In this document: positions 1-64,000 of the stretch, one piece after another | How positions within the stretch are numbered: position 1 is the first letter of the stretch | Layout of the letters: every line of letters starts with the position of its first letter | Assembly: GCA_030685235.1 (NCBI GenBank) | Contig: MU839081.1 | Coordinates: 186,001 to 250,000, forward strand | From: Copromyces sp. CBS 386.78 | Lineage: Eukaryota; Ascomycota; Sordariomycetes; Sordariales; Sordariaceae | Direction of reading: 5' to 3' | DNA length: 64,000 bases | The notes under the pieces: generated by a model | The model's database searches: none | What the model saw: the letters and a program-made list of their open reading frames with translations, nothing else | What the model was told of the DNA's origin: nothing | Made by a program: the position numbers and the translations under genes

Positions 1-1282
1 TCGAATAGTTCTATAAAACTATCGACGATTACCGTTTTAATATAGAAAATAATAAATAAGAGTACCAGGTAATTTGGGGAAGCCCCTACAATCCTACTTA
101 GTAACTATGGAAGGACGTAGAATATTATATTAACGACCTTAAAAATTTTTATAATAATAATTTAAATATATTAGTATTACTATAATAGATCGCGGACGAG
201 AAACGTCGCTATAGAGCTAAGAAGGCTCTAGAGAAGGCCGTTAGGATGGATTAGCCGCCGGAAAAGATAATATTAATAGTACGGCGATTATTACGTTACT
301 AAGAGGGGGCGGCCTAAAAAGGAAAATAAAAATAATATAAAAGGGTAAATAATAAGTATTATAAGGGAGGTTAAAAAGGGAAGTATTTTTACCCTAGGGG
401 TATTTTAGGCGAGGGAAATATTATAGGGTTATTTATAATTAATTAACTGTCCTATATCGCTACCTTTACTATAGTAATGGTTGTTGGGTTAATAGTATGC
501 TTTGATTGGCTGTAGAGACCTAGTATAGTAGATGCGGTTGAACGTATTTAATATCTAATTGGTTGCGGTTGTTAGCCTACCCCTATCGCTAAGGCTGCAT
601 AGACTATATTAGCTTATAGGATAATCTATAGGATGATCTATAGGATAATTAGGCTGTACGGGCTATATGTTCACTGTATATAAATGGCCATTAGGGTTCC
701 CCCAGATAGCTTCCTCTTCCTCGTGCAATTACGAATGTCTTTACAGATACCTAACGTTCGCCTTGCCCCGTGATAATTAATTTTAATTATTAAAGTAGAA
801 CTATTATTAATCTCCAACGCTATAAAGGAAATTATCGCTATTATACGTTTATATAAAGAAATTAAAATTCCCTTCGATTAGGAAATCCCCGTAATCAGCT
901 ATAATAATACCTAAACGATCTGTATTCTAACTATTAAAGTATTATAATTAATAACTAAATTAAAGTATATCGATATTTATCGTTACTAATTATAATAGGA
1001 GATTATAAAAGGAAGGATTATAATCGAATATTTAGAAATAAAGAAAATACTAATAAACGGCTTAATAAAGGTATTAGGACAATTAGATTACGAAAAGTTC
1101 CGGGATTTAATAGGGATAGCGAATACGCCGGCTCGAAAAGAAATAAGGATTAAAAAGGAAATTCCCGACGACGTTCTAAAGGATACTTATAATTTAACTA
1201 AGGAGATTAATGTACCAAAAAAGAGAAAACTATAAATAGCTTCACTTTTACCCTATTTTAAGAAAATCTATAAGTGAAGGGG
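1..1282. mobile_element. RIP-degraded AT-rich repeat DNA (retrotransposon relic)
   Basis: This stretch is strongly AT-rich, full of TpA dinucleotides and stop codons in every frame, and has no long ORF. That is the expected look of a repeat mutated by RIP, which turns C:G into T:A, mostly at CpA. A part around 480-760 is less degraded and has a short tandem array built on a 13-bp unit like tctataggataa (about 615-655), so more than one element may be nested here. The end of a retroelement pol gene is still recognisable at 963-1121. The left boundary lies outside the window. That this is repeat DNA is nearly certain; assigning every part to one element is not possible. Confidence 0.85.
963..1121 (+). 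pseudogene. RIP-mutated Ty1/copia-type RNase H C-terminus
   Basis: In frame 963-1121 the translation, through several stops, keeps the pattern of the end of a Ty1/copia RNase H: a KYIDI-like start, a GRI...EYL segment, a NGLIKVLG segment and a final EKFRDLIGI segment. These match the copia family pattern of K-H-I-D, then I-E-Y, then D-x-L-T-K-x-L, then F-x-x-L/F-R-x-L-L-G. The substitutions and TAA/TAG stops are of the C-to-T/G-to-A type expected from RIP. It lies directly upstream of a purine-rich tract and a probable LTR, as in copia elements. It is non-functional. The family assignment rests on this short segment alone. Confidence 0.6.
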
Positions 1283-1449
1283 TATATTAAATTAGAGGGT
1301 AGATATTTAGGTTTCTAACTATACTCAATCTAGGTTAGCCGCCCAGCCCCCTAGATTACTGGTTTCTAGGTCCCTCTAGGATACTCTAGCACCCCCCAGA
1401 CCTTCTGGGCGAGTGAGTTACATACACTCTTCAATCAATCAATTCTGCA
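1283..1449 (+). repeat. Probable 3' LTR of the degraded copia-like element
   Basis: A purine-rich tract (taagtgaagggg, about 1271-1282) like a polypurine primer precedes this segment. The segment starts tatatta, where an unmutated LTR would start with tg, and ends in ...attctgca. Its first about 40 bases are AT-rich, while the rest has near-normal composition, so the RIP footprint fades inside it. There is no second LTR copy in the window to confirm the ends, so the boundaries are inferred. Confidence 0.4.
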
Positions 1450-1548
1450 CAGTCACATCTGACAAATGGATGTGATTATTAAAGTCACGTGGTTCGTGAA
1501 ACTCTCGTTCACCTGTGGCGAAAAGCGATTGTCTACTACAATTCAATA

Positions 1549-1855
1549 CTGGTTTGTTTGTTAGTTTGGTTCTTCGGGCAAGGGTTGAGCAGGGGAGATT
1601 TGGAGCTCTCATTGGCCTTCAAAAAGAGAAACTAGCATCCGTTTAAAGCATCATAGGACAATAGCAAGGGTTAAAAACGCTACAGAAGCTTTTTATACCT
1701 CTTTCCGTCTTTATTCAAGGCTTCGAAGATAGAAATATATAAGAGAGTAATCTCCTCTCCGGCACCTATCCGCTCGAAGCCTAAATTCTTTACTACTTTT
1801 AGTAGTTCGAGAGTGGAAATAGGCGTTTTTTGTACCAGACTAACAAACAAACCAG
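1549..1855. mobile_element. MITE-like element with 22-bp terminal inverted repeats
   Basis: The 22 bases at 1549-1570 (ctggtttgtttgtta...) and the reverse complement of 1834-1855 agree at 21 of 22 positions. The one difference is T versus C. The 307-bp segment has no ORF. Internally it has a second, shorter inverted pair (aaggcttcga near 1715 with tcgaagcct near 1773), so it could fold extensively. A clear target-site duplication is not visible next to the termini. The structure is directly seen; calling it a MITE, a non-autonomous DNA transposon, is inference. Confidence 0.5.
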
Positions 1856-4800
1856 GGTTGGATTATACATATAAAAACAAGCCAAGACCTTCTCGAAGGC
1901 CATCGAAGGGCGGGTGGAAGTGAGCTAAGATGTCAAACTTCCGCGAAGCGACACGAGTTAATTGCGGGCGGTGCAAACGTATGCATATAAAAGCGGCTTG
2001 TGTGAGGGTTTCCAGTACAGCCGCAAAGCTTATTTGAAGGTCTGTCTCACTGATGTTTTGGGGAAATTGGGTTGTTCGAATGTTGGGGTAGGTACCTCCA
2101 AGCTAGATAAGGTAGGGTAGCTGAAAGGTCAAGTTGGGGCAAGGACGGAAGGGGTTATGGAGAGGGGGAGGAAGAAGGAAGGGTTGAAGAGAGGAAAGAA
2201 CTTTGGGGGGCTGTTGTAGGGAAGGGGTGAGGGGAGTTGCAAGAGATGCTGTGGAAGGAAAGAGGAAGGTGGGTGGGTAGGTAAGTCGGGTCGCTACGCT
2301 AGGTAGGTAGGCAAGGTACGAATATCAGAGAGATATGGACTTGGCGAATAATGTTGGTTGAGGGTGTTGGTGAGGGTGATGATTGTCGGGTATTTTTTTT
2401 CTCTTTTCTGTGGTTGGAGGTAATCTCTATTGGATTTTGGTTTATTCTCACTATGTATTTGGATTTTGGGTTTTCTCCTCTCTTGGAGGTTGGATTGATG
2501 TTCAACTCTCTCTCATCTTCTAGTCTCTTTGCACATTTTCCGTGCAATGTGTCTTTGTCTGGCTATGGATTGTTTTGTTCTTGATCGGGCTGTTATGAAA
2601 CCGTGTTGTTCTTCCTATGTGGACATCTCTCACTCTTTCTTTCTTTCTTGATCTCTTGTTCCTTTTTCTCTCCCGTCTTTCCCGTCTCTCCCCTCTTCAC
2701 TCTAACTTTGAGCGAATGAAGCTAGACAGAATTGATCGTAGAACACATGTGGTTCTCTAAAGTATGAACATCTCTTTGTTGGTACACTTGACACTGTATC
2801 AGCATGGGGAGCTGTTGCATAGCGTGAATATACTTATTTTCTGTTGTGCAAGTCATTGTCCCCCAGTCGACGGATCTTCACCAGAGGGAAAGGGGAGAGA
2901 AGGGCGATGCCCTCGTGATACTGGTAAATGTTCATCCGAAGGGTCCGGTTATGGGTGATTAACTGCCGTAGAGCACTAGCACTCCCGCCAAGGTGATAAT
3001 GCTAACGATGATGATCAGGAACACACAAGCTTCATGTGGTAGTCAAACCGGGTCCTTGTGAGCTGATCTGCCTGTCGATGTTCCTGAGGATCTCTGATTC
3101 CCGGGAGGCTGGCTGGCTGGCTGGCTTGTTGATGACCCAAGTCCCAAGCGTCGAACCAACCAACGAACCTGCCAACATACGATGAAGACGGCCATTTCCC
3201 CTGACGATCCTTGTCAAGGCATCATCCATGGATGAAGAAGTACTTTTGATGACATGCAGAGAGGCGCCGGCGTGTCTTGGACCGAAGCCCGGGGCCTCTT
3301 TGATATTGGATCCTCCCGTCGGAGCAACACTCGGGACTCACAAGAGAGATGGCAGCCAGACAAATGCTAATATCCCCTTGCCAGGAGGTTACTGTCGGTA
3401 TGTACTGTAGTGTATGCCGGCGAACGAACCGCACATTTGCCAAGACCGAACGGCAGAACGATGGGGGTTGCGTGGACGGCAAGGGGAACAGAGCCGGATA
3501 AGCGCGAGACACTGTCAAGATGCGCAACGACAGTGCACCAGAAGCACACAAAGGTCAGCTTCCACTTCTCTCTCTGGGCTTGTGGTGTCCAAAGTCCCGT
3601 CAATGGCCGTGGAACACACAAAGTGCCAGGTGGATGGAAAGCAAGAGGCTGGATGCCGATGGATGCATCGTGATGGATTACGAGTGGCCACATTGCTGAT
3701 GAAAGAAAGGCCGAGGCTAGCCCTTTGGCTGGGTCTTGGACCTCGTCAGCACAAATCAGCATGACCCTTTACTGCAAGCATTTCGGGCATTGGAGCTGAG
3801 ACCGACCGACCGACCGACCGGCACCGGCACCGGCATGGGGAGTGGCAGCGGAGGAAATTCAGTTTCAGAATTAGCAAGCATTATGCATAGCACCGATAGT
3901 TGCATAACCCTGAGGGCAAGCAAGCCCTAGGTACGTACTTTATTTATTACATGAAAGGAGACGGGAAAACCCGACAAAGACTGGAAGAACGACGGTACTA
4001 AGTCTACTTGGCGTATTCCACTTCCCCGCAACGTCCCCCACTCACCGTCACCACCGGGCTCTTTTTGAAATTTGAACCCATTCTTCAACAATTCAGCAAC
4101 CTATTCCAGCAGCAGCGTTCAACACATGATTCGGGTGCAGCCCCGCTTAATCAAGTCTCATCATGCACAGCACTAGAAACAAGTCGTGACTTTTGGTCTT
4201 TGCACTTGCACTTTTCCCCAGATCTCCCCGCTTGGTCGTGGAGACCAAGAATGGAGCAGAAAGGTTAAAAAAAAGGGGGGGAGATTGGGTTTGCACTAAC
4301 AGCGTCCCATGCCGGGCCAAGTAAGACATGCTGACCGCGCAGGACAATTGGCTTGCATTCATCGTTCGAAAAGGGGAAGGGGCGGAGGGAGGAGTGTGCG
4401 GAGAAAATCCACAACTTTTTGAACCAAGTTTACGGGGAAGGTGGGCTTTTGGTGGGCTTCCTAGGGGGTCACCAGGAACACCAACGTGCCCTTCCCGTCC
4501 CCTCATTCCACGTTCTCGTTCCCCCGTCTTCCGTCACCTCCATTGAATTCAGTCAGGCTCAGGTGGTTCTTCCCACTCGGGCTCCGTTCCCGTCCGTCCC
4601 TTCCTTCCATCTAATCTGTGTTGTTTTGACTCTTTGGTGCCTGGCCCAACAGAGCAAGTGCCAGGGAGCAATCAGGGTTGTTTCGCCTGGGGAACATCAA
4701 TCCAGACTCCCCAATGTTCCCCAAGACAGAATCAGATCTCTCCCTTCGCCCTTTTCTGTGGACATCCATGACATGCCAACCCTGACCAACTGATGCTTCA

Positions 4801-5762
4801 CTGGCAACTCCGGATGCCGCATCCCTTCACGGTTAGCCACGAGACCAGCCAGACACGCCAGAATAAGGTACCGGCGACGTTAGCGACCACTTGGACTTCC
4901 CCCGATCATCACTCCCGCATCAGTCCGCTATATCCGGCACACAGTTCACGGTGGTGGTGGACTGGTGGTGGCAAGTCGAGCGTGTCCACCCTTTCCTGCC
5001 TTTTTCTCTCCACCCGAGGTGTGGTCCCATTGGCACTCGACTTTGCTGGTCGTTTCGACCCTGTTACCGGGCACTTGATCCGACTATACAGATCGGCCCA
5101 TAGGTGACGAGATTATACCTAGTGTATACCATTGTCCCGACAAACACCATCGTGAACATCTACACTACACAGTCGCTCATGGGAACATCCCGAAACGAAA
5201 AAATAAAAATAAAAAAAGAATTCAGCTACCAGTCAAGCCCATTACGCACGCCCAGCCGGCAATCGCTGCGGGTATCGAACAGGAAAGGCAAAGTCAAGCC
5301 ACCGGCCGCCCCCTTCGTTCTCTGCTTTTCCGGCTCAGTGTCCCCCAAATCCCAATCCATGTGGTTTAGATGACGCCGAGGCCGCCGCATCTCTGCATCT
5401 CAATGTCTCCCCAGCCAATTGTTGCCTATCCCCCACCTCCCTACCAGATTGCTTTGATGAATACCAAGATGGACGACCGGATGTCGACACTGTGACAATG
5501 CTGGCTTGGGTAGCATTGCCGGCTTCGTGATCCCTCAGACCTCACTGAAGCCTCTGTCTCCCATGTACCATGTGCGTCGGAAAGCAAAGGAAATTGCGAT
5601 ATGGCTATCTCGGCACTGCTCTAGTGAGTCTAACCACCACTTGGACTACCCGACCACCTTCTAGGTACCACTAGGTACCATGACTGCAAGCTATCGGAGA
5701 CCGTGTGAGAAGGAGGAATGCGCTACTGGTTGCCATTACTACCCTACATACGGCCAGAGAAG

Positions 5763-5763
5763 G

Positions 5764-5802
<39 letters not shown>

Positions 5803-5969
5803 AAAAAAAAAAAAGTGGGTTACAACAAGCAGTAAAGGAAAACCGTTGGGGGCACCCACCCAATAAAAAAGGAAGGGGTAGGGATTTGACCCCNNNNNNN
5901 NNNCTCCCCCCCCCCCCCCCCCCCCCCCCAACCCCCAAAAAAAAAAAACCAAAAAACAAAAAAAAAAAA

Positions 5970-6004
<35 letters not shown>

Positions 6005-6012
6005 CAAAAAAA

Positions 6013-6049
<37 letters not shown>
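5763..6049. other. Poly(A)/poly(C) block with 10-N assembly gap
   Basis: A run of about 35 A is followed by normal sequence. Then come a 10-base N gap (5894-5903), a run of about 30 C and more than 100 bases of almost pure A broken only by occasional C or T. Such a chain of homopolymers next to Ns is best read as a poorly resolved simple repeat or read-end artefact. The length and order of the bases here should not be trusted. Confidence 0.85.
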
Positions 6050-6051
<2 letters not shown>

Positions 6052-7541
6052 GTAGCAGAGAAAAAGTGCTGTCCTCCATGCAGTCATGGAAACCAGTTGG
6101 GGGAAGCCAGCCATTCATCAAGTCTGGATTCCTCCTTTGACCAGAGCACTGAAATTCTTCAAGCTCGACTCAGCAGCGCCATCAGATATCAATCATGCCA
6201 TGTGCTAAACAGCTTTCCAGCCTCTCCAGCCGGGCATCATTTCAGGTCGTGTTACCTCTAATAACCTTAACCATTAGGGAGATCCAATCTGAAGCGATCA
6301 TATTAGCGTGTGGCAGACTCTCTGGGGTTTGTGGAGCGAAAAGAGACTCCAGTTGGATACTACATTGTGTGTACGGTGGCTGTCGGTTGAATTGGGGGGA
6401 GTGAGCCTCCTGGTTCCAGTGCCCCCCCTAGTGCATTTTCAAGTCTATGAGATTTCCATGACAGCAGGCGCCTACTCCGACAAAGTCTACTCGTCGAGAA
6501 ATACCCCGAACTGACAGTCCCAACGCTCATGCCCGTTTCACCACACACACCGTTTGAACCTGTGTTTATTGCTTGTTCCCTTCCACGCCCTTCGCACTTC
6601 AAACGTACGGCTCTACCAAGACTTTTTCCAATTTGGGCGGGTAAGGAATCACCAAGCAGACTGCAAGTGTTGTGGACCAACCTCTCTATATCATGCCACG
6701 CAAACCTTCCCCGTATTCTGGTGGATTACTCAGCTTTGTCCAGTGAGGAAACGGCGTCTCTAGATCTTCTTCTCCGTCTTTGAGTGGAGCACGCAGCTTA
6801 ACATAACATACCACCAAGACCCACCAAGAGAGAGAGCCATGGGCCGAGGGAGATATCCGCTTTCTCACCGATGTCCTTGTCGGCCTCATCGTGTTGTGCC
6901 CCCCCCCGGCAAGGTGTCGGCAGCTCTCCAACCAGCCTCACAGCCGTGATGGGAGCCGTGCTCCAGTCAGAGGGCACAGCCTGACCCTAGCAGAGGCCCA
7001 GTCAAGCTCCAGTTGGGCTCAGGGAATATCGTGGGAAAATGCGTTTATCCGGCATAAATGTTCGCCCCTTATGCGCTTAACGAGTTGGCACGCCCAAGAA
7101 CGCCGTCCCACTTGGGTCTCCAGTCCCCCAGATGACGGTCCCTAGTCCCTGCATCACTAACATCCACTCTCCACTGACCGAATGAGCCAGTTCATCCCAA
7201 GACCCCAGCAGATCCAGGCAGATCTAAGCAGCTCCAGGTAACCCCAGGACTCCGCGGATCATCCATGAGCGGCCATGTTCAGCATGCCGTTCGTCTGGCC
7301 GTGGGATATGTAATCGATGATCCATTCGACCCATCGTCATTCTCTATATCAACCTCTCTTCCCCGGTTCTTCCCCAGGACCCTTTTCTTTTGTTTCCATC
7401 TTCCCCAGGTCTCCTCCAGGTGCCATACCTAGCAGCAACATCTTCGACAACTAAGGAACACCACATCTTGGTTCCTTACCTGGTCCGACAATACATACTA
7501 CTACGCCTTACCACATCATCACCTCTCAACAAGTTCGCACA

Positions 7542-8595
7542 ATGCACGACGAGAAGCCCTCGGTTGAGAACCACTCTGCGGACCAGGCCCAGGCCCAGGC
7601 CCAGACCCAAGCTCAAGCTCAAGCTCAAGCTCAAACCGCTGTCGCTGCCGCCCACCAGGAGGCTATCGTCAATGGCTGGCACAACCCTATGGCTCGTATC
7701 CACACGGGTGAAGCCAGGTTGCCTGCCTTCGGTGGTGAATTCCAGCCCGGTCTCTATCGTCCAGTCAAGTCACGCAAGCTCGCCAACCCGGCTCCCCTGG
7801 GTCTCTGCGCTTTCGCCCTTACTACTTTCATCCTCTCCAGCGTCAACCTTAACGCCCGTGGCTTGAACGTCCCTGACGTTGTCGTCTGCGCTGCTCTCGG
7901 CTATGGTGGTCTTGTTCAGCTTCTTGCCGGCATGTGGTAAGTACAATATCATCGAATGCCTGCTGCCTTCTTCAAGCATCATGTCTAACAAGTGCCTCTA
8001 GGGAAATGGCTGTTGGCAACACTTTCGGTGCTACTGCTCTCTCTTCTTTTGGTGGCTTCTGGATCGCATATGGCATTCTCCTCACTCCTAACTGGAACAT
8101 CCTTGGCGAGGACGGTCCCTATGCTACCGAAGCAGCCAAGGCGGTTGATCCTAAGATGGCGGCGTCTGCTGTCGGCATCTTCCTCACAGGCTGGTTCATC
8201 TTCACCACCATCCTGCTTCTCTGCACCTTGCGCTCCACCGTCATGTTCTTCTCGCTTTTCTTCTTTCTGGATCTTTGCTTCCTCATGCTGGCTTGCGCCG
8301 AGTTCGCCAACGATAACGGAAACCCCACTGCCTCCCACAGGCTCACCCAGGCTGGCGGTGTCTTCGGCATGCTCGCCGCCTTCTTGGCTTGGTATAACGC
8401 GTTTGCTGGTCTTGCGGATAGCAGGTTAGTACCCCGACATACTACTAGTGCAGAGCCTCATATAACTTCAAATGATCATGCGCTAACTATTTTCCTCACA
8501 GCAACTCCTTCTTCCTCGTCCCTGTCTTCCACTTCCCCTGGTCTGAGGAGGGCCGTGAGACCAGGATGGCCAAGTCTGAGCGTCACCAGGCCTAA
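7542..8595 (+). CDS. GPR1/FUN34/YaaH-family plasma-membrane protein, probable acetate transporter
   Basis: Three exons (7542-7936, 8002-8424, 8502-8595) encode 303 aa. Introns have GTAAGT and GTTAGT donors; the second has a CTAAC branch site near 8483. The protein has the family signature NPAPLGL (residues 82-88) and the [16 protein letters not shown] motif, which is split by intron 1. About six hydrophobic segments follow. The family includes yeast Ady2/Ato1 and Aspergillus AcpA, which move acetate/succinate with protons across the plasma membrane. Upstream of the core is an Ala-Gln repeat (about residues 15-32) encoded by near-perfect 6-bp repeats, probably variable in length. The C-terminus ([10 protein letters not shown]...) is a normal family ending. 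The start is the first ATG of this frame after a pyrimidine-rich leader. The family is certain; the exact substrate is inferred from homologues. Confidence 0.93.
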
Positions 8596-11500
8596 GTCGG
8601 CCCTGGCCGTTCTTTCCTGATATGCCCTTACGTTATGAATTCTTCTTTAATCGGGTCACAATGGGTGTTTGTTATATGGCGAGCGAGTAGTATACGGCTT
8701 TGGATACGAGGTTTGGGTCATGTTCATCATATGTTCATGTTTTCTGTTTTTGACGATACCGGATCAAGGGTTGGATCCACAACGATACCAAATGTTTACA
8801 CGCATCATTAATATCATGCTTTCCGTTTTTCTTCATTGTATGGACTTCCAAGCATGTCTTTCCCCGCTAACCAACCATGTCGGACTTTGTCAGTCAGTCA
8901 CTGACCCGGCTAAGCTAGAAACGCTAGCCGTGTGCATCACTTCAGCAATCTTTAATCAGTACCGCCCGTGTCATTTTCTCATTTTGCTATGTTCCTGTTG
9001 TGTGCCTATTGTGGCTACCAAAGAAGTTTGCCATCAAGCGATGTGCAGTGAAATCATAGCCGACGTTTTCAGATGACGCCCGTCCCCTCCTGCCATTTTG
9101 CCTCTCACCCCGGTTACCGAATGGCTTTCCATGTTTTTTTACGCTTCGCTCAAACATAAAGCTTACTCCACCTTCTTTCAGCTCTTCCCTTCCTGAACAG
9201 GGCAATGCTACGCTTTCCTCTTCCGAATAATTTGCCTTGGTTCTGGGCCTCCATAGAAGCCATCCCCACCGTCCTCCACAAGGTCATCCACTCCAAGATC
9301 TACCGTTATGGAGTCGGTTACTGGGATTACGAATCTCACATATCTGAGGTTACAGGTTGGTGATTGGCCTAGAGTGGGCATGAAGAGGAGAACATCCAGC
9401 CAGAGGGAGAGGAAAGAAATTAAGAAATAGACTTTGGCGCGGGTACCGACGGGTTTGTCGCATTTGCAGGCACTTGTTGACTTTTTCATCTTTTAGGTTT
9501 CTTTCACTTCAAGTTCGGCTCCGTCCCTGTCGGCGTCCCCGCTGTCGTTCCCGCTGTCGTCCTCCCCGTCACGCGTCCCCCATCGCAAAGCTGCCCGTTG
9601 GAAATCGGGCCGGAGATAATGTTGTGCACCGGTTGCGCACGTGTAATTGGGGAAATTGGGACCGTCCGGTTGGCGGCTGTGCCCGTCGGCGGCGGCAGAA
9701 CTTTCCATGGAACATGCCTCATCTTGATTCTATCGACGTTATAGTGTGAGCACCAATACCGATATCTTTCTTCTTTGATATCTCTCAGTCAAATGCGGCA
9801 CGTTCGTAGCCGGGACCTCATTCCAAAAGAACCATTACACGGGCTCCCGGCACCAGCACAGACGATCGCAAGCCATCGGGGGTCCAATTGCAAGCCCGTC
9901 CGGCGAATCCTCCCTTCTGTTTGGCGCTCAACAATGTCGGGCCACGGAGGTTCTGTGGCCCGTCCTGTCTACGAACACCCACAACCCACATCGAGATCAT
10001 CCGCGCACGCGCCCCCTTTTTTTTCGATTTGGCCCAGACAAAGTGAGCGAGGGTCTCAACTTGATAAGTGGACCCCAACAACTGCCGGCTTTCTTGGAGA
10101 CTGGAGTTGGCGCAGGGAGTTTGCTTTCCTGCTTGTGGGTCAACTTTTTTTTTTTCTAGTGTACCTTGATGGACACGGAAGTGGAATTGGGTGGAAACGC
10201 CAAGAACTGGCGATGGAGATGGAAATGATGATGGGGACTACCTACAAAGGAATGGAGGAGGACGGGGATGATGGGGGTTGCGAGGCCAGCAGATGCAAGC
10301 GAATCTCGACAAATCTCGACAATCTATGCGAAGAAAATCTGCATGTGCCTGTAGGCTCTTCTGGCCGGCCTGTAGGGGGGGCGGGTGGCTGGAAGTGGAA
10401 GGCGGAGTGGGCCCCTGGGGAAAACAGTTTCAGACCGTACTGGAACCTTCAGGGGGCTGGACCCGTCTGTTCGTCAACGTTGAGGATCCTTTTTTCTCTC
10501 CCGGGATACAGACTCCTTCGCAACCGGGTTCTGGGGCTCTATAGGAAGTCTATCCTGTTTTACCGTGGCATGAATTACTCAAGTGAGTAAGGAATACACT
10601 ATCTTGTCAGAGGCATGACTAGGTAGGTATGTCTTTCACAAGCGCCATGCGACACTCCTTCCTATAACTCCCTAACGGCTAACGCTCCATGCTCACGAGG
10701 AAGTTCAGGGGGAAGCCAATCAAAGACCACTCTAGCGTAGTTGCATTCGAAGAAAGATGTTCTCGACAATTCTCATCCCTCATCACGTTATGTCTTCCAC
10801 TCCCCCGGATGACAGGCAGTTTCAATGGATCAGGTACAACAACTCTCAATATCATATTTTATGAAAATGCTTCCCTCAGCCCTTGCGCCGAAACCCCAGA
10901 GCTGGACATTCTGCACGTGGTCTTTCAACAAATTTTACGCCAGACTCCCTTATCAGCCTTGCGGCAAGTTGTGGTTATTCCGCCGGGCACCAGGCCGGTC
11001 TAGACTTGGGAGCATATTGATTCCTGGTGCTTGTTCACCTTAAAACGGCATACGAGGCCGCACATGGCATACTTGCCCTCATTCATAATATCCTGCTCAA
11101 AGTTTCTCAGCCCGTTCGCTTGCACGTATCTGCATACTTGGGTATTCAACAAACGGTGACAAAGTTGGCCTTTATTTCATGCTGCTCTGTTGCCTGATGA
11201 GATTAAATGGCTTGGCCGTCTTCTTGCTCGTGCCTGATGTGCTCAGTGCTGTGCTAATGATGAGTGCAAAATAGGTAGGTACTTGTTCAGTGCTGCTACG
11301 GAAGTGAAGTCCAAGTGTGATGTGCACGATGTTTGACGGCTATAAACAACACCTGCTTATATAAGACGGTGGCGAAGGTGATAGCGAGAAAACAAACGGT
11401 AAAGCTTAAACTTCCCTTTAAACCGGGGAAACCGCCCATCTCACACGTGTAACTTGGTTCCAGTTTCCACTGGATTGCAACTGCAACTTGGCACTCAAAA

Positions 11501-12945
11501 GGGAAAATCATGGAGAGAGTGTTGATCTCGCGTATCAAATCGACCGTGTCGGTAAACCCAACCTACCTCTACCAACCAACCGGGGAAACACTCCAAGATC
11601 AGATCGATCAGCACTGCACTCTCTCTGCGCTCTGCTAAGGTGAGTGCAACCGTGTCGACTGACCCTCACGATTCACCCCTATCCCACAATGTGTCAATGC
11701 CTACCATTTCATCCGTTCCCCCGGCTTGGTAGACTTGGAAAACGGCCAAGAGGATGGACGAGGCAGCAACCCCGCGTTTTCATCAACGTTGGCGCAGCGA
11801 TGATCGATGGAGTCAGTCATGTTCTCCACGACCGTGGTTGGTGATAATTCGATGCCATGTTCCCAACGTTCGGACAACGTTTTCCCGGCGCCCCGGAGTT
11901 TGGTATCAAAGCGGGAAGGTCACGCAAGAAGCATCGGGGCCGCTCCGCCATTTGCAGCTTTGGTTGGGTCTCCGGACCGGAGGAAAGACTACGGGGACGG
12001 GATGCACGTGCTGTCCGGCCGGGTCCACATTGGCGGCTCGGCGGCTGATGTGATGCTGTTGGCGCCAACCACCAACAAGACAAGACAAGAGGAGAGGAGA
12101 GGCTCTCTGTTTGTTGGTTGGGAAACGGGGCTGACAATAGGATTGTCTGCTTGGAACGGAGCTGAAGTGCATTGCACATGGAAGGTGATGCTTGATCCGT
12201 AGGTGGTCCTCTCTCACGGATTGCCAAGCTGAAGCTTAAAATTAAAAGGACTTGGCTCGTCGAGGATCATGATGAATTGATGATGCCTGGTGGTTGTCAG
12301 GGCATCCAAGGTTGGCCCAGCTAGACGTCACTGATCTGAGAATTGGGATATGCAATTATCGCAATATCAGGTGTTGATACAGCGGGTGGCAGGTGAGAAA
12401 CCTTATAGTACAGTGGACCTCCCTCAAGCTTGCGCGGTGCTGGGCTTGTAGCCCTAGCGCTACCGCGGCCGCTGCCACACACCAGGAATGAATGAATGGT
12501 TCATGTTCTCGGGCGGCTACCTCTATCGCTACTAGCGGACGGCACTGACCTAACTTCAACATTTGCTTCACTCTCAATGATGTATGCTACCTAGGCTGAA
12601 TTGGAGATGAACACGTGTTGGGTACTCTGCTCAGTCAATGCAACAGCGATGCCATTCACATCTTCTCCTTTACAAATTATGCGTTCCAGTATCTCGAGGC
12701 AGGCAAGGTATGTGAACGACGGCCCGGCCTCGACCATTCGAGGTGACGCAGACATTGGATGATGGGCTCTACCGTCTTCGAGGTACACCCGCGAACAACT
12801 CAACTCGGTAGGTAGCATTCCAGCACCTTCATCCCAACGACATGGTTCGGTTCTCGTCCGATTGTTTCCCGTCCAGCTTCACGTTGTCTGAACATCTGAT
12901 GATATCTGACCGCATATATGTACATCCATCAATCGTGATACTGTC
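8596..12945. other. Gene-poor intergenic region
   Basis: This 4.3-kb stretch holds the 3' flank of the transporter gene and the promoter side of the fumarate reductase gene. A weak two-exon candidate lies at 9205-9744 (listed separately). Open frames at 9775-10590 and 11807-12227 have no recognisable family, no splice logic and equally long overlapping frames on the other strand, so I do not call them. Nothing else recognisable was found. Confidence 0.6.
9205..9744 (+). CDS. Weak candidate small two-exon gene, unknown function
   Basis: ATG at 9205 opens a 50-codon exon (9205-9355) with natural-looking composition, rich in Trp and Tyr with few low-complexity residues, including an IYRYGVGYWDYES segment. 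A GTTGGT donor and a TTTTAG acceptor would join it in phase to 9497-9744, giving 132 aa with a Val/Pro-rich second half. The second half is partly built on a gtcgtccc/gctgtcgttccc repeat, which weakens the case. There is no recognised domain. It could equally be a chance open frame in a leader or non-coding RNA. Confidence 0.2.
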
Positions 12946-14667
12946 ATGACCAGGCGACAAACTCGCTTGATTGTCTACCTTGCCGTCGTGATTCCCATTG
13001 TCGCAGTCCTCTATCACCATATTTTGCCGTCATCATCACCCGAATCGTTTACAACAAACCTCGTTAACAGACTATTCACGTCCGAAACAACCGACATGAC
13101 ATCACAGGCCTCACGTCCCTGTGTCATTGTAGTCGGCGGCGGCCTTGCCGGGCTTTCCGCAGCCTACTCCGCCCTGCGCGCCGGTGCCCCTTCAGTTCGC
13201 TTGCTGGAACGTGCCCCGAAGCCAGGAGGCAACAGCATCAAAGCCTCCTCGGGCATTAACGGGGCGCCCACCCGCTTCCAACAGGCCGCCTGGCCTAGTC
13301 TAGGCCCTGACGAGACCTTCTGGGACGATACCGTCCGCTCTGCCGGCACGCGCCTTGCCTCGCAAACCACCAGTCAGCCTGCGGCCAGGGCCCAGCGCGA
13401 GTCCCTCATCTCGGTCCTCACCCAGCGATCCGCCGATGCCATCAATTTCCTCGCCGATTTAGGCGTGGATCTCACCGTGGTGGCACAACTCGGTGGCCAT
13501 ACTCATCCACGTACGCATCGCGGCGCTGGCAAGACACCTCCAGGCGCCGCCATCATCGCCACTCTTCTTGGGAAGTTGAAGGAGGCGGGAGAAGACCGGT
13601 TCGAGCTGATGACCGATTGTGAGGTTACCAGGCTGCTCACCGACCCCACCACTGCCGTCTCCAGCAGCAACGGGAACAGCGGCTCCTCAGTGGATCACCA
13701 ACCCGTGACCGTTACTGGAGTAGAGTACAGATCGACGAAGGAGGACAGCAGCGGCGGCGACGGCAATGGCGCCTCTCTCCACCAGCTCACCGGTCCCGTG
13801 ATCTTCACCACCGGCGGCTTCGGCGGTGACACACACGGCCTTCTGGCCCGCTACCGCCCGGATCTGAACGGCATGCCGTCCACCAACGATCCGCGGCCGG
13901 GAACCCACGATCTGCTTGCCGCCGTTGGTGCCAGGCTGGTCGATATGGACAGCGTGCAGATTCACCCGACCGGCTTCGTCGATCCGGCCAATCCGCAGGT
14001 GCCTGTCAAGTTCCTCGCCGCCGAGATGCTGAGGGGTGAGGGCGGCATCCTGCTGCACAACGGCAAGAGATTCGTCAACGAGCTGGAAACGAGGGAGCGT
14101 GTGAGCAACACCATCATGGCTCTGCCGGGCGATGGAGTCCAAGGCTCCTCCTCCTTACGCCAATGGGACGTCCAGCTCCTGCTTGACCCGGGCGCGGCCG
14201 AGGCTGCCGCTGGCCACATGGGGTTCTATGTGTGGAAGGGCCTGATGAAGAAGATGAAAATTTCTGAACTGGATGCGACCACCAAGGAGACGCTGAAGGA
14301 GTATGCGAGCATTGTGAGGGGAGAGAAGGAGGATTTGTTCCGTCGCAAGGCGTTCGGGCACTGGAAACTAGGCGGCGTGAACAGTGATGGTGTTGTCGAT
14401 GAAGACGCGGAGGTGTGCGTCGGCCGCGTTACGCCCATCGTGCACTTCACCATGGGTGGTGCCGTGTTCAATGAGCATGCCCAGGTGCTTTCGTCCGAGC
14501 TGGGGGAGGAGCAGAAGCCTATTCGGGGACTATGGGCCGCTGGCGAGATTACTGGCGGTATCCATGGAGATAATCGCCTTGGTGGTTCGTCGTTGCTGGA
14601 GTGTGTGGTCTTTGGAAGGATTGCGGGGGCTGAGGCGGCTGATGTTGCGAAGACGGCTTACATCTGA
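12946..14667 (+). CDS. Soluble fumarate reductase, Osm1/Frds-type flavoprotein
   Basis: An intronless gene encodes 573 aa. It reduces fumarate to succinate with a bound FAD, reoxidising reduced flavins; in yeast the Osm1/Frds family serves redox balance and oxidative protein folding under low oxygen. The FAD-binding motif VVGGGLAGLSAAYSA (about residues 62-76) is followed by the family motifs GGNSIKASSGING, AQLGGH...RTHR, IHPTGFVDP, the active-site LRGEGGILL...GKRFVNEL segment, HFTMGG, and the FAD-contacting GEITGGIHG...RLGGSSLLECVVFGR. The length fits the family. A hydrophobic stretch at residues about 7-26 follows RRQTR and looks like a signal anchor for ER entry. A second in-frame ATG (13096, residue 51) lies just before the FAD domain and would give a form lacking the anchor. 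The gene is GC-rich at third codon positions. Confidence 0.93.
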   Translation: MTRRQTRLIVYLAVVIPIVAVLYHHILPSSSPESFTTNLVNRLFTSETTDMTSQASRPCVIVVGGGLAGLSAAYSALRAGAPSVRLLERAPKPGGNSIKASSGINGAPTRFQQAAWPSLGPDETFWDDTVRSAGTRLASQTTSQPAARAQRESLISVLTQRSADAINFLADLGVDLTVVAQLGGHTHPRTHRGAGKTPPGAAIIATLLGKLKEAGEDRFELMTDCEVTRLLTDPTTAVSSSNGNSGSSVDHQPVTVTGVEYRSTKEDSSGGDGNGASLHQLTGPVIFTTGGFGGDTHGLLARYRPDLNGMPSTNDPRPGTHDLLAAVGARLVDMDSVQIHPTGFVDPANPQVPVKFLAAEMLRGEGGILLHNGKRFVNELETRERVSNTIMALPGDGVQGSSSLRQWDVQLLLDPGAAEAAAGHMGFYVWKGLMKKMKISELDATTKETLKEYASIVRGEKEDLFRRKAFGHWKLGGVNSDGVVDEDAEVCVGRVTPIVHFTMGGAVFNEHAQVLSSELGEEQKPIRGLWAAGEITGGIHGDNRLGGSSLLECVVFGRIAGAEAADVAKTAYI

Positions 14668-16324
14668 GGCTTGCTGGTATGTACTAATGGTTGGGAAAGG
14701 CCTACGGACCTACAGTACGACCGGGCAAAGGCTCAGAGTATGAAGATAATTACCCATAGGATCAGTGTATCATGGCTGCGTGTGTGACGACGGTCTATGA
14801 GAGACCTGCGATATGACCTTTCGGGATTGGGCGTTGAGGTTATAGTTACCGGAGTTTGGTATGTTTGGGTGGTTTTTTAAGCTGCCAAGTGTCGTTGCAA
14901 CGCGGCCCCAATCCACAGACTATGGGTACGCACATGGTCTCTTCATCGAGGTCTGCGCGCAATGTTCAACATAGAATGGGCAATGCTGGCTCGAATTAAT
15001 ACTGAGAGCGGTTGCGTGCTAGTATTGTACTCGGCGAACAATGACAATGCCGGAATTTTCACTTATATGCTCACAACTTCCGGAGTCATATTCAACAACT
15101 TGAATTGCTCAGCCCGCATAGCTCAGTGGTAGCACACCGCTAATGATGATTAGAATCTCAAGGGGGGTGGTGGGGAGGTCAAATAGTGCTGAATCTCCCG
15201 AGTAGGGCGATGAGACATATGAACACATATGAGAGCCATTTCTGAACAAAGAAGGAACTCTGTCCTTACTTACCCTGTCTGTGTATTCAGTTCATTCACC
15301 TTTCAGCATCCCTCTTCTCTGCCCTCTCAGCAAGTCCGGCCCATGTTCACCTCCGTTCGATCAGTCCTAGCCTAGCCTACTTTCTGATTGCAAGAGAGGG
15401 AGTTGCTTGCTCTCATTGCCCCTGAATAGACTCCCGTTGTTCTCCAAACACTATGATGTTTAACAGTGCCCAGAATCTCGGTTGTTTGTGCTCCGTAATT
15501 CAGGGATTGATTGGAACCGGAAATCGGTAGGTAGTAAGGAAATTGATGTCATCTGCGAAAGGTGACCGGATACGCATCATGCATCATTCTCCGAGTCTTC
15601 CTCCAGTGTCAGATTTGAGACAAGTACCTCTAAGGAAGGAAGCAGCCATCCATCATGAGACGTTTCGCTGGCAGCTGCCAAACCGGGTTTTTTTTTTGTT
15701 TTTGTTTTTTTGTGGGAAACTGAACTGCTCGGTCGTCACCGCCCTGCCATCCTGCCTGCCTCCTATTGTAGGGTATACGGTAGGTATCAACCCTCCGACC
15801 GGGAGCTCGGGGATGGAGCGACGCCGCGTCTGACTCTTTGAGTCCCGACTCTCAAGGTTATGTGTGGCAAAGGAAATTCAGAATCATCGGTCGGATGGCG
15901 AAGTTCTAGGAAGCGTGCTTAACTCCGGACAGAGGTTGGGCCTCTTAACATCCGGTTAAGCAGGCATGACTCCCAAATGTAGTAGACGGTAAGAGGGAAG
16001 AATAAAACCTTGTTGAATGAGAAAAAGCGGTATGTTAGGAGAGTCATACTGATTCACGAGGGGATAGGGTGGGTGGAAGGGCAGGACAAGAATCACTTAA
16101 CGAGCGCACGTCACTTCACGTGGATGGGTCTTGATTCTAGAGGTAACCAGAGATACGATGTGCTATATTAGCCCCGTAGCACTATCTACAGGACAAAGGA
16201 CAACTAAACTAGGAGATATTCAAAGGACACAACATAAGCCAGATAAGGGAACATTGCAAAACAAAGGAGAAACGAGGAACAATACAAAGCCAACCTCCCA
16301 GACTATCCAAGATCAAAGCGTTCT
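14668..16324. other. Intergenic region between convergent genes
   Basis: The region holds the 3' ends of the fumarate reductase gene (plus strand) and the HMG-box gene (minus strand). A tRNA-like relic lies near 15112-15170. Poly(T) runs occur near 15688-15712. No protein gene is supported. Confidence 0.6.
15112..15170 (+). pseudogene. Degenerate tRNA-like sequence
   Basis: The segment opens gcccgcatagctcagtggta, which is a convincing tRNA acceptor 5' strand plus D-arm/A box. It then loses the expected anticodon arm: ctaat and attag pair around a 4-base loop instead of a 7-base loop. The piece aatctcaagg further on resembles the same part of the intact tRNA-Lys at 34687. No matching 3' acceptor strand is found within about 100 bases. 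It therefore reads as a decayed or truncated tRNA gene rather than a working one. Confidence 0.4.
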
Positions 16325-17665
16325 TCAAAGAGGTATTTCACTCTCGAAGTTGATGAAGTCCATTATGTTCATATCATTCGCGGCAAGTGCCGAGAGTGAC
16401 TGATCGAGGAGAAGATCCGAGTCGTTGAGAGCCCCAATGGTGGTAAAGTCAGGTAGAGGCACCTCTACCTGAGCGGGCTGGTCGACACCAGGTTCGTTGA
16501 CAGCAGGCTCACTGCCAGCGGTGGCCATACCACTAGCAGTGAACTCTTGGAAGGCCTGTTCCAGACACTCGTCGGAGATTTCGGCAAACGGATCTATGAC
16601 AAGATTAGCAGTAAGGTTGTCCTCAAAGCCAACCAAGGGCAACTGGTAGTCGATATCCATGGGCATGGGTATAGTGTTACTGACATCTACCGGCATGGAG
16701 AGGTCCATAGATGGCCAAGTAGGGGTAAAAATTGAAACCTTGTACATACCGAGTATATCATGATATTCCCAATGGAGGTCAAAGACCCTGGGAACGTAGG
16801 GCTTGAGGTCGCGAACGTAGTACTTGAGCGTGTCGTGAACTGAGACGATGAAAGAATTGTATTCGAGGACGGCCATTTCGTAGTCGAGGCCCTTATTGGT
16901 AGGATAGAGTGCGTCCCTCATGAGCTCAGAGGTCTGACAGAGCTTCAGGAAACTCTCCAGCTCACGACAACGGCCGGTGAGGGTGGCGAGACGCTGGACG
17001 ATATGGGGCGAGAGCTCTTTCGGGGGAGCCTGAACGGTTGCGGGAAGCTGTAGAGTCAATGGGCGGAAGGGGAGAGGATGCTGAGGCTGGGGCGCAACAT
17101 CCTCCTTGACCTCCAACAGCTTGGCGGGAAGCTGTTGAGAAGTCGACGACGGGTTAGCGGGGAAAGGCGGGGGCATAACAGCCGCCTTCGTCTTGATCTG
17201 CTTGGCGTCACTAAGTGCGGCAATCGCAGCGGTTTGAAGCTGCTTAGTGCGTTTCTTAGTAGGGGGCCTGCGTACCAACCTGTAATTCGGAAATGCGGCG
17301 GCGTGCATGCGCAGTTCAGTCTCGGCAAGAGATCGATATTTGGCTTTGACCGAGGGAGGTTCCATAGACCAGCTCAGCGAGATGATGGTTGACAAAGACT
17401 TGGATCCCTTTGGGAGGGCGGCGTAACGAGCCTCCCTCCATGCTTCGGCGCGGGGGTGACAGGCCATGGAGTAAAGGAGGAAGGGGTTGCACGGTCGCTT
17501 CGCCTTGTTCAAGCCCAACTCCTTGTGACGGATCTCAGCGGACCTGTTGACCCAAGGTTCCATATCTTGGATCGGGACATGGTCGAGGTCCGAATGTTGG
17601 CTAAGAGGCTTGGTGAGCAAACTCTCGAGGAGAGGGTTGGGAGCGCGAGTGCTAAACCTACCCAT
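16325..17665 (-). CDS. HMG-box (MATA-HMG-like) DNA-binding protein
   Basis: A single exon encodes 446 aa. Residues about 55-135 form an HMG box of the fungal MATA/SOX type: KRPCNPFLLYS at the start, a mid-domain Trp in ISLSWSMEP, KAKYRSLAETE, and the closing FPNYRLVRRPP, followed by a basic KKRTKQ tail. Such boxes bend DNA and usually belong to transcription factors, often linked to mating and sexual development in Sordariales. The rest is Pro-rich linker (about 140-215), then a region with aromatic residues and an acidic C-terminus that may activate transcription. It is not a mating-type gene by its surroundings: no alpha-box or other MAT genes are next to it. The start ATG (17665) is the first in frame. 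No target genes can be inferred. Confidence 0.75.
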   Translation of the reverse strand: MGRFSTRAPNPLLESLLTKPLSQHSDLDHVPIQDMEPWVNRSAEIRHKELGLNKAKRPCNPFLLYSMACHPRAEAWREARYAALPKGSKSLSTIISLSWSMEPPSVKAKYRSLAETELRMHAAAFPNYRLVRRPPTKKRTKQLQTAAIAALSDAKQIKTKAAVMPPPFPANPSSTSQQLPAKLLEVKEDVAPQPQHPLPFRPLTLQLPATVQAPPKELSPHIVQRLATLTGRCRELESFLKLCQTSELMRDALYPTNKGLDYEMAVLEYNSFIVSVHDTLKYYVRDLKPYVPRVFDLHWEYHDILGMYKVSIFTPTWPSMDLSMPVDVSNTIPMPMDIDYQLPLVGFEDNLTANLVIDPFAEISDECLEQAFQEFTASGMATAGSEPAVNEPGVDQPAQVEVPLPDFTTIGALNDSDLLLDQSLSALAANDMNIMDFINFESEIPL

Positions 17666-18494
17666 GTTGATGACTGGAGTGTTGATGAGTGATGGTGATG
17701 GTATGAGTCGCTTTCTGGTGAGTCAGTAAGGTATGTTTGTTGATGTTGTCGTGATAGCAAGGTTGAGATTGCTTGTTTGAGTTGATGATGTGGATGGAAA
17801 CAACAACATGGTTACGCTGGATATCGTCGTCTATTTATGTCAAAATAGCTTCGTTTCTGGAACCGTGAATAACATGGTTCTTCTGGAGACAGGCTCTGAA
17901 GAGAACGACGAACTAAACACAAGTTCGCGGGAGAGAAAAGTAAAACAAAGACTTGAGCGAGGAAGAGGCTGAAAGAAAGCGCAACAGAGCCATTGTCCCG
18001 CGGAAGAGTATCCGACCCGGTAAGAAGTCGATTGCGACATGTCGAATATGATGAGAACATGCTCCATGTTCACTTGCTTGGTGTTTTGTCTGGCAAACAG
18101 AAGAGCAATTAGATGAAAGTGAAGTGGAGTTAAAGTTTAAACACCTGCGAATTCCAGTGATGTCAGTTTCCATTTCATATCTAGCGCACAGCCTGGACCG
18201 GGCCGTGGAGCAGCAGTGACAGCCCGAAGCGGGACTTCAACGGGGTACCTCTAGGTGGGGTGCAGTTTGTTGACTCTGTCTTACGCAGCTGTGATTGGCT
18301 GCACAGCTTTCTTATCAGCTTATCGGCAGCTGAGTTCACACTGACTGACTCCCCCCCCCTGTAGCTGGTGGTTGCAGGGCCCTGGAAAAAAAAAAATTGA
18401 AACGCTCTCTTCGTCTTCGTTTTGAGATCCGGCATCCCAAATTCCAAGTCGCGCGCATCTTTGGTTGTCGATAACCTCCCCAAATACCAACACA
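17666..18494. other. Divergent promoter region (HMG gene / GMP synthase)
   Basis: This 829-bp stretch separates two genes transcribed away from each other, so it must carry both promoters and 5' leaders. The final 150 bases before the GMP synthase ATG are pyrimidine-rich with short homopolymers. I see no confident specific binding site. Confidence 0.6.
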
Positions 18495-20577
18495 ATGGCT
18501 GCCGCTACCCTCGGAGAGGTGCCTACCAAGGCCTTCGATACCATCCTGACTTTGGATTTCGGGTGCGTTGTTCCTGCTGCTGCTGCTGCTGCTGCTGATG
18601 TCCTCGTCTGCGCCTTGTCTGCCATTGTTACTACAATGTGCAGCTTTGTGTGTGTTGGTTGATATATGTGCTAACATGTTGTTCTTCTCTCTTATAATAG
18701 ATCGCAGTACACCCATTTGTAAGTCACTACTTATGTTCACACTCATGCAGCACAAACTATTTGCTACCGGCTCCGTAATAATTACACCAAATCCGGCCAT
18801 TCATTTGTTTACTGATGACCCCTGGACGGCCCTCACCTGCATCCCAATGTAAACAACATACATACTAACCCATGACTCCCAAAGGATCACCCGTCGTCTG
18901 AGAGAGCTCAACATTCTCTCGGAGATGCTGCCATGCACCACCAAGATTGCCGATCTCGACTACAAGCCCAAGGGTGTCATTCTCTCCGGCGGCCCCTACT
19001 CCGTCTATGAGGACGGTGCTCCCCACGTCGACCCTGCCGTGTTCGAGCTTGGTATACATCACCTCTAACCTCAAACGACTGCCTGTATCCTTGCTGACTC
19101 TCACTGCTTAGGTGTCCCCATTCTTGGCATCTGCTGTACGTGATCACTCATGGCCATCATGATCCTCACCATCATCACTCTCATCTTTGAACATCTCACC
19201 CATGTTGACATGCAACAAACAGATGGCATGCAGGAGATCGCCTGGCGCGCCAGCCCCGAGAACGTCATCGCCGGCGTCCACCGCGAGTACGGCCACTCCA
19301 ACTTGAAGGCCCTCAAGGGCGACGACGCCCACGTCGACCGCCTCTTCGACGGCCTCGAGGACTCGATGCGCGTGTGGATGTCCCACGGCGACAAGCTCGG
19401 CGCCCTGCCCGAGGGTTTCCACACCGTCGCCGTCTCCGACAACTCCGAGTACGCCGCCATCGCGCACAAGACCAAGCCCATCTACGGTCTTCAGTTCCAC
19501 CCCGAGGTCACCCACTCTCAGAACGGCACCCAGCTGCTCAAGAACTTCGCCGTCGGCATCTGCGAGTGCGCCCAGAACTGGACCATGGCGCGCTTCCTCG
19601 ACCAGGAGATCGCCCGCATCCGCGACCTCGTCGGGCCCGAGGGCCAAGTCCTTGGTGCCGTCTCCGGCGGTGTCGACTCCACCGTCGCCGCCAAGCTGAT
19701 GAAGGAGGCCATCGGCGACCGCTTCTGGGCCGTCCTCGTCAACAACGGCGTCATGCGCCTGGACGAGTGCGAGCAGGTCGAGCGCGACCTGAAGCAGCAC
19801 CTGGGCATCAACCTCACCGTCATCGACGCCTCCAAGGACTTCCTCGATGGCCTCAAGGGTCTTCATGACCCCGAGCAGAAGCGCAAGTTCATCGGCGGCA
19901 AGTTCATCGACGTGTTCGAGGCCGAGGCCGCCAAGATCGAGGAGGCGGCCGAGAAGTCCGGTAAGGGCACCAAGATCGGCTTCTTCCTGCAGGGCACCCT
20001 GTATCCCGATGTCATCGAGTCGCTCTCTTTCAAGGGCCCCTCGGCTACCATCAAGACCCACCACAACGTCGGCGGCCTGCCCGAGCGCATGACCAACGGC
20101 CAGGGCCTCCAGCTGATCGAGCCGCTCCGCTCCCTGTACAAGGACGAGGTCCGCGAACTCGGACGCACCCTGGGCATCCACGAGGAGCTCGTCATGCGCC
20201 ACCCCTTCCCCGGCCCCGGCATTGCCGTGCGCATCCTGGGCGAGGTCACCGAGGAGAAGGTGCGCATTGCGCGCCAGGCCGACCACATTTTCATTTCCGA
20301 GATCCGCAAGGCGGGTCTGTACGACCACATCTCCCAGGCGTATGCGGCTGTTGACCCCAGCCGCGCCGTTGGTGTCATGGGCGACAAGCGCGTGTATGGC
20401 TACATCATCATCTTGCGCGCGGTCACGACCACGGACTTCATGACGGCTGAGGCCTTCAACTTCCCATGGGAGTTCCTCCAGCGTGTCATGAACAGGATCG
20501 TCAACGAGGTTAATGGTGTTTGCAGAGTCACGTATGACATTACTAGCAAGCCTCCTGGTACTATTGAGCTTGAGTAA
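18495..20577 (+). CDS. GMP synthase (glutamine-hydrolysing)
   Basis: Five exons (18495-18562, 18701-18718, 18885-19051, 19112-19135, 19223-20577) encode 543 aa. The enzyme converts XMP to GMP using ATP and glutamine-derived ammonia, the last step of guanine nucleotide synthesis in the cytosol. The N-terminal class I amidotransferase domain has the GSQYTHLI start, the SGGPYSV motif, the nucleophile in GICYGMQ (residue about 91) and the FHPEVTHS His/Glu pair. The ATP pyrophosphatase domain has the P-loop SGGVDST. The C-terminal dimerisation domain has [16 protein letters not shown] and a [11 protein letters not shown] ending. Two exons are tiny: 18 nt (codes most of SQYTHL) and 24 nt (holds the catalytic GIC). 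All four joins preserve frame with GTGCGT, GTAAGT, GTATAC and GTACGT donors, and CTAAC branch sites are visible near 18671 and 18864. Strong C/G third-position bias fits high expression. Confidence 0.97.
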
Positions 20578-21039
20578 ATGCGCTCAGGTTTGGGTTTGGG
20601 AAGGGTTGGAAAAGTGATGACAAAAGACTGGAAATGGGAGGAAGGAATCAAGATACCACAAGTAAAAGATGAGGAATGAAATAGATTTCACGTGTTCATG
20701 CCATGTGCTGTGTGCCCAATCGCGGATGGTGAAGGACTTGGTCAGTGATATTTGGGGTGATAAATCTTTATGGTTTGTGGATGTTATTACTCGGGTTTTG
20801 TACAGCACCCAAGTGAGCTCTTCTCATGCCAAGGTACCCAGGGTCCGCAAACCAGGCCCCCTTTATTCACGAAACCTCTCCAACCATCAAGACATCCCGC
20901 AAGCAGGTAGACCAGAAACACATTGCAAAGTAAGTAACGACTTTAAAAACATTAACCAAAAAACTCCAGACACCTCTTTCGTCACCATCAAACTTCTTCT
21001 CTCATTAAAACATCCATCTCTAATCGACCCTCTCACCAC
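20578..21039. other. Convergent 3' flanks
   Basis: The 462 bp between the GMP synthase stop and the stop of the minus-strand gene at 21040 hold only 3' untranslated sequence. The far half is AT-rich with several aataaa-like and attaaaa stretches. No gene is seen. Confidence 0.6.
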
Positions 21040-24000
21040 TTATTCATCAACATAAAAATCCTCATCATCATCCCCCAACTCCTCAATCCTCAAACTCCCA
21101 TCAATCACATCCTTCCCTCCCTGGCCCTGCACCTCCACCTTTATCTTTCCCTCATCCTTGTATAAATCCTCATCCATATCCTCCTCCGCAACCTCCTGCA
21201 CATCCGACAACCAAGGCTTCCTCGCCACCTTTTGCCTCTCAGGCTTTCCTACTCTCAGTCTTGAGCTAGGCTTCCTCACCGGCCGCCCAATATTGTCGGG
21301 TGGTGTGTTTCCAGGACTGATATCCATATCCATATCCATATCTCCAGGGCTATTTCCAGCTCCAGCTCCAGGTCCAGCTCCAAGGGATCCAAACAGCCCC
21401 TTGCGTTGCGAACCGCCCAACACCAACGCCATAGGGTTGATATTCACGTTATCATGCTGTAAGCCCTTCTTTATCGTCTCTTCCGTAACCACCGGCGTCC
21501 CACCCATGCCCATGCCCATGCCCATGCCCATTCCCATCCTTGGGTTTGAGCTGGCCCCCTTCCTGCTTGTTCTGGTGGGGGATTTCGCTCCGGAATTAGC
21601 ACGGGAACGGCCCGGGCGGGCGCCAGCTCCCACTCCGGAGCCATTACTACCAGCGCGTGGACGACCGCTAGATCCCGATCCAGAGCCGGAGCCTGGGTTT
21701 CGGTCGGGGGTAGACATGGAGCCAAAGAGAGAGTCAGATCCGGAACCGGGACTTGGGCCGGAGCTGGAGCCTGAGCCGGGACTTGGACGAGAAGCGCCAC
21801 GAGGTTGCGGGTTGAAGGTTGGATTGAGCGTGTTTCCCTTTGGGGTGATGTTGGACGAGCCGACGACGTTGGGGTTAAAATTGCTGTGCCTTTTGGCGGT
21901 GTTGGGATCGAATCTCTGCATAGGCTTCACTGGTTGGAAGCTCACGTTTGAGGGGACGTTGGAGGCAAGGTTGGAGCTAGAGCTGAGGATCGAGCCAATT
22001 TTCGAGTTGGAATCGAGGTTCTTCATAGGCCTGAGGTCGAGTCTGGGTGCTGGAGCTGTGGAGGTAGAAGCGAAAGCAGAAGAACTAGAAGAAGCAGCTG
22101 CGGAGCCAAAAGGGGCAGTGGAACAAGAAGTGGAAGAAGAGGAAGTAGTACGCTTCGGATCAAGCCGAGTTGTATCCTTTGGAGCTGGAGGCCCAAAAGG
22201 ATCATCACCCACGGTAGTAGCAGAAGTGGGAGGTGTAGCAGGCCGAAGCTTGAGTGTGGGAGGTTTAGGTCTAGCAAGTACCAGAGCCATGGGGTTTTCA
22301 TCAATGATGTTTTCCGTTTCGAGTTTCGTTTCCTCGTGCTTGCGGCTTGGAGTGCTTGGAACTCGTGTTCTCGATGTAGATGAGCGACGCGGTCGTCCGG
22401 TTGTGGCAGTTGAAGTTGAAGGGGCACGAGTACGAGACGAAGAGCCAGCGCGTTGACGACCACTGGGACCGGAAGCAGAACCAGCACGAGTCCTTCCCCG
22501 ACCTTGTCTCTCCATTCCCGCGTCGCCTTTATCTCTTTCCTCTTTCTCCTTTTTGGCTCTGGCCCGCCGTATCTCCTCTAGCTGCCTAGCCGTTTTCTGA
22601 GCGGCAGTTTCTCCCACCGGTTCCTTGACCTGTTCCTTGCCCTGGCCCTCCTGCTCTCTTCTAAGCCTCTCATGTTCGGTCCGCTTCTCCTCTGGCCTCT
22701 GCGCTCTTCTTGCCGCCCTCATCTTGGCGATGTCGAACTCCTCCTCCGCTTGCTTCGCCTCTGTTAGTGTAGTTCCCAATTTAGGCTTCCTTGGACTTAT
22801 AAACAGGTCGGCATAGTTCTCCTTCTTTGTCACGTCCTTCACCTTCAGCTTCGCTTCTTCCACGTATCTCGCACGTGCCCGTGTTTCTTCCGTCTCCGAA
22901 TCTGCTCCCATGTCCATATCATCCATGTCTATTTCAGGTCCCATATCCATTGGAACAGTCCCTTCTACCGGGGGTCGGGGAGCAAACGGGTTATCATAGC
23001 CCATGCCATCAGGCTCGTCCAGATCCATCGCATTCAGACTGACACGCCTCGGCTCCCCCGTCATCTCCACCTCCATGGTATCCGTCTTGGACCAAAACTG
23101 CTCCCTGAAATACCTTTCTTCCCACGCCCTATGATGCGCCAACACTCTATCCTGCTGCTCCAACTGCTCTTTAACTCTGCGTTCCGCTTCCTTGGTTTCA
23201 ATCTCAACCCTCTTCACCCCTACCCTTCGTTGATGCTCTTCCTCCAACAGCTGCACCAGCTGGGCATTACTCCACTTGTGCTCCTTGCCCAAATCCTGGG
23301 ACTGACCTGCTTGTGCAGATGACGGCATGGACAACTTCGCCCACTGTCCTAGATCCGCGAGTAAGACGGGGTCATACCGGCCAAGCATCATCTCGAGTGT
23401 GTAGATGATACCCGGGTGCACGCCGCTGTGCCTGGGTGCAGTGATATCCTTGGTCCATGTCTTGTGGCCATCCTCCAGCTCGTCAAGCAGCTGAGCAGAG
23501 CTTTTGCCTGCTTTGTTCTCCACCTTCATCTCGTACGAGTAAAACTCCAGGAGCAGCCTGAAGTCGTAGCGGGTGAGTAAGGTCACCACGGCGGCGATGT
23601 CAGCCGTGAGGCCAAGGAGGCTACGGATGGCAAGAGCGGGATTCTTGGCTTGTTCGTGTTGCTGGTTGCCTGATTCGAGGGCATCCAGGAGTTGGGGAAC
23701 CGATTTCACGATATTCTCTGGCTGGATAAGCCAGACGTAGAAGCTGTCGAGTAGCTGGCGGTCGTAGTGTGGGAAGTACGTGTACAGCTTGGTAAGATCG
23801 GGCGGTGGTCGAGAGGAGAAGGTGCTAAGTCGGAATGGCACTCGCGGAAGCAGAGCTGTCGAGGCTGTTTGGCCTTGGAATGTCTCTGCTTCTTCCAACT
23901 CGCCGCACAAAGCTTCAAAGGCCTTGCCCACTGGAGGAATGACAACTGGGCAATTGGGAATTGGAGGTTGCAATGGTCGAAGGATGCTTAGGCTCGGGAG

Positions 24001-25785
24001 TTTGCGTATCATTCTTTTCTGGCAAAACAATGTTATCAGTTGTAGTTGCGGCCGTGGTAGGGTTAGATGGGGATACATACCGAGTAGTGTATGTCACTGG
24101 AGTAGTGGGCTTGGGTGCCGGCGTCGGAGTAGTTGGCTTGGGTACTGGTGTTGGCGTTGGTGCTACAGGCTTCGTCGCCTTCGCATTCTCCGTCTTACTC
24201 TTTGCTTCCTCAGCCTTTACACGCTTGGTGCTTGGTGGCTGTGGGCCATCATCGTCATCGTCGTCATCGATAACAATGGGTTGGAGGGGATTTTCATATC
24301 CAACCACTCTGTAGATATGACTTTCCGTAACCCCACCATGATGGCTATTTCTAGGTAGCGACAATGAAGATGGAAGGGAGTTCAACGGTGCCCGCCAGTG
24401 GTGAGATACGCCATCCTCAGGTCTGTTGTGCTCTGCCGTCATGAGCTTGTACATCTTGGTGGACGCCAGCGTGAGGCGTGGAAGACGGAACTCGTACGAC
24501 AAATACTCGTTCGGAAGCATCGGTCGATAATGATTTTCCCGCTGTTGTTCGTCACAGCAGTGTCAGCTTGCGTTGCTCAAAGGTCGCGAACCTTAGGGTA
24601 ATGTCACGGAGGTGTAAGTGGACGTACCGCATAGCAAAGAAATATGTGTCGACTGTTGTAGGCTCCAAAAGTCTTCATGTCATAGACCTTGTTATAGTAC
24701 GCAACAGTCTTTGTTCCGTCGTACTTGTAAAGAACAAGAAAAACTTGGTAGAGATCAGCGGTCAAATAGCACGGGTCTTGATTCACCCAGAGGCCCGGAA
24801 TGTGCAGTGCCTCCCAGAGGTTGAAATTTCCTTGATAGTCTGCACCCTCCCCGCCAATTCCGAGTGCCATGGACTTGAATTTCGTTTTCATCATTTTCTT
24901 ATAGAAATCGTGGCGAGGATGGTGGGGGTTGTTGAGGATGGTCTCGAGATACCAGAGGTGTTCCGCCTTGACGAGTAACCAAAAGTTGGCACTGCCGTAG
25001 ATCAGTAGCGCGATGGAAGCCCAGTAACAGTGCCCATGTTCCATATGTTTGCCATTCTTGCCCTCATCATTCCACTGGTTTGGATGCATCACGAAGACAA
25101 CCTTTTCGACCATGGGGAAACCCTTGTAAAGCACAGCGGGAGGCTTTTGGACGTTCTTATGCTCTCGCCCGTGGGCTTCGAAGTATTCCGACCAATCCCA
25201 GTCTGCGAGCATAGTCGCCATGTCTGGATCGGCAATTGGAACCGGAGGATCTAACCTACCTCTACGGTAGCGGTCGAGGAAATTCGTAGTCGCAGCGAGC
25301 TTGTACCTGCGAAAGTGAAAATCGATAGACCGTCTATATCCCAGTTGCTTTCTGATAGCTGTAAAGTTGAGGCTGGATGTAAGCCTGACCGGTTCGGAAT
25401 CAAGACTAGATGCCTTCCTCTTGACGGCCCCTGTGCTCGTAGTCGGAGTGCTGGGCTTCCCTTGGACCTCGGAAACAGTAGTGGTCTTTTTAAACGGAAG
25501 CGGCTTGACTTTGATCGCCTCGCCGTCATCGCCGTTGTCATTACTGGTCCACTGGGCCTTCTTTTTCGCTCCCGGGCGCTCCCATATCTCGACCGTCACA
25601 ACAGGGGCAGCAGCATCCTTCGGATCGACAATCGGTTCCGCGCGTTTGATCGTTTTGAGTTCATCGTAATATAATATCTCTGACCTCTCCTTCTCGCTGT
25701 AACTGGACCACTGGGACGTGGCAGATGTGGGCATGCCCAAGCCGGAGCCGGCCTGCGACTCTTCAGCGGACTGTTTTGGTGGCAT
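21040..25785 (-). CDS. Large protein with N-terminal possible OTU-like/cysteine-peptidase-like domain and disordered tail
   Basis: Three exons (25785-24628, 24541-24081, 24013-21040) give 1530 aa. Intron 1 (GTACGT...AACAACAG) and intron 2 (GTATGT donor) keep frame. For intron 2 the frame demands the AAAAG acceptor, 6 nt beyond a better-looking CAG, so that join is less certain. Residues about 220-420 form a compact, aromatic-rich domain with GHCYWASIALLIYG (Cys253), WEALHIPG, an acidic ADLYQVFLVLY segment and YNSRHIFLCY (His380). The order Cys near a helix, then a hydrophobic strand pair, then His before a strand resembles OTU-type cysteine peptidases, but no family is identified with confidence. 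The C-terminal about 800 residues are disordered: charged coiled-coil-like blocks (EEIRRARAKKEKEE), Ser/Arg repeats, a (Met-Gly) run and DMDMDMD runs. It may bind nucleic acid or act in ubiquitin handling; function is unknown. Confidence 0.65.
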
Positions 25786-27326
25786 TATTGGTACGTATTG
25801 TTACGAGGATTCGAAGCGCAGAAATTTCGGAAAGGGCATTCATTTCCAGTCAGACAGGATGTTCACCGAACGGTCGCGATGTGTTGTTCATAAGTAGTAG
25901 GTATCGGGAGTCGACTGGAACGAGCGACGGCCCCCCTCGCCTTGTTCACTACCACATCTTTCTGATGAATGGATTCCATTGTTGTTCGAGTAACCCGGTG
26001 ACAAACAAAGATGGGAGCCATTGTCTTTGACCGCTCGACTGATCGTGAAGGTGGGTGGCTGTTGTTCAAAGGGTGCATCTTGGCCCTCGTCCGGATTTGG
26101 CATGTTGGAACGTGTCGTCGAGTACGAACAATGGAAATGGTGGAACAAAAGTCGGCTTATCTCACGCTTGGTTAACAAAAGTGAGCGTGTTCAACAAAGG
26201 CCAGTGGATGTCGAGGGGTGGGGCTCGAGTCGGGGTTTGCTGACAGCGGCAGGCAACGCGGAGGTGACAACTGGGCACTATGCGCTAATATGATTGGTCC
26301 AGAAGGGCATCAAACCGCCCAAATGGGAAAGTGTACGGTTGATGCTGACGCTACACCCGAATAAGTGGTCGTAAGAATGGATTATTATTGAGATTACAAT
26401 GATTCGAAAAGACATTGGCCAGAGACTTTTGGGAATTCTGCCCTTGGGGAATGACAAATCTGGCTTTCGAGGTATATCAAACATTGACCATAACGTGTTC
26501 GGTATGTTTTGACGGCCATTCGACCCCTTATTCACTTGAACCCTCGTTACAGAGAGAAAAGTTTCCATGGTCTTCAACTTCCACTTGCGGGCTTCTGGGC
26601 GATATCTATCCCGAACTAACTGCTCCAAACCTCACAAAAACGAGGGGATAATAGCTAGGTACGAATCGGAAAGGCATCAACAAGATGCAACCTGGCATAT
26701 TAAATTTCCGAAACAGCATATTTAAGCCAAGTTTCGGCTTGGTTATAGAGCGAAACGAATCAGTTAGAGATGAAAACGCCTGGGCAGGCTGGTCTGAGGT
26801 CTCGCGTTAATAAACAAACTAGTATTAGATTGTACACTGGAACTTGCGTTATACTATACACCTTTCCCTGCCTATATGCCACGGCTTGCGAGAGCATAAG
26901 GTATTGATAGATATTTATTCAGAGTCAATTCAATACTACACCATCCTGTCCATGGAAAAAAAAAAAAAAAAAAGGGTGAGAAAAGAAAAAACGTTCTCAA
27001 CACCTTGTCCTCGGGCCAAATTTTATTTTTCAAAGAATAATGAAGTCCCGTCCTTTCAACTCCCAGCAGACCAAAAACATCAACACCAATCCAGAAGAAT
27101 CATTTTACCTCGCCAGTGTCTAAACTCCAGAAGCCACGGCAGGTTTGACGCCAAAAATGACAGACAAAACACTTCATGCTTCGTTGGATACCAGACATCG
27201 TGTACTGTTGACCACTGCCCCCTTCCCCGCCCTGCATCCTCCCGTCAACAAGGGAGGTTTTTTCCTTTCCGCCACGGCCCCTTCACAAGTACGAGGGGGC
27301 TGCATCTCCAAAATGAAAGCACAGGA
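25786..27326. other. Intergenic region
   Basis: The 1.5-kb stretch between two minus-strand genes holds the promoter of the gene starting at 25785 and the 3' flank of the zinc-finger gene. A run of 18 A is at about 26956-26973. Open frames here are short and unconvincing. No RNA gene was recognised. Confidence 0.55.
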
Positions 27327-29147
27327 TTAGACGCCTGAGACCTCGTGCACATTGGCTATATGTTGCTGCAAATATTCAGCGCTGGAAGCGACATACAAGC
27401 ATCCTTTGAAGGAACAGGTATATCCGTCCATCATTTGCGTCCAGTTCGGCTCATCATGATGCTTCCCGGTAACGTGCGACGCCATTTGTGATTTACCGAA
27501 GGCCTCCCCACAGCCTGCAAAAGGACATAGCAAAACCGGGGCAGGACATGCCCAGGCTATATGCTCGGCTCGTTTCTCACGTGTGGAAAACGCGGTGGAA
27601 CAGGCTGGGCATTTGAACACGGTAAAGACCACCTTGTTCATGGGCTGTGACTTGGAAACCGTTTTGTTCTTCTTGTGGCTCTTCATGTGCCTCTTGAGCT
27701 CCTCCAACGTGTTCTGCGGCTTTTTGCAATCATTCAATGGGCACGGAAAGTCCTCCCCTAATACCGGTAGAGCCTCACAATCCCAGGGTTGCATGAATTC
27801 GTGCGTCCGCACCATGTGTATCTCGACTCGAGTTTTGCATGCGGCTGCGGGTTGTAGATCACCTCCTTGTACAAGTACTGTACAACCCTCTTCCGGGCAC
27901 GCCCATGCCCACGAAGACTTCTAGGCTCGAGAAACGGGGAAGTGGCTACTTTTGTGGGAAAATAGGGCCCTCTTGCCGGGAAAAGCGTATTCGCACCAGC
28001 AGCAACCAAGAAGTTGATCGGGTTTTTCAAGACAGCCCCCCTAATGGTCTATCCTATGTGTTGATAGGTCATAGCTTGTTATAAACTCCGCCCCGCAAGT
28101 TACACATTTCCAGACTCCAGCAGTGTCAGCGACAAAGCCGACATTTCTGTCTTCGATTGGGTGTCCTTGGGCATCATGGTCCGCTGCTTCGGCTGTTTCT
28201 ACAGACCCGGAAGCCTTGTCGTCATGTTGACCTTCCACGTTGAATGACTCCACAAATGGCTCGCCCGTAAATGGGCTACCTTCAGGAGCTACCACATTGC
28301 TTTGAAGGTTGAGTGGTTCTTTCTGACCCCGCTCTTTTAGCACCTGGCCATGACCGTCACTTCCTGCCATGTGCCTTTTCTGGGAGCCGTTTTGCCCTGG
28401 CTCCTGAGTATGGAGATGCTTGTTACCTTGGGAGGCATCAAACTTTCGCTTTCCCAGTATTGGGCCCGTCTCTCCCGCCGTCTGCGCCCAAGGCTGCTGG
28501 TAGCTGGCGCTGGAATTTTGTTCGAGGCCAAGTTGCTGTTGTTCTGTGAATGCTGCAGAAGGTAGGATTGGGTTGGAATGCAGCGGCTGTGGCATAGGGA
28601 CATAATTGCCAGGCGGTAACTGTTGATGAAGAAGGTGTGCGTCCTGATTGTTCCCTGCGCTTTGTCCAGCACCCATTGCTCCTCCAGATACTGGGTCGTC
28701 CAAGTCCCCATACCAATCGGGTTGAACCACCGGCTGGCCAGTTGCCTGGGAAGTGCCATTCATAGGCAAAAAGCTGTTGCTGGGAGAAAAGTCAGCCAGG
28801 TTGGCCATTCCCGTGCCATAGAATGACATATCGAAATTGTCCTGGTTCGGAAAAATCGCAGAGGTATTGGCTGCCTGTTGCATGTGGCCACCTGGCTGAC
28901 TCGGCCAACCGTTAAAACTCGAACCGGTCGGGTCATCAAAGGTAGTTGTTGAGGGCTGTTCAAAGCCTTGGAAGTTTGGATCCTGGAAGTCGAAGTTGCC
29001 GAGTAATGGCTCAAAGCCTTGGAAGTTTGGATCCTGGAAGTCGAAGTTGCCGAGTAATGGCGGTATATTCTGCTCATCTCCGTTCCCTTGCTGCTGCTGG
29101 CCGGGCGAAGACCCTGCTAGGCCATCATGGTTCGGATGCTGAGACAT
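27327..29147 (-). CDS. C2H2 multi-zinc-finger protein frame interrupted by two in-frame TAG codons
   Basis: From ATG 29147 to the stop at 27327 one frame runs 606 codons, broken only by TAG at codon 369 (28043-28041) and TAG at codon 409 (27923-27921). Residues 1-345 are Gln/Pro/Asn-rich and disordered, with a duplicated 17-residue unit. Finger 1 (codons 348-368, CVTC...HRIDH) ends exactly at the first TAG. Finger 2 (codons 382-402, CCWC...HKSSH) lies between the TAGs. Five further C2H2-like or C2HC-like units follow: CPEEGC...HMVRTH, CPLNDC...HMKSH, CPAC..., CPFAGC...HVTGKH and CSFKGC...HIANVH. Fingers 1 and 2 fit C-x2-C-x3-F-x5-L-x2-H-x3-H exactly. Read as it stands, the product is 368 aa. 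A GTAACT donor (28103) with a CTAG acceptor (27921) could remove 183 nt in frame, losing fingers 1 and 2 and both stops, but the donor is poor and no branch site is visible. The protein is probably a DNA-binding nuclear factor. Confidence 0.7.
28960..29061. repeat. 51-bp perfect tandem duplication inside the zinc-finger gene
   Basis: Two copies of a 51-bp unit (28960-29010 and 29011-29061) are identical and keep the frame, duplicating a 17-residue segment (PLLGNFDFQDPNFQGFE) near the N-terminus. Perfect identity suggests a recent duplication. It is below the length that normally triggers RIP. Confidence 0.9.
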
Positions 29148-29780
29148 TTCGCGTGGGCAGTAATCGATAACTGTCGAGGAAGTCGAACAAGTGCGATCGA
29201 AGATAGATGGACAGTAAGACGGCTGAGGTGTGGGATATGGCCTGTTGATGAAATTAAGAACCTGAGAAGAATGCTGATATTAAAAAGTCAGTTGGGAAGC
29301 TGAAACATTGCCTCGGGGACTGGAGTTGTACTTATATACGGCGTATGACAGAAGCAGATCCCCTTGAAATCACGTCATGAGCAAGTCCTCTCCTTCCATC
29401 ATTAGCATCTTATCTCCTGCCGTACTGGTTAGGTAATTTGACTTTAAACGGAAAGTGAAGGGAGAGGCGGGGGCACCTCTAGTAACGATTCCCACAGGGG
29501 ACATAATAAATGGAGGAAACAGAAAGGTGTTTTCCATGCAGTACACTGGTATGCTACTATGCCTGGACGCGAAAGCAGGTAGTAGCTGCTATCTTTGGAA
29601 CATGCAGAAGAGGGAGAACAGAGGCAGGTACATGGATGATGACATATTCTCGGCACGAAAGTGAATATTTGGTAAAGATCTAGTTTGCTGGCCAGCCGTA
29701 TAACAAAAGGCATCTGGACTTGACAGGCCGGAAAAAAAAAAAGAAAAAAAGAAAGGTTTACCGTAGGAAGATCGAGCTCC
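29148..29780. other. Intergenic region between minus-strand genes
   Basis: This 630-bp stretch contains the zinc-finger gene promoter and the 3' flank of the mannose-6-phosphate isomerase gene, with an A-rich run (about 29732-29755). No gene is seen. Confidence 0.6.
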
Positions 29781-31086
29781 TCAAACAACCGCCATGTGAA
29801 TCTGCATCCCCTTATCAGTCTTCCAGACAACCGCAGTCTCGGGTGCCACAAAGAAGATAGATCCCTCCTTCAAGTCAAATGTCTTGCCATCGGCCAACAT
29901 GGTGCCTTGGCCGCTGGTAACAATCAACACGCTGGGCCCATCGCTCGGAGCAATCTCGTCGCTCTCGCCGGGTCCTAGGTCAGCCTTGAGCATATCGAAC
30001 TCGCTCATGGGCGGCTTATACACGACGGTGCGCCCCTCCTTGCTCTTCTCGCTCTTGTTGCTCGGTAGCAGCATGTCTGCCGCGGTATGCCCTTGGAACG
30101 TCAGCGTGTCGGCAAACAAGTCGTAACTGTTGCGGTCGGCGGGAGGACAGAAGCCGGCGTTGAGCACATTGTTGCTGCGGGCCATGCACTCGACAATGTC
30201 ACCCGACAGGTAAGCGTGGATACCGTCGGCGGGGATGTAAATGGAATCACCGGGCTGGAGCACCATAAAATTCATGCAGAGGAGAGCGACGAGAGTTCCG
30301 GGATCCTTGGGGCCGTACTGGTCCTGCAGACGAGGAATCAGATCGGGGATGTAGTCGTTCTTGGGCCCGAGCTCTTCCTTGGAGGTCTTGAGGAGGGACT
30401 GGGCGATGTTTTGGACGCTGCCCTCTTCGGCCTTGAGCAGACTTTTGGTGATGTCTCGGAGGGTGGCGTCGGTCCAGGTGTCGGTGGTCCCTGGGGGAAC
30501 AAACTGGCGGAGGAAGGGAAGCTGGAAGAGAGGCACAATGTCGGAGAGAGGCTTCCAGCCGGCAAAGACCTCGAACTTGGACAGGGCCACGGCAATTTCG
30601 GGCTTGTGGTTGGGATCGGTAAAGTTTTGGGGGTCCTTCTTATGGAGCTTTGTTGCGAGCTCCTTATTGGGGTGGATTTGGAGGGGCAGGGCTTTGGCAA
30701 TGGAAAGGATCTGGGAGGGGTGGGAATGGAAGTCAGCACAGACGGTTCAATTGGGTTGGGAGTACGCATAGGTATTGAACCCATACCTTTGGCAAATATG
30801 GGAGTTGGCCGTCGAGATTCTCAATGACCTTCTTGCCCAGTAGCGTCTCCTTGTTCTTTTCGAGAATGTCTTTCAGGGGTTCTCCCGTATCGAACTTCTT
30901 TGCAGGGAAGTCGGGATAATCGCCGAACCACATTTCCGAGTAGAACTCGTCATCTTTGATGTGGAAGCTTTTGTCGGTCTTTGCGCATAGTTGGGCAGCC
31001 AGAGACTCCTTTCCCTTCTTGCCCCAAGGATAGTTGTTGCAGGAGCCTGTGAGCTGGAAGACGCGTTCGGGAGTGGTGGCGGTCAT
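29781..31086 (-). CDS. Mannose-6-phosphate isomerase (type I, zinc-dependent)
   Basis: Two exons (31086-30787 and 30710-29781) joined by a GTATGG...CCCAG intron with a CTGAC branch site give 409 aa. The enzyme interconverts fructose-6-phosphate and mannose-6-phosphate in the cytosol and feeds GDP-mannose for protein glycosylation and cell-wall mannan. Family motifs are the YPWGKKGKESLAAQL start, WFGDYPDFPA, and the zinc ligands Gln111 and His113 in LQIHPNK, Glu138 in KPEIAVAL and His265 in PADGIHAYLSGD. Arg278 lies in the conserved ECMARSNN motif. Length is normal for the family. The start at 31086 is the only in-frame ATG giving the expected N-terminus; the frame upstream opens with TTG only. 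It is divergent from the membrane-protein gene at 32159. Confidence 0.96.
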
Positions 31087-32158
31087 GGTGTAGTGGTCTC
31101 GTAGGTGTACGTTTAGAGGATGTTTTGAGCGGCAATGGTGATTCAAGTATAGCTAGAGTCTTCACTTTGAGGGTTCGATGGCTGTTCTCGGGCAACGACA
31201 AAATGTCTATGTCGTCACCACCTCTGCCCGTGCCTATCTGTAAGTGGGGCCAGGAGATCAGTGCTTAACAATTATGGACTTGGCATCATCAGATGAACCG
31301 TAGGTGCACATTCTCAGCATGGTGTTCATCACATCTTCAAGGGGAAAAAACAGTCCATTGTGCGCTCCATATGCTCCCTATTCAACCACCACTTGTCAAT
31401 TCCAAAATCCTTCAAGTTGGAGTGCAACGAGAGGCATCGCTTGCAGGCTGTTGTCCATGTCTTGTTAAGATGCTTTGCTGACCGGTGGGGGGTTCCTTGC
31501 AGCTGGCGGCCGCTTGTTGCAGCGGCTTGGCATGACGTATAAGTGTTAGTACAGCCCGATGCTTGTTTGCCAGGCGAGAGAGAGACGACAAACAACAAAA
31601 GGACTTGTCCTCATGAGGATCCAGATCAGATGGCTTTTTGAATGCAATTCCACGTGGAAAGAAGAAACAGAGAACAAGTAATCCGGGTCGATGGAGAAGC
31701 CGTTGCGATACGAAGCTGGATCGAGGTTGGCATTTTGCACATCTGCCAGCCTTTGCACTAACACAGCCCAGCGTCGTCACAGTGGCAGGTCCCCCCAGCG
31801 GTCCGCCTTTTCTTGATGTCATAAGTCCCGTCCACCCTTTCCCGGAACCAAGTCGTTCTTGTCCAACCTGAGACTCCCATCCCATCGTCATCATCTATCT
31901 CTCCCGGAATGCTGAGATCCCTGATGCCCCGCCCATTACTTGCATCCCATGCGTCTGGACTCTTCCATCAAAATAACCTAACCACAAGCAGAAGACTTGG
32001 TTCCAAGCTTCCATAGATTTTCAACTAAACCTCCCACCCATCAAACCCGGTACCGTGGTTCTCGTCACCTCAAACTTTATTAATTCCCCGGATATTACAA
32101 CGCCTTCAACAATCAACTACCTTAGCACAACAACCCTCGACGTGGTAGTGGTAACAAC
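31087..32158. other. Divergent promoter region
   Basis: The 1.07-kb stretch between the isomerase gene (minus) and the DUF3292-like gene (plus) must carry both promoters. The part next to 32159 is a CA/CT-rich leader with few G, typical of fungal 5' untranslated regions. Overlapping open frames near 31329-31894 on both strands are not convincing. Confidence 0.6.
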
Positions 32159-34401
32159 ATGCTCGACGAAAACTTGACTGAAAAGAGAGAGGATCCCCTC
32201 ACTGGGGAGAAGCAAGAGAACCCCATCACCGGCGAAACGGGTCCTGGTACAGGCCTTAGGGATCTCCTGCCTCTTCCCGCTGAAAATACCAATGATATTC
32301 TGCAGTCAAACAAGCCTTTCGACAAGTCGGCAGGCGGTCTCGAAGATGGTCACACGATAGGCCATGAGCTGGCCACCGAGGACCACAGGCTAAAGGGCGC
32401 CGCCCAGCTCGAGAGCGAAAAGGAGGTTCGCAATCTGGGCTGGAACGAACCCAAGCAGGAGATCGCTGCCCCTCTGGTCGGCGGTATCGACAATGAGGAG
32501 CTGTGGGTGCTCGTCCGCCGCTTCAACAAGGCAAGTAACCATTGCTAGCTAGTTAGTTAACCCCATCTAACACTTGGCACAGCAAATCATCCACACCAAG
32601 GCAGTCTACACTCCCGTGCCTGGTGGTCTGGACCTCAACACGGCCGAGGAGGAAGAATTCTCTCCCGACAAGATGCGCGCTAACATCGAGCGTCTCTACA
32701 CCTCCGTCGTTGTCAGCATCCTCGCCGCCGTCAAGCACGTTGCCCGTCTTCGGTCCTGGCGCGAGAAAGAGCGAACGGCTTGGTTTGCCGGAGTCTATTT
32801 CACTGCCTGGCTGTTTGACTTCGTCATGCCCCTCATCACCGGCGTGGTCATTGCGCTGATCCTTCATCCCCCTACACGCGAGCTGATGTTCCCGCCCGCA
32901 CCCGTCGCCCTTGTTGACACCAAGACTGGTGGTGTGCAAAAGCCTTGGGCTGGTACCCTCGGTAGCAAGGATAGTGCTACCGGTGCCCCTGAGAACCACA
33001 AGGGTGAAGCGGTTGAGCAGGAAGCTGATAACTTGGTCAACGGACTCGCTGAGCTTGCTGTAAGCAGTGCGGCTGGTAAACATCCTGCGGGAGATGGTGA
33101 GTCTTACGACACCTTGTTGTTCGTTCCACTCTGCCAACCAGATTGCTAACAAAGGAAACTACAGCCCAAGATAAGACCAAGAAGCCCATGGAGCTGGCCA
33201 TGTGGGCCAAGCTTCGACCTTTCATGCAGGTAGTCGGCAACATCAGTGATAACTATGAGCGTCTCGCCAAGTACGTACTCTAGTCTCTTGTCCTTGCTCA
33301 CCTGCACCAGCTATGACCGTTGAATATCTAACTAACCCATCGTCAAGCGCCCTCTCTCCCACCCCTCCCTTCCCAAAGGACACCCACCGACTGCGCCTCG
33401 CCATCCTCGTAATCCCCCTCTTCGGCCTGTCCCTCTTCGTGACCTCCTACATGTTCGTCAAGTCCCTCACCTTCGGTGTCGGCTTCGGCATGTTCGGTGA
33501 CCCCGTCATCCAGTCCGGCATGGAATACCTCAACCGCGTCGTGCCCGACTGGAAGAAACTTCTCGAGCTACGCAACACCATCCTCAAGGGCGTCCCCACC
33601 AACGCCCAGTTAACCCTCACCCTCCTGCGCATCGGCGAAGCCAACAAAGCTCCTCTCCCGCCTCCCCCCCGCATCGTCGAACAACCCGTCCAAGACCCTG
33701 CCCACCACCCGCCAACCCTCGACTCCGAAGCCCAGATGCGCGCCGAGGGCGCCGCTTACCCCCTCGAGGCTTCCGCTTCCGAACTCGACGAAGCAGCGCA
33801 CACTGATCCCAAGGACGGCCTGCGAAAAGCCGGCTTCGACGTCGACTCCGACTCCAAGAACAAACAGACTAAGAAATCCAACAAGGTTTTGGGCTGGGTC
33901 AAGGACGTCACGGCGGGTCTAGTCCACACCGGCGGCGCCACCGATCACGTCCGCGCCAAGCTGGGCTCGCACCACGCCAAGGATCGACTGGATGTCGTGC
34001 CACCCAAGCACGAAGTCCCCGTTTCGGGGCCAGTCAAATTCGATTGCCGCTTTGACGGCAAAAAGGGACACTGCTACGTCAGCACGGCAGCTACCATCCC
34101 CTCGGTAGCCTTTGCGGTGGGTAAAGACGAAGGTACGACAGTCATTGCGGGCAAGGAGAGAGAAGACATCAAGCCGATGTGGACGGTGGCGGTGGCGGAT
34201 ATTACTGAGCTGAAGAAGGTGGGCGGGTATGGATGGAAGGCCAAGATCGTGGTGGATTGGAGCATGGGGCGCGAAGTGAAGGATGGGTTGGAGATTGTCA
34301 CGACGGAGGGCAAGAGGTATAAGATTACGGCTGTGCCCTTGAGGGATGAGCTGTTTAATCGGTTGGTGGCCATGGGGGGGCAGAGGTGGGAGGCTTGGTA
34401 G
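32159..34401 (+). CDS. DUF3292-like fungal membrane protein
   Basis: Four exons (32159-32530, 32583-33096, 33165-33270, 33348-34401) encode 681 aa. The first intron has a GC donor (AAG|GCAAGT) with a CTAAC branch site and CAG acceptor; it is the only junction here that keeps frame. The other introns use GTGAGT and GTACGT. The N-terminus has LLPLPAENTNDIL and GGLEDGHTIGHEL motifs. A hydrophobic segment (WFAGVYFTAWLFDF...) lies at about residues 200-228, and a second pair (LAILVIPLFGLSLF... and FGVGFGMF) at about 345-380. The C-terminal about 130 residues are a soluble domain with alternating strands, compatible with a GRAM/PH-like membrane-binding fold. The overall plan resembles the fungal family DUF3292; that name is from memory of its pattern and has no known reaction. 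Likely an organelle or reticulon-type membrane protein. Confidence 0.75.
32531..32582 (+). other. GC-AG intron
   Basis: This 52-nt intron starts GCAAGT and ends GGCACAG. A GT donor 4 nt further (GTAACC) would shift the downstream frame, so the GC donor is required. The exon end AAG before GC gives the extended pairing usual for GC-AG introns. A CTAAC branch site lies at about 32567-32571. Confidence 0.85.
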
Positions 34402-34686
34402 ATGATTTCTATTTGTTTTTCTTCTTCGTCGCCTGTGTTGTTATTTTCCTTTTTTTCTTTTTTTTTCTGTGTTTACCTAGGTAATGATATTGAATCGTGA
34501 AGGAAGGAAAAGAAACTGAACTGTGAGAAAAGGATCAGGAAGACGGATTTTAGAGAGAGAGAGAGGTAGTTTTCTTTTTGTAACCACATGATGATGTTAG
34601 CAAGAAAGCATGCAAGCATTTCATATACTGATAAGTAACAATTCCGTCCACCATCAAACAACCAATGACATGGCAGCATTTCAGCT

Positions 34687-34759
34687 GCCCGGCTAGCTCA
34701 ATCGGTAGAGCGTGAGACTCTTAATCTCAAGGTTGTGGGTTCGACCCCCACGTCGGGCT
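34687..34759 (+). tRNA. tRNA-Lys (anticodon CUU)
   Basis: A complete 73-nt cloverleaf is present: acceptor GCCCGGC pairing GTCGGGC with one G-T pair, a D-arm TAGCTCAATCGGTAGAGC, an anticodon stem TGAGA/TCTCA with loop CTCTTAA (anticodon CTT), and a T-arm with GGTTCGA. The discriminator base is T and no CCA is encoded. There is no intron. The A and B boxes are canonical. The gene decodes AAG, the preferred Lys codon in this genome. Confidence 0.97.
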
Positions 34760-34795
34760 CAATTCCCGATGTTCCTCTTGTAGGACAACATCTTC

Positions 34796-34801
34796 TTTTT
34801 T
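34796..34801 (+). terminator. Probable RNA polymerase III terminator of tRNA-Lys
   Basis: A run of six T lies about 37 nt beyond the tRNA end and is the first T run of that length downstream, so it is the likely polymerase III stop. Confidence 0.55.
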
Positions 34802-35557
34802 GACGTTTTTTGGTTCCCTTCCGTTTTGATGATTTTACTTCTCCATCTCCATGTTGTTTTCCTCCCATGGGGCGGTTGGTGCTTGCATATGTGATGTGGG
34901 CTGCGACAAGTTTAGTCTAGGCGACATTTTTTCCTCCCGCCGTGACTCGAAAAAGTCACGATAATCACATCACGAGCGGACTAGACTAGTCTAGGCTCGA
35001 GCGCTAGCCTGCCTGACTCGGGCAGTAATGAATGGTGTAAACAAAAGCCCCTGAATACCTTAAGTACTTCGAGGTAGCTAGAGTAGAGGGAAAAAAAAAT
35101 TGATCGCTTGGGGGGGGGGGGGGTTTAACTGGCTACACTACTTAAGGTACCTTACGTACAAAAAGGCATATGTACCAAACCTCTATTATAATCTTTCGTG
35201 CTTACATAGTAGGTACATATACACGTCCCAAAATCCCAATTTCTTTAAAGAGTCCGTAGGTTACTAAATGCCAACCATCGAACATATTTTCTCTACGTTT
35301 CAGTACGCCTGCCTGCCCTCTCCTTGCGGGGGTTCAGTTTACCATGTCCACGCAGCATGTCCATGCTCAAGTCCAAATAAACCTTGGAATCTTTTGTTCC
35401 CCGTCCGGTAGGTACCTTCGAACTTCCAGCCCTGACCTATATCTATCTGTCTACCTCTTTACAATGCTTGATCCCCCGCACCACTCCAGCATCTCCAGTG
35501 GCTGATGAATCATGACCACATCGGGACTGTATCTCAACTAGACAAGTCAATTGACCA

Positions 35558-38389
35558 TCAGATCCTATCACCACCACTAGACCAACCCCCATCCCCTGTA
35601 GGCCAAACAGGTCTCAATCCCGCATCCACACACTCCCAATACTCGCGATTGACCGCGTACTTCACCGCCGTCTCGATATTATTACTATGGCAGAAGGCCG
35701 TGATGGCATTGATGTCTCTCGTCTTTTGGCTAGGCGTGCGTGAAACCATTTGTAGGGCGCTGGGAGAGTAGAATTTGGCTGTTGTTGCTGTTGGTAAAGA
35801 TGTGTAGCGGGTGGTGTTTGAAACGGTATTGGGGGTTATGCTGGGGAAGGTTGTGCTCCGGGGAATACCACCGGTGCCGGTGTTGGTGAGAGGGATGTTG
35901 GGGATGTTCGTTGAGTTGATGGTCAGGTTTGTGGTGCTGCTGTTACTGTGGTTGGTATGTTTGGTGTGGTGATTGTTGGAAGAGGTAGACGTAGAAGGGC
36001 GTTGAGTTTGACTCTGACCACCAGAGGGAATGCGAGCCTTAGATCGGGGCTGGCCTCGCGTAATCAGCTGGCGGAACCAAGAGGTTCGTCTTTGGTGTGT
36101 CTGGGAGACAGCCTTGCTACTGCAAGTCTCTCCCTCCCTAGCTCCATGGACCTTCGTTGGGTTCTGATCCCGACTATCCCGTAGCTCCCCAGGCTTGTCA
36201 TCGTAGCTTTTGCGCACATCATAACCCAACTCTTGCACCCTCTTCTCCACCTTGTAGACGTCGCTCATCAAGAGTCTCCTGCACCGCTTCGCGGGAATGA
36301 CATCCACGCCCAGCGATGACAAATACCGCTGAAACGACGATTCAGGGTCAGGGTCGCAGGAAGCCTCAGGGGAATGTTCGGCTTTGCTGCAGTAGCCACC
36401 GCCACCTTTGGCACCGTTCAAGTCGTGGAACAAACCTGAGGGCTGTTCGCCCGAGTCAACGACGTAAAGCGTCTCCAGACCGAGGACCTGGCGTAAATGC
36501 ACAGGGAGGTTGGCTCTCGCCCAGATGGTCGACTGGGCTCGTTGGCGGCCGATTTCGAGAACCTGAAGGGCGCAGGTCAAGGGGTCGATGAGGTAATAAG
36601 AGAGTCTGGCCTTGTCGGGGAGATTAGGATTGGTGGCTCGCCAGTGAGCGGTAACGTCACGGATCCAGTCCGATGTTGTGCGAGAGATTGTTAGTTTGAA
36701 TGGACGCTTGGTGGATGGCGCGGACTCGGTGGTTGAGGCCGAGGAAGCTCGGGAGAAGACGGTAGAGGTAGTGGTAGCCAGGGTCTCAAGACTGGACTCC
36801 GAAGGGGAAGTGGAAAACGTTGGAAAAGGAGTAGTCGATGATGTCGACGAGGATGATGATGCGGAAGAGGATGCCAGACTACCACGTCTAAGCTCTCCCG
36901 GTTTTTGAACGATGTAGAGTTTGGGTGCTTCTACTCCCTGTGATTGACACAGCTTGCTGACAACATGGACATCGCGGTCCCATGTCTCTGCGGACGGCGC
37001 CGAGAAGAAAATAACGGAAGTAACGCGAGTAACCGAAGACTCAACGCCTTTCTTTGAACTTGTGCTGCTGGTAGGGCTGACAGGAACATATGCCACGGTC
37101 CGCTCTCTATGCTTGACCGGGATGTACTGGCCCTGGACAGTGTCGGGAGTCGGAGGAGTGGTAGATGTTGGTGAATCCGTACGACTATCTTTTTTCACTT
37201 CTTCTTTCTTCTTCTCGAACTCCGGTTGCTTCCCTGACGCATTGTCGTCATCGCCGTTGCTTTCCTCGTCAATCTTATCCTCCGGGTAAAAGCAAAGACT
37301 CTCGACGACCTTCATCTCGTCAAATGGGCAACTCAGCCTGTTCCTCAAGCTCAGGCGCGGCTTCTGCAAATGTCCCTGGGCTTGGTTCTGCCTTAGGTTC
37401 AGGTCCGGCTTCTTTTGCTGGTCCTTCTCCTGTGCCTCTTCCCCCTCCTGCTTCTTCTCCTCCTTCTCCTTCACATTCTTCTCCCCCCTTTTCTCCTCTT
37501 TTTTCCTCTCAACCACCTCCCTCCCCCTCCACATCTTCTCCACATCCTCTGAACTGACCACCCTCTCCGCCTCAAACCCCAGCATCCTCGCCATCTCCCT
37601 GCACCTTGCCTCGTCGTCACCGATCACCAAGGTCCCTGTCACCTCTTTCTTCCCCATGCTACTACCCTCTTGACCACCTTCACCACTACCTTTCCTGTCT
37701 TGCCCAACTTTTGCGGATTGTTGTTGACCCTGAGCAGCCACATTCCTCAGCAAAGTCCACCTCCCGACAACCTTCTCGCTACAAATCGGCACCTTCAACC
37801 CCAACACTCTGGTAAGGGTATTCGCCACTTCCTCTTCCGACGTGAACTCATTGTCGAATCCATCGTCTCCATATCCCAGACCTGATCCCGATGACTCAGA
37901 AGAAGAAGGTTCCCAAACAATAACAAACGGTATACCAACGGCCTGCAACCTAGCGATCGTCTCGCCTGCTGACGGCCGGGGAAGGAGGGGATATAGCAGC
38001 TTGACTTGGTGCTGTCTAAGTGGATCTGGATGGTAGTTTGACTTGCCAGTGGACTTTGTTGAATTGATGTTGATGTTCTGATTCGAGGTAGAATCCGATC
38101 CGGAGCTCGTATACCCCGAGATGGAGCCGCTGCCGCTGCCAGTATTGGTACTGCTGCTGCTGGAGGTGCTGGTACTAGACGTACTGGTGCTGGTCCTGGG
38201 ACGGTAGACGAGGGTTGAGACGTGGAAGATGAAGCCTGTTGTTGTCTGTGCTTGTTTCTGTTTTGAGGCCTGCGTCTGGGGTCGTGTTTGGTGTCGTGAG
38301 GTAGGGATAGAGAGAGGTTTGTTGGTGCTCGTGGGAGAGGTGTGATTGTCGACGCCAGAAATCGTGAGGGTGGGGACTGGGCCGCCCAT
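35558..38389 (-). CDS. Low-complexity protein with degenerate HAD/CECR5-like core
   Basis: A single exon encodes 943 aa. Most of the protein is disordered Ser/Thr, Gly and Glu/Lys-rich sequence. Blocks of ordered sequence remain: GFIFHVSTLVYRP (53-64), PSAGETIARLQAVGIPFVIVWE (about 139-160), TLTRVLGLKVPICSEKVVG (about 191-209), and later TLVIGDDEARCREMARMLGF and VIFFSAPSAETWDRDV. In order and spacing these recall the CECR5/TIGR01456 branch of HAD phosphatases. The motif I aspartates (DxD) are replaced by His-Val-Ser, so it would lack phosphatase chemistry. The C-terminal about 40 residues (INAITAFCHSNN...EYWECVDAGLRPVWP) are ordered and not assigned. The relationship is inference. It may act as a scaffold or be a lineage-specific protein under relaxed constraint. 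Confidence 0.6.
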   Translation of the reverse strand: MGGPVPTLTISGVDNHTSPTSTNKPLSIPTSRHQTRPQTQASKQKQAQTTTGFIFHVSTLVYRPRTSTSTSSTSTSSSSSTNTGSGSGSISGYTSSGSDSTSNQNININSTKSTGKSNYHPDPLRQHQVKLLYPLLPRPSAGETIARLQAVGIPFVIVWEPSSSESSGSGLGYGDDGFDNEFTSEEEVANTLTRVLGLKVPICSEKVVGRWTLLRNVAAQGQQQSAKVGQDRKGSGEGGQEGSSMGKKEVTGTLVIGDDEARCREMARMLGFEAERVVSSEDVEKMWRGREVVERKKEEKRGEKNVKEKEEKKQEGEEAQEKDQQKKPDLNLRQNQAQGHLQKPRLSLRNRLSCPFDEMKVVESLCFYPEDKIDEESNGDDDNASGKQPEFEKKKEEVKKDSRTDSPTSTTPPTPDTVQGQYIPVKHRERTVAYVPVSPTSSTSSKKGVESSVTRVTSVIFFSAPSAETWDRDVHVVSKLCQSQGVEAPKLYIVQKPGELRRGSLASSSASSSSSTSSTTPFPTFSTSPSESSLETLATTTSTVFSRASSASTTESAPSTKRPFKLTISRTTSDWIRDVTAHWRATNPNLPDKARLSYYLIDPLTCALQVLEIGRQRAQSTIWARANLPVHLRQVLGLETLYVVDSGEQPSGLFHDLNGAKGGGGYCSKAEHSPEASCDPDPESSFQRYLSSLGVDVIPAKRCRRLLMSDVYKVEKRVQELGYDVRKSYDDKPGELRDSRDQNPTKVHGAREGETCSSKAVSQTHQRRTSWFRQLITRGQPRSKARIPSGGQSQTQRPSTSTSSNNHHTKHTNHSNSSTTNLTINSTNIPNIPLTNTGTGGIPRSTTFPSITPNTVSNTTRYTSLPTATTAKFYSPSALQMVSRTPSQKTRDINAITAFCHSNNIETAVKYAVNREYWECVDAGLRPVWPTGDGGWSSGGDRI

Positions 38390-39179
38390 GGTAATGACCT
38401 GAGTTGTGGTCGCGGACCTGCCGCCTACCTATATCGCCTGTCGCCTCCCGCCTTCTGTCGCCTCCTGCGAGCCTGGGCCCGTAGCCCCGTGGAGTTGGTG
38501 GTGAGGGAGGTTGATGTGGTCGATTTGGAGGGTTTAAGACTGACGGGCGACGACCTGAGGCGACCTGCGATGGTGCGAGTTTCCTGCTTTCGCACTGATG
38601 GGAAAAGGTGATGACTTGGAGTCGCGATGCCGAGGAAGTATAAGTAATCGCTTGTTGATCAGCGTCGCGATATTATCATGGAACAACTGAAGACCCGGAT
38701 TGCTCAGGGCCGCAATATTAGCGACGAACAATTGAAGACCCAGAATTGCGGAATGACGAGGACGGAGGAGTCGAGTAGTGCAGGTTAGTTTGGAGTCTGT
38801 CTCTCCAATCCCCAGTGTGGGAAAAATAAAAAAGGCTGAAACCTGCAACAGTCCTGACCGTCCACACACTGCTCAGGCACCACCCATGGTAACTTCCCAG
38901 TTGGAACAGTGCGTCATGTCGTTCACTCCGAGTGGAAACGAAACTCGCAGCGGTCGGGGACGAGACGAGACGAAGTATTTCCGATGAAAAAGACGGGACG
39001 AACAGAATACACAACCAGATTGCTAAAACTTGACTTGCTGCGACCAGGCCGGGGCTGACGAAAAATAAACATGAAACTTCCACATTCCAGTAACAAACCT
39101 ATACCAGGGTGTATTCGCAAACAACAAAAATGATTACATACCTATCATACACTGCTACACTTGATAATCAAACCAAACT
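38390..39179. other. Intergenic region between two minus-strand genes
   Basis: This holds the promoter/leader of the gene starting at 38389 and the 3' flank of the aminopeptidase gene. Short direct repeats of a gatcgcgatatta-like sequence occur near 38660-38720. No gene is seen. Confidence 0.55.
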
Positions 39180-42100
39180 TTAGTACCCATTAGCCTTCAA
39201 CCAGCTCTTAACACCCTCGGCATCCCTAAGCTTGTACGACGCCCGTCCCCTAATCTTATCCTTGACCTGCTCCAACGTCCTGTCGAAGCCCTTGGTGCTG
39301 ACCTTGCTGAAGAAGTCCTCAATCTCCTTGAGCGTCTCGAGATCCGCAAACTTGGGCAAGCTGACGTTGACCATGCGGTCGACAAGGATGGGGTTACCGC
39401 CGAGCTTGGCGTTGAACTTGTCCCAGTTGTCGCGGAGGTAAGCCCAGAGAAGAGGGCGAGCGGTGCGGTTACCGGCCAAGTTGCCAGACAGAATGTGCAT
39501 GTCGGCGCCGGGGACCGAGTCTCTGGGGTGAGCGGGGGGTGCAGCGTCAAAGAGGAAGGGAAGGAGGACGTCCTTGACGAGGGCCTCATCGGTGACCTGG
39601 CCGAGGGCCTGAAGGCAGACCTCCTTGCCGTCGATGGCGGGAGTGGTGAACCACTCGTGCTTGATAGCGGCAACGGCCTTGGCAGCATCCTTCTTGATGG
39701 CAGCACGGTAGACGGGAAGACGGAGATCAGCAGGGATGGGAGCACCGGTAGGGTTGGCGCGCCAGTCGTTCCAGCGCTTGAAAGCCTCATCAATCACCTC
39801 CTCGTGCGAGTTGGCGACGGCAGTGAGGAGAAGACGCTTGCGAAGGAGAGGAATGTTGTAGTTCTCACCCTGCTTAGGTTCCCAACCGACCTCCTTGAGA
39901 GCCTTGTCAACAAGCTCCAGAGTGAACTTCTCGAGACCCTTCTTGATCTCCTCATCATCGCCAAAGATGGACTTGAGAGTGTTGACCGAGTCCAAAGCCT
40001 GGCTAAGAACACGGTAGTGGGTCTCGTTCTTCAGACCCTGGACGAAAGACAGCAGAGCGGCAGTAGTGGAGTTGCCAGAAAACGCAAGATCGGCCGCGGA
40101 ACCAGTGATGAAGATCTTGTCCTCGGTAGTAAGATGAGCGAGCTGAGTGCCCAGAGTCTTGAGGCGAGACTCGGGGTAGTTGACGCGGTAGAAGCCAGTG
40201 GCGTTGGCATTGAGCTGGTAAAAATCTTGGCTGACGCCGTCGATGGTGGTCTCCTTGGTCTGGAAAGACAGGGGCTCAATATCCTGGGAGCCAACCTTGC
40301 CCTTGAGGGACAGGGGAATCCACCAGGTGGTCTTGTCATCCTCAGGCTTGACATCGCCGGTAGAGAGGAAGCGGGCCTGCTTAACCGAAAGAGTCTGATC
40401 CTGACCCTCGGTAACGCTGACAACAGGGAAACCAAGCTCCTCGATCCAGGGGCGCATAATGGTGTTGACATCGACACCAGAAGCCTCGCTCAAGGCGTTC
40501 CAGAGAGCCTCAGTTTTGGCATTGCCGTAAGCGTGACGCTGAAGGTAGAGGGCAATACCTTTGAGGAAAGTCTTGATACCAAGGTGGGAGGCCAACATGC
40601 GAATCATGGAGCAGCCCTTGAGGTAGCTGATCTTGTCGAAAATCTGGTTCACATCGAGAGCGTCGCGAACCTCGACCTGAATGGGGTGCGAGGCGCGGAC
40701 AGAGTCGAGGAGGAAAGCCTGGTCCATGCCCTCGTTGATGAACTGCGGCCACACCTCCCAGTCAGGGTGGAGGTGATCGGTCGCAAGCCAACCAGCCCAG
40801 GTAGCGAAACCCTCGTTAAGCCAGAGCTCATCCCACCAGTCCATGGTAACAAGGTTACCGAACCACTGGTGAGCAAGCTCGTGGGCAACAACGTAAGCAA
40901 TACGGTTGCGGAACCTAGCCTCGGAAAGCTTCTCGTCGAACAGAATAGCAGTCATGCGGTAGGTGACGAGACCCCAGTTCTCCATGGCGCCGTGGGTGAA
41001 CTCATGGACAGCCAAGATATCGCTCTTGGGAAGAGGGTAGTCGATCTCGAACTGCTCCGAGAAGTAGTCGATGATCTTGGGGGCGTGCTCAAGAGCCCAC
41101 CTGCCCTGCTCCTTGAGGCCGCGGGTGGTGTAGACACGGACGGGGAGCTTCTTGCCATTGTACTCGCGGTCGGTAAAGGCCTCGACGTACTCAAAGTCAC
41201 CCACAGCCCAGGCAAGGAGGTAGGTGCTCATGACAGGGCTGCGCTCGAAAGAGACAATCTTCTTGTTGGGGCCGGCGGGCTTGGTCTCCTTGACGGGCAT
41301 GTTGGAGAGGGCGACCTGGTCCTCGGGGATCTCAATGGCAAAATCGAAGGTGGCCTTGAGGTTGGGCTCGTCGAAGCAGGGGAAGGCGCGGCGAGCATCA
41401 CACGACTCGAACTGGGTGCTGAGCATGTAGTGGAACTCGTCGTCGCGGGGGACGCTGGCAGCGGCAGGAGCAGCGGGCTTGTACTGGGAGCGGTAGAAAC
41501 CGGCCATGTCGTGGTTGAGCTCACCGGTGAACTCGAGGGTCAAGGAGACATTGTCGGCAACGGGGAGGTCCTCGGCGAAGGAGATGGTGGAGCGCTGGGC
41601 CTTGGTGTCCTCGGCGAACTGGGTCGACTCCCATGATTGCTGGCCGGCCGTCCACTTGGCGTTGAGGAGCTTGATTTCGAGGGTGTTGAGGACAATGTCC
41701 TTGGTGGGCTTGACGAGGTTACCGTCGATCCTGGATGGTGTCGCAAGTCAGATGGCGCCTGGGAAAACAGACCCCGGGAAGGTGGAAAGCTAAAGCGTAC
41801 CTTACGGTGCCCTTGTAGGACCACGAGGCGAAGTCGAGACCACGGATCTCGAGATCATAGTGGGTGGGCTTGAAGTTGTCGGGGAGGATGTCGCGGTCCG
41901 TCATGTTTTCTCGGCGTTTGGCTCTGGCGTGGGCAGAGCAGTAGCGGGATCCAAGAACAAGAAACGGGGGAGGAACAGCCAAAGTCTGAAGTCTGGGGCG
42001 ATGGCGAGAAGTAGTTGTTGATCTTGTAGACGACGGGGTGGAGTGGAACCAGGAGACAGAAGATGGACGAATGATGAAAGAAGCCAGTGTTGTAGGCGAG

Positions 42101-42279
42101 GACGAGGACGAGGACGCTAGCAACGGGCGGGAAGCTGCAGTGCGGGTAATCGCTTGGATAATGTGATGAGTGCGGGGTGACTTTGGTGTTGTTGTCGTTG
42201 TTGTTGATAAAGTCCTCGTCCTCGTCCACCTCCCAATGGCAACTGCATTGGTCTTTGTTCTGACCGCCGCCAAATACAT
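39180..42279 (-). CDS. M1 zinc aminopeptidase (puromycin-sensitive/Aap1-Ape2 type), with optional mitochondrial presequence
   Basis: Exons 42279-41801 and 41730-39180 are joined by a GTACGC...TCCAG intron with a CTGAC branch site. From the second ATG (41904, MTDRDILPDNF) the product is 884 aa, the normal family length. From ATG 42279 it is 1009 aa, adding 125 residues rich in Arg, Ser and Thr with almost no acidic residue, as in a mitochondrial targeting sequence. Catalytic motifs in the 884-aa numbering are GAMEN (282-286, binds the substrate amino end), HELAH (318-322) and Glu341 in NEGFA, giving the zinc site. The C-terminal ERAP1-like helical domain is complete. The enzyme removes N-terminal residues from peptides in the late stage of protein turnover. 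High codon bias suggests strong expression. The start of the short form resembles yeast Aap1/Ape2. Confidence 0.95.
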
Positions 42280-43597
42280 GTTGAACCCCAATATCCAATT
42301 CCTTATCAGATGATCACAAACAGACACTCTGAAGCAAAAGCTCAGTAAGGTATGCTTCCAATTGCTGTATCCAACAGGGGCACGAGTCTCGAAGCTCAAC
42401 CCTGGAAAGACTTTCAAGCTCTGTGTCCACCAAACCTATCTCATATAACAAGTGGAACCCCACTGCAAATGCAGAGAGTCAATTGGATGACAGAGTGGGA
42501 TCAGACCGTGTGACAGTACGGTATGTAAAGGTAAATGGAAAGCTGCTGTCAAATGTGCGGCTTGCGTCGGGATGCACCGAAAGGACCTAATGCTGGTGGA
42601 GGCTTTTTTCCAGTGCTCACGATGCCTGCCCGTTAGGTTGCTGGAAGCCGCTGATAATGAGGAAGAAATGGAGTAATGAAAAATAACAACCTGCAAAAGA
42701 GAAAAAGTCAAAAGGCAACTGCCAATTCCGGAATCTCAAGCTTCGGGAAACATGACAAGAAGGGAAGGCGGGGAGACTGAATCCCGCAGTTTGAGCTTCC
42801 TTCCCCTGCTTCCCCTCCTCACGCGTGGAAGGTGGGGTCCGTTCAGACTTCAGACTTTGACGGGGTCCCGCTTTTAGCGCATAAGGTGGGGTCCGTCAGC
42901 TTGAGCCGCGGATCTACAACTAGAATGCCGTTCGAGGGAAGTTGAAGCGATTTGGAGTGTCATAATATTATTTTCTGTCTCGGTTCACGCCTTGTTAAAA
43001 TCATAAAACAATGGAATTCGTCTCTTTGGTGAAAAACAACAAAGGTCGAGGTAAGCCCGATGAGCGAATTGAACATTGACTTTCAATTATGGGGACTGGA
43101 ACATATTAGCCCGACATCCCCCATTGAAGAATGCCTATGGTTTGTATACATGGTTCTTTCCATCTCAGTCCTGTTGATAGCAGATTTAGCCCATATAAAA
43201 CCAGATCCCCATCTGACGATATCAAGCCGACTTAGCGAGAGACCGAATGAACCTTGGCCACGATCCATCCTACCGTACCGTATATCTGTTATAGATGATC
43301 CCTAGTTTGTCTCCCTCCGCTCATACCCGGGCATATCAAGCTCACTGGCTACCCTCATACCTAGTATTCATGGTTCGAACCCGTAACCCCAACGTCAATG
43401 TACGTTAGACTTGAACACAAGAGAGACAAGATAAAAGATAAAACCAGGCGGAAAGGGCAAAACCCATCGATGGCAGAACTGCAGGAGCAATACACACAGA
43501 CCCGAGGCGCTCTCATGAACTTACCTGCCTGCTCTGCTTCCCTCACTCTCCAGAACACATGGTTTCTCACTCTCAGGGAGGGAAAGAGTTTTCCCTC
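42280..43597. other. Intergenic region
   Basis: The 1.3-kb stretch holds the aminopeptidase promoter and the 3' flank of the next gene. A near-repeat of gtggggtccgt occurs at about 42833 and 42886. Short open frames on both strands lack support. Confidence 0.55.
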
Positions 43598-45241
43598 TCA
43601 CACATTCTTCCAGTCATGCCCAGTCACATTATTCTCCAACATCCTCTCCGCCGTCTCCCTCGCATTCGCTTCACCCGTCGGCGACGTAATCGGTGACGAA
43701 ACATCCATCGGCCTCAGCTGAAACTCGGAAAAAGTCTGGCTATGCTGCTGTTGCTGTTGATGCTGCGGCTCATGATGTTGATACTGTTGGAACGGATACG
43801 GATGATGATGAATCGACCTCCGTCTCTCTTCGCGAGCTTGATGATGGCCAGCAAAAGTAGGAGAATAATTCTGCGGGAGTGGCAAGGGACCGGTAGCCGT
43901 GGTATCGACAAAGTCCTCGTCCATCGGCGAAAACTGGCTCCGGAAGCGGGCAAGAGAAGCCCCAGCAGTAGCGGCATTGTGATCGCGGTCAAAGGCGACA
44001 CCATCCACCATTCTAGCATCACGGCGCTCATTAAACACCGCCGCCGATTGGCTGCCGGGTGTGGAGTCGTTACCACCACTACCGCTGTACTCGCGGTCCT
44101 GGAGCATACCACCTTCGCGACGGATGATGTCGCGGATCACGTCCCTTCCTCCACCACCGGCTCCTCCTCCTCTGCCAACGCTACCACTGCTCCCCGGGGG
44201 CGGCCCGCCGCCGCCGCCAAGCATATCCGACAATCCGGAGCTGCTTCTCTCCAGTCCCCACCCCGGAGGACCTCCGGGAATCTGTCCAGGCAACGGACGT
44301 CGGTGGTATATCGGTCCACTAACCGTACTTCCCGCGCCCTCTCCAAAGCCCACCAAGCTTTCCCGGCCATCATCGTAGTCACTCATCCTGTCATCAAAGG
44401 TGCCCACACTCCGAGTAGCCAGTCTCTCCTCGTCATCATCCATCATGGCGTCGGGGCCGGTGGCGTACCCGCTGGCCGGAGGACTGGTCGTCGGCATATC
44501 CGTGTCATTGTCACGGGGATCGAGGTTCATGGTCATGCTCTGGTCATCACCGTCATCGAGATCGGGGGCCGTCTCGGTGCTAGTCCGGGCTTGCGAGGTG
44601 GCCGAAAGCGAGGCCGTGGTGGTCCCCTCGTATGCCGAGTCGGTAGCCGAGGCGGAGCCAACCGTCGACATCTTGGTTGCAGCTCTGGGCTGGCCTGCCG
44701 CGTCAAAATAGGCTGGTGTTACCGGCACGTTGGGATTATTTTGCTGGTTTTGTTGTTGCTGCTGGTAGTATGAATATGGGCTGGTGTTCATGCCTTGTTG
44801 AGAAGTAGAGCCGGGAGACTGTACACCGCGGAGGGCCGACATCATGCCCGGGAGACGGCTTATGCGATCGTTGCGCTCGGCTTCGGGGTTCGAAGGGGGG
44901 TTTCGGGTGTAGTCGCCGCTGAAGCGGTTACTTGTATGCGGTCCGCTACCGTGATGGACATGGCCACGGTGTCCATCCTTGATGGCAGTTGTGGAGAGGG
45001 TGGAAAGCGAGGTGGTGGTGCTGGTTGGGGTGCCACTGGACATGATTATGAAGGTAAGCTTACCGTGAAACCAACCATGTTTGTTTGAAAAGGGAAGCAC
45101 AGAAGCACCAGACACGGCACAAACAGAGAGAACGGTGGAAAAAGTCGAGTCAACTCACGGCATCTCAGACGGGGTGTCCGGATTGGAGGGCGGTTGGGGC
45201 AGGTTCGCCAAGGTACCCGTAGGATGCGAGTGCTGCGACAT
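43598..45241 (-). CDS. Disordered Gln/Gly/Ser-rich protein, unknown function
   Basis: Exons 45241-45159 and 45035-43598 (GTGAGT...GTCCAG intron of 123 nt) encode 506 aa. The first exon reads MSQHSHPTGTLANLPQPPSN, a natural start that is lost if the downstream exon is read alone. The protein is mostly disordered, with a poly-Gln stretch after SPYSYYQ, acidic DDGDD and MMDDDEE clusters, a Gly-rich block in the middle, and a His/Gln-rich segment before the end. Short ordered-looking pieces are STLSTTAIKDGHRGH, DRISRLPGMMSALRG, RDVIRDIIRREGGML and the C-terminal NARETAERMLENNV. Such pieces may be conserved docking motifs. I do not recognise the family. It may be a regulator, given its composition, but nothing shows this. 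Confidence 0.72.
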
Positions 45242-46104
45242 GATGATTGTTGAATCTGAATGATCCGATGTTCTGGCTTATGTTGTCGCGCCCGCGAGAT
45301 CCGAGTGGTATCGTAGGAATCGTACGGCGAGGTCCGTGAATAGTAAACACAAACGTCTCTTGATATCGCAATTGAACGTCGCGATGTGAGGTAGTCACGT
45401 AACTGAGAAGATTGTCTTTGGCAACACCAGCGCTGATTGACGGACGTCAGGTGTTCCTGGGATGTGTGGTGCGGTGTGCGTGTCAGGTGGTCTTTGTTGT
45501 TGAAAGGAGCATCGAGTCCAGTGCGACGACGGCTTCCCCAAAAAGAGAGAAGAGGTGAGGTGGAAGGGAAATGACGTCGGGGTAAGCACTACGACGCGGC
45601 AGCAGCAGTCCCCTGAACTTGTCACCAAGAGCCATACCATTGATAAGACAGTGCAGACGAGAACCTTGATGCCTGGGGCTCAGCCTCACTAAATCGCAGC
45701 TGATGCTATTGGCGCAGTCACTGAAGCCAGCGACTCAGCACTTGATGTGCATGTGCGGGGCTGATGTATGCTTCCAAGTCTTGCTAAATACACCATGTCA
45801 CCATGTTCCCACTTCAAAACCAACACCTGACGGAATTCATTCAGCCTTCCATTATTTCTTCGCCTTGCTATTAAAGCCTTCATATACACTACCAACCGAT
45901 CCAAACCATCAAACTCTCAAAACTCCTCCTCTCATCACCCAGCCTCTCAGCTCCATTCATTCAGCCCTCTCGCCTTATCAATTCGCCTTGCCTCCTTTTT
46001 CTACCTACATATCGAAGCTTCACGCACTCACTAGGTACCTCTAGTCTAGGTACCTGGGTGCCTCCCCCTCTGTCATCAATCAAAACCAGAACCAAACATA
46101 AACA
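45242..46104. other. Intergenic region
   Basis: The 860-bp stretch holds the promoter of the gene starting at 45241 and the 3' flank of the Dabb gene. Two ctaggtacct-like pieces lie close together at about 46030-46053. No gene is supported. Confidence 0.55.
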
Positions 46105-46679
46105 TCAAAACTCCCCCGGACTAAACTCCACCACCTGCCTCCCCTCCACAATCCCATCGATACTCTCCACAAACTCCCGAAACGCCGGGTCTTCCTCCAA
46201 GTAGAACTTGCGGTCTTCGGGCGTGTCGAATTCGGAGACGAAGACGTGGGAGATACGGCCCTGTTTTTGTTTTTATTTTTATTTTTAACGGGGACTGGAG
46301 AACGAAAAGAGGGTGAATGAAAGAAAAAGAGTGAAAGAGTGTAAACAAAGGGAGCCGAGGTAAGTAGGTAAGGAAACCAACCTTCAACCCCTCAGGAGAG
46401 ACATTCGCGCCCCCTATCGCCGTTTTGAGGTACGGCCTGTGGGTTTTGGGATGGGTGCAGCGGTCTTTGAGGGACATCATTCTGTCGCATACCTTTTCCA
46501 TTGGGTTTTAAAGGCGAGTGTCAGTCTTGGGTTCGTGTTCGTCTCATGTCTCACTGTTGTTCCTTGTGGCGAAGAGTGAGTGGATTGATTACCACTGGTG
46601 AAAAAGTACTCACCTCCTGAACTTCTTCCTGTGTCGCCAGGGGTTTGAACTCGAATAGTTCGACGTGGACGATACCCAT
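46105..46679 (-). CDS. Dabb (stress-responsive A/B barrel) domain protein
   Basis: Three small exons (46679-46614, 46492-46382, 46260-46105) encode 110 aa, a full single Dabb domain. The start MGIVHVELFEFKP is the first strand. A helix EEVQEVCDRMMSLKD, a glycine turn in GGANVSPEG, the ISHVFVSEF strand, and a final GRQVVEFSPGEF complete the dimeric alpha-beta barrel plan. Family members are small cytosolic proteins of stress response or of polyketide cyclisation and monooxygenation. The introns are both 121 nt with GTGAGT and GTTGGT donors; their sequences are unrelated. The first ends in AAAAG and the second in an A-rich AAACAG. Function of this member is unknown. The exon model explains why no long ORF is visible here. 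Confidence 0.85.
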
Positions 46680-47824
46680 GTTTTTCTTTGTTGTCGGTAA
46701 GGTACGAGGGTAAGGTAAGTAAGGGAGATGAGCCAAGTATTCTCAGCTTACCTTTCTCTGGCAGGTTGTTGATGGTCGGTTTGGTTTGGGGCGATCGACG
46801 GACTGTGGAATATCGCAAAGGCTCAGGGAATATATACGTTTGCCCTTTGGAATGCGAAAGGTGAGTATGCGCCGGCTTAAGCTTCTCAAAATTATTTTCC
46901 ATTCTTTTGTGCCCAGTGGTCATTTCCAGTAGGTTCCTAAGTACCTACCTTACTCACTCGGATTACATCACATCAACATCATCATCATCATCATCATCAA
47001 CAAGAGCCCCGTGCACAGCAGGAAGCACTCATGTTGTTTTTTATTATTGTTTCCTTTCCTGGGAATAGTTTCCCCGGGCAACTATACCGCGGTCACCACC
47101 GATCAACACAACTGTATGTTCACTGAAAATCAAAGTTGGTGGCACGTTGGTTATTCGATTATAATTCATTGTTGCTAATCTCATTTGCTCATTTATGCCC
47201 GATTTAGCTTCCTGATGATCGCTTAGCTCTTCGACGATATGGTATCTACAACGAAACCCGATGTTCGAATACCCCATGCCATAATTCATTATTCCGTATT
47301 GGAGACTGAAGAATGGTGTTTCCTGCTCGAAGCAAAAAAATCAAAGCGAAAATCTGGTAATGTGGTCGACGCCTTCCAAGTCATCATGCAAGGCTGGGCT
47401 GTTGGATTTCAGGGTGCCCTGTTCCACTCCTCCATGACACCCAGCTGTGGTCCATCAAATCCAGCCCTTCTTTATTGCCTTCCTTAGTTAAGCCTAGTTG
47501 GCTTTCTTGCGGTCGGTTCTATCAAATCTCCCGTTCCAGTATACGGTTGGGGAAGTTGTATGTGTGTCGGCAGGCTTTCTCCTCAGTCTTCTCCTCCCAT
47601 GATCCTTTTGGAATCCTGACAGCATGTGTTCCCAGAGACAGAAAAGCAGCACACCCTACGGTAGCCCTGATGATCCGCGGCCGTGAACTGCCGAATAGCA
47701 CTAAACCACAGATCGGTGAACAGAATCTCCAGTTTATTGAGCTGCTCCAATCTAGCTCCGCTCAAGTAAGTCTGAGGTCAATATCTTGTTGTCTTAACCC
47801 CTCCTCCTGACAAGCCCAAGCCAG
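46680..47824. other. Intergenic region with ATC microsatellite
   Basis: Holds the Dabb gene promoter and the 3' flank of the next gene. A (atc)n microsatellite lies at about 46977-46999. No protein gene is supported. Confidence 0.6.
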
Positions 47825-49674
47825 TTAAGCAGGCATCCCAGCCGCAGCCCTGCTCAGCCTGCGCAACGTAAGCGGCATAACACCATTGATGAGAGTCTCA
47901 ATGACCTCATCAATGATCTCGCCGTCGCCCACGTTCTGCGCCCTGGTGCGACGCAGCCAGTACTCAAAGGGGCCGCGGTTCTTGGCCAGCGCGTACCCCA
48001 GCTCCGAACACCGCTCGGCCGGGGTGTGCTCCGTGTGCATTTCCGTAAAATGCGTAATCATCTTGGAGATGTCCTTGAGCGGCCACTTGCAGGGGGCGGC
48101 GGGCGAACGGCCGGTTCCGGCCAGCAAATACTTTGGTGCTGAGCACAGGCGACACTTCCAATAACCGAGTCGCTGGAGAGCTGTGTTTTGCTGGGTTTCC
48201 TCGTCGTATGGCGGGGAGTTGGCGGTGACGTTGCCGTTACTGCTTTGGTGTTGGTGGTGCGGGTAGGAAGGGTGCACGGGGATGTTGTACTCCCAGGTTC
48301 CGGGCGTGCCGTAGGGAAGTGGTTGAGGTGAACCAGACGATTTGTTGCCGTTAGGACTGCCTCCGTCTGCCTCTCTAGATCCCGTGATCATCAACTCGTC
48401 GCCGTCGGCGTCCAACAACTGCGGCTCATCGGGCGTCAGCTTCGCCTTCTTGGCCGATCCCCCCGTGGTCTTACCGCCGTTGTCGTCATCATCGTCGTCT
48501 GACGGACCCCTCCGCTTCACGCCCGCCACCTGGCCCGACCCGGCAAGCAACGCAGCCGTGTACGCCCGTCCACCACTCGACGCGCTGTAGTTGGTAAAGG
48601 GAATTCCCTGGCGGCGCAGCTGGACCTGGAGGTTCTCGATTCTGTGCTGGCAGTGGCGAATCTGGTGGCCGAGATCGAGTTGGCGGAGCTGGAAAGTGCG
48701 GGTTTCCTGAGGGGTGAGGTCGGGCAGGGCTAGAGTGGCGGTGCAATAAGCCAGGTCGTGTTGGTAGGCGTCGATGTCCTCGTGGAACTGGCGAAGCTGG
48801 ATCTCCTCAAGATTGTTGATGTTCTCGTATCCAGTGCCGATGACGCGAGATGCTGCTGTGTAGGCGTTGCCGCCGCCCCGGGCCGAGACTGTGGTGTTGC
48901 CGTTGGGGTTGGTGATGTTTTCACTGTTGCCGTTGCTGGCGACAGCCAGCAGGGCTGTCTCGGAGTTCTTCTTGGGGGTGCCATTTCCGGCGAGTTTACT
49001 TTCCTTGGCAGTAGTTGTCGTCGTGGTCATCGGGGCGCCGTTGGTTGTTGCCTCGGCGGCATTAGATGTGCTGGAGGCCTCGGGCTCTTCTGCAGTGGCA
49101 TTCGCAGCAATCTCGGGCTGTGCCTGGCCTTTGCCTTTCTTAGAGGTACTGGCGGATGTCCGAGGCGCGGTCATGCTGGCAGTTTTAGCCGTCTCAGGGC
49201 TGCGGGGGTTGGCAGTGGCAGATGGAGCACCGACAGATACGGTGATGGAACCGTTGGGAGTATTCGCCGGCTCCTGAGCAGCAGCAGCCTATGGTCGACC
49301 GATTAGTATGAAGTGCTCAGCAGGGAGTAACTTGAGATGCACATGTGAGGCTGAGGTGCTCTTCATCATGAAGTAAACAACACAGCGTTGTTGAGTGATT
49401 GATATGGGAAATCGGCTTGATCCCAATAGTTGATTATATGTCTACTTTTTCTTCACACACATGTTGTCTTCCATGTCGTGTGCAGAAGATCAAACTGCAA
49501 TGTCGTGTTGACATTTTTCCTTTTTTTTTGTCTCTCACTTTGCATCCGCATCAATCACTCAAACAATGTGTGTAATCAACGAATCGCCGATTGCCTTACC
49601 TTTCCCTTTGATCCTGCAGCACTGCGCTCTGCTTCCCTCTGCGCGTTTGACGGGCGACCTCTCTTGGGCGGCAT
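47825..49674 (-). CDS. Putative AT-hook/zinc-finger nuclear protein
   Basis: Exon 1 (49674-49600) reads MPPKRGRPSNAQREAERSAA and contains an AT-hook-like PKRGRP. A 311-nt intron (GTAAGG...CATAG) joins it in phase to 49288-47825, for 512 aa. The middle is disordered with Thr/Ala/Asn-rich stretches, a DDDDDD run near a basic VKRRG, and a helical glutamine/arginine-rich segment (EEIQLRQFHEDIDAYQ... to RIENLQVQLRRQG) likely to form a coiled coil. The C-terminal 130 residues are a conserved-looking Cys/His module: YWKCRLC, then APCKW, then ITHFTEMHTEH, an atypical zinc-binding arrangement, followed by a helical tail. DNA or chromatin binding is inferred from the AT-hook and zinc ligands. The target is unknown. 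Confidence 0.72.
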
Positions 49675-52600
49675 TGTTGCCGTTTTCAGGCGGAGCAGCG
49701 AGGACGGGGTCGGTGATGTTGGGTGGTGTTGTGGTCAAGCTGCCAGGTTGATTGTAATTGCGGGTTGTTGTCGGGCGAGACTTGTCTTTTAAAAAAAAGA
49801 AAAAAAAGATAAAAGAAAGAAGGTCGCGTGGGGATGCAACTTTCTTGTAACCTGCTTGCTGTGGAGATGTTGTTAACGAGATGGTTGCAAAGTGAAAGGT
49901 TGTTGCAAACGTGGAGTGGCGGTGGTGGTTGTGTGAAGTGGAAGGAAAACGAGATGATGAGAGAGAAGGAAAGAAAGTGGGCAAACGGCTCGGAGAAAGA
50001 AAGCGAAAGAGAAAAAAAAATAAAAACAGGTAAGAATGCGACAGGATGAAATGGCCAATATGGAGCAGTTAAAAAAAAGGCGGGGTGTGTACGGAAAGTG
50101 AAGGGACCTTGATCGATGTAGTTTGTACCTCGACGACTCCAAGGTTCAGGTTCAGGTTCCAGCTCCGTTCACTGGTTGGCTGGCTGGCTCAAGGTTCACA
50201 GTTCCTGTTCAGTTGTTGGTGAATGGTGGTCGTGGTGGGTGTGGATTTGTTAGACGGACAGATGAAAGCGAGACAAATTGCGACTGGTGGATAGAGGTAT
50301 TTGGAAACCCCCCCCTTTCTTTCTCTCCTTTCCCTTCCTTTGTCCCTTTCTTTCTTTTTTCTTTCTCTTTTTCCCGCTGTTTTTCTCTCCCTGTTGGTCT
50401 GTTCTCCGACCCCAAAAAAGACTTGGCGTCTCCCCCTGCCGACACCCCTCCCCTCTCCCCTTTCTTCCGTCACTTACCTCCACTATTTCGACGCGTTGCT
50501 GATGCGGATTGGCCAGATGGACGGTTTGAACATTGAAATCGGGGAATTTGGGGTTTGGGGCGCGCACGGGGCACATCAACATTCACACTGATTGTCACTT
50601 GTATACTGCGTGTTGGTGCTTGATGAATGAATGGCAAGAGGATGACGGCTGTTTTTGTTTTCTTTCCTGCATGTCAGGGATGACATGGTTTTTGTCCCTC
50701 TATATTTTTCTCAATCCAATGTTACTTATTCACTCCATATCACACTTGCTCTACAACGAAAACGACAACAATAACAAGTGAACACCACCCGTCGATGATA
50801 CCATCTATCCAACCTTTGGTCTTTCGGTTTTATAACATACTTTGGACATTTGCAAACAATCTCCGCCCCCAAAGAAAGGAGCAAAACGAGAAACAAAAAG
50901 TCTTTCAAACAGCATCTATAGACTCCCATGACATGGGATGAAGCAAACGACATTGAAGACAAGCTGGATTAAGCACCATCCCCTTTGACTCCATGCACTA
51001 CCTCTTCTATTTTTTGGAAGTCAATACTGGAACGAACAATACTTCCATGAGATTTCTCGATTCAGGCTAGTATAAACTATACCTGACTTTTGAAAAAGTG
51101 TAAAGGGCCGCAGAAATCTCCGATGCTCCGGGATGCTTTGAAAAGAGTTGCATGGAAGTCAGAATGAGTCGTGCGCTGAGTTCAGCTTCGAAAGACCTTT
51201 TTCTACTCAAACTCCCTATTGCATGCACCCATCACCGCTGGAACTATACAGAAGAACAATGAATGAATACTCGTCAGGTATTGAATCGACCACCTTCTCC
51301 TGCGCCAAGGTGAAAAGAGACGTTTCCAGCATGAGTCGTCGCGGGTACCAGAAAATATCATCGTCAGTCCAGAACTAGACACATTGTGGTGGAAGACACC
51401 CATGGTATTCTTTCTTTCCCCGAAGCATCGGATGAAGCACAACGAACCATATAATTGCCAAAAGCGATGAGATCTCAGAGGAAAAACGGAAATTGACAGG
51501 AAACCTGTGCCGATTGATGGGAAGCTCGGTGAATGAGATAAGGTGGGTGATCCGGTGAACAGGAGTCCGCCGAAACCCACCCAAGTTCACGATAATTCTT
51601 TCCCGGAGCCAACGTTCCCCAGACAGGGTATATCGCATTGCACCTCCCTGTCGAACAAAATGGGACAATGGCTTAACCAATGTCCCTGGTTTCCGTCGTC
51701 GGTATATCTTTCTCTTGTTGTCATTACAATTTGCCAGTTCGATCCCGTTGGAGGTCGTCTTTTTGTGCACGTCGCGCGAATAACATGAACTTCATCGGAC
51801 ACAAAGTCATCTATCTATCAAGGTCCGCTCGCCCACCTAGACTAGACTAGGTACCAGAACTACCCAACCTCCTGGCCAAGACCTTTCGATAGGTACGGTA
51901 GCAATTACTTGTAGGTATAAAAGAAGGTCTTCCCGGTAGCTGTCTTTTTCTTCTTCTTCTTTTTTCCCCTGTCACACCAAAATGTTGGCCGACCAGATAG
52001 AGACTTCGTTGGCCATGAATGCCCCTTTTTCAGACAGAAAGGCTACCTGCTTGAGAGAAGTTTGCATCAAAATGAAGAAAAAGGTTCATTTTACCCCCAA
52101 GAGGCCTTCCTGGTCCCTCCATACTCCCGCTTCGGTAATAGTTAAATGTCCTTGATTTGCAGTTGAACTTTACCTGTTATTTCTTTCCTAACCTCCTTCG
52201 GGATCGTAGAAAGCTTGGTCACGTTTGTTAGGTCAAGTAAGGAGTTGAAATCACCTTAAATATGGAAGACCAAGGAACTGCATATATTCAACACAATGGG
52301 AGCAAAAAGAACACGCACATATATTACTCAATTCCAGAAGCAGTAACTCGCACCAAGAGGAGTCAATTTCATAGTCGTCCTTATATCTAATCAGCGGCCA
52401 CTTCCAATCCATGGTCATCTTCTTGGATAACGTAGACCACCTCCAAATAACAGATCTAGGACGAATCCATGATACCGCTAGCAAGATGGACTTGATTTCC
52501 TCGTTGCACCTAAACTTCAACATCATAGCCTCCACTCCCGATTTCACTTCCACTCCTAGAAAAGCAAAAGCCATGATACCCGTGAATGCAATGCAATAAC

Positions 52601-52847
52601 CGAAACCAAACGCTTCTTTGAGCAGCCCCTGAGGACCATACCATAGACATATAACGTCGTCTTAGATGCAAGGATGCTTGGCCATCACCCTCCCTTTCAT
52701 TCATTTCTGATCACCCTTATCACCTCTCAGTCCATGATCCATTGCCTGGCAACATTGGCCAGTTCCATGCTTCCATCATCCTTCTCCAAGTCCAACTCCA
52801 AACCAAACCACATGGCCCATCCATGATCCACGATCCGTCTAGGGCAT
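49675..52847. other. Gene-poor region
   Basis: The first part holds the promoter of the gene at 49674 and a long pyrimidine-rich tract (about 50309-50400). An open stretch on the minus strand at about 52251-52665 has natural-looking composition (FAFLGVEVKSGVEAMM then WRWSTLSKKMTMDWKW), but it opens just after a TAA and lacks a convincing start or splice sites. It could be an unannotated exon or decayed gene. Otherwise nothing is recognised. Confidence 0.5.
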
Positions 52848-55800
52848 CTAGCCCTGCGTACCACCACCACCCGAAACAGGCAACACAGCCGGGATATCAT
52901 CCATATCATCCATATCACTGCTAATGACACTGTAACTTCTCGTGTTCTTGTCCTGCTGCACCTCATCCACCGCAACACGCGGGGCCCTAGTCTTAATCAA
53001 CGGCCTCGGCGTTCCCGCAACACTAACAGCTGCAGAAGCCAGCTTTTTGCGGACTTCCTTCGTCTTACGGGCCACCTTCTTCTCCCTCCCCACACCACCC
53101 ACCACATCTCCCGGCCTGTCCAAGGAAACCAGACTGTCGTCGGCCAGGTTCCCGTCCATTTCAATCAGCTCTGGGTCAACGACCAAGTGGTCTGGCACTG
53201 CCGAGGCGACCGCCAACTCTGAAGAATCATCTGCTGGGACCTGGCCCTTTCTGCGCTTACCAGCCTTGGCTACAGAAGCGGTCGTCTTGATGATGGTCTC
53301 TGTCGTTCTAACAGATGGCTGGCGGGTGAGGATGCGACGTTTCTTGTTATGCAGTTGACTGTTGGCCGGGGCGGCATCATCCGAGTGGTCAGATTCGTCA
53401 TTGACAGATGGGTGGCGGGCTTGGGACGCCGCGGCGGGACGTTTGGGGCTCAGCTGGGGGTGACTTGCTGTGGAGAGAGAAGTAGATGGCGGCGGGAGGG
53501 AGGGGACGGCAGCGCCGAGGACGAGGGGGACGTCCAGGTCGAGATCCTTTTCTTTGCGCTTGGACTTTGTGGACTTGGCGCCTTTGCCATATGTGCGAAT
53601 TGGGGCCTTTTTGGATGCCTTGAGGGCGGCGGCGGCGGCCTTGGATGTGGTAGCGATGATATCCTCGTCATCTTCGTCATCCGAGTAGTCTTGACGTTTC
53701 TGAGCCGAGGTGGGAAGTTGTGGGCTTGAGATGAAGGTGGGTTCGCCGAGGTCGACGCTAGCCGCCCGACTGCGAACGACGGGCGCTGATGGTAATGGCT
53801 CGTCTTCCTCGTCATCAACATTGGGAGCATCTTCCATTTCGAAATCTTGAAAGTCATTACCGTTGACGGCGGCAATGTCTCCGTTGATGCTCTCTTCGAT
53901 TTCTTCCTCATCGGAATCCTCATCTTGGACAAGAGCCTCGGAAAGTTGCGACTTCTTTTTGGACTTGGACGACGCCTTTTCCGACTCCTTCAAGCGCTTT
54001 GCGCGCTCTCTCGCCCGCTGAGAAGTCCGGCCGCGCATCTCATTGTCTGATGATTCGGCAAACACATGGCTGGTCTTTGTCTTGGTCTCCTTTGGAGGAT
54101 CCCACAGGCCGACTCTGGGTGTGCGGTAGATCTTGGTCTGCTGTGTAGACGAGACCACCACGGAGGCAGGCTTGCTGACGGTAGATCTGGCATCGGCATC
54201 GGCATCATCATCTTCCGCATCGTCATCACCGCCGACTTCCTCATCGCCCTTCCAGTCGGCGTCGCGCTCGTACATGTCGCAGAGGTATTTGGCACACTCT
54301 TGGGTAGACTTGGATTCCCATTGCGGCACGGCTTGTCTCAGACGACCCCAGGTGACGGTCAGCGCAGTCTTGGCGTACTGCTTGTCGAAAACATCTTTCT
54401 GGATTTCTTTCCACTTGATTTTGTTTTCGCGGTCTACGCCAGAGTCGCGGATGGCACGTGCCAAAAGGGCCTTGTCTTGGGGTGTGATTTTGCGCAAGTC
54501 CTTGCGAGCCTTATCCAGGCGAGAGGATTCGCCATCGGGAAGCTTGACCATGATGCTATCGGGGAGAGCTTCGTTCTTGCGCAGCGTCTTCCATTTTTGG
54601 AGACACTGAAGGCGAGTTCTGGTGTGGTTCATGGCCGTGCTGATCTGCTGCCAGTTGATGAGGCTTTCGGGCGACTCGTCGTCCGACTTTTTCTTGTCCT
54701 TGGCCATGCTGGATTTGATCCTGTCGATGGCCTCGGCAACGACCTTGAGGAAGCGCTCCTCCTCCTCTTCGGACCAGTAGTCTTTTCTGTTCTTGCCCCC
54801 GCAAGCCAGGTAGTTTCTGTACCGATCACGAACATCGTCCGGGAAGCGATTGATGAGACCACCGATCAGCGTCCACTTTTGGCCGTGGATCTTGAGCATG
54901 CTCTCCAACTGCTCATCCTGCTCCTTGGTCCATGACCCACGGGCAGGGAAGTTGTGGAAGTTCTGCCTGCAGTAGTTGACGAGCTTTCTCCGTGGCCGGT
55001 TGGGGCAAGCATCGACAACGAAACCCCAAAGCTCGCGGTTCTTGGCTTCCTTTCGCGGGTCTTGGTGGATCATGTCGTTGACCGCATGCTTGGTGAGTCC
55101 ATTGGCCTCCCTGAACGAGTCAATCACCGACTTGATGCGAGCATGTTCGGCCTGCGTCATGCGACCCGTTGGTTTCGCCATGTTGGAGCGATCACCAACT
55201 TCCTCCGCTTCAGAGTTGTCTTGGTCGGAATCGGCTGCTTTCTTAACATGCTTTTTCTTTGCGCTGACCTTGGCCTTCTTGGGGGCTGGCTCAACGTTGG
55301 CAGTGCTTTGTTCGTCCTCAGCACGTGCTTTGCGCTTCTTCTCCCGCTTTTGGTCCTTTTGGGTGGCGGCAACTTTTTTGACGGAAGGCTCGGCGGACGT
55401 CTCGGCGTTATCGCGTGCTTCGACCTCGTCACGTTCAAAGTACGGGACCTGGACCTTTCGCTTCGAGCCCTTGGAACGCGGCGTCTTTGCTGTGGATGTT
55501 GGTGCGGGGGTGGCAGCCTCGGCATCCTCGGGTTGAGCTTGTGCTTTCTTGGTACGAGACTTGCGAGCCTTGGGAGCAGGAGTCTGGGTGACCGATATCT
55601 CGGGGGCAGAATCTTGGCCGTCTTCGACTTGGGGACTTGGTTCTTCGTTGTCGGCAACTTCTTGGTCGATATCCATTTCGTAATCAGAGTGGTTGTCAGG
55701 TTCAGGATCGCCAGCAGAAGAAGCAGTCTCCACGTCAGCTTTATCTGGCTCGACCTCGTCCGCATCATGCATGTACCCCTCGTCGACATGATCATCCTCT

Positions 55801-56921
55801 GGCTCGTCCATGGCACCATGGCGCATGTTGTCTTCCCACATACTGCTGTTGACAGCTGGAAGGCCGTCAGTGCGAGGTGGTTGGGAGCTATGAGGAAAGC
55901 CCTCGAACTGCCCTTGAGAGCTCGGAGGCAAACCGTCGGCGAAGTCCTGGGTGTTGGGAAGGCCATCGATATGATCATGCAAGTCCATGGGGTGGACTGA
56001 AGCAGGAATGAGGGTGCTGTCGAAGGTTTCATCGTGGAAGCTCAAAGACTGCTGGGTAGCGAATTGTGGTACCAGAGGAGCGCTTGAAGCAACCTCGACA
56101 GGATGTTGCGAAGCAGAACGAGCCCTTCGTCGCTCACGGGCCACGAGGGGTGATGTATGTTGATGACCAGCCACCATGCTTGGCTCATGCTCGTCGGCAC
56201 CGGGTTCCCTCTTGACGAACGAAGCATCAACCTCGCCATGGTCGTACTCGTCATCCTCTTGGGCAACGTGCTCGGGAGATGGTCTTGGCCTCTTGACATG
56301 ATGCGCGGAACTCGGAGCTATGTCTTTTGTGGTTCGCTCGACATTGTCCTCACCATCGCTAATGGGATCATCCGAGATGTCGACCGTGACCCTCTTCGAC
56401 TTGCGACTCTTTTTCTTGAACTTGGCAGAGCCTTGAGCAGCAGCGGATTGTGGTTCGGGCTCGGCGACTTCGGGGCGTTCGAACTTGAGGTTGGGTGACT
56501 CGTGCTCGACGGGCTCGGGTTGTTGTTCCTCCTCAGGCTTGGACTTTCGCTTCTTCCTTTTCTTCTTCTTGCCAGCCTCTGGGAGCTCGTGTTCCTCGGT
56601 CGCGACAGGTTCGGGGTCTGCGAAGGTCGGGTCTTGGTGGTGGTGGGAATGGCCATTCACCTCGGGCTCAACAGCAGCAGGGGAGGGCGAGCGTCGGTGC
56701 TTGCTCTTCTTTTTCTTCTTTTTCTTGCGCTCGCCTGACGCGGGTGACTGAGGCTGCTCGTCGTCGAACTGCTGGCCGTGGGGGACGTCGGGAATGGCAT
56801 CGAAGCTCTCGTTGTTCTCGTATTTGCCCCAGTGATTGTCGTCTTCCAGAACCAAGGGCGAGGCTGACCGGCTTCTGCCGTCGCCATCCTCGCCTTCCGG
56901 CACACTTTGTTGACTGCCCAT
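52848..56921 (-). CDS. Reb1-like Myb-domain DNA-binding protein (rDNA terminator/enhancer-factor type)
   Basis: A single exon encodes 1357 aa from ATG 56921 (MGSQQSVPEGEDGDG). The frame stays open upstream to an ATG at 57386, which would add 155 residues of unlikely composition. The DNA-binding core is at about residues 595-790: MTQAEHARIKSVIDSF and NRPRRKLVNYCRQNF helices, then Myb repeats with GSWTKEQDEQLESMLKIHG (from about 662), RYRNYLACG, DYWSEEEEERFLKVV, INWQQISTAMNHTRTRLQC. This arrangement is that of fungal Reb1 and animal TTF1/DMTF1, which bind rDNA terminators and pause RNA polymerase I and replication forks. Long acidic and Lys-rich disordered regions flank the core, with several KKKKK tracts that could serve as nuclear or nucleolar localisation signals. 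Regulation is not visible. Confidence 0.87.
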   Translation of the reverse strand: MGSQQSVPEGEDGDGRSRSASPLVLEDDNHWGKYENNESFDAIPDVPHGQQFDDEQPQSPASGERKKKKKKKSKHRRSPSPAAVEPEVNGHSHHHQDPTFADPEPVATEEHELPEAGKKKKRKKRKSKPEEEQQPEPVEHESPNLKFERPEVAEPEPQSAAAQGSAKFKKKSRKSKRVTVDISDDPISDGEDNVERTTKDIAPSSAHHVKRPRPSPEHVAQEDDEYDHGEVDASFVKREPGADEHEPSMVAGHQHTSPLVARERRRARSASQHPVEVASSAPLVPQFATQQSLSFHDETFDSTLIPASVHPMDLHDHIDGLPNTQDFADGLPPSSQGQFEGFPHSSQPPRTDGLPAVNSSMWEDNMRHGAMDEPEDDHVDEGYMHDADEVEPDKADVETASSAGDPEPDNHSDYEMDIDQEVADNEEPSPQVEDGQDSAPEISVTQTPAPKARKSRTKKAQAQPEDAEAATPAPTSTAKTPRSKGSKRKVQVPYFERDEVEARDNAETSAEPSVKKVAATQKDQKREKKRKARAEDEQSTANVEPAPKKAKVSAKKKHVKKAADSDQDNSEAEEVGDRSNMAKPTGRMTQAEHARIKSVIDSFREANGLTKHAVNDMIHQDPRKEAKNRELWGFVVDACPNRPRRKLVNYCRQNFHNFPARGSWTKEQDEQLESMLKIHGQKWTLIGGLINRFPDDVRDRYRNYLACGGKNRKDYWSEEEEERFLKVVAEAIDRIKSSMAKDKKKSDDESPESLINWQQISTAMNHTRTRLQCLQKWKTLRKNEALPDSIMVKLPDGESSRLDKARKDLRKITPQDKALLARAIRDSGVDRENKIKWKEIQKDVFDKQYAKTALTVTWGRLRQAVPQWESKSTQECAKYLCDMYERDADWKGDEEVGGDDDAEDDDADADARSTVSKPASVVVSSTQQTKIYRTPRVGLWDPPKETKTKTSHVFAESSDNEMRGRTSQRARERAKRLKESEKASSKSKKKSQLSEALVQDEDSDEEEIEESINGDIAAVNGNDFQDFEMEDAPNVDDEEDEPLPSAPVVRSRAASVDLGEPTFISSPQLPTSAQKRQDYSDDEDDEDIIATTSKAAAAALKASKKAPIRTYGKGAKSTKSKRKEKDLDLDVPLVLGAAVPSLPPPSTSLSTASHPQLSPKRPAAASQARHPSVNDESDHSDDAAPANSQLHNKKRRILTRQPSVRTTETIIKTTASVAKAGKRRKGQVPADDSSELAVASAVPDHLVVDPELIEMDGNLADDSLVSLDRPGDVVGGVGREKKVARKTKEVRKKLASAAVSVAGTPRPLIKTRAPRVAVDEVQQDKNTRSYSVISSDMDDMDDIPAVLPVSGGGGTQG

Positions 56922-57760
56922 CTTTTTGACTTTTTCTTTTCCCTTCTTTTTCCGGATCGATGCGCTAGTCGGAGAGACAACAATGTGCTCGGATTGATGT
57001 TGACATGGTATGCGCCGATTGGTGTTGAGCAAGAAAGTGGCAGAGAGAGGGGACGACCTCCCGGTGGTGGTTTGCTTGGTTTTGGTTGAAGATGTCGAGG
57101 ATTGGGTGGTCACGGTACCTCTAGGTAAGGTAGGTGACGGAGAATTGGTGATGTGCGTTTTTCTTTTCGCTGCCGTTGCTGTAAGAACCACAAACGCGCC
57201 GCGTTCTTTTGGGAAAGTCCTGTCCGGGTGAATTGGAGATTGCGGGGGAGGAGAGTCGAGTGTGCACGGGCCATCAGACCACGGGCATCCCGGCAAAGAA
57301 AGGCAGCTTCTCAGGCATAAGCGAATAAGGTAGGCGGGTTCTAGCGCCATAGGTCCCTGACTCAGCTGTATTGCACTCGACGACATCCATCTTCAACGAC
57401 ATGTCAATTGCCAACCAATGTCAACACTCCAGCCAAGGACCCAACCAAGCAACCAAGCAACCAAGCAAAGCAAAGCAAGCAACAACATCATCAAGCTCCC
57501 GCCCGAGTTCACCAAGTGCACCAAACGAAATCATTTCTTTTTCTGTGTTTTTGTGTTTTTACGTATTTGTCTCATTGTCTCATGCACTCCATCTTTCCTT
57601 TCATGTTGTCTTCCATCAGCAAAAAAAAAAAAGAAGAAAAAAGGTAAAATAATGACAAGGCGTTTATACTCGGACATGGGCTCTTGTTGAAACCCAGAAA
57701 TGCATTGTCTGCATGTCTCGAGGTCTTATGTATGCCTCGGAATCGCTTTGGTTGCGTCCC
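56922..57760. other. Intergenic region with in-frame upstream extension
   Basis: Contains the likely 5' leader and promoter of the Reb1-like gene and the 3' flank of the next gene. A caaccaag-type repeat lies at about 57440-57490 and an A-rich run at about 57620-57640. Confidence 0.55.
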
Positions 57761-60700
57761 TTATTCCTCCTTCTTCTTGCTAAACAAGTTGGCCAGCGAT
57801 TTCTTCTTTTTGAGCTGCTTTTGTCTTTGTGATCCCCCGGTGTTGTCATTGTCTTCGGTAGGAGGGATTGGAGGCACCGGAATCGAGGGAACTGGAGCCC
57901 CTGGCATTGAGGAGGAAAGCGGAGGAACCGGAGGAATGTCTGGCAGGCGAGGGGGGCCGCCATCTCGGGTTGTGACTGGACTGAGACTGTTCGTTGTTGA
58001 GAAGGAAGAGGAGGCTTCCCGGCGAAGGTTGCCACGAGATTTGGTTCTCAGTCTGCTAAACGCGTTCCGCATCCTGTCCATCGTTGACGGCTCCTCCTCG
58101 GTATCTGAGCTCCAGTACGACCTGGGCTCTTCTGCTGCTTCACTGCTTGCTCTCTCGCCTTCTGTGCCGTCTCTCACCGTCACCATCGCAGGGCCCCTCT
58201 CGCGCATCTCAACAATAATGTTAGGTTGCGGAGGACGAGGTTGAGCCTGAGGTTGAGGCTGGCTAGACCTACTCGACCCCGAACCACGCGAACCCCGCGA
58301 ACCACGCGAATTACGGCCACGGCCACGACCACCAGAACCGAAAGCAGAAGCAAAGGAAGGACTGGAAAAGCCCGGCGTCATCGGGGTTGGTGAACCCATC
58401 ATTCCTGGCGAGGTTGGGGAGCCAATGAAAGTTGCTGCTGAGGAACCGCTGAGTTGGTGGGAGCCGCTGCCCCTGCCAGAGCTCGTTGGCGGCGACGTCA
58501 TGTCGTTGCCAGTGGTAGTAGATGGGGGGAAAGTACCCAGAGTCTGCGTCCTCATACGAAAGCGCGGGGGCATGGCCGCTCGCTGATCCTCGTACCTGTC
58601 TTGAGTGCGGCCAAGGTATGTCCGAACATCTGCCTCAAACTGATCTTCATCTCCAGTCGGGGCACCCATCGGCCTGGGCGCCGACACTGCTCGCGTGCCG
58701 AAACGAGAGTTGCCGCCGAGAGCACCACCGAAAGTTGTCGACATGGGCAGTCGAGGAAGCGCCTGAGTGACCGAACGGGCAAAACCACTAACCGGCGGAG
58801 AAGAACTAACTGGCACAGGCGGCGGGACATTGGCGTGCGTCACCGACCGCCGAAGAAGACCACGGCCGAGCCCAACAGAACCAGAGTCAACGCCAGGGGA
58901 CACCGCATCAGAAGAGTTTGCCGTAGCAGGAGGAATTGCACCACCAAGAGACACTCCAACATCACCAGCTCCTGACGCATGAGGAGGGCGGGTTGTGGGC
59001 AAGACACCAACGGTAACGGAAGAAACGAGGCCACCATCACCAAACGCAGACGCAGAAGAAGCTGTACCAGGCCTCTGTTGTTGCGTGCTTGAACCACCAT
59101 CAGGACGCAAACCTCTACCCAAACTCGGAGGCGGGAAGACATAAAGGGCAGGGCGGCGGCGTTCGGGCTGCGGTTGCGGTTGCGGCTGGGGGCGTGGGCT
59201 GGCGCTGGTGATGGCTGAAGAGCCTCGTCTCGTTGCTGGAGTACGACGAAGGGGTGGCGGCGCAAAATCCGCAATCATTGGCGGCAGTGTGGTGGTCGAC
59301 CCGTGTACCGGGCCTCCCACGAGAGAATCCATGGCAGGACCCTCCTCCCGCGAGGGCACACCTTCGCCAAAGTCTTGGATGATGGCGCTATTGTCGATGG
59401 CGAAACCAGCTTCCTCGGCTAACTAGGCCAAGGAGATACTGCTTCTGTCCATCATTGCTACGTCGTGCTCCAGATCGTTGGTGTCGGCAGAAAAAAGAGC
59501 CCCTTCCTGTTCCTCACCTGTGCTGGCCGGACGAGCGGTCCTTTCCGAATCGGCTGAAGAGGATGGCGTCGGGGAAGAAGAAGCCAGCCGGAGCCGGCCC
59601 TCTTCACCCAACATGTGAGGAACCATCCCCCAGCGTCGTCGGTCGCCTTGAACGAAGCTGGTTTCGCCGGCTACCACGAGAGTCGTGTCATCGCTACCCC
59701 GGGTGCGGGCAGGTGACTCCTCTGCGTGGCGCTGGGCGGCACCATCGTCCGAGGCGGTAAAGGACCTGCGGTCGGCTGTTCCAACCAGTGAAGAAGAGGA
59801 CGCCGTCGAGGCGACAAGCACAAGAGAAGCATGAGCAGCAAGTGGCGGTGCCGGCGAGCTGTCCCTGATGGTGGACAAGCTCGGGGCATAAAGCCGGGGA
59901 CGGCCACCACCAACATGCTGCAGCGACTCCCTGCTGTCAGAGTCCTCGTAATCACTCTCCTCCACGTCTCCCTCGTACTCCGCGTCGTCCACACCAACCA
60001 CTCCGACTTGTACCTGGGTACCACCCAATGGCTCAACGCTTTGCCCCGGGATGGGCGGAAGCGGCCTGTTGGGCGGTGGGAAGCCAGGACGGTCGGCAAA
60101 TCCACCACCAGTGTTACCACCAGCTGGGACTACCGATGGGGAGCGGTTGATGCGGAGCGGAGGGACAGGCGGAATGTCCTCGAAACCGGACCCACTCAAG
60201 CCAGATACCGCCGGCAAGCTGAGCGGGGTGAGGACCGGAATCGTCCGAGGGGGTTGGGAACAGCCTTCCTGCTGGGCTCGCTCGGCCTGCTGCTTGATCC
60301 TGCGCTTTTCACTCAGGCTCATGGTCGTCTCGTGCCTGTTTTTTGAGGAATTGTTAGTTGTCTTGTTCTCATGACTCGAAAAGAGGGAAAATGTTTGGCT
60401 TGGTGCTTTCGCTTGAAGACGGTGGCAAACGAAAAACGAAACAAGTTATCATCCCAAGTCCCAATGCCCCGTGTAATACCACGGGCAGGAAACAACTAGA
60501 CAAAAAAACATTCGAACGACTCCCACGCCTTTCCCAAGAGATATAGTCCTGCTCGCCTTGGAGACGCGAACTCATACTCTTCGTCAAGGGCGGAATATAC
60601 CAAGGGCCATTCTCCGTGCGGGTCCATGTCTACTACCTAGCCTTGCTAGATCACGCCAGTGGTCATGAAAGAAGAGAGAAGCACACAAGACGAATTCACT

Positions 60701-61112
60701 AGAATTCAATAAGGTAATTTCAAACTTACATCCAATAAGAACGCGACGACGAGGTATCAGCACCCTCGACGATGCTCTCACCATCATCGAGGGGCTCTTC
60801 CGGCACTGACTCCAAGAAGCCACCCGAAGGCGGCGAGGAGACCAGCCCAGGTCTGGTGGTGCCTGCGCGGGCAGGGGCACGGGCGGCGGGGATGGCGGCG
60901 CGAGGGCGGACGGGTACCGGAATGCGGCTGCGGGTGGTGCGGCCGCTGGTGCCGTCGTCGGGCGTCGCCGGGGCCGGGGCCGGGGTCGGGCGCGAGGCGA
61001 GGGGGAGGCGAGAGCGGGGGCCGGGGCCGGAGCGGAGGCGAGAGGAGGCGCCAGAGAGGGGGGTGCCGGGAAGGCGAGAGGAGGAAGGGCGGGAGGGGCC
61101 GGAGGAAGACAT
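57761..61112 (-). CDS. Long Pro/Ser/Arg-rich disordered protein, unknown function
   Basis: Exons 61112-60730, 60335-59518 and 59418-57761 give 952 aa. Intron 1 is 394 nt (GTAAGT...AACAG). Intron 2 is 99 nt: donor AG|GTGAGG (59517) and acceptor GTTAG (59419). Intron 2 contains an in-frame TAG (59425-59423) and is a multiple of three, so its retention would end the protein at 431 aa. The N-terminal block is Arg/Pro/Ser-rich (RSGPGPRSRLP), followed by a basic helix LSEKRRIKQQAERAQQ. Two proline-rich GFEDIPPVPPLRIN and PNRPLPPIPG segments look like SH3-domain ligands, and similar DIPPVPPL and VPPIPP pieces recur near the C-terminus. A Gly/Arg-Ser repeat (GRGRNSRGSRGSRG) precedes an acidic segment, and the protein ends in a basic KKKKSLANLFSKKKEE. 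Perhaps a cortical or septal adaptor; not recognised. Confidence 0.7.
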
Positions 61113-63780
61113 CTTCTTTGTTGTGGTGGCTGTGTTGATCTTCGTTAGCGAGTTGAAGAAGAGACACAGCACAGTCAAAACGATCAAGTGTAGTGGTTGA
61201 AGCGGTTGAAGTTCCCAGCTGCTGGCGATGGAACGCTAGGTAGACAGCCGGGAAGAAAGAAAAGAAAAAAAGGAAAAAGGCCAAAGGAAAAGGGAGAAGG
61301 GGAGAGGTATTACTTACGCAAAAGCGGGAGAGGCTTGTAGTGGTGGAAGGTCTGAACGCAAGGCAAGGAGCGTTAGTTGGCTGGAAAACATGGCCGAAAG
61401 AAGGCAGAGAGGCGTGGGGAGGGTAAAGGTAAGAAATGGAAGGTGGTAATGGTCGGCGGGTGTTTGACTGAAGACGGGATTCAAGTGAATCCCAACCTCA
61501 AGGTTTCGAAAACAAGTTTCGAACCAGGGGGATCAAAATGTTGCGCCCAGTCAGGTTCAACGTCGGATAGAACGTACGCAAAGTTGCTTGAAGGCTGGGC
61601 GGCAGCGGCAGCGGCAAGAGATCTTTGGCTTTTGAAGTTCTATCAAGATTACAAGGTTAGCTCAAGGTCTTGCTTCAGTTGGAGGCATGATTCTCAAGTG
61701 AGAACTGCTGCCATCTGTGCTTGGAAGTGCGACAGTGAAGTTATCTCCAAGTGATCATGATTCTATGACCATAGGAGGGGAGGACCTGCGTTCTTGAAGC
61801 GCGCGATCGCCTTTTGTCACGATGATATGGGCAAGTGTCCAAGGTGAATGGTGTTGTGTTTTGGAGGGGGAAAAAGCAAAGGATGCAATCAAAGTTCAAG
61901 TCGTGAGATTTGAGATACTCGCGCTTGAAGCTTCTGAGGTTGAGCTTAAGACGTTGAAGTCTCTTGCGATCGAGTCGCGTGACTCTCTTGCCTCGCAAAA
62001 CTCAAGTGAAGAAGCTGGTGAAGGTGAAGATGAAGGATGGGTTTACCTGACTGAGTTGCCGTGGCCACTCAAGTGAAGGTGTGTGTGAAGGGGAAGGAAG
62101 AAAAAGGCAAAACAAGGAACGCGCGCAGATGGATAGTGATACCTTTGAAGACTGGACGATTGAAGTCTTCTTGGTTGAGGGCAGGATTGATGGTGATGAT
62201 GGTGAACTGGGCACTAGGTACTTACACGACGCGGTGGTAGCTTTTGCTGATGGTGTTGAGGGGAAGAGAGAGTTCGATCGAGTGCGTGCGGGAAGAGTTT
62301 AAGACCCAGGAGGGAGCAAGGCACGGGAGGGCAACTGGGTGGGGCACGGTCACTGGTCCTTTGGGAGGGAGGGACCTGGACTGAGAGTTCGGACGACACT
62401 GTCGTAGGATTTTGAACAAGTTTGCTTTGCTTACTTGAGACGGACACTTGCGAGGCTGGAGGATACATCAAGTCAAGACGGCTTGAGGCTGGTCCTGCCG
62501 TACTCGCCTTTCCCGTGGTGTACTCGCTCTACAAGCAGCTGAGGATTTCGGAGCAAAGGAGTGGGAGCTGAGATATGGCGAGGCTGGTCCTGCCACAAAC
62601 GACAACCTTCATCTCATCCACGCGGGTCAGAAGACAGGTTCTGGTCTTGCTCTGCTTGGTGGAGGCGAGACGATTATTCCAAATCATTCTGGGAGATGCT
62701 ACAGGGGAATCGACAGAGACGGCCTCGTTCATCCGAGATATCATACAGGTATGGCTTGCTCCTTTTCCCAAAACTCCCTTCCCCGAGGTGTACTTTTATC
62801 CCATATTGTTTATTGACTTTGACTGAGGAGCAGAGTACATCTTTTGCTGGCTTCCATGCTGGAACTTACATAGCCAGGCTCCTTTTCTCTTTCTGTTACT
62901 GCGTTTGTAGAGGTATCTTTACGAGCTGACGTGACATGTATTTAGAGTGGAAGGCACACGTTTCCTGTTGCGTCAAGTCCCCAAGGCTAGATGAAAATCT
63001 GGGGATAGATCGAAGGGACTGGTCAGTTAAAAGTATTGGCCAGACAACGAATCCACCTTATTTGCCAGACCGAAGCCGGTAGTGTTGAGGTCAAAGGACC
63101 CACCGGCACGCGGCAGGGCAGATCGGCCAGTTGGGTGGCTTCAGAGTTACGGGTATCTTTCCTGAGCGGATGATGATTACCTAGGTAGGTATACGCCACA
63201 AGCACTGATCTCGTCAGGTGCGGGACTTGATGCAACAGAGGGATGTGATTTTGCCTTTGGCAATGGGGATTCGACTGCTCAAACGACGTTGATATTCGAG
63301 AGCAAAGTGTTCTTGGGCATGGCCAGTAGGTACAGGAGAAGGCTTAGACACTCTGCCTTTTGCACCCAGAAAACCACCTCAGGTACGTGTTGTCTTCTTG
63401 TCGTGCACCTTCAAGTGACCTTATTCATCGAGTCACCAGTCGTTGGCGTGGTTTCTAACACTCACGTACAGGCAGGTGCTCCGATTTGTTGACCCCCCCT
63501 CCGTGAGTGTTGGGCGGGGACTAGACCACTTTGCGAGACTCGTAAGTTACATCTTTCACGTGGTCACCTGGGCAATATCGAAGTGGGCGTTTGCTGATTT
63601 CAACAAAATCAAGTCCGTGCTTCCAGTCCGCGAGTGGCGGGGCAGAGTGTTTTTGTATTTCTATTTCCTCTCACCGCGTTCTCCCACACTTTCTTTCTTT
63701 TCCTCTTCCCTCTTCCTTTTCTCTCATCCATCTACCTTCCCCCAACAAGGTCACCCTCACTGTTCCAAACAGCAACCAAG
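61113..63780. other. Gene-poor intergenic region
   Basis: The 2.7-kb stretch lies between a minus-strand gene and a plus-strand gene, so it carries both promoters. Open frames near 61377-62076 and 62561-62929 are short, with overlapping frames, and match nothing. The last 150 bases are a pyrimidine-rich leader. Confidence 0.55.
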
Positions 63781-64000
63781 ATGAGCACCACGACCACAAG
63801 CTTGCATATCCTCTTCTTCTTCTTCTTCTTCCTCCTCCTCTTCCTCCTTAACTTATGCTCTGGCGCTGGCGCAAAGCCCCCGAGCTGCTCAAGGTGCGTA
63901 CTCTGTCTTGCCCACTCGTGTTCTTGCTTTTTTTTGTTCCCCAAATACTGACCCCAACCCCACCGCAGCATCAACCTTACATTCCCTTCCTCTCTCCCAC
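63781..64000 (+). CDS. Start of a probable secreted protein gene (truncated by window end)
   Basis: ATG 63781 follows a CT-rich leader. Exon 1 (63781-63893) encodes 37 codons: a short polar head (MSTTTTSLHI), then a strongly hydrophobic Phe/Leu run, then CSGAGAKPP. This looks like a signal peptide with cleavage near SGAGA. The hydrophobic core is encoded by a (CTT)n/(CTC)n microsatellite, so its length may vary. Intron 63894-63968 has a GTGCGT donor, a CTGAC branch site and a CGCAG acceptor, and preserves frame into exon 2 (SINLTFPSSLP...), which runs off the window. The product is not identifiable from this part. Confidence 0.5.

Follow-up and report, generated by a model that had tools for sequence, protein, structure and literature searches.

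The window, a stretch of 64,000 nucleotides from contig C3 (186001-250000) of the 49.8-Mb, 273-contig genome of Copromyces sp. CBS 386.78, carries a rapidly evolving C2H2 zinc-finger gene on its minus strand. As the earlier note had described, the sequence reads as one frame of 606 codons with a terminal TAA, split by just two internal stops, both TAG (Table 1). These lie 120 nt apart, TAG1 after finger 1 and TAG2 after finger 2. Both fingers keep the frame and fit C-x2-C-x3-F-x5-L-x2-H-x3-H exactly, as stated there, finger 1 reading C-VT-C-GAE-F-ITSYD-L-ST-H-RID-H and finger 2 C-CW-C-EYA-F-PGKRA-L-FS-H-KSS-H. The seven zinc-finger-like units of the frame can be counted by eye. The Pfam family zf-C2H2 matches the read-through translation with 42.5 bits (curated cut-off 25.2) and the 196 residues after TAG2 with 39.3 bits, both above the cut-off; taken alone, the piece before TAG1 is sub-threshold at 15.4 bits, as is the inter-TAG piece (38/39 residues) with zf-C2H2_4 at 15.6 bits (cut-off 27). 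An AlphaFold model of the read-through protein (mean pLDDT 35.2, pTM 0.18) shows beta-beta-alpha patterns at the fingers only and was too poor to be carried into a fold search.

Table 1 Coordinates of the interrupted zinc-finger gene, and of two further TAG-split zinc-finger frames in the genome
Feature	Position	Strand	Basis or remark
Whole frame, ATG 29147 to TAA 27329-27327, with two internal TAG codons	27327..29147	-	Sequence; homologues on both sides of the TAGs
Upstream part, 368 aa, mostly low-complexity, with a single C2H2 finger at its very end; predicted unedited product	28044..29147	-	
Tandem duplication of 51 bp, perfect and frame-preserving, within the upstream part	28960..29061	-	Missing from P0002 and P0003
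Finger 1; TAG1 follows directly on its last ligand, a His	28044..28106	-	Sequence
TAG1, codon 369, preferred context letters 6/6	28041..28043	-	Stop position common to P0002
Predicted RNA hairpin around TAG1	28028..28056	-	Prediction only
Finger 2, between TAG1 and TAG2	27942..28004	-	Counterpart inside N. tetraspora P0003
TAG2, codon 409, preferred letters 5/6, without robust hairpin	27921..27923	-	
Finger 3; Cys pair before ATG 27815, last His after it	27801..27899	-	By eye
Downstream open part from ATG 27815, 162 codons; own gene model in P. amorphoporcata	27330..27815	-	
Finger 4	27675..27743	-	By eye
Finger 5, Cys-Cys-His-Cys type	27546..27611	-	By eye
Finger 6	27459..27527	-	By eye
Finger 7	27345..27416	-	By eye
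TAG of zinc-finger frame near OLD	C190:38529-38531		Locus stretch G000:C190:27001-47000
TAG of zinc-finger frame near OLD	C62:32945-32947		Locus stretch G000:C62:20001-40000

The closest named proteins retrieved by our protein searches come from Pseudoneurospora amorphoporcata, a member of the Sordariales, and from Neurospora tetraspora. In these searches four homologues turned up outside the present genome (P0002, P0003, P0005 and P0006), and a profile search for more relatives returned six matches, all known already. The gene has no close paralogue in its own genome, where, apart from itself, the downstream piece matches four further sequences, weakly and through fingers (best E 0.0016); P0006, searched against the genome, matches the window gene alone.

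Two P. amorphoporcata proteins cover the gene from either side of the TAGs. P0002 (351 aa) ends with the residue that corresponds to the codon just before TAG1 and is identical to the upstream part at 317 of 351 aligned residues. P0005 (169 aa) starts at a Met matching ATG 27815 and continues to the gene end; 141 of its 162 residues aligned with the downstream part are identical, and none of the 17 zinc ligands is changed. The source contigs of both proteins have a length of 141,725, which suggests that they stem from one contig. Two indels separate the species, one of 17 aa upstream, equal to the 51-bp duplication of the window gene, and one of 7 aa downstream, and both are in frame. By its look the duplication is recent. 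From the end of P0002 and the downstream frame preserved in P0005 it follows that a stop at the TAG1 position is common to two species and that the downstream part is open in both. The stop of P. amorphoporcata is known there as a protein end, and TAG would be the simplest guess for its triplet.

The other two homologues run across the stops. P0003 (N. tetraspora, 577 aa) combines counterparts of fingers 1-5 and an extra finger-like unit in a single protein, and P0006 (235 aa) passes through both TAG columns with Met at TAG1 and Asp at TAG2. The comparison of the two codons among related species, proposed in the earlier note, thus divides the relatives: the stop position of TAG1 recurs in P0002, while P0003 and P0006 have sense codons. 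In the latter two the TAG1 column holds Met or Cys, never Trp, and the CAG or TGG ancestor that had been implied is not seen.

The 183-nt segment 28103-27921, earlier named as a poor in-frame intron, has the GT...AG ends and the in-frame length ascribed to it, yet it lacks a branch-site match. Within 28400-27500 there is no GTRNGT donor, and no usable acceptor lies within 45 nt of the one CTRAY match (28129). Of 115 GT-YAG combinations that are 45-400 nt long and overlap at least one TAG, none has a branch site. Splicing out 28103-27921 would also cost the protein finger 2 and almost the whole of finger 1, although counterparts of both fingers are coding in N. tetraspora. We therefore regard it as very improbable that this or any other intron takes out the TAGs. 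An origin of the TAGs by RIP is likewise disfavoured, as the indices of the gene (TpA/ApT 0.61, (CpA+TpG)/(ApC+GpT) 1.45) are normal when set against the values of 1.29 and 0.64 at window positions 1-2000, an AT-rich stretch (GC 0.358) with RIP-like indices. Taken alone, the 123 nt of 27921-28043 give 1.67 and 1.20 and are too short to judge.

The earlier note held that the frame would not have been kept by chance. The TAG-split frame is indeed more than a chance occurrence, since the homologues extend over both of its sides without a change of frame; the claim that chance would not have preserved it is moderately supported. Neutral evolution was simulated in 600 runs at each of three transition biases, run to the identity seen with P. 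amorphoporcata, and the joint probability was taken of no stop, no ligand loss and a substitution score at least as high as observed. From ATG 27815 downstream this probability is 0.010, 0.013 and 0.027 across the three biases; the same design gives 0.13 to 0.18 for the upstream part. The substitutions themselves are no more conservative than neutral, with 84 to 90% of runs reaching or exceeding the observed score downstream and 95 to 98% scoring at least as high upstream. Since they look neutral, the kept ligands and frame are the sole hint of constraint. At the level of protein comparison our data suggest constraint downstream of TAG1, on moderate evidence of selection, and neutral drift may still account for the open frame.

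Comparison with the more distant proteins resolves the region into segments. Against P0006, 15 of 39 inter-TAG codons are identical versus 69 of 109 upstream (P 0.009), and the segment from TAG2 to the ATG, with 20 of 33, does not differ from the upstream part (P 0.84) and is not relaxed. In the comparison with P0003, 17 of 37 inter-TAG codons are identical, much as in the downstream part (55 of 116; P 1.0). The 39 codons between the TAGs thus appear somewhat relaxed, which counts against correction of the UAGs by RNA editing, the mechanism put forward in the earlier note. Together with the two in-frame stops and the lack of conservatism in the changes from P. amorphoporcata, this relaxation would be expected of a decaying gene that yields a truncated upstream protein or nothing, its downstream fingers being a pseudogene tail not yet further broken. 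However, the stop at the TAG1 position predates the split of the two species, yet the 162 downstream codons have acquired no stop or frameshift in either, and the unchanged ligands, the low joint probability downstream and the conservation between TAG2 and the ATG all speak against decay. We consider it unlikely, though less so than the other alternatives.

Translational readthrough of the UAGs, without editing, would also account for a frame and fingers that go on beyond both stops, but it would require two events. The codons directly after the stops are GGG at TAG1 and AAG at TAG2, both of which lie, to our knowledge, outside the known leaky fungal contexts; this counts against readthrough, and we give it hardly any weight. 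Gene fission would instead leave a separate 368-aa protein and a second protein starting at ATG 27815. P. amorphoporcata is annotated in this way, its second model beginning at the matching Met. A start at this ATG, which lies within finger 3, would however forfeit the Cys pair of the finger, though the sequence keeps it, and the segment between TAG2 and the ATG would not be expected to escape relaxation relative to P0006 as it does. A purine is preferred at position -3 of a start codon, and this base is C at ATG 27815 versus G at ATG 29147. For CHE1, gene models split in this manner are put down to UAG correction and regarded as an artefact (PMC11169179). Fission therefore seems doubtful to us.

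In Fusarium graminearum, the letters reported to favour A-to-I editing are U at -1 above all, C or U at -2, A or G at +1, +3 and +4, and G at +2, and over 62% of sites fall in predicted hairpin loops, with similar structural findings stated for N. crassa (PMC9600606). Scored against these rules from -2 to +4, TAG1 has six of the six preferred letters and TAG2 five. The A of TAG1 is predicted to be the fourth base of an 8-nt loop (AUUAGGGG) closed by a 10-bp stem (-8.9 kcal/mol), and it stays in a hairpin loop at all seven flank lengths folded. The predicted folding of TAG2 varies with flank length and gives no robust hairpin; by predicted structure, TAG2 would be the weaker editing candidate. 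Counting TAG triplets in all frames of both strands, with about 2.1 kb trimmed from either end of the window, gives 904. Of these, 21 have the 6/6 context, 297 lie in hairpin loops and 83 in a loop of at most 8 nt that is at least as stable as that of TAG1. The full context coincides with a hairpin in 10 of the 904 and with a stable small loop in four, TAG1 among them. By itself the context score separates sites poorly: every TAG necessarily brings U at -1 and G at +1, and the two zao candidates described below have only four and three of the six letters.

P. amorphoporcata has Thr in place of the Ile of HRIDH in finger 1. If this reflects a change from ATA to ACA, it would turn a G-U into a G-C pair in the stem around TAG1. 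A second copy of the octamer AUUAGGGG occurs in the gene at 27759 on the minus strand, with its A in a stable 8-nt loop, a 6/6 context and a Leu codon, TTA. This copy could possibly serve as a synonymous internal marker for editing.

Elsewhere in the window, a second minus-strand frame (57761-60445) is split by a TAG (59425-59423) into 340 and 553 open codons that are alike in composition on both sides, MSLSEKRRIKQQ... to ...SLANLFSKKKEE. In the predicted fold its A comes third in a loop of 7 nt closed by a stem of 8 bp (-12.7 kcal/mol), a position that resembles A34 in an anticodon loop; the context is 4/6. The frame has no Pfam match, and neither GTRNGT nor CTRAY occurs within 300 nt, with a GTGAGG present at 59517. 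Frame-splitting stops with at least 150 open codons upstream and at least 100 downstream number seven in the window, five TGA and two TAG; the zinc-finger gene falls outside this count because its inter-TAG stretch is below the cut-off, and the count therefore gives no support.

Seven deaminase matches are found in the genome. One of them, on C76, is Tad2-like and, from its HAE and PCVMC motifs, presumably represents Tad2. PF14441 (OTT_1508_deam) has two matches, on C190 and C62, and none on C3. At each of these two OLD-family loci a TAG-split frame running into C2H2-like fingers is arranged head-to-head at 2 to 3 kb. The two frames are homologous to one another (E 1.7e-8). Each has the A of its TAG in a predicted loop. 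Matched by description, they are probably the zao-1/zao-2 OLD-ZAO pairs (PMC12754623). DUF726, described as the domain of Ame1 (PMC11087585), gives four matches at three loci as Ame1 candidates; the match on C16 was considered as an editing control and set aside, its TAG seeming, by eye, to fall within an intron or at the border of an exon.

For positive controls of editing we turned to kinases: among 141 matches, eight have exactly one TAG and no other stop, and seven of these eight (all but that on C12) were inspected. One, at C22:424199-424201, is the stk-21/PUK1 orthologue, identified by its restored DWWS motif, with TAG-TGG in frame within the kinase domain; in the other six, inspection by eye places the TAG in what looks like an intron or at an exon boundary. 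N. crassa stk-21 (NCU03242) is reported with the same TAG-TGG and with editing seen in perithecia (PMC4817773). The stk-21 site of the present genome has five of the six preferred letters and the two zao candidates have four and three, with the A unpaired in all three.

We regard A-to-I editing of UAG as the most likely mechanism, with a probability of roughly 0.6 as judged from sequence. It is the best-supported reading through the stop shared at TAG1, the downstream frame open in both species, the context of TAG1 and the UAG kept in stk-21/PUK1, TAG2 being the weaker part of the case. The trait expected of premature-stop correction, an in-frame UAG followed by coding in the same frame, is present in the window gene. 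The mRNA of this single C2H2 gene would carry premature UAGs, which editing would convert to UIG, read as UGG (Trp). Unedited mRNA would give 368 residues with one finger, editing of TAG1 alone would give two fingers, and editing of both TAGs would yield all seven in a protein of 606 residues; this full-length form would thus be made under certain conditions only. Tad2-Tad3-Ame1, the perithecial editor (review PMC11156358), would be the default in perithecia, and an OLD deaminase the alternative in hyphae or upon virus infection; OLD-1 is reported with broader targets (PMC12754623). The earlier proposal that the full protein appears only in fruiting bodies is not established, given that C2H2 genes with UAG editing in hyphae or in connection with viruses have been published (CHE1, OLD-ZAO) and that two OLD loci are found here. 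We infer that editing occurs, that it extends to TAG2, that one of these deaminases acts, and that the protein, which probably binds DNA, has a role in regulating transcription.

If the gene is edited, it would be one more lineage-restricted C2H2 gene whose output is gated by UAG correction, and a third TAG-split zinc-finger gene in this genome beside the two OLD-ZAO-like pairs, a pattern that would point to genes of this kind as preferred clients of stop-codon gating. With two separate UAGs among the fingers, the editing level could then set the finger number. A more far-reaching and tentative idea, to which we attach a low probability, is that the OLD-type or perithecial editing circuit has in this gene a third zinc-finger client, unlinked to OLD. 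A double gate of two separate UAGs, both of which would have to be edited in one mRNA, would then translate the editing level into one, two or seven fingers and thereby into DNA-binding reach. The locus also illustrates how automatic annotation makes two genes of one such gene. No paper on it was found among the matches listed in the open-licence literature, searched without a gene name.

UAG-gated C2H2 genes are already known from CHE1 (PMC11169179) and zao (PMC12754623); what is unusual in the window gene is that it has two UAGs, far apart, among the fingers. According to its description, CHE1 of F. graminearum has one UAG before all three fingers, is edited in hyphae, and has gene models in relatives that automatic annotation leaves split or truncated (PMC11169179). 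Like CHE1, the window gene encodes C2H2 fingers, is predicted to hold one in-frame UAG, that of TAG1, in a hairpin loop, and has a homologue, that of P. amorphoporcata, annotated as split. It differs in that its two UAGs follow finger 1 and finger 2, and in that editing is observed for CHE1 and predicted here.

The OLD-ZAO module of N. crassa, for which virus-linked UAG editing is published, contains the zinc-finger genes zao-1 and zao-2, each described with an in-frame UAG (PMC12754623). The window gene, from a close relative of N. crassa, likewise combines zinc fingers with in-frame UAGs. Unlike the members of the module, however, it has no adjoining OLD gene. This speaks against ZAO membership, as does the lack of homology, outside the fingers, to the zao candidates on C190 and C62 (best E 0.008). 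The window gene shares 0 and 0 ten-letter promoter words with the two OLD-ZAO intergenic stretches, the means for 300 random window segments being 1.5 and 2.5.

With PUK1 of F. graminearum, a kinase in which two adjacent UAGs are described as restoring Trp of DWWS (PMC4817773), the window gene has two in-frame UAGs in common, and the 5/6 context of TAG2 equals that of the stk-21 site in its own genome. In contrast to the kinase, its UAGs lie 120 nt apart, at columns where the relatives have no Trp.
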